NCBI GenBank assembly: GCA_021785515.1
Contig: JAJYEX010000008.1
Span: forward strand, 1-64,000
Direction: 5' to 3'
Length of the DNA: 64,000 nt
Source of the DNA: Pseudomonadota bacterium
GTDB lineage: Bacteria > Pseudomonadota > Gammaproteobacteria > Acidiferrobacterales > UBA6901
Under the pieces are notes generated by a model. It searched no databases. It was not told the origin of the DNA and saw only the letters and a list, made by a program, of their open reading frames with translations. The translations under genes were made by a program, and so were the position numbers. Shown here one piece after another: positions 1 to 64,000 of this stretch (position 1 is the first letter of the stretch; the number at the start of each line of letters is the position of its first letter).

Positions 1-1
1 T

Positions 2-595
2 CTCACAGGCTTTGATTTTAGTCAATCGAAAGTCGATGAAGCCCTGATCCGCACGCTTGGGCGCATGGAATTTACCGATGCCGCGCAGAACGTGGTGCTG
101 GTAGGCGGCACGGGCACCGGCAAAACCTACCTGGCGACCGCCATCGGCGTGCACGGCATCCAACACAAGGCCAAGCGGGTGCGCTTCTATTCGACCGTCG
201 ACCTGGTCAACACGTTGGAGCGGGAGAAAGCCTCGGGGACGCCGGGCAAGCTCGCGATGAGCCTGATGCAGAAGGATCTGGTGATTCTCGATGAACTCGG
301 CTATCTGCCGTTCTCTCAGGCCGGCGGCGCATTGCTGTTTCACCTGCTCTCGAGGCTCTATGAGCGAACGAGCGTCATCATCACAACCAACCTGACCTTC
401 TCCGAATGGAGCAGCGTGTTCGGTGATGCCAAACTCACCACGGCGCTATTGGATCGGCTGACCCATCATTGCCATATCATCGAAACCGGCAACGATTCCT
501 ACCGGTTCAAGCAAAGCAGCGCCAGCGCCAAGGATCGGATCCGTTCTCGCGAAAAGGCCAAGCGTTCTTCCCAGGCCGAGAAGCAAGCGTTCTGA
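2..595 (+). CDS. istB: IS21-family IstB-like ATPase, 5' end outside the window
   Basis: Helper ATPase of an IS21-family transposon, which normally works with the IstA transposase. The reading frame is already open at the left edge, and the residues before the first ATG (position 65) match the usual IstB lead-in, so the gene starts outside the window. Visible are a Walker A motif GGTGTGKT and a Walker B motif ([11 protein letters not shown]). About 197 residues are present against roughly 250 for intact family members. The Lys/Arg/Ser-rich C-terminus is typical. IstA should lie just upstream. Terminal repeats downstream support an element right end near 782. Confidence 0.88.
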
Positions 596-683
596 CATAG
601 CAAAGGGCTCGTCGTCTCACCGCCGCCAGCCCGCTGCCCGATACCATCAACCACGAAAACAGGAGGCCAACACCCACGACAGT

Positions 684-782
684 CTGGTCGACTTATCCAC
701 AGCTGCGTAGTACCTTATGCAGCAATTCGACCTGGTCAATTTTAAACCAGCACGGCTGGTCAATTCGTACCCAGCGCCGACA
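684..782. mobile_element. Right end of the IS21-family element with multiple terminal repeats
   Basis: Three related 19-bp units lie between istB and the next gene: CTGGTCGACTTATCCACAG at 684-702, CTGGTCAATTTTAAACCAG at 732-750 and CTGGTCAATTCGTACCCAG at 756-774. IS21-family elements carry such multiple terminal repeats as transposase binding sites and end in a CA dinucleotide. The sequence GCCGACA ending at 782 is a plausible outer end. The left end and target duplication are not visible, so the exact boundary is inferred. Confidence 0.6.
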
Positions 783-802
783 ACGGTAGCCGTCAGGCAG
801 GA

Positions 803-842
803 TTGACACCTGCGGTCATAGGTGTACACTGATGGTGTACAC
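803..842 (+). promoter_or_regulatory. Promoter with tandem palindromic operators of the Phd/PIN toxin-antitoxin pair
   Basis: TTGACA at 803-808 and TACACT at 825-830 are spaced by 16 bp. The 8-bp palindrome GTGTACAC occurs twice, at 822-829 and 835-842, inside the direct repeat GGTGTACAC. The first copy overlaps the -10 element and the second covers the probable start site. This is the arrangement expected for autorepression by the antitoxin encoded from 858. Confidence 0.6.
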
Positions 843-857
843 AATGAGGAAAGCGGC

Positions 858-1088
858 ATGAAGCACGTCGGCATTAAACAAGCACGTCAGAACCTCCCGG
901 ATCTGATCGATCAAGTGGAGGCCGGGGAGGAAATTCTGATCACGCGCCAAGGCAAGGCGGTGGCGAAGCTGGTATCCGCCCCGACCACGGTGAAACAACT
1001 GCCATCGCTCGAGGAATTTCGCCGTGGGATCGGGCGTTCCGGGACACCGTCGGCGCAGCTCCTTCGGGAGGAACGCGATACCCGATGA
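858..1088 (+). CDS. Type II antitoxin, Phd/YefM-like
   Basis: A 76-residue antitoxin. The N-terminal half (KQARQNLPDLIDQVEAGEE, then ILITRQGKAVAKLV) is the typical Phd/YefM DNA-binding fold, and the C-terminal tail would wrap the toxin. ATG 858 is chosen because it has a GAGGAAAG Shine-Dalgarno-like stretch and begins exactly where family homology begins; an upstream start at 822 would lie inside the operator. The gene overlaps the PIN toxin gene by the four bases ATGA, which implies translational coupling. It probably represses its own promoter through the GTGTACAC sites. Confidence 0.85.
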   Translation: MKHVGIKQARQNLPDLIDQVEAGEEILITRQGKAVAKLVSAPTTVKQLPSLEEFRRGIGRSGTPSAQLLREERDTR

Positions 1089-1510
1089 GTGTGTACATCG
1101 ATACCAGTGTGTTAGGGGCCTATTATTGCCCGGAGCCCGGAAGTCGAGTGGCCGAGGAGGTGGTTCGTCGTATCAAATCCCCTGTCATCAGCGTATTGAG
1201 CGAGGTCGAGTTCTATTCGCTGGTCTCGAAAAAGCGACGACTAAAGGAACTGAACGAACGCCACGCCCGCGAAGTCCTCGATCTCTTTGGGAGTCACATC
1301 GCTGAAGGATTTTACCGGCGAGTTTCACTGTCAACCGATCACTATTTCAAGGCACGACAACTGCTCGGTTCATTCACTGTCCCATTGCACACGTTGGATG
1401 CGATGCACCTTGCGGTGGCCATCGCGGAAATGCTTCCGTTGGCAACGTCTGACCGGACTCTTGCGGCGGCTGCGAAACGTCACAAGTGCAAGGTTGTATT
1501 TGTTAAGTGA
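1085..1510 (+). CDS. PIN-domain toxin ribonuclease (VapC-like)
   Basis: A 141-residue PIN-domain protein, the toxin partner of the overlapping Phd-like antitoxin. The acidic Mg-binding residues are in place: Asp6 (YIDTSV), a Glu at 40 or 42, Asp105 (LDAMHLA) and Asp123 (TSDR). Family members are RNases that cut tRNA or rRNA when the antitoxin is degraded. The gene looks intact and full length, in contrast to many broken neighbours. VapC partnered by a Phd-type antitoxin is a common combination; the RNA target cannot be read from sequence. Confidence 0.88.
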   Translation: MSVYIDTSVLGAYYCPEPGSRVAEEVVRRIKSPVISVLSEVEFYSLVSKKRRLKELNERHAREVLDLFGSHIAEGFYRRVSLSTDHYFKARQLLGSFTVPLHTLDAMHLAVAIAEMLPLATSDRTLAAAAKRHKCKVVFVK

Positions 1511-1521
1511 GATGAAGCGCC

Positions 1522-2763
1522 TCAACGTGATCTCGTCAACGCGACGATAGGACTTGAGGCCCCACTCAAAAACCAAAAATCGCGTCCTCGATTGGACTGA
1601 AGGTCCGTCGTTCGCGGCGATCCGCCAAAAAGCCCTTCAACATTCCCTAAAGTGCGCAGTTCGGTGCATAACCGCGCGATGTCTTCGACGTCCGCGCGCA
1701 CTTCCTGTTCCCATGTCTGGAAGCGTTGTTCGCGGACCTTGCGAGTGGCACTGTAGAAAAATTCGTGTACGAGCGAGCGCAGCGGATTTACGTTTATGAT
1801 GCCGTTTCGTTCATCGCGAAGTTGCGACACCCGGATTTCCATTAATTCGCAGGCCAGCGCCAATTCATCGCTACCGACGGCTTTGCCGCAGAGCGTGAGT
1901 AACGTGATGATATCGCCCTGCTCGCGTGCGGCGAGCAGCCGCTGTATCAACGCCTGTTTGTGCGGACGTTGCAGCGGGTCCGATTCGCGATCGGGATGCA
2001 GGGACTGAGCCGCGCGGCGGAACAGGCGGCGCGCCCAGGTGCCATCCATCAGCTGCCGCATACGCCCCCGGCTGTCGAAATCCTCCGGCGCGCCGGTCCT
2101 ATCGCGGCCGTTCTGCGCTTCGTCGTCAAAGAAGGTGAAGTCCTCATCGCCGACCAGATCCCCTTGCGGGTCATCGTCTGGATCGGGGTTCGCGTCCGGA
2201 GTCGCCGAACGAAACACGTCCTCAAAGGCAGCTTCTGCGAATTCGGAAAATTCTGCCACCTTGGCATCTAGCTCAGCTTTGTTCATACCAAGAAGCGCCG
2301 TAAGCGAGGCGGAGAACCGCTCATACAACTGCTCACCGGCGGCGGCATCCACCCGCTGGACTCGCTGAATGGTTTCGGTAATCCAGTCGCCAAATTCCTC
2401 CCGTTGCCCGCTGCAAAGGCTTTTGCGGGAGAAAAGCTCGATCAGGCGTTCCGCCAACCGGATCAGGGGGTCAATGTGACCGTGATCGGCTTCTCGAAGA
2501 CAGGACTGATAACGTTCCACCAGTGCGTCCAAATCCGCCGCTAGCTTACGATTGAGATTCTCCTGCCGCTGCAACTGCTTACGCAGCTTATCGAAGCGTT
2601 GCTGCAAGATGTGATGGCTGCGATGAGTGGCGGTACTGGTGCCGAGAGAAATTTCCATGTCGTCTGCCCGGTGAGCGTCAGATTTCCAAACATCGGCAGC
2701 ATAGGGGAGACCCAGCAGTGGATGCAAGAATCCGCTGTTCGGACGCACAAAGGTGACGGGCAC
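1522..2763 (-). CDS. Orphan J-domain (DnaJ-like) protein
   Basis: A 413-residue protein of unknown role. A coiled-coil-prone segment lies at about residues 48-90, an acidic linker rich in Asp/Glu at 185-230, and a J-domain-like segment at about 243-285 contains the HPD motif (256-258) that stimulates DnaK ATPase. No zinc-finger or C-terminal DnaJ domains are present, so this is a type III J protein that would recruit Hsp70 to some partner. The GTG start at 2763 and an ATG at 2658 (residue 36) are both possible; neither has a clear ribosome-binding site, and the first 35 residues look unconserved. It points towards the first toxin-antitoxin pair and ends 12 bases from it. Confidence 0.55.
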   Translation of the reverse strand: MPVTFVRPNSGFLHPLLGLPYAADVWKSDAHRADDMEISLGTSTATHRSHHILQQRFDKLRKQLQRQENLNRKLAADLDALVERYQSCLREADHGHIDPLIRLAERLIELFSRKSLCSGQREEFGDWITETIQRVQRVDAAAGEQLYERFSASLTALLGMNKAELDAKVAEFSEFAEAAFEDVFRSATPDANPDPDDDPQGDLVGDEDFTFFDDEAQNGRDRTGAPEDFDSRGRMRQLMDGTWARRLFRRAAQSLHPDRESDPLQRPHKQALIQRLLAAREQGDIITLLTLCGKAVGSDELALACELMEIRVSQLRDERNGIINVNPLRSLVHEFFYSATRKVREQRFQTWEQEVRADVEDIARLCTELRTLGNVEGLFGGSPRTTDLQSNRGRDFWFLSGASSPIVALTRSR

Positions 2764-2873
2764 TGGTCAACAGCTCGAAAACCCTCCAAGCGGCCTCTCT
2801 GGTTTGATTGGCAGCGCCGCTCTAGCGACATCTGTGACCTGAACCGAAAATCCGACAATCTGGCCGGTACAGT

Positions 2874-2902
2874 CTGCAATATATAGCACGTAGTACTATA
2901 AT
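2874..2902 (+). promoter_or_regulatory. Promoter candidate of the HigBA-like pair
   Basis: A perfect TATAAT lies at 2897-2902, with a weak -35 (CTGCAA, 2874-2879) 17 bp upstream. The palindrome TAGTACTA at 2891-2898 overlaps the -10 and is a candidate operator for the HTH antitoxin. The ATG of the toxin frame follows at 2917. Confidence 0.5.
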
Positions 2903-2916
2903 ATTCTTGTGAGCGC

Positions 2917-3296
2917 ATGAAAACTTACAAGACCAAGTGGTTCCACCGGTGGGCGGCCAGGGAAGGGCTCGATGATAGGGTATATTGCGTGCGGCGGCGC
3001 GAAAGCTGGAGCAGGGGTTAGCCGATGCGCTCGGCGGTAACGTGTACAAAAAACGTGTGGCACTTTCTGGCCGTTGTAAGCGCGGCGGTGCGCGGACCTT
3101 GGTCGCATTTCGACGCGTAAGCTCGGCGTTCTTCTTCTATGGCTATCCGAAGAACGAGCGGGCCACCATTACGGACCGCGAGCTTGAGGGGTTGCGCCTA
3201 TTGGCCAAGGAGCTGCTGGGCTACGGCGAGGCGCAGCTCGCCACGGCCGTGAGGGCTGGGGAATTGTTCGAGGTTAACGACGATGACGAAACGTAA
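2917..3296 (+). pseudogene. HigB/RelE-like toxin, frameshifted
   Basis: The sequence encodes a RelE-superfamily toxin of the HigB-like type that would act as a ribosome-dependent mRNA endonuclease. Starting at ATG 2917, the first 23 residues (MKTYKTKWFHRWAAREGLDD and on) match the family N-terminus. Then the frame breaks and runs to a stop. The rest (AAARKLEQGLADALGG, then KKRVA, FFFYGYPKNERATI and GELFEV) continues from about 2985 in another frame to 3296. Two extra bases in the TA run GGTATATTG (2979-2987) explain the shift. The only in-frame start of the second frame is TTG 2985, which would lack the first strand and helix. The toxin is therefore probably dead or in a frame-switchable state. 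Confidence 0.7.
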
Positions 3297-3594
3297 GGCT
3301 ATTCTGGAATCGGTACATGCAACCGCGCGCGGGCTGCACAAGGCCGACGTCATGCGCGCGCAGACAATGCGCGAATTCGATCGGCTGTGCCTGCCACCGG
3401 TACGCGCCTACAGTGCGACGCAAATCAAACGCCTGCGCGAACGCAATAGGGCGAGCCAGGCGGTCTTTGCGGCCTATCTCAATACCAGCGTCTCGACCGT
3501 CCAGAAGTGGGAGCGCGGGGAAAAGAAGCCGCATGGACCATCGCTCAAACTGCTGAGCTTGGTGGATTCGAAAGGCTTACAGGCGCTGGTTTGA
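3283..3594 (+). CDS. HigA-like antitoxin, XRE-family HTH
   Basis: A 103-residue protein with a Cro/C1-type helix-turn-helix at about residues 45-100 (QIKRLRERNRASQAVFAAYL, then STVQKWERG). It overlaps the end of the HigB-like toxin frame by 14 bases, the reversed toxin-antitoxin order typical of HigBA. It should neutralise the toxin and repress the promoter at 2874-2902. The antitoxin is intact although the toxin is frameshifted, a pattern expected when the toxin is lost first. Confidence 0.82.
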   Translation: MTKRKAILESVHATARGLHKADVMRAQTMREFDRLCLPPVRAYSATQIKRLRERNRASQAVFAAYLNTSVSTVQKWERGEKKPHGPSLKLLSLVDSKGLQALV

Positions 3595-3977
3595 GACGTG
3601 GGAAAGTTGTCATAAGTCGGATTTGCTGCGCTGTGATTTTGTTGTTATCGGGTTGCGCACCTGTGCAGCACGATGCAATTCGTTGCGTGGCAACATAATT
3701 TGAGTTCATGCCTCTGGCCGCATGGAGGCACATAAGTATGCGTCGTTTCGCGATTTGTAAGCAGAGGGGCAGAGGTTCAAATCCCTCTGCAATCATGCAA
3801 GACTGCGAGCGTGCAGCTGGTTATGATACGTGACCCGTAATTCGCCAGGCGCACGTACCTGGTCGACATGCGCCTTTTTTCCCATGATGACAGCCCTGTC
3901 ATCCAGAGCACAACTGACATCACAATGCTCCGGGTACGGCGGTGTCAGGACGATCCTCAATCGTGCCGAGTTGTGGA
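3595..3977. other. Non-coding stretch with a tRNA-3'-end-like remnant
   Basis: No convincing gene. A hairpin TGCCTC...GAGGCA lies at about 3710-3731. At about 3766-3801, TTTGTAAGCAGAGG is followed by GCAGAGG-TTCAAATC-CCTCTGC, which resembles an anticodon arm and T-arm but has an 8-base loop and no acceptor partner. It may be a decayed tRNA fragment or an old attachment site. The 7-bp stem is perfect; the tRNA interpretation is weak. Confidence 0.3.
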
Positions 3978-4376
3978 TCAGAATTTCTCTTGGCGCCAGA
4001 AATCAGCTGGCGCCAGAATCGGGATTTGCTGGAATTTCTCCAGCACCAGAAGGTCCTTGTCGCCGGTCACAATGCAGTCGCAACGACCACCCAAGGCCGT
4101 GGCCAGCACGATGTCGTCATCCGGGTCGCGACAGACCGGCTCTTCCAACGAAACGGCTTCAACCATGTTCATCCTGCCCCGAAGCAGGGACACCACTTCG
4201 CGCGTCTCTTGGCGTGAAAACTCGAGCTTGCCGGTGAGTTTTTCCTCCAGTTCTTCGAGCAGCGGTTTCGACGAAATCAGCGCGTGATTGCGTGCGCAGT
4301 GTTCCAGAAGCTCGCTGCACGTGCCTCGCGCAATGAATGCCGCAATCAGAACATTGGTGTCCAGCAGGACTCTCAT
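3978..4376 (-). CDS. PIN-domain toxin of the COG1569 type
   Basis: A 132-residue putative toxin RNase. Acidic active-site residues are visible at Asp6 (LLDTNVLIAAF), Glu41/42, Asp88 (RDPDDDIVLATA) and Asp106/108 (TGDKDLL). The pattern RDPDDD followed by TGDKDLL is typical of the family once annotated as toxin-antitoxin PIN proteins. The start overlaps the stop of the ribbon-helix-helix gene at 4373-4376 by ATGA, so the pair is co-translated. The gene seems complete. Confidence 0.85.
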   Translation of the reverse strand: MRVLLDTNVLIAAFIARGTCSELLEHCARNHALISSKPLLEELEEKLTGKLEFSRQETREVVSLLRGRMNMVEAVSLEEPVCRDPDDDIVLATALGGRCDCIVTGDKDLLVLEKFQQIPILAPADFWRQEKF

Positions 4377-4591
4377 GAAATCCGCTTGAACACGTCCTCA
4401 TCCGTAAAGATATCCTGCGCTTGAGCCTTGGCGAGCAGCCTGGCACGGAGTTGACGGAAGCGACGCATGAACAAGTAATCACGCAGGGACTCGCGAACAA
4501 CGTCACTGCGTGAAATACCTTCATCGCGCACCACTTTGTCCAGCTCTGCCTTGATCTCTTCCGGAACGCTGATGGTAATGGTTTCACGCAT
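4373..4591 (-). CDS. Ribbon-helix-helix antitoxin
   Basis: A 72-residue protein whose N-terminus (RETITISVPEEIKAELDKVV, then GISRSDVVRESLRDYL) is a classic ribbon-helix-helix DNA-binding fold. The remaining C-terminal part should bind the PIN toxin encoded directly downstream. The ATG at 4591 is chosen over a start further upstream because homology begins there and because the upstream bases contain a perfect palindrome that should be the operator. Confidence 0.82.
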   Translation of the reverse strand: MRETITISVPEEIKAELDKVVRDEGISRSDVVRESLRDYLFMRRFRQLRARLLAKAQAQDIFTDEDVFKRIS

Positions 4592-4614
4592 GGCTAGATC
4601 CTCATTCAAACTGC

Positions 4615-4652
4615 TTGTATTAGAATCTAATACAAACATCGACCACTGTAAA
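4615..4652 (-). promoter_or_regulatory. Promoter and 21-bp palindromic operator of the RHH/PIN pair
   Basis: A perfect palindrome with arms TTGTATTAGA and TCTAATACAA around one central base spans 4615-4635. On the minus strand, TTTACA (4652-4647) and TAGATT (4629-4624) form a promoter with a 17-bp spacer, and the palindrome sits on the -10. This is the expected target of the ribbon-helix-helix antitoxin. Confidence 0.65.
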
Positions 4653-4701
4653 GTGAGTATTGACTGCGGCTTCGCCCGAAGCGGCCGTCTGGCCTGGAAC
4701 A

Positions 4702-4853
4702 ATTCATCAGGCGGTCGAGGTAGTGGTAGGTGGTGTTGTCTTTCACGCCCACGGCGGTCACGTTGCCCCCCCAGAGTCGTAGGTGTAGGCGAGGATCTCG
4801 CCTTTTGCCATTCGCCGAGATTTGATCCACCCGTTGGCGACCTCTTTGGTCAT
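4702..4853 (-). pseudogene. RHS/YD-repeat protein fragment, frameshifted
   Basis: Read on the minus strand, the sequence gives GEILAYTYDSGG and then, after a one-base shift in a run of G (around 4766-4773), NVTAVGVKDNTTYHYLDRLM. This is the tyrosine-aspartate repeat pattern of RHS/YD toxins and wall-associated proteins. Only about 50 residues remain, with no start, core or toxin tip. It is a relic in a zone of broken genes. Confidence 0.4.
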
Positions 4854-4878
4854 CTCTCCGGTTTTTTAAGGTCAGTAA

Positions 4879-5044
4879 ATGAAGTACAACAAGCCCCCAC
4901 TCAGCCTCGAACAGCAAGTCGAGCACCTTATCACTCGCGGGCTAAGAATCCAGGATAAAGCGATGGCTGCTCACTACCTAGGCCACATCTATCTATTATC
5001 GACTTCGCGCTTATTGGCTCTCGCTCGAACTGGTTCGGGAGTAA
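4879..5044 (+). pseudogene. Abi-like (AbiD/AbiF-type) phage-defence gene, N-terminal fragment
   Basis: ATG 4879 opens MKYNKPPLSLEQQVEHLITR, the standard N-terminus of Abi_2 family abortive-infection proteins. After HYLGHI (about 4990) the frame must shift by one base to continue with the family motif YYRLRAYWLSLELVRE, which ends at TAA 5042-5044. About 55 of the usual 300 or so residues remain. A four-base TATC in place of three bases at 4990-4993 accounts for the frameshift. It is a dead remnant of a phage-resistance gene. Confidence 0.6.
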
Positions 5045-5277
5045 AGCCCTTTTGCGCGGCAGTGCTCGGCAAGCTGCGCTTCGTTCCGCGCCGAGGTTTC
5101 CACGATTGCCGCAAGCTTCGCGTTTGGACTACGTGCCTTGCCTTACCTGCGCTAATTGGCAAGGATCGCAGAACCGGGTGTAATCGGGTATAAGCACGGC
5201 GTGAAGGCACAACCCAAAGCCTGATTGGCAAAAATTTTTGAACTTGCCATATCGGATAAAATCAGGCGTACTCGGGC
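5045..5277. other. Non-coding stretch between two gene remnants
   Basis: No gene, RNA or clear repeat is seen. The stretch carries stops in all frames and separates the Abi-like relic from the Fic relic. Confidence 0.4.
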
Positions 5278-6045
5278 ATGAAATCGGATATGGATGCCGC
5301 TGAATGCAAAACCCCACATCCCTATAACCTAGGAACTCCTCAAGCTCATTGCCGAGATTGACGAGTTTAAGGGCAAATGGGAAGCGCTTAAAAATATGTC
5401 CCCCGAGCGGCTGCGGCAGCTCCGCAAGGTGGCGACCATTGAAAGCATCGGTTCATCCACGCGGATCGAGGGCGCGAATCTCACCGACATGCAGGTAGAG
5501 ACCTTGCTCTCGAACCTTACGTCCACGTCCTTCAAGTCCCGAGATGAGCAGGAAGTCGCCGGTTACTCCGAAGCAATGGATGCCGTCTTCCAAGCGTATG
5601 AAGATTTACGCATCACGGAAAACCATATCCGGCAGTTTCACCAGACCTTGTTACGCCATAGCGATAAGGACGAGCCCAACGGGGCGACTACAAAAAGCTC
5701 CCCAACCACGTTGTCGCCATCGATGAGCACGGCAAGGAAATTGGGGTGGTTCTTGAAACTGCTACGCCGTTTGATACCCCCCCCGCGAAATGGAAGAATT
5801 GGTACGCTGGGTGAACAAGGCCATCGACGAACACAGCCTGCACCCGCTGTTAATCATTGCCGTCTTTGTTGTCGTATTTCTGGCTATCCACCCCTTTTCA
5901 GGATGGCAACGGCTGGCTGTCCCGTATCCTGGCGACCCTGTTGCTGCTGCGGGCAGGGTATAGTTATGTGCCCTATGCGTCGCTGGAAAGCGTGGTCGAG
6001 GGAAACAAGGGTTTGTACTACAAGGCACTTCAAACTGCATGTAGG
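5278..6045 (+). pseudogene. Fic-domain protein gene with several frameshifts
   Basis: Fic proteins AMPylate target proteins. The family sequence can be followed only by changing frame four times. MKSDMDAAECKTPHPYNL starts at 5278; ELLKLIAEIDEFKGKW, then VATIESIGSSTRIEGANLTD, runs from about 5333; GDYKKLPNHVVAIDEHGKEI runs from about 5683; REMEELVRWVNKAIDEHSLH runs from about 5784; and QDGNGWLSRILATLLLLRAG continues from about 5902. The catalytic loop HPFxDGNGR is split by an extra T and its Arg is Trp. The inhibitory S/TxxxE/N helix (SSTRIEGAN) is present. The shifts fall in short homopolymers, for example eight C at 5777-5784. Homology stops after NKGLYYKAL near 6030. Confidence 0.75.
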
Positions 6046-6099
6046 TGTTCGTCGATGCATCGTTTGGCGATCGCAGATCCCACGGACCCGCAAAGGGCC

Positions 6100-6609
6100 A
6101 TGGTGGGCCTCGCGTGGGCCGCCACGCAAGCCGCTGACCTCGCGCGCACGGCGCCCGATCAGGTCGACAACGCGGTGCGGGGCATCCCGGAGCGGATCTA
6201 CGCCGGTGCGAACAAAGCTGGCGACAACCTAAGCAGCGCGCTGGGAAATGAGGTCCGGGACCGGGGGGTTGAAATGGGGCAGGCCATCACGCTCGCGATC
6301 ACTGAGGCGGCGAGCACCGGCGCGGCGTCGATCAAGCAGGCAACTGACGACTTGCCACGACTCGCTTCTCAGCAGCAGGCGCAGATCGTGCTTGAGTGGC
6401 AGGCGGCACCTGCCGATGCCGCGCGCACAGATCAGGCAAGGATTGCTCGGCCGTCTGTCGATGCGCTTCGCCGGCGCCGCCTCGGCCCGGTTGAGCGGAC
6501 ACCTCACGTCCTGGGCCATTCGCCTTTCCGCCGTTTCGCCGGTGCACCGAACTGCGGCGTGCTGCGCGCCCGGGATGGGCGGGCCTATGATGTATGCCTG
6601 ACGAAGTGA
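6100..6609 (+). CDS. Hypothetical protein or fragment, function unknown
   Basis: An open frame of 169 residues downstream of, and in frame with, the last Fic piece. The first 85 residues (from MVGLAWAATQAADLARTAPD onward) are Ala-rich, amphipathic and free of low-complexity repeats. The rest is Arg-rich and less convincing. ATG 6100 is only the first ATG after Fic homology ends and has no good ribosome-binding site. No family is recognised. It may be the tail of another decayed gene. Confidence 0.3.
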   Translation: MVGLAWAATQAADLARTAPDQVDNAVRGIPERIYAGANKAGDNLSSALGNEVRDRGVEMGQAITLAITEAASTGAASIKQATDDLPRLASQQQAQIVLEWQAAPADAARTDQARIARPSVDALRRRRLGPVERTPHVLGHSPFRRFAGAPNCGVLRARDGRAYDVCLTK

Positions 6610-6665
6610 AACACCCTTGGGGGCGGTCTGCCCGGGTCGCCGGAGGCGCCTGCCGCACATCACGC

Positions 6666-6863
6666 TCAACGTGTTGTCGCACCGGATTGGTCACCTTCCG
6701 GAACGGATGGCGCCGGGTTCAATGCCGCGCGCATCTTGCGCAGATATTTCTCCCGCTGCTCCGGTGTCAACGCCGGCCGGGGCAGAGCCATAATAGGCGA
6801 GGTCCGCAGGCGATTGAGGCAGTGCGCCAGGCGATTCGGGCCTGCAAACTCCACTGCGTGCAT
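6666..6863 (-). CDS. Small hypothetical protein, possibly a gene remnant
   Basis: A 65-residue frame (MHAVEFAGPNRLAHCLNRLR, then ALPRPALTPEQREKYLRKMR) that reads like real protein, with a charged C-terminal helix. The frame stays open further upstream and runs antisense into katG, so the true start is unclear and the upstream part is not coding. It may be the C-terminal stub of a lost gene. No family is recognised. Confidence 0.3.
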   Translation of the reverse strand: MHAVEFAGPNRLAHCLNRLRTSPIMALPRPALTPEQREKYLRKMRAALNPAPSVPEGDQSGATTR

Positions 6864-7094
6864 TATCTCTGCGGCCCGGACGACTGATTCACCTCGCTTC
6901 GCATGGATTTTTGCCGATAGCTCACGGCTATCCTGCCGATGATGACATTCAATTGGAGCTTCTCGTTCACCCCGCTTAATCTTTGTTCCAAGCTGCGTTG
7001 CCGGAGATAGGTTGAGCCGCATCGAGGCAATATCCTGAGAGGGGCGTAACCCGCATTTTCCTCGCGCAGTTAGTTGGTTCCGCACACAGTGTGA

Positions 7095-9299
<2,205 letters not shown>

Positions 9300-9348
9300 T
9301 TCTGGAGGATCGACGTCAGGGAAGTAAAGGCAGCGTAAGTGGCAGTGC

Positions 9349-9380
9349 GGGGCGCGCGGGTCAGTTTTCCTGCGCGCCCC
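9349..9380 (+). terminator. Stem-loop downstream of katG
   Basis: GGGGCGCGCGGG (9349-9360) pairs with CCTGCGCGCCCC (9369-9380) through 12 bp including one G-U pair, around the loop TCAGTTTT. No T run follows, so this is either a weak terminator or an mRNA-stabilising hairpin. Confidence 0.4.
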
Positions 9381-9392
9381 ACAGGTCCTGAC

Positions 9393-9563
9393 GTTATCCT
9401 TTTCCTTCAGCGTTCCAGAAACGTCATCGGTGATTCTGGTAATGACGGGAGACGACATTTCAAAATCATCGGTGTAGTGCGAAAGAATGCGGTCCATATC
9501 ATGGGTGTTCCACGATTCAATCCATTCTTTGGCGAAATGTTCCGCTATCGCCTGGGTGATCAT
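9393..9563 (-). pseudogene. NTF2/SnoaL-like protein, N-terminal fragment
   Basis: The minus strand encodes MITQAIAEHFAKEWIESWNT, then HDMDRILSHYTDDFEMSSPV. This is the first helix and strand of SnoaL/NTF2-like fold proteins. Homology ends after about 57 residues (SGTLKEKD), and the frame then runs antisense into the end of katG. The protein would normally be 120-150 residues. It is interpreted as a gene truncated by rearrangement at the katG side. Confidence 0.5.
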
Positions 9564-9649
9564 GGGCAGGATCCCTGATGACAATTCGGTGACTAAAATG
9601 CCATATCACTCTGGGCCAACGCCATAAAAATTGGTGGGTTCGTTCCGAC

Positions 9650-9700
9650 GGCCGGAATCGCAATCAGAGGATCGGGGTTTAAATCCCCCTGCCGGTTCCA
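9650..9700 (+). other. tRNA 3'-end-like remnant
   Basis: AATCAGAGGATC is followed by a T-arm-like CGGGG-TTTAAAT-CCCC and then TGCCGGTTCCA, which ends in CCA at 9700. A matching 5' acceptor strand (ACCGGCA) is absent upstream, so no complete tRNA is present. Remnants like this are left when integrative elements recombine at a tRNA 3' end. It marks the boundary between the accessory zone and the conserved genes. Confidence 0.35.
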
Positions 9701-9859
9701 TTGGCTCCATAAAAGCAATGGCTTAGAGGAGGTTGGTATGAATACAGGAACGTTGCGTGTGGCGACATACGGTCGAGTCCGCATCGCGGATATATGATAT
9801 TCTGGCCTCGAAAAATAGGCGCACAACCCATCGAGAATTGCGCTTAAGGAGAGGCTGCT

Positions 9860-11524
9860 GTGAACAACTTTAGTCGATATGCGCGTGCGGCTGTTGGAGC
9901 CCTGATCCTGCCGGTTCTTCTGGTTGCCTGCGGCGGGGGCGGGAGCAGCGGAAGTTCAACGAGCTCGGCGAGCCCCGCAAACGGCACCGTCGAGGCCGCC
10001 ATTACCGACGCTCCCAGCAGCAACTTCGACCATGTTTGGGTCACGGTGGAGGGGATCTGGTTCCATACCAGTTCATCGGCCGAACCACAGCAGGCTGGCT
10101 GGATAAAGTATTCTCTGCCAGCCCCTGTCACGGTAGACCTGACGACGCTCACCAACGGCGAACTTGACGATGTCTTCCCGGACATTTCGCTGCCGGCGGG
10201 TGACTACCAGCAGATACGCCTGATGCTCGCTCCGACGGAAGATGGTCTGACTGCATCGGCCAAATCAGACGGTCTCTTCTACAACAACGAGGTGGACTAT
10301 ACCGGTTCAAGCTCGACTGTAGCTGCGCCGCTGCGCATTCCGAGCCCCAGGTCGGGCATCAAGCTGGTTGGCAACTTCCAGGTTGCGCCGGGCGGTGCGC
10401 TCGACATCGCGATCGACTTCGATATCGGCCACCAGGTGGTCGAGTACGCCATCGGACAAGGCGTCGAGTTCATGCTGAAGCCGGTCCTGACCTACTTCGA
10501 CCTCAAGAACACCGGCGCCATCATTGGCCAGATCGATCCCAATAGTATCCAAAGCAGCACCAATACGAGCGGCGGTTACAACTTCATCGTCAAGGCCGAG
10601 CAGCTGAGTGCGGATGGCTTGTATCACACCGTGGTCCGTGCCACGACGGTGGATTCGGACGGCAATTTCATCCTTTATCCGATTCCTGTCGCCGCGGGAA
10701 CGACGAAGGACTATGACATCGTCCTGCGCGGCCGCAACGTGGACACGTACATCGTGAAGGGCGTGCCCGTCACAGGGGGCACGACCCCGACGCGGGGTGC
10801 GACGCCGGTGCAGTCGACGCCCATCACGATGACCCTGGACAGCGAGTACACCGCCAATTACACGAGTGCCGTAAGCCCGACCGGCGCGTGGACGAGTTTT
10901 TACCAGATGATTCCAGGCGACACGATCCCCTATCAAATCCGCTACCGGCATCTGGATCCGTTCACCGGCGTGTTTCTCAACCCGATACCGCTGTCGACCG
11001 GACCGCTGTATTGGGGTACCTATAATAATGGCCAGCCCGTTTCCTTTGCGCCGGTTACGCCCGAGGAAGGTGCGGCTACGTTCGATGTCGTGGCGAACTC
11101 GCTCTTTTATACCCGGACGCCCGACGGAACCGTCGCCGGGACCGCGAACACGCTTTCCAGCCTCTCTCCGGTGACGCTTACTATTCCGCCGCCCGCGGTG
11201 AGCGATTCCATCACGGGGACCATCACCGAAAACGGGAATGTGTCGGGCATGAGTCTCGATACGGCCTACCTGGTTGTGGTGCGTGGCGGATTCGTGGTCG
11301 ACACCCAGCCCGAGAGCAGCTTACTTGCTGGCGGAAACCCTTCTTTCAAACTCTCGAACCTGCCGGGCGGATCCAGCAGCGTGACGATCCCGGGCGCCTA
11401 TTACACGCTGTATGTTATTGCCTGGAACAGCACCAGCGTGGACGACTCTACCGTGGTTACCCGCTCTACGGTGGTTGATCTTACCCAGGGAAGCGCGACC
11501 GGCGTGACGCTGACCCTGCAGTAG
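9860..11524 (+). CDS. DUF4382-domain lipoprotein
   Basis: A 554-residue exported lipoprotein. A type II signal peptide ends in the lipobox LVAC (Cys24), followed by a flexible Gly/Ser linker. A DUF4382 domain follows at about residues 42-195 (GTVEAAITDAPSSNFDHVWV at its start). The remaining 350 residues are predicted beta-rich repeats, Thr/Ser/Pro rich. The start is GTG 9860 behind AAGGAGAGG. Function is unknown; family members are cell-surface or periplasmic proteins. It stands alone and is closed by a strong terminator. Confidence 0.8.
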   Translation: MNNFSRYARAAVGALILPVLLVACGGGGSSGSSTSSASPANGTVEAAITDAPSSNFDHVWVTVEGIWFHTSSSAEPQQAGWIKYSLPAPVTVDLTTLTNGELDDVFPDISLPAGDYQQIRLMLAPTEDGLTASAKSDGLFYNNEVDYTGSSSTVAAPLRIPSPRSGIKLVGNFQVAPGGALDIAIDFDIGHQVVEYAIGQGVEFMLKPVLTYFDLKNTGAIIGQIDPNSIQSSTNTSGGYNFIVKAEQLSADGLYHTVVRATTVDSDGNFILYPIPVAAGTTKDYDIVLRGRNVDTYIVKGVPVTGGTTPTRGATPVQSTPITMTLDSEYTANYTSAVSPTGAWTSFYQMIPGDTIPYQIRYRHLDPFTGVFLNPIPLSTGPLYWGTYNNGQPVSFAPVTPEEGAATFDVVANSLFYTRTPDGTVAGTANTLSSLSPVTLTIPPPAVSDSITGTITENGNVSGMSLDTAYLVVVRGGFVVDTQPESSLLAGGNPSFKLSNLPGGSSSVTIPGAYYTLYVIAWNSTSVDDSTVVTRSTVVDLTQGSATGVTLTLQ

Positions 11525-11571
11525 CACGACGGAAGACGCTGCTTTTCATGAAGTGGCGCCATCGCCTGGCC

Positions 11572-11619
11572 GCATGACATCCCCGTTGCGTTGGCGGGGG
11601 GGATGTCATGCACGGTTTT
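11572..11619 (+). terminator. Intrinsic terminator of the DUF4382 gene
   Basis: GCATGACATCCCC (11572-11584) pairs perfectly over 13 bp with GGGGATGTCATGC (11599-11611), with a 14-base loop. A short T run (TTTT at 11616-11619) follows. Confidence 0.7.
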
Positions 11620-11765
11620 ACCGCATTCCAGAGGCGCGCGGGCCGTTGCCCGTCACCGTCCATTCCTTGCGGCCCGTGAGCAGACCCGCGGCGGGGTTGC
11701 CTGGGGTGCAATCGACGGCACGGTATCAATCCGTCATCCTCATCATCCGAAGGAAGGGAAGGATC

Positions 11766-12263
11766 ATGAACCCTACCGGCACCCCGCCCCGCCTGAACTT
11801 CGCCGAGCAGTCACCCGAGCTGGTCAAAATGCTCCAGGATCTGGGCAGGGCCATCACGAAGAGCGGCCACATCGAACCGCTACTGGCCTGCCTGGTGGAT
11901 ATCCGTGCGTCACAGATGAATGGCTGCGTCTTCTGCCTCGACATGCATGTCAAGGAGGCCAGGCTGCATGGCGAGCGGGAGCTCCGTCTGCATCACGTGG
12001 CGGCGTGGCGCGAGTCGCCGCTGTTCACCCCCAAGGAACGGGCCGCCCTAGCCTTCACCGAGGCGCTGACCCAGATCGCGCCCACCGGCGTATCGGATGA
12101 ACTCTATACCTTGCTGCGTGAACACTTCAGCGAGAAGGAACTCTCGACCCTGACCTTCCGCGTGATGACCATCAACGCCTGGAACCGTCTCAACGTCGCC
12201 TTCCGCACACCTTCAGGTGCGCGCGACAAAGCCCTTGGACTGGACAAGGCGGGCCTCGTCTGA
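11766..12263 (+). CDS. Carboxymuconolactone decarboxylase-family (AhpD-like) protein
   Basis: A 165-residue protein with the CMD/AhpD core. The redox motif CVFC followed by LDMH (GCVFCLDMHVKEA, residues 56-68) is the CxxC-x3-H proton-relay signature of alkylhydroperoxidase-like members. The tail NAWNRLNVAFRTP is typical of a large uncharacterised CMD subgroup often regulated with stress genes. The ATG at 11766 follows AAGGGAAGG. A peroxidase or disulfide-redox role is likely; the substrate is unknown. It stands alone between a terminator and a convergent gene. Confidence 0.85.
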   Translation: MNPTGTPPRLNFAEQSPELVKMLQDLGRAITKSGHIEPLLACLVDIRASQMNGCVFCLDMHVKEARLHGERELRLHHVAAWRESPLFTPKERAALAFTEALTQIAPTGVSDELYTLLREHFSEKELSTLTFRVMTINAWNRLNVAFRTPSGARDKALGLDKAGLV

Positions 12264-12484
12264 ATCGGCGGGTGCGTCGAGGGACCGTGGAAATCCGGGT
12301 TGAATGCCTGGGGTGCCACGTCGGTCGGCGCGAATTCGCTCTGGGAGACTGACCCATGGTGTCGGTAGCGCGAGCAGCCGGCCCATGCCGGACCGCTTAT
12401 GGAACGGATTTCCTTAAAGACAGGCTTGTGTCCGGTATCGGGTCCGGTCATGGCCGGCGACCGGGTCGCTATAGTCGGATCCAG

Positions 12485-12775
12485 TCAGTCGGTTTCGAAC
12501 TCGAATCCCCCGAGCAAGCCGGTCATCCGGTTATAGATTGCACAATACAGGATCGTGGCGACATACCCGATCGCGGCGTACATGAAGGGCAGGATCAGGA
12601 AAAACAGCAGTGGCGGGTGTGGATGGGGCGGCACGGCATGCACCACGTGATTCGGGATGAACCAGGTCGCGAACAGTGATAGGGGTACAATGATGATCGC
12701 GGCCACGACGCCTATAAGAATACCGGCGACCTTGGCATTTTGATGGGGCGGCAACCTCCGGATCCGGACTTTCAT
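12485..12775 (-). CDS. Small inner-membrane protein with two predicted helices
   Basis: A 96-residue protein with transmembrane segments at about residues 16-38 and 52-78, separated by a His/Pro-rich loop (HAVPPHPHPP). It ends in GGFEFETD, a C-terminus shared by a family of small uncharacterised gammaproteobacterial membrane proteins. The ATG at 12775 is preferred over a longer frame that begins 15 codons earlier. It is convergent with the CMD-family gene. Function is unknown. Confidence 0.6.
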   Translation of the reverse strand: MKVRIRRLPPHQNAKVAGILIGVVAAIIIVPLSLFATWFIPNHVVHAVPPHPHPPLLFFLILPFMYAAIGYVATILYCAIYNRMTGLLGGFEFETD

Positions 12776-13041
12776 GTCGAACCTCGCTCTGGCAGAGAAT
12801 CTGTCCCAGTCTAACCCCATCCAATCGTAGCCGGAGAGTCCCTCCGGCTACGCCAGGAATCATGGACCGGATGTCCTGCGCTGACCAAATGCGCCGCCCA
12901 TGCCGTTTCCCCGGCAGCCCTGCCAGGCGGATGGTGTACCGGGGGCGATGTTGCGGATGCGGAACCGTGAGGGTGCTCGCCCGTTTTTCTGGCAACAGAT
13001 ACACTGCCGGTTTTGCAGCCATATAACTGAATCACGGAATC

Positions 13042-14955
13042 ATGCCGTTACTGCGTCTTGATAGAGTTTCTCTCGCCTTTGGCCATCTGCCTCTGCTCGA
13101 TGAGGTGAACCTCGAGATTCGCCGCGGCGAACGGGTTTGCCTGCTTGGACGCAACGGTGAGGGCAAGTCGTCGCTCATGCGGGTGGCGTGCGGCGAGGCG
13201 GCTCCTGATGACGGCAGTGTCTGGGTTCGCCCCGGCACGCGCATCGCCCATCTTGCCCAGGAGCTCGCCCTCGACAGCGACGAGCCGGTGTTCGATGTCG
13301 TCGCCCGCGGTCTTGCCGAGATCGGCCAGTTGCTCACCGGCTATCATCATGCGGCCGCGGACGTCGCGCGCGCACCCACTGCGGCCGGCACGCAGCGCCT
13401 TGTTGATCTGCAGCATGCCCTGGAAGCGTCCGATGGCTGGCGCCTCGAGCAGCGGGTCGAGACGGTGTTGTCGCGGCTAGGCCTGGATGGCAATGCGCCG
13501 CTCAATACGCTGTCCGGTGGCTGGCGCCGCCGGGTGCTGCTTGCGCGCGCCTTGGTCTGCGATCCCGATGTCCTGCTGCTGGATGAACCCACCAACCACC
13601 TCGATATCGAGGCCATCGATTGGCTCGAAAAGTTCCTGTCGGACTATCGCGGTGCGGTGCTTTTCGTCAGCCACGACCGCGCATTTGTGCGACGGCTCGC
13701 GACTCGCATCGTCGAACTGGATCGTGGTGTGCTGGCTTCCTGGCCGGGAACCTACGACGATTACCTGCGGCGCAAGGACGAACAGCTCGCAGCGGAAGCC
13801 AAGCAGCGCGCGCTTTTCGACCGCCGGCTCTCGCAGGAGGAAGCCTGGATCCGTCAGGGCATCAAGGCCCGGCGTACGCGCAATGAGGGGCGGGTGCGCG
13901 CCCTTGAGGCCATGCGCGAGCAGCGGCGCCTGCGTCGGGACCGGCCGGGGCAGGTGGAGCTAAGGCTGCAGGAGGGCGAGGCATCCGGGCAGCTGGTGGC
14001 GGAAGCCGAGCACGTCGATGTGCGATTCGACGACCGGACGGTTATCCGGGACTTCTCGGCGCGCATCCTGCGCGGCGACCGGATCGGGATCATCGGACCC
14101 AATGGTGCCGGCAAGTCGACGCTGGTCCGCCTGCTGCTGGGCGAGATTACCCCGGCCGCAGGGCTGGTGCGGCGCGGTATGCGGCTGCAGGTTGCCTATT
14201 TCGATCAGCAACGCGCCCAGCTAGATCCCGATGCCACGGTGATGCAGAGCGTGGGTGGCGGCAGCCTCTCGGTCACCGTGAACGGGCGCAGCCGCCATGT
14301 AGCCGGCTACCTCCAGGATTTCCTGTTTCCGCCGCAACGACTGCAGTCTCCGGTCAGCACGCTCTCCGGCGGGGAACGCAACCGCCTGCTTCTGGCGCGG
14401 TTGTTTGCGCAGCCTGCGAATGTCCTGGTGCTGGACGAACCCACCAACGACCTTGACGTCGAAACGCTTGAGCTGCTGGAAGAACTGTTGATCGATTTCG
14501 GGGGCACGCTGCTGCTGGTCAGCCATGACCGCGCGTTTCTTGACGCGGTGGTTACCAGCACCCTGGTGCTGGAGGGGGAAGGGCAGGTGGGCGAGTATGT
14601 CGGGGGGTATGCCGACTGGTTGCGTCAGCGCGCAGCCTCCCCACGGGTGCAGCGCGGCCGCGAGGACGTTGGTGATCGCGCGCCGCCGCCGCGCGCCGAA
14701 AAACGCAGCGCCGGTTCACCTGGCAAGCTGTCGTACAAGGAACAGCAGGAACTCAAGGCGCTTCCGGGAAAGATCGAGGGCCTCGAGGCCGAGCAGTCGC
14801 ATCTGCATCAGATGGTAGGCGCCGCGCAGTTCTATCAGCAGCCGGGCGAACAGATTGCGGCGACGCTGACGCGTCTCGAATCGCTCGGCCGGGAGATTGA
14901 ATCGGCGTACCAACGCTGGCAGGAGCTTGAGTCGCGAATCCCGACCGCCGATTGA
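13042..14955 (+). CDS. uup: ABC-F family ATPase Uup
   Basis: A 637-residue soluble protein with two ABC ATPase domains in one chain and no membrane domain. Domain 1 has Walker A GRNGEGKS (36-43), a signature reading LSGGW and Walker B VLLLDEPTNHLD. Domain 2 has GPNGAGKST (352-360), LSGGERNRLLLAR and VLVLDEPTNDLD. A charged interdomain linker and a C-terminal coiled-coil domain of about 80 residues (QELKALPGKIEGLEAEQSHL) identify it as Uup rather than EttA. Uup is linked to ribosome function and to transposon excision or branched-DNA processing. It stands alone. Confidence 0.92.
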   Translation: MPLLRLDRVSLAFGHLPLLDEVNLEIRRGERVCLLGRNGEGKSSLMRVACGEAAPDDGSVWVRPGTRIAHLAQELALDSDEPVFDVVARGLAEIGQLLTGYHHAAADVARAPTAAGTQRLVDLQHALEASDGWRLEQRVETVLSRLGLDGNAPLNTLSGGWRRRVLLARALVCDPDVLLLDEPTNHLDIEAIDWLEKFLSDYRGAVLFVSHDRAFVRRLATRIVELDRGVLASWPGTYDDYLRRKDEQLAAEAKQRALFDRRLSQEEAWIRQGIKARRTRNEGRVRALEAMREQRRLRRDRPGQVELRLQEGEASGQLVAEAEHVDVRFDDRTVIRDFSARILRGDRIGIIGPNGAGKSTLVRLLLGEITPAAGLVRRGMRLQVAYFDQQRAQLDPDATVMQSVGGGSLSVTVNGRSRHVAGYLQDFLFPPQRLQSPVSTLSGGERNRLLLARLFAQPANVLVLDEPTNDLDVETLELLEELLIDFGGTLLLVSHDRAFLDAVVTSTLVLEGEGQVGEYVGGYADWLRQRAASPRVQRGREDVGDRAPPPRAEKRSAGSPGKLSYKEQQELKALPGKIEGLEAEQSHLHQMVGAAQFYQQPGEQIAATLTRLESLGREIESAYQRWQELESRIPTAD

Positions 14956-15427
14956 GTCGCCATCAGGTGTGTGGTCCGGACGTTAAAGATCGGCAGGGCC
15001 GGTGACGGGTTTCCGCCCGGCGCCCGCGCGGCACAGGCGTTCTCGATGCCGGCCTGAACGGGCCGCAGCCTCCCTTTTTATAAATATCACCTCGGCTGTG
15101 GAATGGCTGAAGCCCGCAGCGCCTTGCGGATCCCGGTGCGCCCCGGGTCCTGCAGGTCACGGCCTGGCATGGGACCGGCAACGGGCAGGCTGACGACAGG
15201 CAAGGGCTTGGGCGTGGAGCTTCGGCGGGAAATCGCGGGTCGCGCCGGGTTTTGTGGAAGAGGCATGGAATCCTCTCCATCGGTCCGCCACCGGTACGAC
15301 ACAGTCCATTATCTATGGTGTGGCACGGGCCCGCGGCGCTGCGCGACGCGTGGAACCGCAATGCCGGTTGATTTACAATTGCGACCCGCTCAAGGCTAAT
15401 TTGCCCAACCCGATCCAGGAAGCCGTG
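14956..15427. other. Intergenic stretch upstream of aconitase with a promoter candidate
   Basis: About 470 GC-rich bases without a convincing gene on either strand. Near the right end, TTTACA (15372-15377) and GCTAAT (15395-15400) are spaced by 17 bp and form a possible sigma-70 promoter for the aconitase gene, which starts at 15428 behind AGGAAG. Confidence 0.35.
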
Positions 15428-17713
15428 ATGGAAAAGACCCCCGCGGACGCCGTTGCCACGGTGCGCCGGTACTACGAGTCGCTCGCCGGACGCCTGGCCG
15501 CGGTCCGCAGCCGCATCGCTCATCCGCTTACCCTGGCTGAAAAGATTCTTTATGCCCACTGGCAGGACAAGGGCGACGGGCTCCCGCAGCGCGCAGTCAC
15601 GACCGCGCCGTTGCGCCCGGATCGGGTGGCGATGCAGGATGCCACGGCACAGATGGCGATCCTGCAGTTCATATCGGCGGGGCGCAGCACGACGGCCGTG
15701 CCGACCACGGTACATTGCGATCACCTCGTCCGGGCCAAAGCCGGGGCCCGCCCCGACCTGCAGGTCGCGGAGCAGTCCAACCGCGAGGTTTATGACTTCC
15801 TGGCGTCGGCGTCGGCCAGGTATGGCATGGGGTTCTGGAAACCCGGGTCCGGAATCATCCACCAGGTGATTCTGGAAAATTACGCGTTTCCCGGCGGGCT
15901 CATGATCGGCACGGATTCGCACACACCCAATGCCGGCGGGCTCGGCATGATCGCGGTGGGTGTGGGGGGTGCCGATGCCGTGGATGTGATGGTCGGCATG
16001 GACTGGGAGCTCCTGTGGCCCAAGCTGATCGGGGTGCGGCTGGTTGGGGAGCCGTCGGGCTGGACCAGTGGCAAGGACGTGATCCTCAAGCTGGCGGGCA
16101 TGCTCACGGTAAGCGGCGGCACCAACCGGATTGTGGAGTACTTCGGGCCTGGCACAGGCGCCCTGAGCTGTACCGCCAAGGCCACGATCACGAATATGGG
16201 CGCAGAACTGGGAGCGACCGCTTCGCTGTTTCCGTTTGACGGGCGCATGGCCGCCTACCTGCAGGCGACCGGTCGCGGTGAGATCGCGCGGATGGCGCAA
16301 AAGATGGCATCGGAACTGGTGGCGGATCCGGAAGTCATGCGCGCGCCGGAGAAGAACTACGACGAGGTTGTCGAGATCGATCTGTCCACGCTTGAACCAC
16401 AGATTGTCGGGCCGCATACGCCAGACCTCGCGCGCCCGGTATCCCGGCTTGCCGCCGACGTCCAGGCCCAAGACTACCCGGCCGAACTCAAGGTTGCCCT
16501 GATCGGCAGCTGCACAAACTCGTCCTATGAGGACATCGGCCGTGCCGCCCATGTGGCACGTCAGGCGCGCAGCCATGGTCTGCGAGCGCGGGTGCCGTTG
16601 CTGGTGACGCCAGGCTCGGAACAGGTGCGTGCGACAATCGAGCGCGACGGCCTGCTGGCCGATCTGGAGGCGATCGGCGCCACGGTGCTGGCCAATGCCT
16701 GCGGACCCTGCATCGGCCAGTGGGACCGCACGGATAGCGGCAAGGGTGACCGGAACTCCATTCTTACGTCGTATAACCGCAACTTTCCGCGGCGCAACGA
16801 CGGCAATCCGGCGACCCATTCGTTCATCGGCAGTCCGGAGGTGGTGACCGCCTATGCGCTCGCCGGCCGTCTGGACCGGGATCCGATTCACGAAGGGGTG
16901 GTTCTCGACGATGGTTCGGTGCTGAGGCTGCTGGCGCCCTCGGCGGATGAATTTCCCGGCCGCGGTTTTGAGCCCGGCGAGTCGGGTTATGTGGCACCTA
17001 CCGACGATCCGGCTGCGGCCATGCTGCGGGTGGACCCTAAGAGTGAGCGTCTCGCCCTGCTTGAACCTTTTGAGCCGGTCGACAAGGCCACCGGGTATCG
17101 TGAGCTGCCGGTGCTGCTCAAGGCGCGCGGAAAGTGCACGACGGACCACATTTCGCCGGCCGGACCGTGGCTGCGGTTCCGGGGCCACCTGGACCGGATC
17201 AGCGACAACATGTTTTCCGGGGCGGATAACGCTTTTTCCGACAAACCCGGCACCGGATATAACGTATTCACCGGGAGCATCGGCCAGACGCTGAGCGAAC
17301 TGGCCCGGGACTACCGGCAGCGTAACCAGGGCTGGGTGGCGGTCGGTGACCGTAATTACGGTGAGGGCAGTTCACGCGAACATGCGGCCATGTCCCCCCG
17401 CTATCTGGGTTGCCGGGTGGTGCTGACGCGCAGTTTTGCCCGTATTCACGAGACCAACCTGAAGAAACAGGGGGTTTTACCCCTGGTTTTCGTTGACCCG
17501 GGAGATTATGAGCGTATCCGGCGTGATGATCGCCTGACGTTCCGGGACCTTGGCCAGCTGGTCGTGGGCAAGCCGGTTACGGTGGAACTGCGGCATGCCG
17601 ACGGGGTGATCGAAACCTTTCAGGCGAGCCACAGTCTGACGGCGGAGCAAATCGGCTGGTTCCAGGCGGGCTCCGCGCTTAATCTCATCCGGCGACAAGG
17701 CCGGAAATCCTGA
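15428..17713 (+). CDS. Aconitate hydratase, mitochondrial-type
   Basis: A 761-residue citric-acid-cycle enzyme that interconverts citrate and isocitrate with a [4Fe-4S] cluster. The cluster ligands are Cys362 (GSCTNSS), Cys425 and Cys428 (ANACGPCIGQW). The substrate-site strings HTPNAGGLG, RNYGEGSSREH and ITNMGAE are present. Length and sequence resemble mitochondrial aconitase rather than the roughly 890-residue AcnA or the AcnB type, so acnA is not assigned. ATG 15428 is chosen because family homology begins there; the frame is open further upstream. The neighbours are unrelated, so it is probably a single-gene transcript. Confidence 0.95.
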   Translation: MEKTPADAVATVRRYYESLAGRLAAVRSRIAHPLTLAEKILYAHWQDKGDGLPQRAVTTAPLRPDRVAMQDATAQMAILQFISAGRSTTAVPTTVHCDHLVRAKAGARPDLQVAEQSNREVYDFLASASARYGMGFWKPGSGIIHQVILENYAFPGGLMIGTDSHTPNAGGLGMIAVGVGGADAVDVMVGMDWELLWPKLIGVRLVGEPSGWTSGKDVILKLAGMLTVSGGTNRIVEYFGPGTGALSCTAKATITNMGAELGATASLFPFDGRMAAYLQATGRGEIARMAQKMASELVADPEVMRAPEKNYDEVVEIDLSTLEPQIVGPHTPDLARPVSRLAADVQAQDYPAELKVALIGSCTNSSYEDIGRAAHVARQARSHGLRARVPLLVTPGSEQVRATIERDGLLADLEAIGATVLANACGPCIGQWDRTDSGKGDRNSILTSYNRNFPRRNDGNPATHSFIGSPEVVTAYALAGRLDRDPIHEGVVLDDGSVLRLLAPSADEFPGRGFEPGESGYVAPTDDPAAAMLRVDPKSERLALLEPFEPVDKATGYRELPVLLKARGKCTTDHISPAGPWLRFRGHLDRISDNMFSGADNAFSDKPGTGYNVFTGSIGQTLSELARDYRQRNQGWVAVGDRNYGEGSSREHAAMSPRYLGCRVVLTRSFARIHETNLKKQGVLPLVFVDPGDYERIRRDDRLTFRDLGQLVVGKPVTVELRHADGVIETFQASHSLTAEQIGWFQAGSALNLIRRQGRKS

Positions 17714-17745
17714 GTGGGCAGCTACGCACCGGGCAGGCGAGGGCA

Positions 17746-17775
17746 TTGACTACCCGGGGTTTTCTCCAGCATAAT
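17746..17775 (+). promoter_or_regulatory. Promoter of the tRNA-tuf transcript
   Basis: TTGACT (17746-17751) and CATAAT (17770-17775) are spaced by 18 bp, followed by the GC-rich discriminator GCGCGGC. Such a discriminator is typical of stringently controlled stable-RNA promoters. The tRNA-Tyr gene begins 18 bases after the -10. Confidence 0.65.
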
Positions 17776-17792
17776 GCGCGGCTTACATTTTT

Positions 17793-17877
17793 GGAGGGGT
17801 TCCCGAGCGGCCAAAGGGATCAGACTGTAAATCTGACGGCTCTGCCTTCGGAGGTTCGAATCCTCCCCCCTCCACCA
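17793..17877 (+). tRNA. tRNA-Tyr (GTA)
   Basis: An 85-base class II tRNA with the acceptor GGAGGGG, a long variable arm (GGCTCTGCCTTC), T-arm GGTTCGAATCC and an encoded CCA. The anticodon GTA sits in the loop CTGTAAA. It is the first gene of the tRNA-tuf transcript. Confidence 0.97.
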
Positions 17878-17954
17878 GCCTGCATCTGCTGGCGCCGGGG
17901 GTTCGACCGGGACGCGGCACGGGCAGGCACAGTCTGGTTAGGCGGGTGATGCGC

Positions 17955-18028
17955 GCGGGTGTAGTTCAATGGTAGAACTTCAGCCTTCCAAGCTGATAAC
18001 GTGGGTTCGATTCCCATCACCCGCTCCA
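17955..18028 (+). tRNA. tRNA-Gly (TCC)
   Basis: A 74-base cloverleaf with acceptor GCGGGTG pairing with CACCCGC, anticodon loop CTTCCAA (anticodon TCC), T-arm GGGTTCGATTCCC and an encoded CCA. Confidence 0.97.
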
Positions 18029-18078
18029 GGCTTTTGCAGTACAGGATCGCCGGAAGTGCAGGGAAAGTGTGAACGATT

Positions 18079-18154
<76 letters not shown>

Positions 18155-18218
18155 GACCCCGTGTCCCCGCGTTGCAGCGGGAGGATCCGGCTGGTAAACG
18201 GCAGGCAAGAAAACAAAT

Positions 18219-19445
<1,227 letters not shown>

Positions 19446-19536
19446 AGGGTCCCATGATGTGACCCGAGGCCGCGTTGGCCCCGTCCCGTGAGGGGTCAGG
19501 GCATCGTGGACGGTAGCAGCAGGACTCCGGATTCAC

Positions 19537-19612
19537 AGGCCAGTAGCTCAATTGGCAGAGCGGCGGTCTCCAAAACCGCAGGTTGGGGGTTCGATTCCCT
19601 CCTGGCCTGCCA
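19537..19612 (+). tRNA. tRNA-Trp (CCA)
   Basis: A 76-base cloverleaf with acceptor AGGCCAG pairing with CTGGCCT, anticodon loop CTCCAAA (anticodon CCA), T-arm GGGGTTCGATTCCCT and an encoded CCA. It sits between tuf and secE as in many gammaproteobacteria. Confidence 0.97.
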
Positions 19613-19639
19613 GAGCCCTGAACGGTAAGGACTTTAAGT

Positions 19640-19996
19640 GTGTTGATGGCAGACAGAATCAAGCTGACAGTGGCGGCGCTGATCCTCGGGAGCGGTATCG
19701 GAGGATACTATTATCTTGCGGCGCGGCCCGGTTCCATAAGGGCGGCAGTCATGCTCGTCTGCGTCATTGCGGCCGGGTTGGTCGGGTTGCAGACGGGTCC
19801 GGGACGGTCGCTCTGGGGCTTTGCGAAGGGTTCGCGCGCCGAACTGCGCAAAGTGGTGTGGCCAACGCGCAAGGAGACGGTCCAGGTCACGTTGGTGGTG
19901 ATCGCCATGGTGGTTGTGACCGCGTTGCTCTTGTGGGCGGTTGACCTGGGGTTGGACGTGGCGATCAAAGCCTTGACCGGACAGGGGTCCTCGTAA
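19640..19996 (+). CDS. secE: Preprotein translocase subunit SecE
   Basis: A small essential subunit of the SecYEG channel in the inner membrane. It has three predicted membrane helices, two in the first 55 residues and one near the C-terminus. Before the last helix lies the conserved cytoplasmic amphipathic segment [18 protein letters not shown] 19640, TTG 19643 and ATG 19646 are adjacent possible starts; GTG fits the spacing to AAGG better and ATG is the usual codon. The stop overlaps the nusG start. Confidence 0.95.
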
Positions 19997-20529
19997 TGAC
20001 AATGCGGTGGTATGTAGTGCACACGTTCTCCGGTTTCGAGAAGCAAGTGCAGCGTTCGCTGAAGGAACATATCCGGCGCGCCAGCATGGAAGAGCAGTTT
20101 GGAGAGATCCTCGTTCCTACCGAGGAGATCGTCGAGATGAAAAGCGGCGAGAAGCGGACCAGCGAGCGCAAGTTTTTCCCTGGCTATGTACTGGTCAAGA
20201 TGGAGATGAACGACCTTACCTGGCATCTGGTGAAGAACGTGCCTAAGGTGAGCGGGTTTATCGGGGGTTCTGGCACAAAGCCCACGCCGATCACAGACAA
20301 GGAGGCGCAAGCCATCCTGCAGCAGGTGCAGGAAGGCGTGGAAAAGCCGAGGCCGAAGTTCTCGTTCGCGCCCGGGGAGCTGGTGCGGATCGTCGATGGC
20401 CCGTTCATGGACTTCAACGGCACCGTCGAGGACGTCAATTTCGAGAAGAACAAGCTGCGCGTCACGGTGTCGATATTCGGGCGGTTGACGCCTGTGGAGC
20501 TTGAATTCAGTCAGGTCGAAAAGGGTTAG
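19996..20529 (+). CDS. nusG: Transcription termination/antitermination factor NusG
   Basis: A 177-residue elongation factor that binds RNA polymerase and links it to Rho or the ribosome. The NGN domain ([20 protein letters not shown], then FFPGYVLV) occupies about residues 4-120. A KOW domain ([20 protein letters not shown]) lies at the C-terminus. It starts within the secE stop (ATGA overlap); a second Met two codons in is an alternative start. Confidence 0.97.
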
Positions 20530-20636
20530 CGGCGAGCAGTGTGCCCGCCGCAGACCTTCAGTCTGCCGCGGGTGTTGCTGTTCTGGTTTCGGGGAGCGCC
20601 ATCATGGCGCGATTGCACCCATCGGAGTGAAGGTAA

Positions 20637-21068
20637 ATGGCAAAGAAAATCGACGCATACATCAAGCTGCAGGTTGCAGCCGGTCAGGCCAACCCCAGTC
20701 CGCCGGTCGGTCCGGCTCTGGGCCAGCGCGGCCTCAACATCATGGAGTTCTGCAAGGCGTTCAATGCCCAGACCAAGGACATGGAACCGGGAACGCCGGT
20801 GCCCGTGATCATTACCGTCTACAGCGACAAGAGTTTCACCTTCATCCGCAAGACGCCGCCCGCGACGATTTTGCTCAAGAAGGCTGCCGGGATAGAGAGC
20901 GGCAGCAAGACGCCCCATACCCACAAGGTGGGCAAGGTCACCCGGGCGCAGCTCGAGGAGATCGCCAAGATCAAGATGGCCGATCTCAATGCCCATGACC
21001 TGGATGCCGCGGTGAAGATCATTGCCGGCAGTGCGCGCAGCATAGGCATTGAGACGGAGGGGGTGTGA
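20637..21068 (+). CDS. rplK: Ribosomal protein L11
   Basis: A 143-residue large-subunit protein of the GTPase-associated centre. Motifs are [35 protein letters not shown] and [12 protein letters not shown]. The ATG follows GGAGTGAAGG. It overlaps closely with rplA, which starts two bases after its stop. Confidence 0.98.
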
Positions 21069-21069
21069 C

Positions 21070-21780
21070 ATGGCGGACGCCAAGACCATGAAACTGAGCA
21101 AACGCATGCATGCCGCCTCCGCCAAGGTCGAGCGTGGACGGCAGTATCCGCTTGATGAGGCGCTGACGCTGGTCCGGCAGACGGCCAGCGCCAAGTTCGA
21201 CGAGTCCGTCGATGTCGCGATCAACCTCGGGGTGGATGCCAAGAAGTCCGATCAGAACGTTCGTGGCAGCGCCCTCATGCCGCGCGGCACGGGAAAAGCC
21301 GTGCGGGTGGCGGTATTTGCGGAGGGTGCGGTAGCCGAAGCCGCAAAGAAGGCGGGGGCAGATATCGTGGGCTTCCAGGACCTGGCTGACCGGATCAAGG
21401 GTGGGCAGATCGATTTCGACGTGGTGATCGCGACACCCGAGGCGATGCGCGTTGTGGGACAGCTCGGCCAGATCCTCGGACCGCGCGGCCTCATGCCGAA
21501 CCCGAAGGTCGGAACCGTGACCCCCAACGTTGCCAGGGCGGTGGAGAATGCCAAGGCCGGCCAGGTGCAGTTCCGCATCGACAAGGCCGGTATCGTGCAT
21601 TGCTCGATCGGCAAGGCCTCTTTCGAGGCGGAGGCGCTCAAGGAGAACCTTATGGCGCTGCTGGCCGCCGTCAGCAAAGCCAAGCCGGCCACCGCGAAGG
21701 GCGTGTTTCTGAAGAAACTGACGCTGTCCACGACCATGGGTCCTGGCGTAGGCGTCGAACAGTCGTCACTGCCCCTGTAG
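21070..21780 (+). CDS. rplA: Ribosomal protein L1
   Basis: A 236-residue protein of the ribosomal L1 stalk. In E. coli it also represses the L11-L1 mRNA. Motifs are [16 protein letters not shown] and [22 protein letters not shown] 21070 is chosen over earlier in-frame codons because homology starts at [12 protein letters not shown] and a GAGGGGGTG ribosome-binding site precedes it. Confidence 0.98.
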
Positions 21781-21916
21781 TCACAGGGGTGAAGAGTGCC
21801 GGCCTGCCCTCGCAAGGGCAGCCGGATCAGGGCTTTGGGCCGCCGGGGCAACATTCCGGCGGAAGGGTCCGCAGCCAGTCGGGAGCGGACCAGCCGGCGC
21901 ACGGGGACGTGCGTCC

Positions 21917-22025
21917 AGCTCCGGCGGTGCCGGAGCTGTCAAAGACCGCAGGTGCGGTGCGCAGTGCATCACCGCTTAATGGGATGGACCGCAAGGTCCC
22001 CGGCCTGCGCAGACGGTGCACCCGA
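21917..22025 (+). promoter_or_regulatory. L10 leader region upstream of rplJ
   Basis: The leader between rplA and rplJ contains GTCAAAGACCGCAGGTG (21938-21954) and the distal partner CCTGCGCAGACGGTG (22004-22018). These match the conserved L10 leader structure bound by the L10(L12)4 complex to repress rplJL translation. Directly before it, a perfect 9-bp hairpin (AGCTCCGGC/GCCGGAGCT, 21917-21937) forms an extra stem. Confidence 0.65.
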
Positions 22026-22091
22026 TGACAGGGTTATCCTGAATACGGTCACCGCAACAGAGCAGTGCAGTTTTGACCGGAGGTGACTCGT

Positions 22092-22619
22092 ATGAGTCTT
22101 AGTATGGAGCAGAAGCAGGCCATGGTCGCCGAGGTGTCCAAGGTGTTGGCCGGCTCGCAGGCGGCCGTCCTGGCCGAGTACCGCGGACTGACCGTGGCAC
22201 AGATGACGGATCTGCGTGCAAGGGCACGTAAGTCCGGGGTCTATGTACGGGTGGTCAAAAATACGCTAGTACGGCGTGCGGTTGCCGGATCACCATTTGA
22301 ATGCCTCAAGGACCACCTGGTTGGTCCACTGGCGTTCGCGGCGTCGGAGGATCCCGTGGCGGTGGCCAAGCTGTTGGTGGACTTCGCCAAGGACAACGAC
22401 AAGCTGCGCGTGATGACCGGTAGTATGGACGGAAGGCTGATGTCGGGCGCCGAGATGCAGGCGCTTGCCAAGCTGCCAGGGCGTGAAGTGCTGCTCTCTA
22501 TGCTGCTTGGCACGATGCTGGCACCGGTGCAGAAGTTCGTTCAGACGCTGAACGAGGTACCGGCGAAGTTCGTGCGTACGCTCGCCGCAGTGCGCGACCA
22601 GAAGCAGGGCGCTGCTTAA
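22092..22619 (+). CDS. rplJ: Ribosomal protein L10
   Basis: A 175-residue stalk base that binds L7/L12 dimers through its C-terminal helix. It begins [16 protein letters not shown] and contains [22 protein letters not shown] 22092 is chosen because GGAGGTG lies at an ideal distance; GTG 22083 lies inside that ribosome-binding site. Translation is probably autoregulated through the leader upstream. Confidence 0.97.
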
Positions 22620-22660
22620 CAAAGCGATTCCTTACAGACCAAGTTTTCAGGAGATTAGTC

Positions 22661-23038
22661 ATGGCCGTATCCAAGCAAGAAATCATTGATTCCATCGCCA
22701 GCATGTCAGTGCTCGATCTCTCCGAGCTGATCAAGGAGATGGAAGGGAAGTTCGGGGTATCCGCCGCCGTTGCGGTGGCGGCTGCAGCCCCGGCAGCCGG
22801 TGCAGCAGCCCCGGCAGCCGAAGCCAAGACGGAGTTTGATGTCGTCCTGGCCGCCGCCGGCGAGAACAAGGTCGGCGTCATCAAGGCGGTACGTGCTGTC
22901 ACCAGCCTCGGCCTGAAGGAGGCCAAGGATTTGGTTGAGTCAGCTCCGGCCACGGTGAAGGAAGCAGTGCCGAAGGCTGATGCCGAGAAGATGAAGAAGG
23001 AGCTGGAAGCGGCCGGCGCCAAAGTGGAGCTGAAGTAA
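22661..23038 (+). CDS. rplL: Ribosomal protein L7/L12
   Basis: A 125-residue multi-copy stalk protein. The N-terminal dimerisation helix, Ala/Pro-rich hinge ([20 protein letters not shown]) and C-terminal factor-binding domain ([12 protein letters not shown]-like, [11 protein letters not shown]) are all present. It follows rplJ by 41 bases. Confidence 0.98.
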
Positions 23039-23127
23039 AGGAAGCGTGCCGCCTGTCGGCATGCATTTCTGTCTCACTCGAGGGTAGACCGCGTGATTCC
23101 GACGCGGGGGTTTTGCTAGCGGGTCAG

Positions 23128-23155
23128 GGCTGGTGGCGTGCGCCACCGGCCTTTT
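23128..23155 (+). terminator. Attenuator-like hairpin between rplL and rpoB
   Basis: GGCTGGTGGC (23128-23137) pairs with GCCACCGGCC (23142-23151), with one G-U pair and a four-base loop, followed by TTTT. A partial terminator at this place is known in E. coli, where it lowers rpoBC relative to ribosomal protein output. Confidence 0.55.
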
Positions 23156-23250
23156 CCCGTTTGTGATGGACCGCTGTAAAACGCCTGCGGTGCGATTTGT
23201 GACCGCAGGCGGCCGGATTGTCCCATGGGCTCTCAGAGCCGAGGAAGATG

Positions 23251-27330
<4,080 letters not shown>

Positions 27331-27413
27331 CCCGGACGGTGGAAGCGGTTCCACCGGACCGGCGCCAGGCAGTACGGCACTGGTACAGGCACGTACATTG
27401 AGGAGTAACGACA

Positions 27414-31628
<4,215 letters not shown>

Positions 31629-31673
31629 GACGGCGGCGAGGCGGTTCGGTTCCGCGCCGGACCGCCGCGCAGC

Positions 31674-31702
31674 TTGACACGGCAGGGGCACTTGCCTAGA
31701 AT
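31674..31702 (+). promoter_or_regulatory. Near-consensus promoter of the str operon
   Basis: A perfect TTGACA (31674-31679), 17-bp spacer and TAGAAT (31697-31702) lie in the rpoC-rpsL gap. Transcription would begin near 31709, a few bases before a strong hairpin. Confidence 0.75.
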
Positions 31703-31713
31703 CGCGCCCCTCT

Positions 31714-31749
31714 GACAGGCCGGAGCAAGCCGGCCTGTCGTTCGTTTTT
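31714..31749 (+). terminator. Strong hairpin with T run between the str promoter and rpsL
   Basis: GACAGGCCGG (31714-31723) pairs perfectly over 10 bp with CCGGCCTGTC (31730-31739), followed by GTTCGTTTTT. It has intrinsic-terminator form. It may end rpoBC transcription, act as an attenuator in the rpsL leader, or both, because it lies downstream of the promoter at 31674-31702. Confidence 0.65.
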
Positions 31750-31769
31750 GGCCCAGAGAGTCCAGAATA

Positions 31770-32144
31770 ATGCCGACGATTAACCAGCTGGTGCGCAAGG
31801 CGCGCACCCGGATGATGAAGAAAACGACGGTGCCGGCCTTGCAGGCCTGTCCCCAGCGCCGGGGTGTGTGCACGCGCGTTTATACCACGACGCCCAAGAA
31901 GCCGAATTCGGCGTTGCGCAAGGTTGCCCGTGTGCGCCTGACGAACGGGTTCGAGGTTACCAGCTACATCGGAGGCGAAGGCCATAACCTCCAGGAACAT
32001 TCAGTGGTCCTGATCCGCGGTGGACGCGTGAAGGACTTGCCGGGCGTACGCTACCACACTGTCCGGGGTACGCTGGATACGGCCGGCGTGAATGATCGCC
32101 GGCAGGGCCGTTCGAAGTACGGGGCGAAGCGCCCCAAGTCGTAA
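31770..32144 (+). CDS. rpsL: Ribosomal protein S12
   Basis: A 124-residue decoding-centre protein. The conserved streptomycin-region strings [18 protein letters not shown] and [17 protein letters not shown] carry the usual wild-type lysines. It is unusual in being followed by an intrinsic terminator before rpsG. Confidence 0.98.
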
Positions 32145-32164
32145 GGTTGTCGGAAGTACGATGC

Positions 32165-32193
32165 CGCCGCACGGGTAGGTGCGGCGTTTTGTT
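32165..32193 (+). terminator. Intrinsic terminator between rpsL and rpsG
   Basis: CGCCGCAC (32165-32172) pairs perfectly with GTGCGGCG (32179-32186) around a six-base loop and is followed by TTTTGTT. AT-rich DNA downstream (TACTATATATAG, 32246-32257) could hold a new promoter for rpsG. Confidence 0.65.
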
Positions 32194-32305
32194 CTGGTTT
32201 ACGCATGCCCGAGCGCGGTGTTCATTACAGCCGGGAAGCGATACCTACTATATATAGATGTTTGGACTGTCATCGTTCATATCGTTTATCTAGAAGAGTT
32301 GCGTC

Positions 32306-32776
32306 ATGCCAAGACGAAGAGAAGTTCCGAAACGCCAGATTACTCCTGATCCGAAGTTCGGCAGCGAGGCGGTTGCCAAGTTCATGAGCGTGATCATGCG
32401 CAGCGGCAAGAAGTCGACGGCCGAGAAGATCGTGTATGGCGCGCTCGATATCATCGCGGAAAAGACGAAGTCTGATCCGCTGCAGGCGTTCGGGCAGGCG
32501 ATCGACAACCTCCGGCCGCTGGTTGAAGTGAAGAGCCGCCGGGTTGGTGGCGCGACCTACCAGGTTCCGGTGGAAGTGCGCCCGGCGCGTCAGACCGCAT
32601 TGGCGATGCGCTGGGTAACCGACGCCGCCCGCGCGCGCAGCGAGAAGTCGATGGGGGCGCGGTTGGCGGCGGAGCTGATGGACGCCGCCGAAAAGCGCGG
32701 CAATGCCATGAAGAAGCGAGAAGACGTTCATCGCATGGCCGAGGCCAATAAGGCGTTCTCCCACTACCGCTGGTAA
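32306..32776 (+). CDS. rpsG: Ribosomal protein S7
   Basis: A 156-residue head protein of the small subunit that nucleates 16S rRNA folding and, in E. coli, represses the str operon. Motifs are [34 protein letters not shown] and SHYRW at the C-terminus. The 161-base gap before it is long for this operon and is AT-rich. Confidence 0.98.
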
Positions 32777-32820
32777 GCGGGATCGGGCGCCGATCTGATC
32801 AAACTGTAAGGAATAGCAAC

Positions 32821-34908
<2,088 letters not shown>

Positions 34909-34929
34909 CGGCATTTTGCGACCAATAAC

Positions 34930-36156
<1,227 letters not shown>

Positions 36157-36195
36157 GGTTGTGCACGAAGTCCCCCGTATGTAACAGAGGTTAAT

Positions 36196-36507
36196 ATGGC
36201 AAATCAAAAGATCCGCATCCGGCTGAAGGCTTTCGATCATCGCCTGATCGACCGATCAGCGATGGAGATTGTCGACACAGCGAAGCGTACCGGGGCCTTG
36301 GTCAAGGGCCCGATTCCGCTGCCCACGAAGATCGAGCGCTACACGCTGCTTCGTTCGCCGCACGTCGACAAGAAGTCGCGCGATCAGTTCGAAATCCGCA
36401 CGCACAAGCGGATCATGGATATCATCGAGCCGACCGACAAGACAGTAGATGCGCTGATGAAGCTGGATCTGGCGGCCGGAGTGGATGTGGAGATCAAGCT
36501 CAGCTGA
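36196..36507 (+). CDS. rpsJ: Ribosomal protein S10
   Basis: A 103-residue protein that is both a 30S head component and NusE in antitermination. It contains [15 protein letters not shown] and [20 protein letters not shown]. It follows tuf by only 60 bases, so there is no room for a long L4-regulated S10 leader of the E. coli kind. Confidence 0.98.
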
Positions 36508-36577
36508 GCGTTGCCTGTGCGTATGACGCCGGTCGCGCTTGGGCGGCGGCAAATTTGAAACGACAAGGTTTAAGACG

Positions 36578-37225
36578 ATGGCGATTGGGGTGATTGGTAG
36601 GAAGGTCGGGATGAGCCGGGTATACACCGCAGATGGTACGGCGGTGCCCGTGACGGTCTTCGAAGTCGACCCGAATCGGGTAACACAGCTCAAGACTCCC
36701 GATACCGACGGTTATCGCGCCGTGCAGGTGACGGTTGGGGAGCGCCGGCCGACACGCGTAAGCAAACCGGCAGCCGGCCATTTTGCGAAGGCAAGCGTGG
36801 CACCCGGACGGGGGTTGTGGGAGTTCCGTCTGGACGATGGCGAGGGCGCCGATCTCAAGCCGGGAGCGGAGATCAAGGTGGACATATTCAATGCCGGCCA
36901 GAAGGTGGACGTGCAGGGTACGTCGATCGGAAAGGGGTTTGCGGGCGTCATCCGGCGCCATCATTTCGGCGGCGGACGTGCGTCCCACGGTAATTCGCTG
37001 TCGCATCGCGCCCCGGGATCCATCGGCCAGAGACAGACGCCAGGGCGTGTGTTTCCAGGCAAACGCATGGCGGGGCACCTGGGCAATGTTACCCGCACAC
37101 AGCAGAACCTTGAGGTGGTGCAGGTTGACGCCGGCCGCAATCTGCTGCTGGTCAAAGGCGCCGTTCCCGGCCCCAAGGGTGCCGACGTAGTGATCCGGCC
37201 CGCGGTAAAGGCGCAGAAGAAATAG
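36578..37225 (+). CDS. rplC: Ribosomal protein L3
   Basis: A 215-residue protein near the peptidyl transferase centre. The central loop [20 protein letters not shown] and [10 protein letters not shown] are typical. ATG 36578 is chosen because the family start [15 protein letters not shown] follows it; a longer frame upstream has no homology. Confidence 0.97.
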
Positions 37226-37236
37226 GATACTCAGCA

Positions 37237-37860
37237 ATGAAACTCAGCGTGATGAGTGAAACCGCAGGCAAGTCGGCATCGGAAGTCGAGGTCTCGGACG
37301 CGATGTTCGGCGCCCGGTTCAACGAGGCTCTGGTGCACCAGGTTGTGGTGGCCGCTCAGGCAAATGCACGTGCCGGCACGCGTGCCCAGAAGAACCGCTC
37401 GGCGGTGGCCGGGGGCGGGGCCAAGCCGTGGCGCCAGAAGGGGACGGGCCAGGCGCGTTCAGGTACTTCCCGCAGTCCGCTGTGGCGCGGCGGCGGCAAG
37501 GTGTTTCCTGCGTCTCCTGATGAAAATTTCACCCAGAAGGTGAACAAGAAGATGCGCCGCGCCGCCATGCGGGCGATCCTTTCGGAGCTCTTGCGGCAGG
37601 ATCGGCTTGTCGCAGTGGACGGTTTTGGGGTTGATGCCCCGAAGACCAAGACGCTGGTCGAGAAGCTAAGCCGTTTCGGTGCCGCCGATGTCCTCATCGT
37701 GACGGACAGTGCGGACGTGAATCTCCAGTTGTCGGCGCGCAATCTTCACCGGGTCGAAGTGCGTCCGGTTCAGGGTGTCGACCCGATCTGTCTGATTGGA
37801 CACGAGAAGGTCATCGTTACGGTGTCGGCACTGAAGCGTTTCGAGGAGTTGCTGGCATGA
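37237..37860 (+). CDS. rplD: Ribosomal protein L4
   Basis: A 207-residue exit-tunnel protein. The tunnel loop [20 protein letters not shown] is present. In E. coli it controls the S10 operon. Its stop overlaps the rplW start by four bases. Confidence 0.97.
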
Positions 37861-38159
37861 GTGATCAGGACCTGTTTCAGGTGATTTTGGCGCCGCATGT
37901 TTCGGAGAAGAGCAGCCGGGTGGCGGACAAAAACCGGCAGTTCGTATTTAGCGTGCGGCGCGATGCGACCAAGCCGGTGATCAAGCGGGCGGTCGAGAAG
38001 CTGTTCAGCGTCGAGGTCGAGACGGTTACCGTTACCCGCGTCAAGGGCAAGGTCAAGCGCCAAGGCAAGACGCCAGGCCGGCGACAGGACTGGAAAAAGG
38101 CCTATGTCCGGCTGAAGCCAGGACAGGAAATAGATTTCGTCGGCGGTCAGACGAAGTAA
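37857..38159 (+). CDS. rplW: Ribosomal protein L23
   Basis: A 100-residue protein at the tunnel exit, a docking site for trigger factor and SRP. Typical strings are [10 protein letters not shown] and [13 protein letters not shown]-like [18 protein letters not shown]. It starts by ATGA overlap with rplD. Confidence 0.96.
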
Positions 38160-38172
38160 TGGGGGCACAGAG

Positions 38173-39009
38173 ATGGCACTGGTAAAGGTCAGACCCACTT
38201 CCGCCGGACGCCGCGGCCTCATTAAGGTCGTCAACCCGGATCTGCACCGCGGGGCGCCGTTTGCCGGGCTTGTTGAGAAGAAGCCCAAGATCAACGGTCG
38301 CAACCACTACGGACGCATTTGTGTGCGTCACCGCGGTGGCGGTCACAAGCGGCACTATCGCATCGTGGATTTCAAGCGCGACAAGGACGGAGTGGCCGGT
38401 CGTGTCGAGCGCATAGAATACGATCCGAACCGCAGTGCCAATATTGCGCTCGTTCTGTACGCTGACGGCGAGCGCCGCTACATTATCGCGCCCAAAGGGC
38501 TTGAGGTCGGCGGCCGAGTCCTGTCCGGTGCAGATGCGCCGATCCAGGCGGGCAACTGCCTGCCCTTGCGGAACATCCCGGTGGGCAGCACGGTACATTG
38601 TGTGGAAATGAGGCAGGGGCGTGGTGCCCAGCTTGGACGGTCGGCCGGCGCGGCCATCCAGCTCGTCGCACGCGACGGCAGCTATGCCCAGCTCAGGCTG
38701 CGCTCCGGAGAGGTTCGCAAGGTGCACGTCGAATGTCGTGCGACCGTTGGCGAGGTGGGTAATGCCGAGCACGCACTGCGCAAGCTGGGCAAGGCCGGGG
38801 CGAGCCGCTGGCGGGGTATCCGGCCTACGGTTCGTGGTACGGCCATGAATCCGGTGGACCATCCCCATGGAGGTGGTGAAGGACGCACCAAGGGCGGCCG
38901 TCATCCGGTGAGCCCCTGGGGTACGCCTACCAAGGGTTACAAGACCCGCATGAACAAGCGGACCGACGGCATGATTGTCCGGCGCCGCAACAAGACCAGA
39001 GAGGCGTAA
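38173..39009 (+). CDS. rplB: Ribosomal protein L2
   Basis: A 278-residue protein needed for subunit association and peptidyl transfer. [19 protein letters not shown] and the C-terminal [13 protein letters not shown] (with the functionally important His) are present. Confidence 0.98.
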
Positions 39010-39012
39010 ACC

Positions 39013-39291
39013 GTGCCACGTTCCATCAAGAAAGGTCCATTTGTCGACGCGCACCTGGCTGCCAAGGTAGAAAAGGCGCGTGTCGAAGGAAGCAAGCGGC
39101 CGTTGAAGACCTGGTCGCGCCGATCGACGATCATGCCGGACTTCATTGGCATGACGATTGCCGTGCATAACGGCAAGCAGCACGTGCCGATCCTGGTCAC
39201 GGAGAACATGGTCGGTCACAAACTCGGGGAATTCGCGGCGACGCGGACTTTCAAGGGACATTCGGCCGACAAGAAGGTCACGACGGAGTGA
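39013..39291 (+). CDS. rpsS: Ribosomal protein S19
   Basis: A 92-residue 30S head protein ([14 protein letters not shown], then IPDFIGMT-like [20 protein letters not shown]). The start is GTG 39013, three bases after rplB. Confidence 0.98.
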
Positions 39292-39299
39292 TGACGGCG

Positions 39300-39674
39300 A
39301 TGCAAGCGACCGCAATCCTGAAGTACATCCGTGTAACGCCACAGAAGGGCCGTCTGGTCGCTGACCAGATTCGCGGTCTGCCGGTGGAACGCGCGCTGGA
39401 GATCCTGCAGTTCAGCCCGCGCAAGGCAGCACTCCCGGTCAGAAAGGCCCTGGAGTCGGCCATTGCCAATGCCGAGCACAACGAAGGAGCCGATGTCGAT
39501 GAGCTCAGGGTGCAGGCAGTGGCAATCGACGAGGGTCCGACCATGAAGCGCTTTCACGCACGCGCCAAGGGGCGTGGTGCGAGGATTCTCAAGCGTACCA
39601 GCCATATCACCGTTACGGTGTCCGATGCCGTGCGCACAAAGGGTGCGCGCAAGGCGAAGAAAGGGGGCAATTGA
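39300..39674 (+). CDS. rplV: Ribosomal protein L22
   Basis: A 124-residue tunnel protein. It starts [20 protein letters not shown] and contains [23 protein letters not shown] 39300 matches family starts and has GGAG at a good distance; ATG 39291 overlapping the rpsS stop is an alternative. Its stop overlaps the rpsC start. Confidence 0.96.
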
Positions 39675-40357
39675 TGGGCCAGAAGATCAATCCGACCGGG
39701 CTGCGTCTGGGGATCATCCGGGATTGGACTGCCAGGTGGTATTCAGGCAGCAAACATTATTCGGCCAATCTTGCCTCGGACATGAAGCTGCGCAGCCAGA
39801 TCAAGAAGAAGCTGGCACATGCGGCGGTCAGTACGGTAATGATCGAGCGCCCGGCGCAGAGCGTGAACATCACGGTTCACACGGCCCGTCCCGGCATCGT
39901 GATTGGAAAGAAGGGCGAGGACATCGAAAAGCTGCGCCAGGAGCTTACCCGGTCTGTCGGACAGCCCGTGCACATTTCCATCGAGGAAGTGCGCAAACCG
40001 GAACTGGATGCGCTGCTTGTGGCCGAGAATATCTGCCAGCAGCTGGAAAAACGCATCATGTTCCGTCGCGCCATGAAGCGCGCCGTCACAAACGCCATGC
40101 GTCTCGGTGCCTTGGGTGTAAAGATCATGTGCGCCGGTCGTCTAAATGGTGCGGAAATTGCGCGCACGGAGTGGTACCGCGAAGGCCGCGTGCCGTTGCA
40201 CACGCTTCGCGCTGACATCGACTACGGTGCAGCCGAGGCGCACACGACGTACGGTGTCATCGGCGTCAAGGTGTGGATATTCAAGGGTGAGATTCTGGAC
40301 CGCTCGGAGCAGATTCAGGCCGAGCAAGATGCGGCGAAGAAAGTCGCCACCGCCTGA
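39674..40357 (+). CDS. rpsC: Ribosomal protein S3
   Basis: A 227-residue mRNA-entry protein. [17 protein letters not shown] starts it and the KH domain [15 protein letters not shown] is present. ATG 39674 overlaps the rplV stop. Confidence 0.98.
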
Positions 40358-40372
40358 TACGGGGACACGCAG

Positions 40373-40786
40373 ATGTTGCAGCCAAAGAGAACCAAGTACC
40401 GAAAGCAGCACAAGGGTCGGAACCGCGGAGTCGCCACGCGCGGCAACAAGGTCAGTTTCGGCGAATTCGGATTGAAGGCCACTACCCGTGGACGGGTGAC
40501 GGCCCGCCAGATTGAAGCGGCGCGGCGCGCGCTGACGCGTTCCATTAAGCGTGGTGGCCGTGTGTGGATCCGCATATTTCCGGACAAGCCGGTCTCGAAG
40601 AAGCCGTTGGAGGTCCGCATGGGCAGCGGTAAGGGCAATCCGGAGTACTGGGTCGCCGAGATCAAGCCGGGCGCGGTCCTCTATGAGATGGAGGGTATCG
40701 CGGAAGTCGAGGCGAGGAGCGCGTTCAAGTTGGCGGCAGCCAAGCTTCCGGTACGCACGACATTTGTAGCCCGCCAGGTGATTTGA
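40373..40786 (+). CDS. rplP: Ribosomal protein L16
   Basis: A 137-residue protein that organises the A-site tRNA elbow. It contains [19 protein letters not shown] and the loop [15 protein letters not shown]. It lies between rpsC and rpmC as in E. coli. Confidence 0.98.
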
Positions 40787-40797
40787 CAGGTGCAGCG

Positions 40798-40998
40798 ATG
40801 AAAGCGAAAGACATCCGTAATATGCCGGCAGAAGCCCGTGTTCAGGAGATGAATGAGCTTCTGCAGGAGCAGTTCAATCTGCGTATGCAAAAGGCGACAG
40901 GACAGCTTGCGAACAGCTCGCGGCTCGGCAAGCTACGGCGCGACATCGCGCGCATTTGCACGGTGATGAACGAGAAAGGAGTGGCTGGCCATGAGTGA
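40798..40998 (+). CDS. rpmC: Ribosomal protein L29
   Basis: A 66-residue protein near the tunnel exit ([20 protein letters not shown], then [12 protein letters not shown]). ATG 40798 is chosen because homology starts there. Its stop overlaps rpsQ. Confidence 0.96.
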
Positions 40999-41257
40999 TC
41001 AGGCACGCACTGCCCGCACCGTGAGCGGGCGCGTGGTGAGCAGCAAGATGAACAAGACCGTGACCGTGGTCGTCGAGCGGCAGGTCGCGCATCCGCTTTA
41101 CGGAAAGTTCATAAGCCGGCGCACGAAGCTGCACGCGCACGACGAGAACAACGACTGCAAGGAAGGTGATTTGGTGCTCGTCGAGGAATGCCGGCCGCTT
41201 TCGAAGACGAAGACCTGGAGACTGGTCAAGGTTCTGGAGAAGGCGGTTGCGGTCTAG
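40991..41257 (+). CDS. rpsQ: Ribosomal protein S17
   Basis: An 88-residue primary 16S rRNA-binding protein ([20 protein letters not shown], then HPLYGKF). It overlaps rpmC by eight bases and is the last gene before the spc boundary. Confidence 0.97.
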
Positions 41258-41275
41258 GCCCCGGTGTTAGACGAT

Positions 41276-41303
41276 TTGCTGCACCCGCACATAGTGTTAA
41301 AAT
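41276..41303 (+). promoter_or_regulatory. Promoter candidate at the spc operon boundary
   Basis: TTGCTG (41276-41281) and TAAAAT (41298-41303) are spaced by 16 bp in the 102-base gap between rpsQ and rplN, the place where the E. coli spc promoter lies. The -10 is good and the -35 weak. Confidence 0.45.
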
Positions 41304-41359
41304 TGGCGGCTTTACCGCGGGAAATGCGGGATAAACGAATTCGGAGCGGAGTTTAGGTC

Positions 41360-41728
41360 ATGATTCAGATGCAGAGCATGTTGTCCGTGGCAGACAACAG
41401 CGGAGCCAAAACGGTGCAATGCATCAAGGTGTTGGGCGGATCAAAGCGCCGCTATGCCGGTATTGGAGACATCATCAAGGTGAGCATCAAGGAAGCTATT
41501 CCGCGTGGACGCGTGAAGAAGGGTGATGTCTACGACGCGGTCATCGTGCGGACGCGCAAGGGCGTACGCCGGGCGGACGGATCGGTTATCCGCTTTGACA
41601 CGAATGCCGCGGTGCTGCTCAACCCGCAGCATCAGCCGGTCGGGACGCGCATTTTCGGGCCGGTGACGCGCGAGCTGCGCAGTGAGAAGTTCATGAAGAT
41701 CATTTCCCTTGCACCGGAAGTGCTGTGA
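41360..41728 (+). CDS. rplN: Ribosomal protein L14
   Basis: A 122-residue protein at the subunit interface ([20 protein letters not shown], then [18 protein letters not shown]). It is the first gene of the spc set. Confidence 0.98.
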
Positions 41729-41741
41729 GGGGTCGGGTATT

Positions 41742-42059
41742 ATGAGAAAGATACGCAAAGGGGATCGGGTGGTTGTCCGCAGTGGCAGGGACAAGGGTAA
41801 GCACGGAACGGTGCTGCGCGTTTTTGCAGATGACCGCGTGCTGGTCGAGAACGTGAACATGGTGAAGCGCCATGTCCGTCCGAATCCGAACAAGAATGTG
41901 ACCGGCGGGATCATCGACAAGGAGGCGCCTCTCCATGTCTCCAACGTGTCTTTGTCCAATAGCACCAATGAAAAGGGCGGGCGCGTCGGGTTCCGGACTT
42001 TGGATGATGGCCGCAAAGTGCGTTTCTTCCGCCGTGGCGGCGAAGTCGCCGATGCGTGA
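41742..42059 (+). CDS. rplX: Ribosomal protein L24
   Basis: A 105-residue assembly-initiating protein with an N-terminal KOW motif ([20 protein letters not shown]). ATG 41742 is preferred because homology starts there and GAGGGG precedes it. Confidence 0.97.
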
Positions 42060-42073
42060 TGGCTGAGGTCAAG

Positions 42074-42613
42074 ATGGCGAGACTGCAGGAATATTATCGG
42101 AAGACAGTGGTGCCGCAGCTGATGGCGAAGTTCGGGTACACGAACCCGATGCAGGTGCCGCGGATAACCCATATCACGCTCAACATGGGCGTGGGCGAGG
42201 CCCTGGCTGACCGCAAGGTGCTGGAGAACGCCATGTCGGATATGGAGAAGCTGGCCGGACAGAAGCCGGTTATGACGCGTGCCCGCAAGTCCGTGGCGGC
42301 CTTCAAGGTGCGCGAGAACTGGCCCATCGGCTGCAAGGTGACGCTGCGACGGACTCGTATGTACGAGTTTCTTGACCGGCTGATTACGATTGCCATACCC
42401 CGGATACGCGATTTTCGCGGTCTGTCGGGCCGTTCGTTTGATGGGCGCGGCAACTATTCGATGGGCATTAAGGAACAGATCATTTTCCCAGAAATCGATT
42501 ACGACAAGATCGATGCACTGCGCGGTATGGACGTGTCCATTGCGACCAGCGCAAAGACCGACGAAGAGGCCCGGGCGCTGCTGGCGGCCTTCAACTTTCC
42601 GATCAAGAGCTGA
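42074..42613 (+). CDS. rplE: Ribosomal protein L5
   Basis: A 179-residue 5S rRNA-binding protein ([20 protein letters not shown], then [10 protein letters not shown]). ATG 42074 gives exactly the E. coli length with GAGGTC upstream; ATG 42059, overlapping the rplX stop, would add five residues. Confidence 0.96.
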
Positions 42614-42620
42614 GGGGCAC

Positions 42621-42926
42621 ATGGCAAAGAAATCAATGATCCTGCGGGATGAGAAGCGCAAGGCGCTGGTGGCCAAGTACGCCAAGCGGCGCGCCGAGCT
42701 GAAGACCATGATTTGTGACATGAAGCTTGGCGACGAAGAGCGTTATCAGGCTCAGCTGGAGCTGCAGAAGCTGCCGCGGGATTCGAGCCGTAGCCGGATC
42801 CGCAACCGGTGCGCCATGACCGGACGTTCCCGCGGGTATTACCGGAAGTTTGGTTTGAGCCGCAGCAAGCTGCGTGAGGTCATGATGCGCGGCGAGGCTC
42901 CGGGTGTCGTCAAGGCTAGCTGGTAG
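42621..42926 (+). CDS. rpsN: Ribosomal protein S14
   Basis: A 101-residue zinc-free (C-minus) S14, as in E. coli, with the C-terminal [23 protein letters not shown] 42621 follows GAGGGG. The frame is open upstream but without homology. Confidence 0.97.
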
Positions 42927-42958
42927 CGGCGTACCGGCACAGACAGGAATATCGAATC

Positions 42959-43354
42959 ATGAGTATGACCGACCCCATAGCCGATATGCTGACGCATATC
43001 CGCAACGGCCAGGCAGCCGAGAAGATCGGCGTGAAGATGCCATCGTCCTCCGTAAAGCGGGCGATCGCGCAGGTTCTGAAGGATGAAGGGTACATTGAAG
43101 ACTTCAGGGTCAGCGAGTCCGACAGCAAGGCGGTGCTTGAGATCCGCCTGAAGTATTACGCCGGGAGCCCGGTCATCGAGAACATAGCGCGTATCAGCAC
43201 GCCAGGATGCCGCAGATACCGGGGCAAGGACGGGCTGCCGCTGGTAAGTGGCGGTCTGGGGGTTGCAGTTGTCTCGACGTCGCGCGGCATCATGAGCGAC
43301 CGGGCGGCCCGCAAGGCCGGGCTCGGCGGCGAAGTGCTGTGCGTCGTTTCCTGA
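42959..43354 (+). CDS. rpsH: Ribosomal protein S8
   Basis: A 131-residue 16S central-domain protein, the spc operon repressor in E. coli. It contains [18 protein letters not shown] and the C-terminal [20 protein letters not shown]. Confidence 0.98.
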
Positions 43355-43367
43355 TAGGTATAAGACA

Positions 43368-43901
43368 GTGTCAAGAATCGCAAAATATCCGGTCGGTATC
43401 CCAAAGGGTGTCGACGCCAAGCTGACAGGCAGCATGCTGAGCGTCAAGGGCCCGAAGGGCCAGCTTCAGTACAACGCCCATCCCCTTGTGCGTCTGTTGA
43501 TTGAGAACGAGACCGTCAGGTGTGAGGCGGTGAACGAGACGCACCTGTCCAATGCCATGTCGGGAACGACGCGGGCGCTGGTGAACAACATGGTCACAGG
43601 CGTCACCAAGGGTTTCGAGAAGAAACTCACGATCGTGGGCGTGGGCTACCGTGCCGCGGTACAGGGGCGAAAGCTCAACCTGTCGCTCGGGTTCTCGCAT
43701 CCGGTGGTCTACACGATTCCGGAAGGGATCACCGTGGAAACACCGAGCCAGACCGAGATCATGGTGCGGGGCGCGGACAAGCAGATGGTCGGACAGGTAG
43801 CGGCTGAAATCCGGGCGTACCGTGCTCCGGAGCCGTATAAGGGCAAGGGCGTGCGCTATTCCGACGAGCATGTGGTGCGTAAAGAGGCCAAGAAGAAGTA
43901 G
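43368..43901 (+). CDS. rplF: Ribosomal protein L6
   Basis: A 177-residue two-domain protein near the factor-binding site ([18 protein letters not shown], then [20 protein letters not shown], and [11 protein letters not shown]). The start is GTG 43368. Confidence 0.98.
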
Positions 43902-43939
43902 TCCTGATACAAGGTCATTGTCGAGGCAGGCGGTCAATC

Positions 43940-44293
43940 ATGAACAAGGCACAGATACGCGTACGGCGCGCACACAAGACGCGGCAGAGAATCACGGTTC
44001 TGCAGGTTGCGCGGCTGTGCGTGCACCGTACCCCGCGTCACATTTATGCGCAGGTTATCGATCCGAGTGGCAGTCGGGTTCTGGCGAGCGCCTCGACGCT
44101 GGAGGCGGAAGTACGCAAGGAGCTCAAGTCGGGGGGCAATATCACCGCCGCGGGCACGATCGGAAAGCGCATCGCCGAGAAGGCCAAGGCGGCCGGCGTG
44201 ACGCGCGTGGCATTCGATCGATCTGGATTCAAATACCATGGCCGGATCAAGGCGCTCGCGGATGCGGCGCGTGAAAACGGTCTGGATTTCTGA
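43940..44293 (+). CDS. rplR: Ribosomal protein L18
   Basis: A 117-residue 5S rRNA-binding protein ([20 protein letters not shown], then HIYAQVID, and the C-terminal [20 protein letters not shown]). Confidence 0.97.
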
Positions 44294-44304
44294 GGGCGAG
44301 CAAG

Positions 44305-44811
44305 GTGGCGGATTCCGATACCGAAGGACGCGGAGACAATCTCCGCGAGAAGCTGATCAGCGTTAATCGTGTCGCCAAGGTGGTAAAGGGCGGCAGACAG
44401 TTCGGGTTTGCGGCGCTTACCGTGGTAGGCGACGGCGATGGCCGTGTGGGCCTCGGACAGGGCAAGGCACGTGAAGTACCGGTAGCAGTGCAGAAGGCCA
44501 TGGATGACGCAAGGCGTAACATGGTCAAGGTGAGCCTGAAGAAAGGCACCCTGCACTATTCAATCTCAGGTGAACACGGTGCGGCCAAGGTTGTGATGCG
44601 GCCGGCGTCGGAAGGGACAGGGATCATCGCCGGCGGGGCCATGCGGGCTGTGTTCGAAGTGGCCGGGGTGAACGACGTTCTTGCCAAGTGTATCGGTTCA
44701 ACCAATCCGATCAATGTCGTGCGTGCCACGATCAAGGCGCTGCAGGCAATCAGCAACCCCGCCGAAATTGCCGCCAAGCGCGGCAAGACGGTCGAGGAAA
44801 TTACCGGATAA
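44305..44811 (+). CDS. rpsE: Ribosomal protein S5
   Basis: A 168-residue fidelity protein with the spectinomycin-region loop [20 protein letters not shown] and [19 protein letters not shown]. The start is GTG 44305 behind GAGCAAG. Confidence 0.97.
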
Positions 44812-44821
44812 GGAGCCTGTC

Positions 44822-45028
44822 GTGGCCAAAGCGAAGAAAACTGCCGCCGGAAGGAAGCTCAAGGTTACGCTGGTCCGCAGCCCGTTCGGGACCGGCAGGC
44901 GCCATATCGCCTGTGTCAGGGGTCTCGGACTTCGCCGCATCCGGCATTCAGTCGAGGTCCAAGATACGCCTGATGTGCGCGGGATGATCCGTGCCGTGGC
45001 GTACATGGTCAAGTGCGAGGAAGTCTGA
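44822..45028 (+). CDS. rpmD: Ribosomal protein L30
   Basis: A 68-residue protein ([20 protein letters not shown], then [20 protein letters not shown]). The GTG start 44822 behind AAGGAG is chosen from homology; upstream open frame is not conserved. A short basic extension ([10 protein letters not shown]) precedes the usual start. Confidence 0.95.
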
Positions 45029-45030
45029 CG

Positions 45031-45465
45031 ATGCGTCTTAATACACTCAAACCAGCGGGTGGCAGCAAGTCCAGCCCGAAGCGCCTGGGACGCGGCGGCG
45101 GCTCCGGTCTGGGCAAGACGTCCGGTCGTGGCCATAAGGGCCAGCGGGCCCGTGCCGGCGGCTATCACAAGGTGGGATTCGAGGGCGGACAGATGCCTCT
45201 GCAGCGTCGTCTGCCCAAGCGCGGATTCCGTTCCGCGCAACAGGCGCAGATCGGCGAGGTGCGCCTGCAGGCGCTTGGGACGCTTGATGTCGACGTCGTA
45301 GATCTGGCGGTACTCAAGGCGGCCAACCTGGTTGCGGCTGACGTGCTGCGTGCCAAAGTGTTTCTGGCGGGTACGCTGGAGCGCCCGGTCACGCTGAAGG
45401 GTATTTCGGTCACCAAAGGGGCACTGGCGGCCATTACCCGCGCCGGCGGGAAGGTCGAGGCCTAA
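45031..45465 (+). CDS. rplO: Ribosomal protein L15
   Basis: A 144-residue late-assembly protein. It begins [20 protein letters not shown] and contains [20 protein letters not shown]. Its stop overlaps the secY start. Confidence 0.97.
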
Positions 45466-46823
45466 TGGCACGCGCCGATGCACGCTCCGGGGCTGGCGCT
45501 GCCGGTCTGCTCGGCGGAAGGCTGACAGACCTCAAGCAACGCATTTTTTTCGTGCTCGCGGCGCTGGTGGTCTTCCGCATCGGTGCGCATATTCCTGTGC
45601 CAGGCATCAACGCAGTGGCGCTTGCGGATCTATTCCGTCAGAACCAGGGGTCGATCGTCGGTCTGTTCAATATGTTTTCGGGCGGGGCGCTTGCCAGATT
45701 CTCCGTATTTGCCCTGGGGGTCATGCCGTACATTTCGGCGTCGATCATCATTCAGCTCCTGACGACGGTGATTCCGTCCCTGGAAGAGCTCAGCAAGGAA
45801 GGTGAGGCCGGGCGGCGCAAGATCACTCAATATACCCGCTACGCGACCGTGTTTCTGGCCATGTTTCAGGGCTTGGGCATAACGATCGCGCTCGCCGGAC
45901 AGAGCGCCGGTGGTGTGCCGGTGGTGATATCAGCGGGCATCGGCTTCAAGGTGGTATCGGTTATAACGCTGGTCTGCGGAACCATGTTTCTCACCTGGAT
46001 CGGGGAACAGATGACCGAGCGTGGTGTAGGTAACGGTATCTCGATGATCATCTTTTCCGGAATCACGGCTGGTCTTCCCAGTGCGGTAGGGAGCACGCTT
46101 GAACTGGCCCGTACGGGCTCCTTCCAGCCGTTGTTTGTTCTGGTCCTGTTTGTCGTGGCCATAGGGGTGACCGGCTTCGTGGTCTTTGTGGAGCGCGGAC
46201 AGCGCCGCATCACCGTGAATTACGCCAAGCGGCAGCAGGGACGGAAAATGTTCGCCGGTCAGACCAGCCATCTGCCCCTCAAGGTAAACATGTCGGGTGT
46301 AATTCCGCCGATTTTCGCATCGAGCATCATACTGTTCCCGGCGACCCTCGGCAGCTGGTTCGGACACGCCAAGGGTATGGGGTGGCTGCAGAACGTGGCG
46401 ACCACGCTGTCTCCGGGGCAGCCCATATACGTAATTCTGTATGCGACAGCCATCATTTTCTTCTGTTTCTTCTATACGGCCATGACCGTGCAGCCAAAGG
46501 ACATGGCCGACAACCTGAAGAAATCCGGTGCTTTCATTCCCGGAATCCGTCCCGGCGACCAGAGCGCCCGGTACATCGATGGAGTTCTGACGCGCCTGAC
46601 GTTTGCTGGCGCACTTTATGTGACGCTGGTGTGTCTGCTGCCGGAGTTTTTAATCGTCAAGTGGAACGTTCCGTTCTACTTCGGTGGCACGTCACTGCTG
46701 ATCATCGTGGTGGTGTGCATGGATTTCATGGCCCAGGTTCAGGCTCATCTTATGTCCCATCAGTATGAGAGTCTGCTGAAGAGGGCTAATTTGAGCGGCG
46801 GCGGGATGGGCATACCGCACTGA
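45465..46823 (+). CDS. secY: Preprotein translocase subunit SecY
   Basis: A 452-residue channel-forming protein with ten predicted membrane helices. [13 protein letters not shown] begins the conserved part, [17 protein letters not shown] marks helix 2, and the cytoplasmic loops ([16 protein letters not shown]) and [20 protein letters not shown] are typical. It starts within the rplO stop. Confidence 0.98.
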
Positions 46824-46869
46824 GCAGGGCCGGCGACGCATGGTGTGTCGCCCAACAGGAGTAAAAGAT

Positions 46870-46983
46870 ATGAAGGTTCGGGCTTCGGTCAAGAAACTTT
46901 GCCGCAACTGCAAGGTAGTGCGGCGTAAGCGCGTGGTGCGGATTATCTGTTCGGATCCGACGCATAAGCAGCGTCAGGGTTGA
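46870..46983 (+). CDS. rpmJ: Ribosomal protein L36
   Basis: A 37-residue protein ([20 protein letters not shown], then [13 protein letters not shown]-like [14 protein letters not shown]). The zinc ligands C-x2-C...C...H are intact. ATG 46870 follows AGGAGT. It lies between secY and rpsM, the conserved position. Confidence 0.96.
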
Positions 46984-46994
46984 GCGGACTACCG

Positions 46995-47023
46995 TTGATT
47001 TTTTGATGAAATTGAAATATTCT
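46995..47023 (+). promoter_or_regulatory. Promoter candidate of the alpha operon
   Basis: TTGATT (46995-47000) and TATTCT (47018-47023) with a 17-bp spacer lie in an AT-rich 85-base gap before rpsM. In E. coli the S4-controlled alpha mRNA leader lies at this place. Confidence 0.4.
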
Positions 47024-47068
47024 TCCCCGTTTTACGTGCGGCAAAAAGCAGAGCTGGAGATAGGCTGA

Positions 47069-47425
47069 ATGGCCCGTATTGCAGGCATCAATATTCCGAA
47101 TCACAAGCACGTCGAGATTGCTCTCACCTCGATTTTTGGTATCGGCCGCCCGCGTGCCCAACTGATTTGCACCGGTGCCGGAGTTGCGTCGACCACCAAG
47201 GTGAAGGATCTCACCGATGCGGAAGTCGACAAGCTTCGCGCCGAAGTGGCCAAATTTACGGTTGAGGGCGACCTGCGGCGGACGGTGTCGATGAACATCA
47301 AACGCCTCATGGACCTCGGCACCTTTCGCGGTCTGCGTCATCGCCGCGGCCTGCCGGTGCGCGGTCAGCGCACCCGTACAAACGCGCGTACCCGCAAGGG
47401 TCCGCGCAAAGCGATCAGGAAATAG
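47069..47425 (+). CDS. rpsM: Ribosomal protein S13
   Basis: A 118-residue head protein contacting the 50S subunit ([20 protein letters not shown], then [20 protein letters not shown]). It is the first gene of the alpha set. Confidence 0.98.
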
Positions 47426-47446
47426 ACTGGATCTCCGGAAATCCGA

Positions 47447-47851
47447 ATGGCTAGCTCAACATCGACTGTCACAACACCGAAAGCCAAGAAGCGGGCGCGC
47501 AAGAGCGTCGCGGAAGGCATCGCGCATATTCATGCGTCGTTCAACAACACCATCATCACGATTACCGATCGGCAGGGCAATGTGCTGGCTTGGGCGACCG
47601 CTGGCGGTGCCGGATTCAAGGGTTCCCGCAAAAGCACGCCGTTTGCCGCTCAGGTGGCCGCTGACAAGGCGGGCCGGGCTGCACAGGAGTTTGGTGTGAA
47701 GGCGCTCGAGATCAAGGTGAAGGGCCCCGGTCCCGGCCGGGATTCGGCGGTACGGGCACTGCACGTCATCGGTTATGAAATCAGCAACATCATAGATGTG
47801 ACGCCGATTCCGCATAACGGTTGCCGGCCGGCCAAGAGGCGTCGCGTCTAG
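47447..47851 (+). CDS. rpsK: Ribosomal protein S11
   Basis: A 134-residue platform protein ([20 protein letters not shown], then [14 protein letters not shown], and [16 protein letters not shown]). Confidence 0.98.
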
Positions 47852-47878
47852 AACACGGCGGGATCAACGGAGAAATAC

Positions 47879-48505
47879 GTGGCACGCTATACCGATTCAA
47901 AATGCCGTCAATGTCGCCGTGAGGGAGGCAAGCTTTTCCTCAAGGGCGAGAAGTGCTTTACCGAGAAGTGTCCGGTTGAAAAGCGCGCCTATGCGCCCGG
48001 CCAGCACGGCCAGCGGCGTGGTCGCGCTTCGGATTACGGTGCGCAACTGCGTGAAAAGCAGAAGCTGCGTCGCATCTATGGCATCCTGGAACGCCAATTT
48101 GCGAACTACTACGCCGAGTCCGACAGGCGTCGTGGCTCGACTGGCGAGAACCTGCTATCGCTGCTTGAGAGCCGCCTGGACAACGTGGTCTACCGGATGG
48201 GGTTCGGTATTTCCCGTACCGAGGCACGTCAGCTGGTGCGGCACAACGCGATTCAGGTCAATGGCAAGCGGACCAATATTCCGTCCTATCAGGTTCGCGC
48301 CAGCGATGAAGTATCGGTCACGTCCTCAGCCAAAGAGCAGCTGCGCATCAAGGCGGCACTCGAGGCTGCCGAGCAGCGCGGATTCCCGGAATGGGTTGAG
48401 GTTGATTCCAAGGCCATGAAGGGTGTTTTCAAGGCCGTGCCTGAGCGTGGCGACCTGCCGTCGGATATCAACGAACACTTGGTTGTCGCCCTCTACTCCA
48501 AGTAG
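47879..48505 (+). CDS. rpsD: Ribosomal protein S4
   Basis: A 208-residue protein that nucleates 30S assembly. An N-terminal zinc-type Cys set (CRQC ... CFTEKC) and the S4 domain ([20 protein letters not shown]) are present. The start is GTG 47879. Confidence 0.97.
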
Positions 48506-48535
48506 TAGGGGCGCTGGTTCAAGCGAGGTCACTCT

Positions 48536-49540
48536 ATGCAGAGCTCTGCAACGGAATTTCTCAAGCCACGGCTGGTCGATGTGCAAAGCCTGGGTGCCGC
48601 ACGTGCGAAGATCACCCTGGAACCGCTCGAGCGGGGGTTCGGCTATACGCTCGGCAACGCCTTACGCCGCATACTTTTGTCGTCGATGCCCGGCTGCGCC
48701 ATCACCGAGGTTAAGATCGAAGGCGTGTTGCATGAGTATTCCAGCATCGAGGGTGTACAGGAGGATGTGATAGAGATCCTGCTGAACCTGAAGTCCCTCG
48801 CTCTGCGGATGCACGGCAGTCGCCAGGAGACCACGCTCAGGTTGGCGAAGAAAGGGCCAGGTCCCGTGACGGCGGGTGACATCAGCCTCGACCAGGATGT
48901 TGAAGTGGTCAATCCGGAGCATCTGATTTGCACCCTGACGAAGAGCGGATCGATTGCGATAGACTTGAAGATCATGCGTGGCCGCGGCTACCAGCCGGTT
49001 ACCGCGCGGCAGACAGAGGAAGGTCGTGAAATCGGGATGATGCAGCTCGATGCCTCGTTCAGTCCCGTCCGGCGCGTATCCTACGCGGTAGAAAATGCAC
49101 GCGTGGAGCAGCGCACCGATCTGGACAAGCTGGTGCTCGATATTGAGACCAATGGGGCGATCGACCCGGAAGAGGCCGTACGCCGGGCCGCAAACATACT
49201 CCAGGATCAGATTTCCATATTTGTCGACCTGAAGAGCCCGGAAACCAAGGCAATTGAGTCGCCGGCGCCCAACATTAACCCGCTGCTGCTGCGGCCGGTG
49301 GATGATTTGGAACTCACTGTGCGTTCGGCCAACTGTCTCAAGGCCGAGAACATCTTCTACATTGGAGATCTGGTGCAGCGTACCGAAGTCGAGCTGCTTA
49401 AGACGCCCAATTTGGGAAAGAAGTCGCTTACTGAGATCAAGGATGTCCTGGCCATTCATCAACTGTCGCTAGGCATGAAGCTCGAAAACTGGCCGCCGAC
49501 ATCCATAAAGGCCAAGGTCCCGGAGAAGGAATCCGCTTGA
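48536..49540 (+). CDS. rpoA: RNA polymerase subunit alpha
   Basis: A 334-residue assembly scaffold of RNA polymerase. The N-terminal dimerisation domain ([20 protein letters not shown]) and the C-terminal UP-element/activator domain ([20 protein letters not shown], then [16 protein letters not shown]) are complete. Confidence 0.98.
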
Positions 49541-49557
49541 CGGAAGAGGTATAAGCA

Positions 49558-49962
49558 ATGCGTCATCACAAGAGCGGCCGCAAGCTCAACCGTACCAGTA
49601 GTCACCGGGAAGCCCTGTTTAAGAACATGGCAGTCTCGCTGGTTCGTCATGAACAGATCCGTACCACCCTTCCCAAGGCGAAGGAGTTGCGGCGTGTGGT
49701 TGAGCCGCTGATCACCCTCGCGAAGTCGACGAGCGTGGCAAACCGGCGTGTGGCGTTTTCCCGCCTTCGTGACCGCGAGGCGGTCACGAAGCTGTTCGAT
49801 GTTCTGGGTGTTCGCTATCGCGACCGGCCGGGCGGGTATCTGCGCATATTGAAGTTCGGCTATCGCACTGGCGACAATGCGCCCATGGCGCTGGTTCAGC
49901 TCGTCGACCGACCTGAGTCGGGCTCGAGCGACGCCGGAGACGCTGCAACAGCCAAGGCCTAA
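49558..49962 (+). CDS. rplQ: Ribosomal protein L17
   Basis: A 134-residue protein and the last gene of the cluster ([20 protein letters not shown], then [20 protein letters not shown]). A perfect 8-bp GC-rich hairpin (GCGGCGCG/CGCGCCGC, 49969-49987) follows the stop but has no T run. Confidence 0.98.
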
Positions 49963-50120
49963 AGCCGGGCGGCGCGCTGCGCGCCGCAACTTCAGCTGGC
50001 CAGCACCCGCGACGGACAGAAGCACAGATCGCTTCTGTCTGTCCTGTATCCGGGTGACCTTTCCCCTGCTGTCCACAGCATGTCATTCGGGCCCGTTCCG
50101 GTATCTGGTACCATGGCCGC

Positions 50121-50846
50121 ATGATTGCCCTTTTTACCGACTTTGGCCTGACGGGCCCGTATGTAGGCCAGTTGCACGCAGTGCTGGCACGGTGCGCGCC
50201 CGGCGTGCCTGTCATAGATCTGCTTCACGATGTTCCGAGGGAGAACATTCGTGCTGGCGCGTATCTGCTGCCCAGTCTGCTTGCTCCATTCCCGGCCTCG
50301 ACAGTGTTTCTGTGTGTCGTTGACCCTGGTGTGGGAAGTAATCGCCGTGCCGTGACCGTCTGGATTGATGGTTGCTGGTTTGTCGGTCCTGACAATGGAC
50401 TGTTCCATGTACTGGCAAACCGCGCCGTCCAGGTGGATTCTCGTGAGATTCTCTGGCGTCCGTCCCGCCTGTCCGCCTCATTCCACGGGCGCGATGTGTT
50501 TGCCCCGGTAGCCGCCGCCCTCGCGTGTGGAACCATGCCAGAGTCCTGTCGTATCGATCTCGCAGCGCCGCCGGATTCCCCCTGGCCCGACGATTTGCCT
50601 GAAGTGATCTACGTCGACGGATTCGGGAATGCCGTCACCGGTGTGCGTGCCGGCAGTGTCCAGACCGGACAGGTCTTGCGCATTGGCGGACAAACAGTGC
50701 GGCACGCGGCGACCTTCAGCGCGGTGGCGCCCGGCGAGATCTTCTGGTACCGCAATTCCAGCGATCTGGTCGAAGTGGCCATCAACGGAGGCAGTGCATC
50801 CGATGAGCTGGGATTACAGGTGGGTGACCGGATGGAAATGGAGTAG
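50121..50846 (+). CDS. S-adenosylmethionine hydrolase (adenosine-forming), DUF62 family
   Basis: A 241-residue protein related to SAM-dependent halogenases. Non-halogenating family members split SAM into adenosine and methionine using an Asp-Arg-His set, and the matching residues here are Asp68 (VVDPGVG), Arg75 and His122 (FHGRDVFAPVAA). No halogenase-specific 23-residue insert is seen. It lies alone between rplQ and the convergent uvrA. Its physiological role is not clear. Confidence 0.85.
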   Translation: MIALFTDFGLTGPYVGQLHAVLARCAPGVPVIDLLHDVPRENIRAGAYLLPSLLAPFPASTVFLCVVDPGVGSNRRAVTVWIDGCWFVGPDNGLFHVLANRAVQVDSREILWRPSRLSASFHGRDVFAPVAAALACGTMPESCRIDLAAPPDSPWPDDLPEVIYVDGFGNAVTGVRAGSVQTGQVLRIGGQTVRHAATFSAVAPGEIFWYRNSSDLVEVAINGGSASDELGLQVGDRMEME

Positions 50847-50929
50847 GGGCGGCAGCCCCGCTGCGGGCGCGGGGTCAGGGCGCGAGCTCGCCGGCTGGCT
50901 GCGCGCCACAGATGCCGGAATCCTGCGGT

Positions 50930-53815
50930 TCAACCCGTTTTACGCCGGGCCTCGAGCTGGCGATCCCGCTCCAGCAATGGACCGAGAAACCGGGCGGTAT
51001 GTGAGGACGGATGCCCGGCCAATTGTTCCGGAGTTCCGGTGGCGATAACCCGGCCACCCCCATCACCTCCCTCGGGTCCGAGGTCGATTACCCAGTCGGC
51101 GGTCTTAATGACATCGAGATTGTGTTCGATGACAACCACTGTGTTGCCATGATCCCGCAACCGGTGCAGCACCGCCAGAAGCTGCTTGATATCGTGGAAG
51201 TGAAGTCCAGTGGTCGGTTCATCGAGAATATACAAAGTATGTCCAGTGTCGCGTTTAGATAGTTCACGCGAGAGCTTGATGCGTTGCGCCTCGCCCCCTG
51301 ACAGGGTGGTAGCGCTCTGTCCAAGCGTGACGTACGAAAGGCCGACGTCGATAAGGGTCTCAAGCTTGCGCCGGATGACAGGAATGGCATCAAAAAATGT
51401 CGTGGCTTCCTCGACGGTCATGTCGAGAACCTCGTTGATGGCTTTTCCCTTGTAGCGGATTTCAAGCGTTTCGCGGTTGTAGCGCTTGCCTTTGCACACA
51501 TCGCAAGGGACGTATATGTCCGGCAGGAAGTGCATCTCCACCTTCACCATCCCGTCTCCCTGGCATGCCTCGCAGCGGCCACCGCGCACATTGAATGAAA
51601 AGCGGCCCGGATTGTAGCCACGGGCGCGTGCCTCCGGTGTGCCGGCGAACAGTTCGCGCAGTGGCGTAAAAAGCCCTGTGTACGTTGCGGGGTTCGAACG
51701 CGGAGTGCGGCCGATGGGGCTCTGGTCGATGTCGACTACCTTGTCCAGCTGTTCCAGACCGTCGAGACCGGCGCAGGGTGCCGGCTCATTTCCGCTCCCA
51801 TGAAAATGCCGCGCGGCAATGGCAAACAGCGTGTCATTGATAAGCGTGGATTTTCCGGATCCGGAAACGCCGGTAACGCACGTAAACAGACCCACCGGAA
51901 CCGACACGTCCACGCCCTTGAGGTTATTACCCGCTGCGCCACGGATGACAAGCTGGTGTTCGGTGTCAACCGGTGTGCGCTGCGAAGGAACGGCTATGTA
52001 CTCTGTGCCAGCGAGATAGCGTCCGGTAATCGATCCAGCTTGCAGACAGATCTCTTCAGGCCGTCCCTGGGCGACCACCCGCCCTCCGTGTATGCCGGCG
52101 CCAGGTCCCATGTCGAGCACGTAGTCAGCCGCGCGAATGGCGTCCTCATCGTGCTCGACGACGATTACTGTATTGCCTGCGTCGCGCAGTTGACGGAGCG
52201 TATCGAGCAAACGTGCATTGTCCCGCTGGTGCAGTCCGATGGACGGTTCATCAAGAACGTACATGACCCCAACGAGCCCTGCTCCGATCTGGGAGGCAAG
52301 CCGGATGCGCTGCGCTTCGCCCCCGGACAGGGATTGGGCCGAACGGGCGAGCGTGAGGTAGTCCAGGCCGACATTGACCAGAAAGCCCAGTCTGCTCTCG
52401 ATTTCAGTGACGATCTTGTCGGCAATTTCCCGGCGTTTTCCGGAGAGCGCAAGTCCCTGAAAGAACCCCAAGGCCTGCGCGATGGGCATCTGAGCAAGAT
52501 CCTGTATTGGCCGTTCGCCGACAAACACGTTACGTGCCTCGACACGCAGCCGCGCGCCGTTGCATTCCAGACAGGGTTGCGACCCGAGATTCCTGGCGAG
52601 TTCCTCACGTACGGCGACCGACTCTGTTTCCCGGTACCGCCGCTCCATATTGGGAACCACCCCCTCGAATGTGTGCCGGCGCCGCTGACTTCCGCCGCGG
52701 TCGTTCAGATAGGTGAACGTGATCAGTTCCTCGCCGCTGCCGTAGAGGATGGTTTTGCGTACCCGCTCCGGCAGCTCCTCGAAGGGCATGTCTAAGTCGA
52801 ATTCGTAGTGGTGTGCCAGGCACTCGAGCATGTGGTAGTAGAAGATATTCCTCCGGTCCCAGCCCCGCACGGCACCGGCTGGCAGACTAAGGCTCGGATC
52901 AGAGATGATGCGTTGGGGGTCAAAAAACTGGCGCACGCCGAGCCCGTCGCATGATGGACAGGCGCCGGCAGGGTTGTTGAATGAGAACAGCCTGGGTTCG
53001 AGCTCGGGCAGGCTATAGCCGCACTGCGGGCAGGCGTAGCGTGCCGAGAAGACGTGTTCCTCGCCTGGCGCGTCATCCTGCGGCAGGATGACGGCGCGTA
53101 CTACACCGTCGCCAAGCTTGATCGCCGTTTCGAGCGATTCTGCCAGGCGTTGCTCCTGTCCTGGGTGCACGACAATACGGTCCACAACGGCCTCGATACT
53201 GTGTTTCTGGTTCTTTTCCAGTTCAGGCGTGTCATCGAGTTCTGTCACGCGGCCATCGATACGCGCTCGAACATAGCCCTGGGCTCTGAGATTCTCGAGA
53301 AGCTGAACATGTTCGCCCTTGCGGTCGTGCACAAGGGGGGCAAGAAGCATAAGGCGCGTTCCGTCCGCCAAAGCCATGATGTGGTCAACCATCTGGCTGA
53401 CGGTCTGTGCGTCGAGCGCGAATCCATGCTCAGGACAGCGGGGTTCCCCTGCCCGGGCGTACAGGAGACGGAGGTAATCGTATATTTCCGTCACGGTCCC
53501 CACCGTTGATCGGGGGTTATGCGATACCGACTTCTGTTCGATGGAGATGGCGGGACTGAGGCCGTCGATCAGGTCCACGTCCGGCTTCTCCATGATTGCC
53601 AAAAACTGGCGCGCATAGGCCGAAAGGGACTCCACGTAGCGTCTCTGGCCCTCCGCGTACAGGGTGTCGAAGGCGAGCGAAGACTTTCCGGATCCGGACA
53701 GCCCGGTGATGACAATCAGGCGGTCACGGGGCAGATCGGCGTCTATGTTCTGCAGGTTGTGGGTGCGTGCTCCGCGGACGCGCAGGTAGCCGCCGCTGTG
53801 CGAGGGTTTCTCCAT
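50930..53815 (-). CDS. uvrA: Excinuclease ABC subunit A
   Basis: A 961-residue damage-recognition ATPase of nucleotide excision repair. The two Walker A motifs ([14 protein letters not shown] and [13 protein letters not shown]) are present. The zinc-binding Cys pairs ([33 protein letters not shown]) and two LSGGEAQRI signatures are also present. It is convergent with the SAM hydrolase. No LexA-like box is recognised upstream. Confidence 0.97.
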
Positions 53816-54308
53816 AACAGTTCCGGTTTAAGGCGAACAGTCTAATATATGCCAAAGCGGCAATCGGCCAAAATCAGCAAGGGGCAGCGACGGATCAGCG
53901 CGTCAGCCCGGGTCCCGTTACCGAGCGCGGTCAGCGGGATGCGACCCCTTCAACTTATGGTCAATTCGGCGATTTATGGTTGGTATCGGCATTCCGTCCC
54001 CTGAAGATGGTTTCCCGAAGAGAAGATGTGCTCCCGTGGCCCCGGGGTTCGCTGGTTTGCTGTAAACCTCTCCAGGTGCCCGGAAATTGATCAGGGAAGG
54101 GGAGTTCAGACTTGATCTAATGCAGCCATGCCGGACGGCGGGTGGTTTACTGCACACGTCGCCGGGCCATATTGCGCAATTATGTTTGGGCGTATATTGT
54201 TCGCACCTTGTCATTACTGGACGAGGATGGTGGTTTTGCGCCGTCCGGCCTGTCGGTGACTGATGAGAGGCACAAGCAAGTAATCCAATCCATCTTACGG
54301 GAGACGTC
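53816..54308. other. Intergenic stretch between uvrA and the peptidoglycan-binding protein
   Basis: No convincing gene. The left part holds the uvrA promoter region, with TATATT on the minus strand near 53850. The right part probably holds the promoter of the next gene (TTTACT near 54149 and CATATT about 16 bp later, or TATATT near 54193). Confidence 0.35.
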
Positions 54309-54665
54309 ATGAAAAAATCTATCCGCGCCACCTTGATCGGTGCTGTTGCCGTGCTGGCTACCGGAATTGCCGTACTGCCAGTAGCCGCTCAGGCGGCGAC
54401 GCCGGCCAATCCCTGCTCTGCCAAGAGCATGGGGATGAAGAAGGCGCCCATGAAGAAGACCATGATGCACAAGGGCAACACGGCGATGAAGGCTCGTGTA
54501 ATGGCCATCCAGACGGCGTTGAACAAGAACGGCGCCATGCTGAAGGCCGATGGCATGATGGGCATGAAGACCCGTGCGGCCCTGAAGAAGTTCCAGTCCA
54601 AGCACGGCCTGAAAGCCACTGGCTACGCCAACAAGGCCACGCTCAAGGCGCTGGGCGTCAAGTAA
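54309..54665 (+). CDS. Small exported Met/Lys-rich peptidoglycan-binding protein
   Basis: A 118-residue protein with a clear signal peptide (cleavage after AQA, about residue 29). A Met/Lys-rich linker at 40-60 (MGMKKAPMKKTMMHKG) follows, and then a PG_binding_1 domain at about 55-118 (RVMAIQTALNKNGAMLKADG, then TRAALKKFQSKHGL). It probably attaches to the cell wall; the Met-rich stretch could bind metals such as copper, which is speculation. It stands alone with a hairpin after its stop. Confidence 0.8.
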   Translation: MKKSIRATLIGAVAVLATGIAVLPVAAQAATPANPCSAKSMGMKKAPMKKTMMHKGNTAMKARVMAIQTALNKNGAMLKADGMMGMKTRAALKKFQSKHGLKATGYANKATLKALGVK

Positions 54666-54681
54666 GTCCGGTTAGCTGGAG

Positions 54682-54705
54682 GCGTCGGGGCGTTGTGCCC
54701 GACGC
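54682..54705 (+). terminator. Hairpin after the peptidoglycan-binding protein gene
   Basis: GCGTCGGG (54682-54689) pairs perfectly with CCCGACGC (54698-54705) around an eight-base loop, followed by TTCTGG. It has terminator form with a poor T run. Confidence 0.5.
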
Positions 54706-55120
54706 TTCTGGTCCGGATGGCTGGGTCTGTCGTTTTCCTGCTGTCATGCCGGTTTTGCCGTTCGGGGACGTGACCGGGTCAGGGATGAGGGTCGGCTGTA
54801 TCCTTAGCGGGTTGGGGATGCTGGGTCAGTCGCCAGGTTGATGCCGGTTTTCTGATGCTGTGCGCCGTAGCTTCGTTTTCGATAATTTTGGCAGAAGCGA
54901 TCATGCCGAAATTGCCCGCGATGTTTGCCGCCCCTATCCCGTTTGGTTGTCGGCCCAACGCAACTTTGCAGCAAACCGCTGTGTGGCACGGTGCTCCCGG
55001 CCAACGGGCCGTGACGATCAAGATCCTGTGCCGACGGCCCCCCTGTCGGCCGGCCGCTCCAGACGCGTCGGGTGCGCACAGGGCGGCCAGCAGTCTTCGG
55101 TGACCCGGCGGAGGCTGCGT
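54706..55120. other. Non-coding stretch before the porin gene end
   Basis: About 415 bases with no gene or RNA that can be supported. The stretch separates two convergent genes. Confidence 0.4.
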
Positions 55121-56311
55121 TCAGAACAGCAGCTGAAGGCCAAGGGTTTCCTGATTGTAGTTCTGCAGCGCGGGATCGATCGGATCCTGCTTGTCAAAGG
55201 AGATGCGGGCGTACTCGCCGCTGACCTTGAGCTGCTGGCCGTCGATGTAATAGTTGAAGCCGACGCTGTTCCATTTCTGGTCGTCATAACCGGACGTCAG
55301 GTTGTACTGGGATTTCTCGTGACGCAGAAAGAACTGCAGCCGGCCGACACCGATCCTGCTCGGGAACAGGTATCCGGCCTTGACGTAATAACCCTGGAGC
55401 TGCGAGGTAATCGGCAGGTTCGGGTCGGGATAGGCGCTGTTGATGGCGTTTCCAGTACTGTAGTGCATGTAAGCCGCCGACGCCGTATAGGTGCCGCTGC
55501 GAAACGGGTACTCGAAGAAGATGTCGGTTGTCCAGGCCTCGTAGTTCTTGGCGTCGGTCTGGGTCGCATAGTCGCCCCAGACGACATCCGGTTGATACTC
55601 GTAGGACGCGCCAATCGTGAGCACCTTCATGGTGCCGAGGTACGTTCCTTCGTAGCCGTATCCGTATTCGGGATCGAGCAGGCTGGCGGTTAGCCTGCCT
55701 GTCACCATCGATTCGCTCTTGGGGACACCATCACCCTGCCGTCCGTTGGATATCATGATGCGGTACTGATACATCGCGTTGTGAAGGTTGCCCCACGCGG
55801 CCACACCGGTATCACGGCTTGCGGCGAATGGGGCATAGGCAAGCACTTCGGCGCGGTCCATGGTAAGCGGACCAAAGCAATCCTCGAGATTTTCCCGGGT
55901 GAACGGCACCTTGAATTTCCCGACTATGAACTGAAGGGCGTCGTTTGCCTCGAGTGTGATGTAGGCATCCTCGTAAAACATGCTGCGGTTGTTGTATCCC
56001 TCTTCGCCGTCAACAGGCGCCTCGGTATCGACGAAAAATCCGATGTCGTTATTGTACTGTCCGCTCAGTACTATGCGGTTGCGCCGCAGGTAGAAGTTGT
56101 TCAGGCCGGCGGAATCCGTTGACGAGGTGTATCCCCGACTCTGGTACCAGGCCTGTACATAGTAGTCCAGGGTCACGTAGCTCTGTCCGGAATGCAGGGT
56201 TACTCCGGCTATCGCCGGTCGGGCAGCTGCAGCGATGACCAGAGCCCCGAGGGGCGCGATGCTGCGCCGGACCAACTTCGCCACGCGGCCTTTCTTGAAC
56301 GAATTTTTCAT
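55121..56311 (-). CDS. Outer-membrane porin, OprO/OprP-like
   Basis: A 396-residue outer-membrane beta-barrel. A signal peptide (about 35 residues, ending near PAIAG) is followed by alternating aromatic beta strands (YVTLDYYVQAWYQSRG at the start) and a terminal Phe (LGLQLLF) as barrel proteins require. The motifs NFYLRRNRIVLSGQYNNDIG and FIVGKFKVPFTRENLE are typical of phosphate-selective OprO/P-type porins. ATG 56311 is chosen because the signal peptide begins there. It is the last gene of a run with two cytochrome-associated genes, only 19 bases after the three-heme cytochrome, so it may admit anions or sulfur compounds for that system. Confidence 0.85.
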   Translation of the reverse strand: MKNSFKKGRVAKLVRRSIAPLGALVIAAAARPAIAGVTLHSGQSYVTLDYYVQAWYQSRGYTSSTDSAGLNNFYLRRNRIVLSGQYNNDIGFFVDTEAPVDGEEGYNNRSMFYEDAYITLEANDALQFIVGKFKVPFTRENLEDCFGPLTMDRAEVLAYAPFAASRDTGVAAWGNLHNAMYQYRIMISNGRQGDGVPKSESMVTGRLTASLLDPEYGYGYEGTYLGTMKVLTIGASYEYQPDVVWGDYATQTDAKNYEAWTTDIFFEYPFRSGTYTASAAYMHYSTGNAINSAYPDPNLPITSQLQGYYVKAGYLFPSRIGVGRLQFFLRHEKSQYNLTSGYDDQKWNSVGFNYYIDGQQLKVSGEYARISFDKQDPIDPALQNYNQETLGLQLLF

Positions 56312-56330
56312 GATCGGCTCTCCTCCCGTA

Positions 56331-56861
56331 TTATTTCTGTTGAGGCGCACTGACTTTCATGTATCCCGCCACGAGCTTGCTCACGTCTCCATTCTGGTGA
56401 CAGGATGCGCAAGCCTTCTGGGGCACCTTGAGCGGATCCGCGATCAGGCCGGCGTGTGCCAGGGATTTCCTGAGAATCCACGGACTTCCTCCGTGGCAGC
56501 CGACGCAGTCGTTATTCACCGGTTCATGATCCGTGTGCCATGGACTGTCGCTGACGGCTGGACCGCGGCCGCTGCTATGGCACTTGAAGCACGACGAAGC
56601 CCCCATTCCGCAGGCATTGGCCGCCGCGATCGGAGAGCAGGTGGCGAAGGATTCGTGAATGTTGCTGATGGCACTTGCCCCCCACCCGTTCTTGTGAACA
56701 GCTGGCATGCGGTGTGTGTGCAGGGCGGAGCGTGGCATTGGCGGCGTGGCAGACAGCAGCGACCAGACCACGGCGACGACCGTCAGGATCGTGATGCACG
56801 TAGCGTAGAACAGGATCGAGTGCGAGGCGCGTTTGAAGGTTCTGATGAAGACCTGGCTCAT
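56331..56861 (-). CDS. Membrane-anchored three-heme cytochrome c
   Basis: A 176-residue periplasmic cytochrome tethered by one N-terminal helix at about residues 16-38, reminiscent of NapC/NirT-type anchors. There are three heme c motifs: CFKCH (91), CVGCH (119) and CASCH (151), with several extra His as possible distal ligands. It probably passes electrons between the quinone pool or periplasm and an outer partner. Its start overlaps the stop of the upstream 94-residue gene by ATGA, and the porin gene follows it. The exact redox partner is unknown. Confidence 0.85.
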   Translation of the reverse strand: MSQVFIRTFKRASHSILFYATCITILTVVAVVWSLLSATPPMPRSALHTHRMPAVHKNGWGASAISNIHESFATCSPIAAANACGMGASSCFKCHSSGRGPAVSDSPWHTDHEPVNNDCVGCHGGSPWILRKSLAHAGLIADPLKVPQKACASCHQNGDVSKLVAGYMKVSAPQQK

Positions 56862-57142
56862 TTTTTCCTCCTTTTCTTGCTATGTGCTGTGGGTTCGGCA
56901 GTCCTGGAGAATGATTCGGACTGGTCGAGCCTCCGTTTTGCGGCCTCGATGTCCTTTTCCGTGGGACCCGACCCGCACATGCAGATCGGTCCCTTGCGGA
57001 AATACGGTCGGGTCCTGGTTGTGGCAGCCTTCGTCGGTGCGGCAGCAGTGGACGCCGCGGTCGCGCAGGCGGCGGGTACGGCGAGGACCAGCAGTCCAGA
57101 CGCTGCAAGGATTCGCCATGTTCGGATCGGGTTTGTGTCCAT
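56858..57142 (-). CDS. Small exported protein with a CMCGSG motif
   Basis: A 94-residue protein with a signal peptide in the first 30 residues. An Ala/Thr-rich linker leads to a short motif PICMCGSGPTEKDIEAAKRR (Cys54, Cys56) and a strongly basic tail (KKRRKK). No family is recognised. It is the first gene of the cytochrome-porin unit and is translationally coupled to the three-heme cytochrome by ATGA. A sigma-54 promoter lies 39-55 bases upstream. The Cys-X-Cys pair could bind a metal or form a redox link. Confidence 0.65.
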   Translation of the reverse strand: MDTNPIRTWRILAASGLLVLAVPAACATAASTAAAPTKAATTRTRPYFRKGPICMCGSGPTEKDIEAAKRRLDQSESFSRTAEPTAHSKKRRKK

Positions 57143-57181
57143 TGCGTAGCCACGCGCTCAAATGTCTCGCGCGTCATGCAA

Positions 57182-57197
57182 AGCACATTGCATGCCA
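57182..57197 (-). promoter_or_regulatory. Sigma-54 promoter of the cytochrome-porin unit
   Basis: Read on the minus strand the sequence is TGGCATGCAATGTGCT, with GG at 57196-57195 and GC at 57184-57183 exactly ten bases apart. This fits the -24/-12 consensus TGGCACG-N4-TTGCW. The start would be about 30 bases before the 94-residue gene. It shares 14 of 16 bases with the promoter of the rhodanese gene. Confidence 0.65.
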
Positions 57198-57293
57198 GCA
57201 GGGAGGCTACGAAAAAACAGTTAGTTAGGCGGGAATGGCCGGAGTGGGGCGTTGCATTAAGTCGCTTTTACCGGCTCTGCCGTTGCGGGGCTT

Positions 57294-58559
57294 TCAATTT
57301 GCAACAAGCCGTCGTGAGTGCCCGTTTATCGCGGGTATGGGCACGGTGAGGTTGACCAGCTGGTAACGGGCGGCCACGACCTGGGCAAAGGCCTGGCGCA
57401 GGAGGGAGAGCGTGGCCTTGTCGTAGTGCTCCGGGTGCAGAAGTTCGTGATGGAACAGGCGTTCGTAGTGCGCGCCGGGAGATACCTCGATGCGCAACCG
57501 GATCTTCGTGGCCGGGCGTGGCGCCAACGCCAGACGCGCGGCCAGCACGCTCGCGCCACCAGGCGGAATGCGCGTGTCGAAGTACTCATGGGTCAGGCGC
57601 AGGTTGACGCTTCGCCCTATGGTCTGCCGGGCGATTTCTCGGGCGTCGCGGCCGCCAGGACCGACCGCGTAAAGGGTGACGTATACCTTGGGAACCAGAT
57701 AGGTCGGAAAGTCATGTCCAATGTGGACGCTGCGGATGACCGCACGGGCCTCGGCCATGTGGTGGTCCACCCGGGTGACGCGCAGGGAGATCCGCAGGCC
57801 CTGTCTTACCATCGCCGGATCGTGGATGCCGCGCCACAGATGCCGCCGGTCGGGCATGTGGCAAGTCTGGCAGGTGACGTGCTCGTGCGCGAAGCGGCTG
57901 GCTCGCCACTCTGCATAGGTGTTCTCGAACGGCTTCCCATCCAGGCTCCGACCCCAGGGCGGAGACTGGTGGCAGGTAGCGCAGAAGCGGCTGTGCTGGA
58001 AGGCCGGTGTTGCCGTAAAACCGTCGTGCGGCAGGCCCGGGGTGTTTCCGGCCGGCATGCCCGGAGATGGTGGCGGTCCGAACCGATGTTGCCTGCGAAC
58101 ATGGCAGGCAGCGCACGTCAGTCCCTGATGGAACAGCTGTTGGCCGACGTACGCCGGTGGAGGTGTCGACGGTCTGTCCGGCCAGCCAAATTCCATCGCC
58201 GCCAGTGCCTTCTGTTCGGCCAGCGGAGCGTGGCAGCGCATGCAGCGGTTGGCTTGTGTCTGGCTCATGATGCGGAACTGCCAGAGCAAGCCAGGCCCGA
58301 TGGCGCGGCTGTGCAGGCTCGTGCGCCAGTCTTCGTACTGCTGCTGGTGGCATTCGCCGCAGGATTGCGGGGACAGGGATCCCGTGAGCGCCGAGTAGCC
58401 CTTGGGCGGCGGGCCTTCCGGGGCCAGAGGGTATATCCAGTGCTGTGCCAGGAAGCGGCTGATCGGTCCTGGCGGGGTTTTTCCGTGGCTGGCTGGCGGC
58501 GATTGCCAGGCGGCTGCTCCCGTGACCAGCACTGCCAGCACCAGGATAAGAAGTCGCAT
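57294..58559 (-). CDS. Exported five-heme cytochrome c
   Basis: A 421-residue periplasmic or surface cytochrome. A signal peptide (MRLLILVLAVLVTGAAA) is followed by five heme c motifs: CGECH (67), CMRCH (106), CAACH (149), CATCH (193) and CQTCH (230). Residues 245-421 lack Cys and look like a beta-sandwich domain. The heme arrangement resembles cytochrome c554 and related multiheme families. ATG 58559 is chosen for the signal peptide; GTG 58580 is an alternative with poor ribosome-binding-site spacing. It has its own sigma-70-like promoter and sits between the rhodanese gene and the cytochrome-porin unit. Confidence 0.85.
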   Translation of the reverse strand: MRLLILVLAVLVTGAAAWQSPPASHGKTPPGPISRFLAQHWIYPLAPEGPPPKGYSALTGSLSPQSCGECHQQQYEDWRTSLHSRAIGPGLLWQFRIMSQTQANRCMRCHAPLAEQKALAAMEFGWPDRPSTPPPAYVGQQLFHQGLTCAACHVRRQHRFGPPPSPGMPAGNTPGLPHDGFTATPAFQHSRFCATCHQSPPWGRSLDGKPFENTYAEWRASRFAHEHVTCQTCHMPDRRHLWRGIHDPAMVRQGLRISLRVTRVDHHMAEARAVIRSVHIGHDFPTYLVPKVYVTLYAVGPGGRDAREIARQTIGRSVNLRLTHEYFDTRIPPGGASVLAARLALAPRPATKIRLRIEVSPGAHYERLFHHELLHPEHYDKATLSLLRQAFAQVVAARYQLVNLTVPIPAINGHSRRLVAN

Positions 58560-58623
58560 CGGGTTGGCTGAGCCGGACACGCCTTCTTTTCTCCATGCCT
58601 CGACGATGGACTAGCAGTCCGCC

Positions 58624-58652
58624 ACTATACCACCCGCACCCACACCTGTCTG
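58624..58652 (-). promoter_or_regulatory. Sigma-70-like promoter of the five-heme cytochrome gene
   Basis: On the minus strand CAGACA (58652-58647) and TATAGT (58629-58624) are spaced by 17 bp. They lie between the terminator of the rhodanese gene and the cytochrome start. Confidence 0.4.
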
Positions 58653-58710
58653 CGCCGCATCACCCCGGTGCGGGGACGTCAGTCGCCGTTTCTGCAGCGG
58701 GAAAGAAGAT

Positions 58711-58743
58711 CCCCGGGACGGACCGGGCTAATCCGTCCCGGGG
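58711..58743 (-). terminator. Terminator of the rhodanese lipoprotein gene
   Basis: A perfect 12-bp stem, CCCCGGGACGGA (58711-58722) with TCCGTCCCGGGG (58732-58743), and a nine-base loop. On the minus strand it is followed by ATCTTCTTTCC, a T-rich tail. It directly follows the rhodanese stop codon. Confidence 0.75.
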
Positions 58744-58755
58744 CAAGGAGGAGAG

Positions 58756-60444
58756 CTATCCGCAGGGGTTGGCTGGTGCCGAACCGCCGCTTGAGGACGA
58801 GCTGCTGCTGCTTCCACCGCCCGTCTTGTACGCCTTGTCGGCATCAATGATGGCATTGCCCGTCGTGGAATAGGGGGATATGGTCGGCGGAACTTCCACG
58901 ACCGACGGGGGATTGTAGTTCAGCGAGTCCGTCGCCAGGTCCGTGCGCCACGGGGAATCCGCGGGCATGTTGAAGTTGCCGCTCATGTTCTGCGCGTAAC
59001 CGAGTTCCCCCCATTCCACCCATGCCGCGTCGTAGAACTTGACGGGGTAGCCCAGCACCAGGCCTGCGGAAATGCCCGTGACCATGGCCCGGTAGGTGGT
59101 GCGGCAGTGGGTGTAGATGACTTCTCCCGGCCTGTAGCCGATGGCATCAATTGTGACGCCGTTAGGCGGATGTTCTACGGTGCCAAGCGGGTCCGTGATG
59201 AGCTGTTGCAGCCAGGCCTTGTCGAGGTAGCCATAAGACGCATCCTTGCCGTTTACGGACCCGTCACCGTTCAGGTCACCCGGGACGGTGCTGGTGCTAT
59301 TGTGGTTGCCGAAGCTGTTGTTGGCGTACGGGTTGGAGGCCGCGCCCGGTCCGTTGTAGTAGTCGTTCTGGTAGAGCAGATCGATGTAGTTGAGGTTTAC
59401 CGCGCCGCGGATATGGCCCTCGAAAGCGACGTAACAGGGGCCGCCCGTCGATGTCACGCAGTTCGTCTGCCCAGTGGTTTGTTCCTGCACGCCGTTGTAT
59501 TCCGCGGGTGAGCGCGCATCCCAGATGAAGGCGCCACCCTGGGGCGTGTATTTGCCGAGGGCGACGGAGAGCATCTCCTGAAGGCTCGCCTGCAACGCGG
59601 TGTTGTCCACCGGAATTTCACGTACCGAGAAGGTTCCGGAACCCGGGGGCGCATCCGCCGTCGAGGAAAAATAGCCGGTGCCGGCTGTATGTACGCCGGC
59701 GCTGAAAGCCGCGTAGCCTCCGGTCTCGTTGAGGACGTTATCGATGCCACCGTCAAGAATCGCCAGGTGGGTGTGGCTCACCCCCCAGTAGCGGAACATG
59801 TACCAGCCGCGTCCGATCAGCATGTCCGCCAGGGGGCTTCCCTGGCCCATCGCAAAAACGATCATGTCCTTGGTCGGATCGATGTTGTACTCCTTCAGGA
59901 AGGCATCCATGGATGGTCCGTCGAGCACCATGCTGATCGTCGTAATCACGCCATCGTTACGCGCCATGACCCACTGCGATGGGCCAATATCGTAGGTAAA
60001 GATGTTGTTGTTGTCGTGGGCGACGTACTCCATCCCGGCAAAGCCGATGCCGCCGTTGGAAGCGACGCTGCCGCCGGAAATGCTGTAGCCGGTTTGGCAG
60101 CCTCCGGTAGCGAGGTACGCCGTGCAGCCCGCGCCGCCGGTCTGCAAGATGACCAGGTGCCCGGTGATGCCGGGCGGGCGGTTTGCCGTCCAGTTGTCTA
60201 TCCAGTGCATCAGGGTCTGGCCCGTGATCAGTCCGTTGACGTTCGCGTTGTAGTCATCCGCCGAGGTCTGGACAGCCGCGATCTGTGCGGCCGTATGCAC
60301 AACGATGCCGGTCCCGCCGTCGGTAGTGTCGTGCCCGCCGGAGCAGCCGCCGACGATAAAGAGCATCGCGGCAATTGCGGACATGGCGGTACGCCAACCG
60401 GCACTGGCGGCAGTGGGTGCCCCGCAAAAACTCTCTTTTTTCAT
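58756..60444 (-). CDS. Large lipoprotein with tandem rhodanese-like domains
   Basis: A 562-residue exported protein. A lipoprotein signal (FIVGGC, Cys34) anchors it. A degenerate rhodanese-like domain at about 90-235 (IVFAMGQGSPLADMLIGRGW) lacks a catalytic Cys. The second domain (IWDARSPAEYNG at 308-318, GHIRGAVNLNYIDLL at 344-357) carries the active loop Cys447-RTTYR. Between motif and loop is a calcium-type EF-hand loop, DLNGDGSVNGKD (390-401). The C-terminus has a run of eight Ser and ends PANPCG. It probably transfers sulfane sulfur from thiosulfate or similar donors outside the cytoplasm. ATG 60444 is preferred over the longer frame since the signal peptide starts there. A sigma-54 promoter precedes it. 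Confidence 0.85.
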   Translation of the reverse strand: MKKESFCGAPTAASAGWRTAMSAIAAMLFIVGGCSGGHDTTDGGTGIVVHTAAQIAAVQTSADDYNANVNGLITGQTLMHWIDNWTANRPPGITGHLVILQTGGAGCTAYLATGGCQTGYSISGGSVASNGGIGFAGMEYVAHDNNNIFTYDIGPSQWVMARNDGVITTISMVLDGPSMDAFLKEYNIDPTKDMIVFAMGQGSPLADMLIGRGWYMFRYWGVSHTHLAILDGGIDNVLNETGGYAAFSAGVHTAGTGYFSSTADAPPGSGTFSVREIPVDNTALQASLQEMLSVALGKYTPQGGAFIWDARSPAEYNGVQEQTTGQTNCVTSTGGPCYVAFEGHIRGAVNLNYIDLLYQNDYYNGPGAASNPYANNSFGNHNSTSTVPGDLNGDGSVNGKDASYGYLDKAWLQQLITDPLGTVEHPPNGVTIDAIGYRPGEVIYTHCRTTYRAMVTGISAGLVLGYPVKFYDAAWVEWGELGYAQNMSGNFNMPADSPWRTDLATDSLNYNPPSVVEVPPTISPYSTTGNAIIDADKAYKTGGGSSSSSSSSGGSAPANPCG

Positions 60445-60495
60445 GTCGTCCTCCACTCGGTGTAACAGACTTTTATAAATGACGTCCGCCACGCA

Positions 60496-60511
60496 AGCAG
60501 TTTGCATGCCA
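60496..60511 (-). promoter_or_regulatory. Sigma-54 promoter of the rhodanese lipoprotein gene
   Basis: On the minus strand the sequence is TGGCATGCAAACTGCT, with GG (60510-60509) and GC (60498-60497) ten bases apart. The predicted start lies about 40 bases before the ATG at 60444. Confidence 0.65.
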
Positions 60512-60583
60512 AGGTGGATTGGCGCGGGAAAACAACTGTTTAGAAAAATCACGCCAGCCTTGGCTATTGCACAATTCAGCATC

Positions 60584-60741
60584 GCCGCGTTGCGCGGCTC
60601 GGGCTCTTTCAATCTGCAATGCCGCATCTGTCTGCGACGGAAGGCAGCGTACCGGGCGGCTCATTGCAAAATCCAAGAACCAGGTCTTTGGCTGTCAGGG
60701 CATTGCGATATGCGCGCGACCTGAACTGCACCGTGCGGTGC
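60584..60741. promoter_or_regulatory. Candidate enhancer sites between divergent sigma-54 promoters
   Basis: Two perfect inverted repeats lie in the 390-base divergent gap: GCCGCG-TTG-CGCGGC at 60584-60598 and GCACCG-TG-CGGTGC at 60728-60741. Activators of sigma-54 polymerase bind such sites at a distance. The two repeats differ from each other, so the assignment is tentative. Confidence 0.3.
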
Positions 60742-60772
60742 TTTATCGCGCAAAATCAACAATCTGAACCCG

Positions 60773-60788
60773 CGGCATGGAGTTTGCT
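60773..60788 (+). promoter_or_regulatory. Sigma-54 promoter of the TusA-YeeE-TusA-DsrE unit
   Basis: CGGCATGGAGTTTGCT has GG at 60774-60775 and GC at 60786-60787 with ten bases between, and the -12 reads TTTGCT as in the consensus. The start would be near 60799, about 36 bases before the first ATG. Confidence 0.7.
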
Positions 60789-60834
60789 AAATGTGAACTG
60801 AAATTCAGCGATGCCGGGCGAAGGATGACGCACC

Positions 60835-61185
60835 ATGAAATGTCACAAGGCATGGTTTCATCTGCCGCCGTCCTTCAGGCGCTGTTGGGCTTCACAGGGT
60901 CGGCCGGTGGCGGATTCAGGAAAGCGAGTGATACTGCCGGTGTTCGGCCCGGTCACCGTGACCGAATCGCTGAATTTCCTGGGTGTCGACTGCCTGCGTA
61001 CCAACCTGTTGACCAAGAAGGCAATGGGGTTGGCCGGATGTGGCGACGTGCTGGAAATTATCACTGACAATCCGAGCTCGGCTGAGACGATTCCGTTCAT
61101 GCTGCCGAACTACGGCTGTTTGTATCTGGCAACGATTCATGAAGAGCGGTACCGGGTCCTCTACGTGAGGAAGGTCATGGCATAG
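60835..61185 (+). CDS. TusA-like protein with altered active site
   Basis: A 116-residue protein. From residue 42 on it has the TusA/SirA fold pattern: VTESLNFLGVDCLRTNLLTK, then GDVLEIITDNPSSAETIPFM. Canonical TusA carries C-P-x-P; here the motif is Cys53-L-R-T, so the sulfur-carrying Cys is kept but both Pro are lost. The first 40 residues are unlike TusA and the real start may be later, at a GTG near residue 26. It lies 20 bases before the transporter gene. It may be a specialised sulfur carrier or an adaptor of the transporter. Confidence 0.65.
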   Translation: MKCHKAWFHLPPSFRRCWASQGRPVADSGKRVILPVFGPVTVTESLNFLGVDCLRTNLLTKKAMGLAGCGDVLEIITDNPSSAETIPFMLPNYGCLYLATIHEERYRVLYVRKVMA

Positions 61186-61205
61186 ACAAGGGGAGGCAGG
61201 TTCCG

Positions 61206-62672
61206 ATGGCGAGCACCGAGAGCGAAATGGGTGCAGCACTGAAAAATACGGAATCGGCCCAGCGCCGGCTGGAGATCAAAAACCAGATATGGGCGTTTGG
61301 GATTGTGGGATTTTTTGCGGTGATTACCGTCTGGAGCTGCGCCGTCGACGTCCGCTATCTGTACTTGGCAACCTACATATGGTTTGGACTCATCTACGGC
61401 ATGGCTCTTCAGTACGGGCGCTTTTGCATGGCGTCCGCCTTCCGCGATCTGTTCGCGGTGGGCGTGCCGCGCATGACCGTCGGTATTCTCATCGCGCTGG
61501 CGCTATTCAGCGTGGTCGCATCCGTCGTGACCGGTGCTGGCCAGAGCACTTTCCATCCGCTGCCGTACGGCTACCAGAATGTCATCGGCGGAATCCTGTT
61601 CGGGACCGGAATGGTATTCGCCGGCGGTTGTGCCTCCGGCTCACTGTACAAGAGCGGGGAGGGGACGGTGGCGTCCTGGATCGTCATTCTGTCCCTGAGT
61701 TTTTCGCAGACATGGTTCGCAATGGCGGGTGGATGGCTGAACCGCCTAGTGCCGGCATCGTGGACAAAGTCTGCGGCCGCCAAGAACCTGCCGGCGGTAC
61801 TTAATCCCACCAATGGCTGGTACAACCAGTATCTGGCAGGCTACATCTGGAACCTCCCCGCCACCACCGTGGCCGTGCTGACACACATCAAGAACCAGTT
61901 TCTGGCGGCGTTCGTCGGCGACGCGCTGATCAATACCATCGTGCCGGCGATTTTCATACTGGCGGTGGTGTACGTATTCTGGTATCGCAAATCCCACATA
62001 AAAAACATGCTGAAAGCCGGCAAAAAAGGCTGGCGAGCCGAGGTGGCCGGTTACTGGTCCATGATCGCTGCCTCGCGGCGCACCGCCATCGCCGGACTCA
62101 TTATCGGGGTGGCGGCGGGCCTGCACATGTGGGTGACCGAGGGCTTGAGGCACGTGTTCGGGGTGCTCAACGCAGGCGAACTGTTGCAGGCCATGGGCCA
62201 CACTTCGGGCCTGTCGATACAGGACACGGTCTTTGATCCCGGGTACTGGTATATCACCACCCAGGAGGCGCAGTGGTCGGGCTGGCTCCTGCATGTGCTT
62301 GGCGTGCACGACATGCGCAACATCTTCTACGGACTGCAAAACGGCGTGCCCAATCCGCTGCTCAATCCGCCGGGATGGATGTCGATATCCATCATTCTCG
62401 GGTCATCAGTAATGGCGCGGCTAAGCAACGAGTTCCGGCTCAAGCTTCCGTCCCTGGAGACTGCGATCTGGGCGCTGATTGGCGGCGCGCTTATGGGGAT
62501 CGGGGCGCGCATAGGAATAGGTTGCAACATCGGCGCCTTCTTCATTCCGGTGGCAAACGGCGACCCGTCCGGTTGGCTGTTCGGTCTCGGCCTGGGAGTG
62601 GGGGCCTACATTTGTGTGCGATTCTACGACTGGTGGATAAACCGCCGGATGGCGAAAGAAGACATATTTTAA
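61206..62672 (+). CDS. YeeE/YedE-family sulfur-compound transporter
   Basis: A 488-residue inner-membrane protein with about ten predicted helices and two internally related halves. Conserved Cys residues match the thiosulfate transporter YeeE (TsuA): Cys74 (YGRFCMASAFRD), Cys142 (FAGGCASGSLYKSGEG) and Cys440 (GIGCNIGAFF). In that family they relay thiosulfate through the membrane. The ATG 61206 follows AGGGGAGGCAGG. Flanking TusA-type genes on both sides support import of thiosulfate or sulfane sulfur for cytoplasmic carriers. Confidence 0.88.
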   Translation: MASTESEMGAALKNTESAQRRLEIKNQIWAFGIVGFFAVITVWSCAVDVRYLYLATYIWFGLIYGMALQYGRFCMASAFRDLFAVGVPRMTVGILIALALFSVVASVVTGAGQSTFHPLPYGYQNVIGGILFGTGMVFAGGCASGSLYKSGEGTVASWIVILSLSFSQTWFAMAGGWLNRLVPASWTKSAAAKNLPAVLNPTNGWYNQYLAGYIWNLPATTVAVLTHIKNQFLAAFVGDALINTIVPAIFILAVVYVFWYRKSHIKNMLKAGKKGWRAEVAGYWSMIAASRRTAIAGLIIGVAAGLHMWVTEGLRHVFGVLNAGELLQAMGHTSGLSIQDTVFDPGYWYITTQEAQWSGWLLHVLGVHDMRNIFYGLQNGVPNPLLNPPGWMSISIILGSSVMARLSNEFRLKLPSLETAIWALIGGALMGIGARIGIGCNIGAFFIPVANGDPSGWLFGLGLGVGAYICVRFYDWWINRRMAKEDIF

Positions 62673-62691
62673 ACCAACTGGAGAACGAGCG

Positions 62692-62946
62692 ATGGCGGTC
62701 CAGTTCAGGAGACAATCGGAGGGCGTTTACTTTCTAGACGTCAAGGGCTACGTGTGCCCGCATCCGCAGTTATATACGAAAAAATCTCTGGAAAAAATGA
62801 AGCCGGGCGACGTGCTTGATCTGGTGTTCGATAATCCATCGTCAGCTGAATCGATAAATTCAATGTGTGAGGCGGCTGGAAACGAGATCGTAAGCAAGGT
62901 CAAGGATGCAAGTGGGGCCATGGTATGGCGCATCAAGAAGGGGTAG
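62692..62946 (+). CDS. tusA: TusA-family sulfur carrier protein
   Basis: An 84-residue sulfur carrier with the canonical Cys22-Pro-His-Pro motif (DVKGYVCPHPQLYTKKSLEK) and the following GDVLDLVFDNPSSAESI. TusA proteins accept persulfide sulfur from rhodaneses and DsrE-type proteins and pass it on. It is 19 bases after the transporter gene. YeeE and TusA are often found together. Confidence 0.92.
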   Translation: MAVQFRRQSEGVYFLDVKGYVCPHPQLYTKKSLEKMKPGDVLDLVFDNPSSAESINSMCEAAGNEIVSKVKDASGAMVWRIKKG

Positions 62947-62967
62947 CGGAACCGGCGAGGTAATACG

Positions 62968-63087
62968 ATGAAAACCAGTCTGTGGATAATCATTCTTATC
63001 GTCGTCGGCTTCATCAGTTTTCTGATGGGGTATTCGCGTCCTCATCCAGCGCTGCCCCCGGCCTCGTCGTGGAGCCAGAACCGTTAA
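62968..63087 (+). CDS. 39-residue single-pass membrane peptide
   Basis: ATG 62968, behind GGCGAGG, encodes MKTSLWIIILIVVGFISFLM, then GYSRPHPALPPASSWSQNR. One membrane helix spans about residues 5-21, with a Pro-rich tail. It is too short for most annotation pipelines. Its place 21 bases after tusA inside the operon and its good ribosome-binding site support it as real. Function is unknown. Confidence 0.55.
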   Translation: MKTSLWIIILIVVGFISFLMGYSRPHPALPPASSWSQNR

Positions 63088-63159
63088 TTCGGGACCGAGC
63101 TTCAGGCGCAGGGTTTGGTCAGCATGCGATAAGTGCCCGCCAAGGCAGATGGAGGTGAC

Positions 63160-63456
63160 ATGCGTCTGGGCGTAACCATCACCAGCGACCGCTTCGGCAG
63201 CTACGCAACCGGATTGCTTGCCGCAGCCTCGGCTCGCGGCTGGGAATGCCGCTGCTTCCTTACCCATACCGGAACGCGCGTGCTTCGATACAAACCGTTC
63301 TGCGACCTCGTGGAATCCGGTCGGGTATCCACCACCGTGTGTGAGCTCAGTTGGGAACGGTTTGAAGGCGGCGCACTGCCGCCGTCCGTCATAATGGGCG
63401 GACAGTACCAGAACGCCGAGCTTGTGCACCAGTGCGATAAAGTCGTGGCCTTTTAG
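63160..63456 (+). CDS. DsrE-like small sulfurtransferase-family protein
   Basis: A 98-residue protein with a Rossmann-like alpha/beta start (RLGVTITSDRFGSYATGLLA) typical of the DsrE/F fold, followed by ECRCFLTHTGTRVL. Cys occurs at several places, including CDLVESG and CDKVVAF. ATG 63160 is behind GGAGGTG. DsrE-type proteins take sulfur from TusA, so its place after tusA fits. The active Cys cannot be fixed from sequence alone. Confidence 0.6.
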   Translation: MRLGVTITSDRFGSYATGLLAAASARGWECRCFLTHTGTRVLRYKPFCDLVESGRVSTTVCELSWERFEGGALPPSVIMGGQYQNAELVHQCDKVVAF

Positions 63457-63498
63457 TCCGTCGCGATTGTCTGTCAGGGCAGAAAGAGCGGGTGACGA

Positions 63499-63747
63499 AT
63501 GAAACAGGTGCTTGTAATCGCGAAATTCGACCAGGCTGAGGCGATGCGGGTCGCGGCTGGATTAACGCTGCTGAACGACCATATCCGGATCCAGGTGATT
63601 GGCAAGCTGAAAGACAGTCAGGAGGTCGCAGAGCAAAAGGAAGTGCTGGATTTCGCGGAAGTTCCCTGTGAGGTGCTGGACGCCGCGGACCCGCTTCCCG
63701 ATATTGCGCAGAGCATTCTGACAGCTGACACAGTATTTATCCTGTGA
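63499..63747 (+). CDS. Small DsrE/DsrH-like protein
   Basis: An 82-residue protein (MKQVLVIAKFDQAEAMRVAA, then LLNDHIRIQVIGKL) with an alpha/beta order and a C-terminal ILTADTVFIL like DsrE/DsrH ends. One Cys (VPCEVLDA) is present at about residue 57. It lies in the sulfur-carrier operon and overlaps the next gene by GTGA. Family assignment is tentative. Confidence 0.5.
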   Translation: MKQVLVIAKFDQAEAMRVAAGLTLLNDHIRIQVIGKLKDSQEVAEQKEVLDFAEVPCEVLDAADPLPDIAQSILTADTVFIL

Positions 63748-63929
63748 ATCAAACCAGAACCATTCTGATCATTCATCCGGTCGCCGATGAATGCATCACG
63801 TCCACGCACAACCTGGCCGATCACCTGAAAGAAATCGGCGCGCAGGTGTGGGTGCGCGTCATGGACACGTCTTACGATGAAATGCTCGATGCGATGGAGA
63901 GGGCCGACACCATCGTGTGCTGGAGATAA
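63744..63929 (+). CDS. Small DsrE-like operon protein, 61 residues
   Basis: The start is GTG 63744, overlapping the stop of the previous gene. The product MNQTRTILIIHPVADECITS, then THNLADHLKEIGAQVWVRVM, has a beta-alpha-beta outline. Cys residues occur near 17 and at the C-terminus (VCWR). No firm family is recognised. The coupled translation suggests that it acts with the 82-residue protein, perhaps as a heteromer as in DsrEFH. Confidence 0.45.
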   Translation: MNQTRTILIIHPVADECITSTHNLADHLKEIGAQVWVRVMDTSYDEMLDAMERADTIVCWR

Positions 63930-64000
63930 GCCCGGACAGTCTCGGTCGGGATGATGTGTGTCAGCTTGTCGACAGAATCGCACTAAGAACAAGACCTGAT

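Follow-up and report, generated by a model that had tools for sequence, protein, structure and literature searches.

In MtrCAB and PCC conduits, the gene for a barrel adjoins multiheme cytochromes, and MtrB is a 26-strand barrel that holds MtrA as a plug. In Geobacter sulfurreducens, the extHIJKL genes encode a rhodanese lipoprotein, a porin, a small periplasmic protein and a pentaheme, as set out in the accessible part of PMC6148476. According to the available portions of PMC5877670 and PMC6148476, loss of extI severely impairs the reduction of selenite and tellurite and leaves that of Fe(III) citrate unaffected, and a Geobacter strain with extHIJKL alone keeps part of its reduction of Fe(III) and Mn(IV) oxides. 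In the YTD or yeeE-tusA-dsrEFH type II cluster of Desulfobacterota, Nitrospirota and cable bacteria, YedE, TusA, DsrE-like and small conserved proteins are encoded together; none of PMC9751629, PMC13047784, PMC8780430, PMC12998232 and PMC13293266 uses the word "porin" in its main text. Sulfur import by a porin, rhodanese and YedE has already been proposed for Desulfurivibrio dismutans: in the available part of PMC12142623, porin RS05170, encoded beside lipoprotein sulfurtransferases and a YeeE/YedE, is a proposed aid to sulfur import, no cytochromes or regulators are named with it, and it is not called ExtI. A YedE numbered close to that porin (RS05145) went undetected in the proteome (PMC12142623), which counts against reading the locus described here as a sulfur importer.

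The locus described here joins an ExtI porin, a rhodanese lipoprotein and two cytochromes with a YedE/TusA/DsrE-type import set and its own regulator; among the open-access papers that our literature searches listed, we saw none on such a joined twelve-gene locus. It lies in the window, that is, the whole 64-kb stretch of DNA analysed, with the following features:

55121..56311, minus strand: ExtI-type porin (PF07396, NF040900, AF2 model, OprP/OprO fold)
56331..56861, minus strand: triheme c-type cytochrome with a hydrophobic N-terminal segment (3 CxxCH, 176 aa)
56858..57142, minus strand: small, probably exported CxC protein (profile match adjoining the triheme)
57182..57197, minus strand: sigma-54-like -24/-12 site TGGCATGCAATGTGCT, about 40 nt ahead of the small-triheme-porin unit (14.7 of 15.4)
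57294..58580, minus strand: pentaheme c-type cytochrome of the ExtKL / c552 family, without selenocysteine (5 CxxCH, 428 aa from GTG)
58756..60444, minus strand: rhodanese-like, ExtH-like lipoprotein (PF00581, NF040901 below cut-off, lipobox)
60496..60511, minus strand: sigma-54-like site TGGCATGCAAACTGCT, about 50 nt ahead of the rhodanese (15.4 of 15.4)
60773..60788, plus strand: weaker sigma-54-like site CGGCATGGAGTTTGCT, ahead of the tusA-yedE unit (14.4 of 15.4)
60835..61185, plus strand: TusA-like protein 1 (PF01206, 29.9 bits against 28.6)
61206..62672, plus strand: YedE/YeeE sulfur transporter (PF04143, 3.2e-44)
62692..62946, plus strand: TusA-like protein 2 (PF01206, 3.1e-17)
63133..63456, plus strand: CHP, small conserved protein of the YTD-like set (position in related loci)
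63499..63747, plus strand: DsrE-like small protein (position in related loci)

The earlier note on this DNA placed two different multiheme cytochromes next to an outer-membrane barrel, and this arrangement holds, with both cytochrome genes and the porin reading frame (55121-56350) on the minus strand. So does the spacing of 19 bases, which separates the triheme stop from the ATG at 56311 of the porin downstream. The end given there for the pentaheme was its first ATG, at 58559; a GTG start lies at 58580. The rhodanese lipoprotein, the small CxC protein and the sulfur-transport genes from 60835 onwards were absent from that note. The CxxCH codon pattern occurs 13 times in the 64 kb, with eight matches within the triheme (3) and pentaheme (5) genes; shuffled sequences gave a mean of 4.74 (sd 2.39), and 13 was reached in one of 100 shuffles. 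The motifs in the two cytochromes are not due to chance, given that among named relatives from the best 80 of 108 places, three are kept in 69 of 69 triheme frames and five in 62 of 63 long pentaheme frames. By the count of 13 matches in the 64 kb, the 12-heme ExtM and 10-heme ExtN are absent from the window. The single hydrophobic N-terminal segment of the triheme was judged by eye from the sequence, and its CGMGASSCFKCH region is conserved in 3 of 3 compared. The small CxC gene overlaps the triheme start by 4 bases; its product has a conserved RLRF..GPxCMCGxGxxExxI pattern and matched no Pfam or NCBIfam family.

The triheme, pentaheme and porin are not a lone porin-cytochrome pair but part of a conserved set of twelve genes found in many sulfur bacteria. 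From a porin scan of named genomes, the best 80 of 108 places were fetched as loci, none of them titled Geobacter. Removal of five that repeat seed genomes (L099, L102, L115, L143 and L158) and of 25 with less than 7 kb upstream or less than 3.5 kb downstream of the porin (one also among the five) left 51 non-duplicate loci, chosen by the porin alone and including L177. All 51 of these loci from the best 80 of 108 places carry yedE, the second tusA and the rhodanese; the pentaheme and the triheme are each present in 50, a small CxC match adjoining the triheme in 46, and CHP and the DsrE-like protein each in 44, the last two also having equivalent places in L038 and L039. The twelve genes are complete in 40 of the loci, with a single common order in 34. 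The porin, triheme, pentaheme, rhodanese and CxC protein form one arm of the locus, and the tusA-yedE-tusA-chp-dsrE-like (YTD) set forms the other, after which come genes for a kinase and an NtrC-type regulator. The earlier note did not link the porin-cytochrome trio to the rhodanese and the YedE/TusA/DsrE-like set.

Linkage of the porin to the rhodanese extends beyond this census. Among 368 other genomes of the class, the eight with the rhodanese are the identical eight with an ExtI-type porin (chance 1.3e-16). A search with YedE is a weak test of linkage, its scores arising partly by construction because all of the eight genomes at 833 bits or more except G669 supplied profile rows; nine genomes without ExtI-type porin or rhodanese scored 525-696, and G606, with porin and rhodanese, has only YedE fragments. 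A point against the sulfur reading is that members of the genus differ in the locus: it is decayed in one genome, the rhodanese is unmatched in L100, and two of the four same-genus relatives searched gave no rhodanese match. A search of plasmids with the rhodanese gave no match. A first phylum-wide pentaheme search matched 57 of 299 genomes, our own included, and pointed to another gene context, which we kept out of the argument: 22 of the 29 loci fetched from other genomes (L003-L031) have a frame with at least three NPC motifs within 2.5-4.2 kb.

Genus names in Thio- mark 19 of the 80 fetched loci (best 80 of 108), many others being MAGs without a genus, and the full set occurs in such Thio- loci, for example, that of Thiohalobacter thiocyanaticus Hrh1 (L111). 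Six loci in Solimonas, Hydrocarboniphaga and Cellvibrio have a rearranged short form without the first TusA, CHP, DsrE and the regulators, which counts against a sulfur function because these hosts are not obvious sulfur lithotrophs. The short form would suit a system that detoxifies or scavenges reactive sulfur species and takes no part in energy metabolism, but the complete set in Thio- loci and the presence of two cytochromes, which suggests a respiratory link, make this explanation highly improbable.

The porin was previously called OprO/P-like, a label in agreement with its fold and its PF07396 match (49.1 bits, cut-off 20.9) but too coarse, the porin having passed the NF040900 porin_ExtI equivalog model (326.3 bits, cut-off 150), a model that also recovers all 50 porins of the alignment at E<=1e-10. 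The AF2 model (pLDDT 87.8) has 17 strand segments, the first one short, that is, 16-17 strands are predicted for the barrel, and its best fold match is OprP/OprO (Z 29.4, rmsd about 3, 312-318 residues aligned). This relation comes from the fold comparison; by sequence, a porin profile picked up no relative in the PDB, its one match (E 0.56) being due to chance. Past residue 35 there are 26 Arg+Lys against 40 Asp+Glu, a composition that does not speak for an anion-selective pore and counts against the sulfur reading. MtrB-type barrels were neither among the 50 fold matches listed nor in a second fold comparison, an absence that is no proof. With 17 predicted segments against the 26 strands of MtrB, an MtrA-like plug would not fit; barrel size, which the earlier note named among the points that would refute a conduit, speaks, as a prediction, against an MtrA-type cytochrome plug. 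The note was right to doubt a simple conduit and to consider substrate entry no less likely than electron conduction.

An outer-membrane conduit could nevertheless take the form of an extHIJKL counterpart, through which periplasmic cytochromes would exchange electrons with Fe(III) or mineral sulfide outside the cell, the rhodanese being the exposed lipoprotein. Its parts list is akin to that of extHIJKL, and the porin passes as ExtI. Acidiferrobacter thiooxydans may be a relative. This species reduces Fe(III) with elemental sulfur (S0), according to the accessible part of PMC8790237. Against these points stand the predicted barrel, the intact Fe(III) citrate reduction of the Geobacter extI mutant and the attachment of YedE and TusA in every census locus. 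In addition, among ten loci of the phylum Nitrospirota (from 12 matching genomes, G778 and G755, which hold fragments, being left out), seven pair porin and rhodanese without an ORF of at least two CxxCH in the stretch read, and three of these seven also carry YedE-TusA and the kinase-regulator pair. On balance, we consider such a conduit unlikely.

Judged by sequence comparison, the pentaheme is a distant ExtKL relative, below the equivalog cut-off of NF040886 (52.9 bits against 250); 36 of 36 pentahemes match this model at E<=1e-5 and have five CxxCH. The pentaheme profile matches MccSep at 1.6e-11, and the predicted fold aligns with Thermochromatium tepidum c552 (5ZE8; Z 22.7, 306 residues, rmsd 3.3); MccSep was not among the matches listed in the fold search (library to April 2026). 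Like 5ZE8 and MccSep (9WT8), the protein combines five hemes with a C-terminal beta domain; it is 18-23% identical to 5ZE8 and has no selenocysteine, the GHSIPDGU of MccSep aligning with GHxFPTY(L/M), with Leu/Met at the Sec position. The rhodanese (PF00581: 1.3e-5, 26 bits against 22.2) is a distant homolog of ExtH, below the equivalog cut-off of NF040901 (74.4 bits, E 8.7e-21, against 200); all 31 rhodaneses match this model at E<=1e-5 and retain Cys35 of the lipobox and Cys448 of the active site (numbered as in the 563-aa query).

In the sulfur arm, yedE and tusA occur together, as in YTD clusters, each passing its Pfam cut-off (PF04143 and PF01206). In NCBIfam, YedE scores highest against a selenium-metabolism YedE model (156.9 bits, below the cut-off of 350), followed by thiosulfate-transporter TsuA models (111.2 bits, below 400). 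CHP matched no family above cut-off in NCBIfam and Pfam scans, and the DsrE-like protein owes its name to gene position because no Pfam or NCBIfam family matched. The YedE match, the NCBIfam names ExtI, ExtH and ExtKL, and the severe defect of the Geobacter extI mutant in selenite and tellurite reduction (PMC5877670 and PMC6148476, in the parts available) would accord with uptake and reduction of selenite, tellurite or another chalcogen oxyanion, YedE and TusA then handling selenium instead of sulfur. Given a pentaheme without the MccSep selenocysteine, the Thio- names, and SoxY and two DsrA over cut-off in the same genome, we find this quite unlikely. Neither electron export nor oxyanion reduction has a negligible probability, because ExtI is tied to selenite and tellurite and the extHIJKL-only Geobacter strain reduces metal oxide.

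Overall, the locus looks less like MtrCAB than like Geobacter ExtHIJKL with a sulfur-import set attached: the porin passes as ExtI, the rhodanese and pentaheme are distantly related to ExtH and ExtKL, 16-17 strands are predicted for the barrel, and seven Nitrospirota loci combine porin and rhodanese without a multiheme gene. It shares with extHIJKL the porin, the rhodanese lipoprotein, a pentaheme and a small, probably exported protein, but its rhodanese and pentaheme fall under the equivalog cut-offs, selenocysteine is missing, and a triheme, a kinase, an NtrC-type regulator and YTD-type sulfur genes are added. From YTD clusters it differs in the attached porin-rhodanese-cytochrome arm; with the D. 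dismutans set, as far as described in the available text, it shares a porin adjoining exported sulfurtransferase lipoproteins and YedE. The adjoining barrel and multiheme genes recall MtrCAB and PCC, in contrast to which the predicted barrel is narrower and the lipoprotein is a rhodanese instead of a multiheme cytochrome.

Each of the three transcription units has a sigma-54-like site ahead of it, one of these being weaker, and the genome has a sigma-54 gene. TGGCATGCAATGTGCT is one of three sites reaching its score in the 64 kb on both strands, and nine sites in the window reach the 14.4 of CGGCATGGAGTTTGCT. Among loci from the best 80 of 108 places, L177 left out, such a site lies ahead of tusA1 in 46 of 52 and ahead of the small CxC gene in 45 of 63. 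Elsewhere, just 13 of 59 rhodanese genes are preceded by a site of their own, a point against the proposal below. An inverted ATTG/CAAT repeat above the sites is a lead only.

With slightly better than even confidence, we propose that the porin, rhodanese and cytochromes are the envelope half of a conserved locus for sulfur acquisition and oxidation. This reading draws on the YedE/TusA/rhodanese linkage, the invariant cysteine, the seven Nitrospirota loci without a multiheme gene in the stretch read, the OprP/OprO-like predicted barrel, the SoxY, DsrA and sigma-54 genes, the sigma-54-like sites and the D. dismutans proposal. The rhodanese, a lipoprotein that probably sits on the outer membrane, would use its invariant cysteine to pick up sulfane sulfur from polysulfide, thiosulfate or sulfur outside the cell, and the ExtI-type OprP-like barrel would admit small sulfur species to the periplasm. 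There, electrons may pass between the pentaheme and the anchored triheme on one side and sulfur intermediates and the pool of c-type cytochromes on the other. YedE would carry sulfur over the inner membrane to TusA/DsrE-type carriers and on to Dsr, presumably acting in reverse, and the kinase and NtrC-type regulator would turn the gene set on via sigma-54 promoters.

How insoluble or polymeric sulfur passes the outer membrane of bacteria is an open question on which this locus bears, and the role of Geobacter ExtH/ExtI/ExtKL, metal conduit or selenite porin, is unsettled. It is possible, if doubtful, that ExtI/ExtH pairs are at root a device for acquiring sulfane sulfur (chalcogen), that the version with twelve genes under sigma-54 control supplies the missing way in through the envelope for solid or polymeric sulfur in many beta- and gammaproteobacterial sulfur oxidizers, and that the selenite or metal role of Geobacter Ext is derived. 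The locus, carried by Thiohalobacter thiocyanaticus Hrh1 and in its short form by strains of Solimonas and Hydrocarboniphaga, offers a defined knockout set and a testable promoter code.

The locus comprises an envelope arm, a divergent YTD-like arm (tusA1-yedE-tusA2-chp-dsrE-like) and a two-component pair:

58756-60444, minus strand: rhodanese-like lipoprotein, first in transcription order of the envelope arm
57294-58580, minus strand: pentaheme cytochrome, second
56858-57142, minus strand: 94-aa protein with a CxC motif, probably exported, third
56331-56861, minus strand: triheme cytochrome having an N-terminal hydrophobic segment, fourth
55121-56311, minus strand: porin, fifth
60835-63747, plus strand: TusA-like, YedE (PF04143), second TusA, small conserved and DsrE-like genes, divergent from the rhodanese
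C22:64219-67136, same contig, beyond the window edge: PAS histidine kinase and response regulator (receiver, Sigma54_activat and HTH_8 domains)

The earlier note had placed two multiheme cytochromes near a porin whose ATG lies 19 bases past the triheme stop, and the ORF coordinates bear this out. Heme-codon matches number 13 in the 64 kb vs 4.74 expected, 8 of them inside the triheme and pentaheme genes. Downstream of the porin, a small PG_binding_1 protein with a ANPCSAKSMGMKK stretch is encoded (54309-54665, plus strand), with same-side matches in two loci of same-genus genomes, L038 and L040. A 62-codon open stretch 3' of the DsrE-like gene (63741-63929, plus strand), which resembles short frames in the corresponding position of loci L098 and L111 from other genomes, is possibly a third DsrEFH-type subunit with an ambiguous start codon.

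The porin scores 326 bits against the NCBIfam equivalog model of ExtI from Geobacter sulfurreducens (cut-off 150), which matches all 50 aligned porins. Its AF2 model, built from 50 sequences (pLDDT 87.8), has 17 strand segments, the first one short, and the best solved matches, at Z 29.4, are OprP and OprO (rmsd 3.1 over 318 and 2.9 over 312 residues). The rhodanese matches PF00581 and scores 74 bits against the ExtH model, below the cut-off of 200; this model matches 31/31 aligned members, all of which keep the lipobox and catalytic cysteines. Under the Lol rule, the residue after the lipobox Cys bears on the membrane destination of a lipoprotein; because Asp never follows this Cys in the 31 members, the sequences favour an outer membrane location for the rhodanese.

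Using the porin alignment as the sole query, we scanned named genomes and took the best 80 of 108 places as loci; the peptide patterns of the scan pick this porin subtype, so that the counts show what accompanies the porin rather than the frequency of the gene set. Among these best 80, 19 loci carry Thio- genus names, the other sources being Gallionella, Rubrivivax, Solimonas, Hydrocarboniphaga, Cellvibrio, one Nitrospirae MAG and many further MAGs. HMMs made from the window and class-genome sequences were run on all open frames of the fetched loci. In the 51 non-duplicate loci with enough flank, drawn from the best 80 and thus porin-selected, YedE, the second TusA, rhodanese and porin are each present in 51, the pentaheme and triheme each in 50, the small gene in 46, the kinase and regulator each in 45, and the first TusA, small CHP and DsrE in 44 each. 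All twelve genes occur in 40 of the 51, with one identical order on a single strand in 34. One variant, which includes the window, has a divergent YTD-like arm; another is a short form, rhodanese-small-triheme-porin-YedE-TusA-pentaheme, found in six loci (Solimonas, Hydrocarboniphaga, Cellvibrio).

Closer to the source organism, the whole arrangement recurs in the same order in L038 (identities of 42-86% across ten proteins) and in L039 from a same-order genome, where the contig is cut inside the porin. In L040 (8233-10582), a decayed copy, the pentaheme is intact and the rhodanese broken, and the porin, triheme, small gene and YTD-like genes have no match; the rhodanese had no match in two further same-genus genomes searched. 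L100, from a genome with 95% identical RpoC, matches eight of ten proteins, the rhodanese and first tusA having no match there. Across 369 genomes of the class, our own included, the rhodanese profile matched eight others, and the porin profile the same eight at E 1e-137 or better, every other porin being at 1e-31 or worse; the probability of this overlap by chance is 1.3e-16. The five envelope genes are present in all eight, and YTD-like genes adjoin them in seven, including G377, where porin and rhodanese are split over two contigs, and G606, where YedE is represented by fragments only. In the eighth genome, G669, the contig starts immediately ahead of the rhodanese, which limits the stretch on that side.

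The best PDB sequence match of the pentaheme is the multiheme selenoprotein MccSep (~1e-7 with a single sequence, 1.6e-11 with a profile). The MccSep selenocysteine position aligns with GHxFPTY(L/M), so that the pentaheme has neither Sec nor Cys there. Against the ExtKL model it scores 53 bits, below the cut-off of 250, and this model matches 36/36 pentaheme members. The predicted fold (pLDDT 89.3) matches the pentaheme c552 of T. tepidum over 306 residues (Z 22.7), and a cable-bacteria paper places ExtKL in a pentaheme family resembling c552 (PMC11976967). By a crude pattern, 10 of the 36 members have a lipobox-like start, which the window copy lacks. Outside the class (L003-L031), pentahemes ~40% identical to that of the window have NPC-repeat reading frames nearby in 22 of 29 loci, several of these frames holding one CxxCH; this neighbourhood is a second, unexplained context for the family.

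The adjacency of these genes had led the earlier note to consider a porin-cytochrome electron conduit at the outer membrane, with substrate entry rated at least as likely. The adjacency stands, but the conduit is weakened on two counts. The barrel size, which the earlier note had named as a refuting criterion, disfavours a cytochrome plug within the limits of a prediction, and porin-rhodanese pairs occur without cytochromes in the phylum of the Nitrospirae MAG (Nitrospirota), whose loci are independent evidence on conduit vs pore. The ExtI model found matches in 12 of 148 genomes of this phylum, 11 over the cut-off, and we read ten loci (L177, L189-L197; 3.8-21 kb each). In seven, the rhodanese adjoins the porin and the stretch read contains no ORF with at least two CxxCH motifs; three of the seven (L177, L190, L191) also have YedE-TusA, kinase and regulator. 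Hence, porin and rhodanese form a pair able to do without neighbouring cytochromes. L193 (6856-11940), where the ExtI porin accompanies two 5-heme ORFs and one 8-heme ORF and the rhodanese has no match in the stretch read, looks more akin to a true conduit; L195 and L196 show neither a rhodanese match nor a multiheme ORF in the stretches read. Acidiferrobacter may be a relative of the source organism. The conduit explanation is kept alive by Fe(III) reduction with S0 in Acidiferrobacter thiooxydans (PMC8790237).

Sigma-54-like sites were scored on both strands against a sigma-54 consensus (maximum 15.4). Only three sites in the 64 kb reach at least 14.7, two of which lie ~40 nt upstream of the small-triheme-porin unit and ~50 nt upstream of the rhodanese, respectively; nine reach at least 14.4, one preceding the first tusA. 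Seventy-four named loci contain 111 sites of at least 14.7 (shuffled mean 18.6), 93 of which directly precede tusA1 (37), the small gene (40), the rhodanese (12) or the triheme (4). At 14.4 or above, a site is present before tusA1 in 46/52, the small gene in 45/63 and the rhodanese in 13/59 cases, and 71 of 181 sites are located elsewhere (shuffled mean 58.6). In the majority of loci, the rhodanese gene lies behind dsrE in the same orientation, so that a separate promoter may be unnecessary for it. Together with the NtrC-type regulator and the sigma-54 gene in the window's own genome, these putative promoters predict a self-contained regulon. ATTG/CAAT inverted repeats, a possible regulator-binding site, are enriched upstream of the sigma-54-like sites (gapless form, 20/190 stretches vs 1.8 shuffled).

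The YTD set is already described (PMC9751629, PMC8780430, PMC13047784, PMC12998232) and lately reinterpreted as a dsrEFH type II set serving sulfur oxidation (PMC13293266), a Desulfurivibrio dismutans porin beside lipoprotein sulfurtransferases and YedE is proposed to aid sulfur import (PMC12142623), and ExtI homologues in Thiohalobacter and Thioalkalivibrio are listed, without further study (PMC5877670). In the open-access literature searched, we found no description of the joined locus with two cytochromes, of its sigma-54 control or, beyond the homologues listed in PMC5877670, of the ExtI identity of the porin in sulfur oxidizers.

The genome encodes SoxY and two separate DsrA proteins over the cut-off (G000 C18:44199-46493 and C11:635666-637937), so that the organism could plausibly oxidize sulfur via Sox and reverse Dsr. 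Beside each DsrA is a weaker DsrA-like match, perhaps DsrB. Sulfur acquisition with cytochrome-linked redox is, judging from sequence and predicted structure, the best-supported account of the locus, one to which we give somewhat better than even chances.

Follow-up and report, generated by a model that had tools for sequence, protein, structure and literature searches.

Three candidate sigma-54 promoters and a linked two-component system in a gammaproteobacterial gene cluster with a probable role in sulfur and electron transfer

The right-hand end of the window (the whole 64,000-nucleotide stretch of gammaproteobacterial DNA analysed here) raises the question of whether three sigma-54-type elements in front of three sets of genes form a single regulon and, if they do, which activator would work them. 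A preliminary description of this DNA had claimed -24/-12 elements with GG-N10-GC spacing at three positions, two pointing left and one right, each within about 65 bases of the first gene of a unit, and had proposed that sulfur transfer and electron transfer are jointly controlled by RpoN. All three elements were found again, with coordinates and strands exact: P1 (TGGCATGCAATGTGCT, 57182-57197, minus strand) lies 40 bp from the ATG (57142) of a gene for a small 94-aa cysteine protein, P2 (TGGCATGCAAACTGCT, 60496-60511, minus strand) lies 52 bp from the ATG of a rhodanese gene (60444), and P3 (CGGCATGGAGTTTGCT, 60773-60788, plus strand) lies 47 bp from the ATG of a tusA gene (60835). The -25 base of P3 is C, not T, and in P1 and P2 the -12 half is TGC preceded by a base other than T.

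Sigma-54 elements and the genes behind them

To place the three elements against their background, we scored the whole window with an approximate sigma-54 weight matrix. P1, P2 and P3 were the only sites scoring at least 15, the next-best site reached 14.0, and the maximum in the reversed window was 13.7. A looser pattern allowing one mismatch matched the window 8 times against 6.2 expected, which is not significant alone; this is the point in favour of reading the matches as chance and their conservation as nothing more than the kinship of close genomes. A genome-wide scan, suggested in the preliminary description as a check and carried out as a pattern search, found 29 exact copies of the consensus TGGCAYGN5TGCW in the 3.05-Mb genome against 10 for the reversed pattern, so that the motif is indeed enriched but cannot by itself prove a regulon. 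Because this enrichment is only about 3-fold, the case rests on the position and conservation of the sites.

As for position, each of the three units named previously (cytochrome-porin, rhodanese and TusA-YeeE) does have its own element upstream, although the content of two of them had to be corrected. The unit that P1 would drive starts not with a cytochrome but with the 94-aa exported protein (56858..57142, minus strand), an open reading frame with a CMCGSG motif that gave no match in a family search and has homologs at the same place in relatives. It is followed by a membrane-anchored triheme cytochrome c (56331..56861, minus strand), recognised from three CXXCH motifs and matched weakly by Pfam cytochrome models, and by an outer-membrane porin (55121..56311, minus strand) that matches Pfam Porin_O_P and passes the curated NCBIfam porin_ExtI model (NF040900) with 326 bits against a cut-off of 150. 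Downstream of P2 lies a rhodanese-type lipoprotein (58756..60444, minus strand) that resembles ExtH and carries the invariant catalytic cysteine (CxTTxRA), with 74 bits against the ExtH model NF040901, below its cut-off of 200. The gene that comes after the rhodanese gene is that of a pentaheme cytochrome (57294..58580, minus strand; five CXXCH), which is probably served by P2 as well. Relatives of this protein include ExtKL and MccSep, a selenocytochrome of solved structure, but it lacks selenocysteine and at 52 bits stays under the cut-off of 250 of the ExtKL model NF040886.

On the other strand, the unit attributed to P3 opens with a TusA-like sulfur carrier (60835..61185, plus strand; PF01206), a YeeE/YedE-type transporter of sulfur compounds (61206..62672, plus strand; PF04143; E=3.5e-22 against the S. 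thermophila YeeE structure 6leo) and a second TusA (62692..62946, plus strand; PF01206). Three small conserved cluster proteins follow on the plus strand, two of them without a family match (63160..63456 and 63499..63747) and the third (63744..63929) also present in G001 and G010, two related genomes described below; Pfam gives no DsrE match for these small proteins. The window ends inside the cluster, and contig C22 continues with the genes of a membrane PAS histidine kinase (64219-65655), which follows the TusA-YeeE unit and the small proteins, and of an NtrC-type sigma-54 activator (about 65691-67136). The kinase has N-terminal hydrophobic segments followed by PAS, HisKA and HATPase domains, and the activator has a receiver, an AAA+ domain with GAFTGA and a Fis-type helix-turn-helix. 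The genome holds one intact rpoN gene and ten good sigma-54 activator genes.

Conservation and a recurring gene cluster

Conservation of the three sites in related genomes, which the preliminary description had named as a source of support, extends from near neighbours to dozens of wider relatives. In G001, a genome of the same genus, all three elements are kept, P1 being identical (L028:15344) and P3 reading CGGCATAAAGTTTGCT. In G010, from another family of the same order, P2 and P3 are kept, P3 in identical form (L029:5351), and the equivalent P1 site reads TGGCACGTAATATGCC. When the region between P2 and P3 is compared across these three genomes, it consists of isolated invariant blocks amid diverged intergenic sequence, at a protein identity of about 68%. 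The blocks comprise parts of both promoters, ATTGCACAAT, CTTTCAATCTGCAAT, an ATTGCAA with TCCA, and ATTGCGATATG. Part of this intergenic conservation reflects the kinship of the compared genomes.

A third relative, G002 of the same genus, has a recognisable but decayed P1 (L030:8120) within a decayed cluster (L030 8000-11200). A deletion from the middle of the rhodanese gene to the middle of the activator gene took half of the former, the TusA-YeeE unit and most of the latter, leaving a rhodanese remnant fused to the activator's last third; the enhancer sites of P1, described below, are intact.

Beyond these close relatives, a cluster of tusA-yeeE-tusA, small proteins, rhodanese lipoprotein, pentaheme cytochrome, small protein, triheme cytochrome, ExtI porin, kinase and activator can be found again in more than 50 genomes of sulfur bacteria, spread over Gamma- and Betaproteobacteria. 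A scan of named genomes with a rhodanese alignment gave 66 loci with nearly constant gene order, mostly in Thiobacillus, Thiohalobacter, Thiogranum, Thiohalomonas, Rubrivivax and other Gamma- and Betaproteobacteria, with a few in Desulfobacterota and others. At yeeE loci with the full cluster, the activator and the upstream sigma-54 sites are present wherever the contig reaches far enough, and the nine loci with yeeE homologs lacking the rhodanese, cytochrome and porin genes have neither a cluster-type activator nor upstream sigma-54 sites. In one 20-kb stretch from another genome (L075, G003), the kinase, the activator, the pentaheme cytochrome and tusA1 were the only cluster genes found.

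For a quantitative comparison, the motif was learned on 22 promoters and tested on 56 other loci (1.03 Mb). Sigma-54 sites stood before tusA at 46 of 52 loci (chance 1.4%), before the cytochrome (cytA) unit at 41 of 52 (chance 3.1%) and before the rhodanese gene at 18 of 56 (chance 1.4%), where related genomes are non-independent samples and the locus counts are not to be read as probabilities. Rhodanese genes without a sigma-54 site of their own may be read from the tusA promoter. With this independent test on 56 loci far exceeding chance, with the same sites recurring at rearranged genes, and with the invariant blocks standing isolated in diverged sequence, we give almost no weight to the reading of the three elements as chance matches preserved by kinship.

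Enhancer pairs and the linked activator

Upstream of the elements, the hexamer ATTGCA is strongly over-represented. Within 250 bp of the 22 sigma-54 sites of the discovery set it occurs 44 times against 2.8 expected, and the 56 test loci have 186 copies where 12.8 are expected, spread over 101 of 105 promoters. Its arrangement is regular: promoters of cytochrome and rhodanese units carry two copies that converge, 44 bp apart and mostly at -54/-98 as counted from the -24 element, and tusA promoters carry two in tandem, with 39-40 bp between them and positions of about -70/-109. Between enhancer and promoter, a site resembling that of IHF with 0-1 mismatches to the consensus is found in 49 of the 105 promoters against 7.1 expected, mostly at -31. 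The enhancer positions are fixed within a few bases across distant hosts.

The three promoters of the window follow this arrangement, with predicted enhancer sites at 53/108 (P1), 54/109 (P2) and 71/110 bp (P3) from the -24 element. For P1, the promoter-proximal site GTTGCATTAAGTC (57251..57263, plus strand) lies in a footprint, AATGCAACGC, that is invariant in the present genome, G001 and G002, as is the distal site GTTGCAAATTGAA itself (57293..57305, minus strand). For P2, the proximal site ATTGCACAATTCA (60566..60578, plus strand) and the distal site ATTGCAGATTGAA (60608..60620, minus strand) fall in two of the blocks invariant in the three genomes compared above, ATTGCACAAT and CTTTCAATCTGCAAT respectively. 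The spacing within these two pairs is 55 bp, one helical turn more than the common 44 bp. P3 has both predicted sites on the plus strand, the distal one ATTGCAAAATCCA at 60663..60675 and the proximal one ATTGCGATATGCG at 60702..60714, the latter in a third block invariant in those same genomes, ATTGCGATATG. Candidate IHF-like sites, again judged against that consensus, lie 30 bp from the -24 element of P1 (TAACTAACTGTTT, 57215..57227, minus strand; 2 mismatches, position conserved across the cluster family) and 31 bp from that of P2 (TAAACAGTTGTTT, 60530..60542, minus strand; 1 mismatch), and a possible one accompanies P3 at an unusual position (AATCAACAATCTG, 60754..60766, plus strand; 1 mismatch).

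Elsewhere in the genome, 27 further consensus sigma-54 sites all lack ATTGCA pairs at these characteristic positions. The one at C10:182986-183001 (L161), which lies before a response-regulator gene, is a possible extra member of the regulon, with just one ATTGCAAT palindrome located 46 bp farther upstream. On contigs C3 and C13 (L150, L167), two homocitrate-synthase-like (NifV-type) genes have sigma-54 sites in front of them, which suggests sigma-54 control of nitrogen fixation; some of these further sites thus probably serve nitrogen control.

With ten good activator genes in the genome, P1-P3 could be real sigma-54 promoters that are driven by one of the other nine, in which case the neighbouring pair would have other targets and ATTGCA would bind a different factor. 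We consider this very unlikely, since in dozens of genomes the neighbouring activator is part of the cluster and the ATTGCA pairs are confined to cluster promoters. The protein itself points the same way: 47 cluster activators form one group in the tree (support 0.84) with a near-invariant DNA-reading helix, DKSTLWRKIKRY, and their sister group consists of the activators of Desulfobacterota clusters (support of the joint clade 1.0), which have a different helix and lack ATTGCA at the sigma-54 site. Three such Desulfobacterota loci (L141, L142, L143) have yeeE-kinase-activator-rhodanese clusters with the sister-clade activator, with a porin in L141 and L142; in these last two a sigma-54 site stands before the rhodanese gene, yet ATTGCA is absent there.

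Taken together, the comparisons of sequence argue that the three elements are very probably the sigma-54 promoters of one dedicated regulon with a linked activator. The initial proposal that RpoN governs the sulfur-transfer units and the electron-transfer units together is thus strongly supported by comparative evidence, to which the window's edge adds a cognate kinase/activator pair. The sites, their conservation and fixed spacing, the gene linkage and the phylogeny are established by comparison, and from them we infer how the switch would operate. The membrane histidine kinase would sense a signal, probably related to sulfur or redox state, and phosphorylate the neighbouring NtrC-type activator, which would then bind the ATTGCA-core pairs 53-110 bp upstream of the -24 element. 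A bend by an IHF-like protein would probably deliver the bound activator to the sigma-54 polymerase, where its GAFTGA-bearing AAA+ domain would open the promoter. Transcription from P1 would yield the small protein, triheme cytochrome and porin, that from P2 the rhodanese lipoprotein and pentaheme cytochrome, and that from P3 tusA-yeeE-tusA with the small proteins, possibly running on through the kinase and activator genes.

Relation to known systems and possible function

A sigma-54 two-component system of a sulfur cluster has a precedent in TspS/TspR, which belongs to the sox-II cluster of Acidithiobacillus caldus (PMC6335251) and had been invoked in support of the present proposal. As an analogy the parallel holds, since in both cases a kinase and an NtrC-type sigma-54 activator are encoded beside a sulfur-metabolism cluster; membership in the same system does not. 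If the cluster pair were an orthologue of TspS/TspR (or TcsS/TcsR), a known sigma-54 regulator of thiosulfate oxidation, the shared REC-AAA-Fis plus kinase architecture and the general theme (PMC6335251, PMC12194929) would be accounted for. However, TspS/TspR targets sox and its published enhancer, TGTCCCAAATGGGACA (PMC6335251), differs from the ATTGCA pairs found here; it has no exact match in the present genome, but G082 and G227 have it next to an activator and sox-like genes. Taking that activator as a stand-in for TspR, we found the cluster activator to be 39-40% identical to sox-II-linked activators, which is not above the paralogs within its own genome. The stand-in groups elsewhere in the tree and reads SRKQLRTKMKN in its recognition helix, so the identification of the cluster activator as TspR was rejected. 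G082 moreover contains both regulators, its own copy of the cluster including an activator 58% identical to the present one. In the present genome sox is unlinked to any activator: the search for sox-II linkage gave only SoxY at C11:27 kb, with the nearest activator 81 kb away. Orthology with TspS/TspR is on these grounds extremely unlikely.

The gene content of the dedicated regulon brings two other systems into view. Like extHIJKL of Geobacter sulfurreducens (PMC6148476, PMC5877670), the cluster combines a rhodanese lipoprotein, an ExtI porin, a small exported protein and a pentaheme cytochrome; it differs in that the rhodanese and the cytochrome fall under the curated ExtH and ExtKL cut-offs, in the lack of selenocysteine, and in its linkage with yeeE-tusA and with a sigma-54 two-component system, an association that we did not find reported for ext in the open-access literature. 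With the YTD cluster (yedE-tusA-dsrE-chp), proposed for sulfur disproportionation in the parts of PMC12998232 and PMC13047784 available to us, it shares a YeeE/YedE transporter encoded beside TusA and a run of two or three small proteins that are conserved, whereas here the small proteins are not identified as DsrE and the hosts are Gamma- and Betaproteobacteria. Those same parts describe no regulator of YTD, and as far as the accessible portions of the cited literature go, neither YTD nor ext has been given a dedicated activator.

Two further systems show related wiring. According to the accessible part of PMC5744179, the thiocyanate dehydrogenase operon of Thioalkalivibrio is likewise a sulfur-compound operon with an adjacent kinase and a sigma-54 Fis-family activator, though with other enzymes and a GAF-domain kinase; no enhancer is given there. 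Desulfurivibrio dismutans AMeS2 (PMC12142623; L142) combines YeeE, rhodanese lipoprotein, porin and kinase with an activator of the sister clade, and its rhodanese gene is preceded by a sigma-54 site, but the activator is 44% identical with another recognition helix, and ATTGCA is absent from the 250 bp upstream. The text of PMC12142623 does not mention the histidine kinase; a similar role was proposed there for the colocalised Desulfurivibrio YeeE, rhodaneses and porin.

By analogy with ExtHIJKL and with YeeE-TusA/YTD, the cluster probably serves to bind sulfur or electrons at the outer membrane and hand them on, while YeeE imports sulfur to TusA, the products forming what would be an ExtH/I/KL-like outer-membrane sulfur/electron conduit coupled to a YeeE-TusA inner-membrane import route. 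Taken alone, a sulfur-conduit function seems moderately probable to us. The same Ext resemblances could indicate that the regulon is real and its products mainly handle selenium or tellurium oxyanions, or serve metal or electrode respiration, rather than sulfur: the porin is an ExtI equivalog, and the rhodanese is similar to ExtH and the cytochrome to ExtKL. Selenite and tellurite are reduced less well once extI is lost, and metal reduction in Geobacter draws on extHIJKL (PMC5877670, PMC6148476). Two TusA proteins, a YeeE-type transporter and a rhodanese in one cluster, together with a cytochrome that lacks selenocysteine, make such a role unlikely in our estimation. The hosts also speak against it, as they include Thiobacillus, Thiohalobacter, Thiogranum and Desulfurivibrio, all known sulfur bacteria.

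In the sulfur reading, the comparison bears on the way sulfur bacteria acquire extracellular sulfur and activate the genes for it: it supplies a concrete regulator, with a set of promoters and an enhancer code, in more than 50 genomes, that of the cultured Thiohalobacter thiocyanaticus among them. No description of this regulon came up in the open-access literature searched. Its inducer is directly testable, and therefore so is the cluster's likely substrate. Only tentatively, we suggest that a sigma-54 two-component switch of Gamma- and Betaproteobacteria, with a sister system in Desulfobacterota, might control, with an unusually rigid enhancer-IHF-promoter geometry, a hybrid ExtH/I/KL-YeeE-TusA machine that gives cells access across the outer membrane to solid or polymeric sulfur outside them. 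In the present genome, the first TusA (60835-61185) has CLRT in place of the CPRP sulfur-carrier motif of its relatives, with the cysteine kept.
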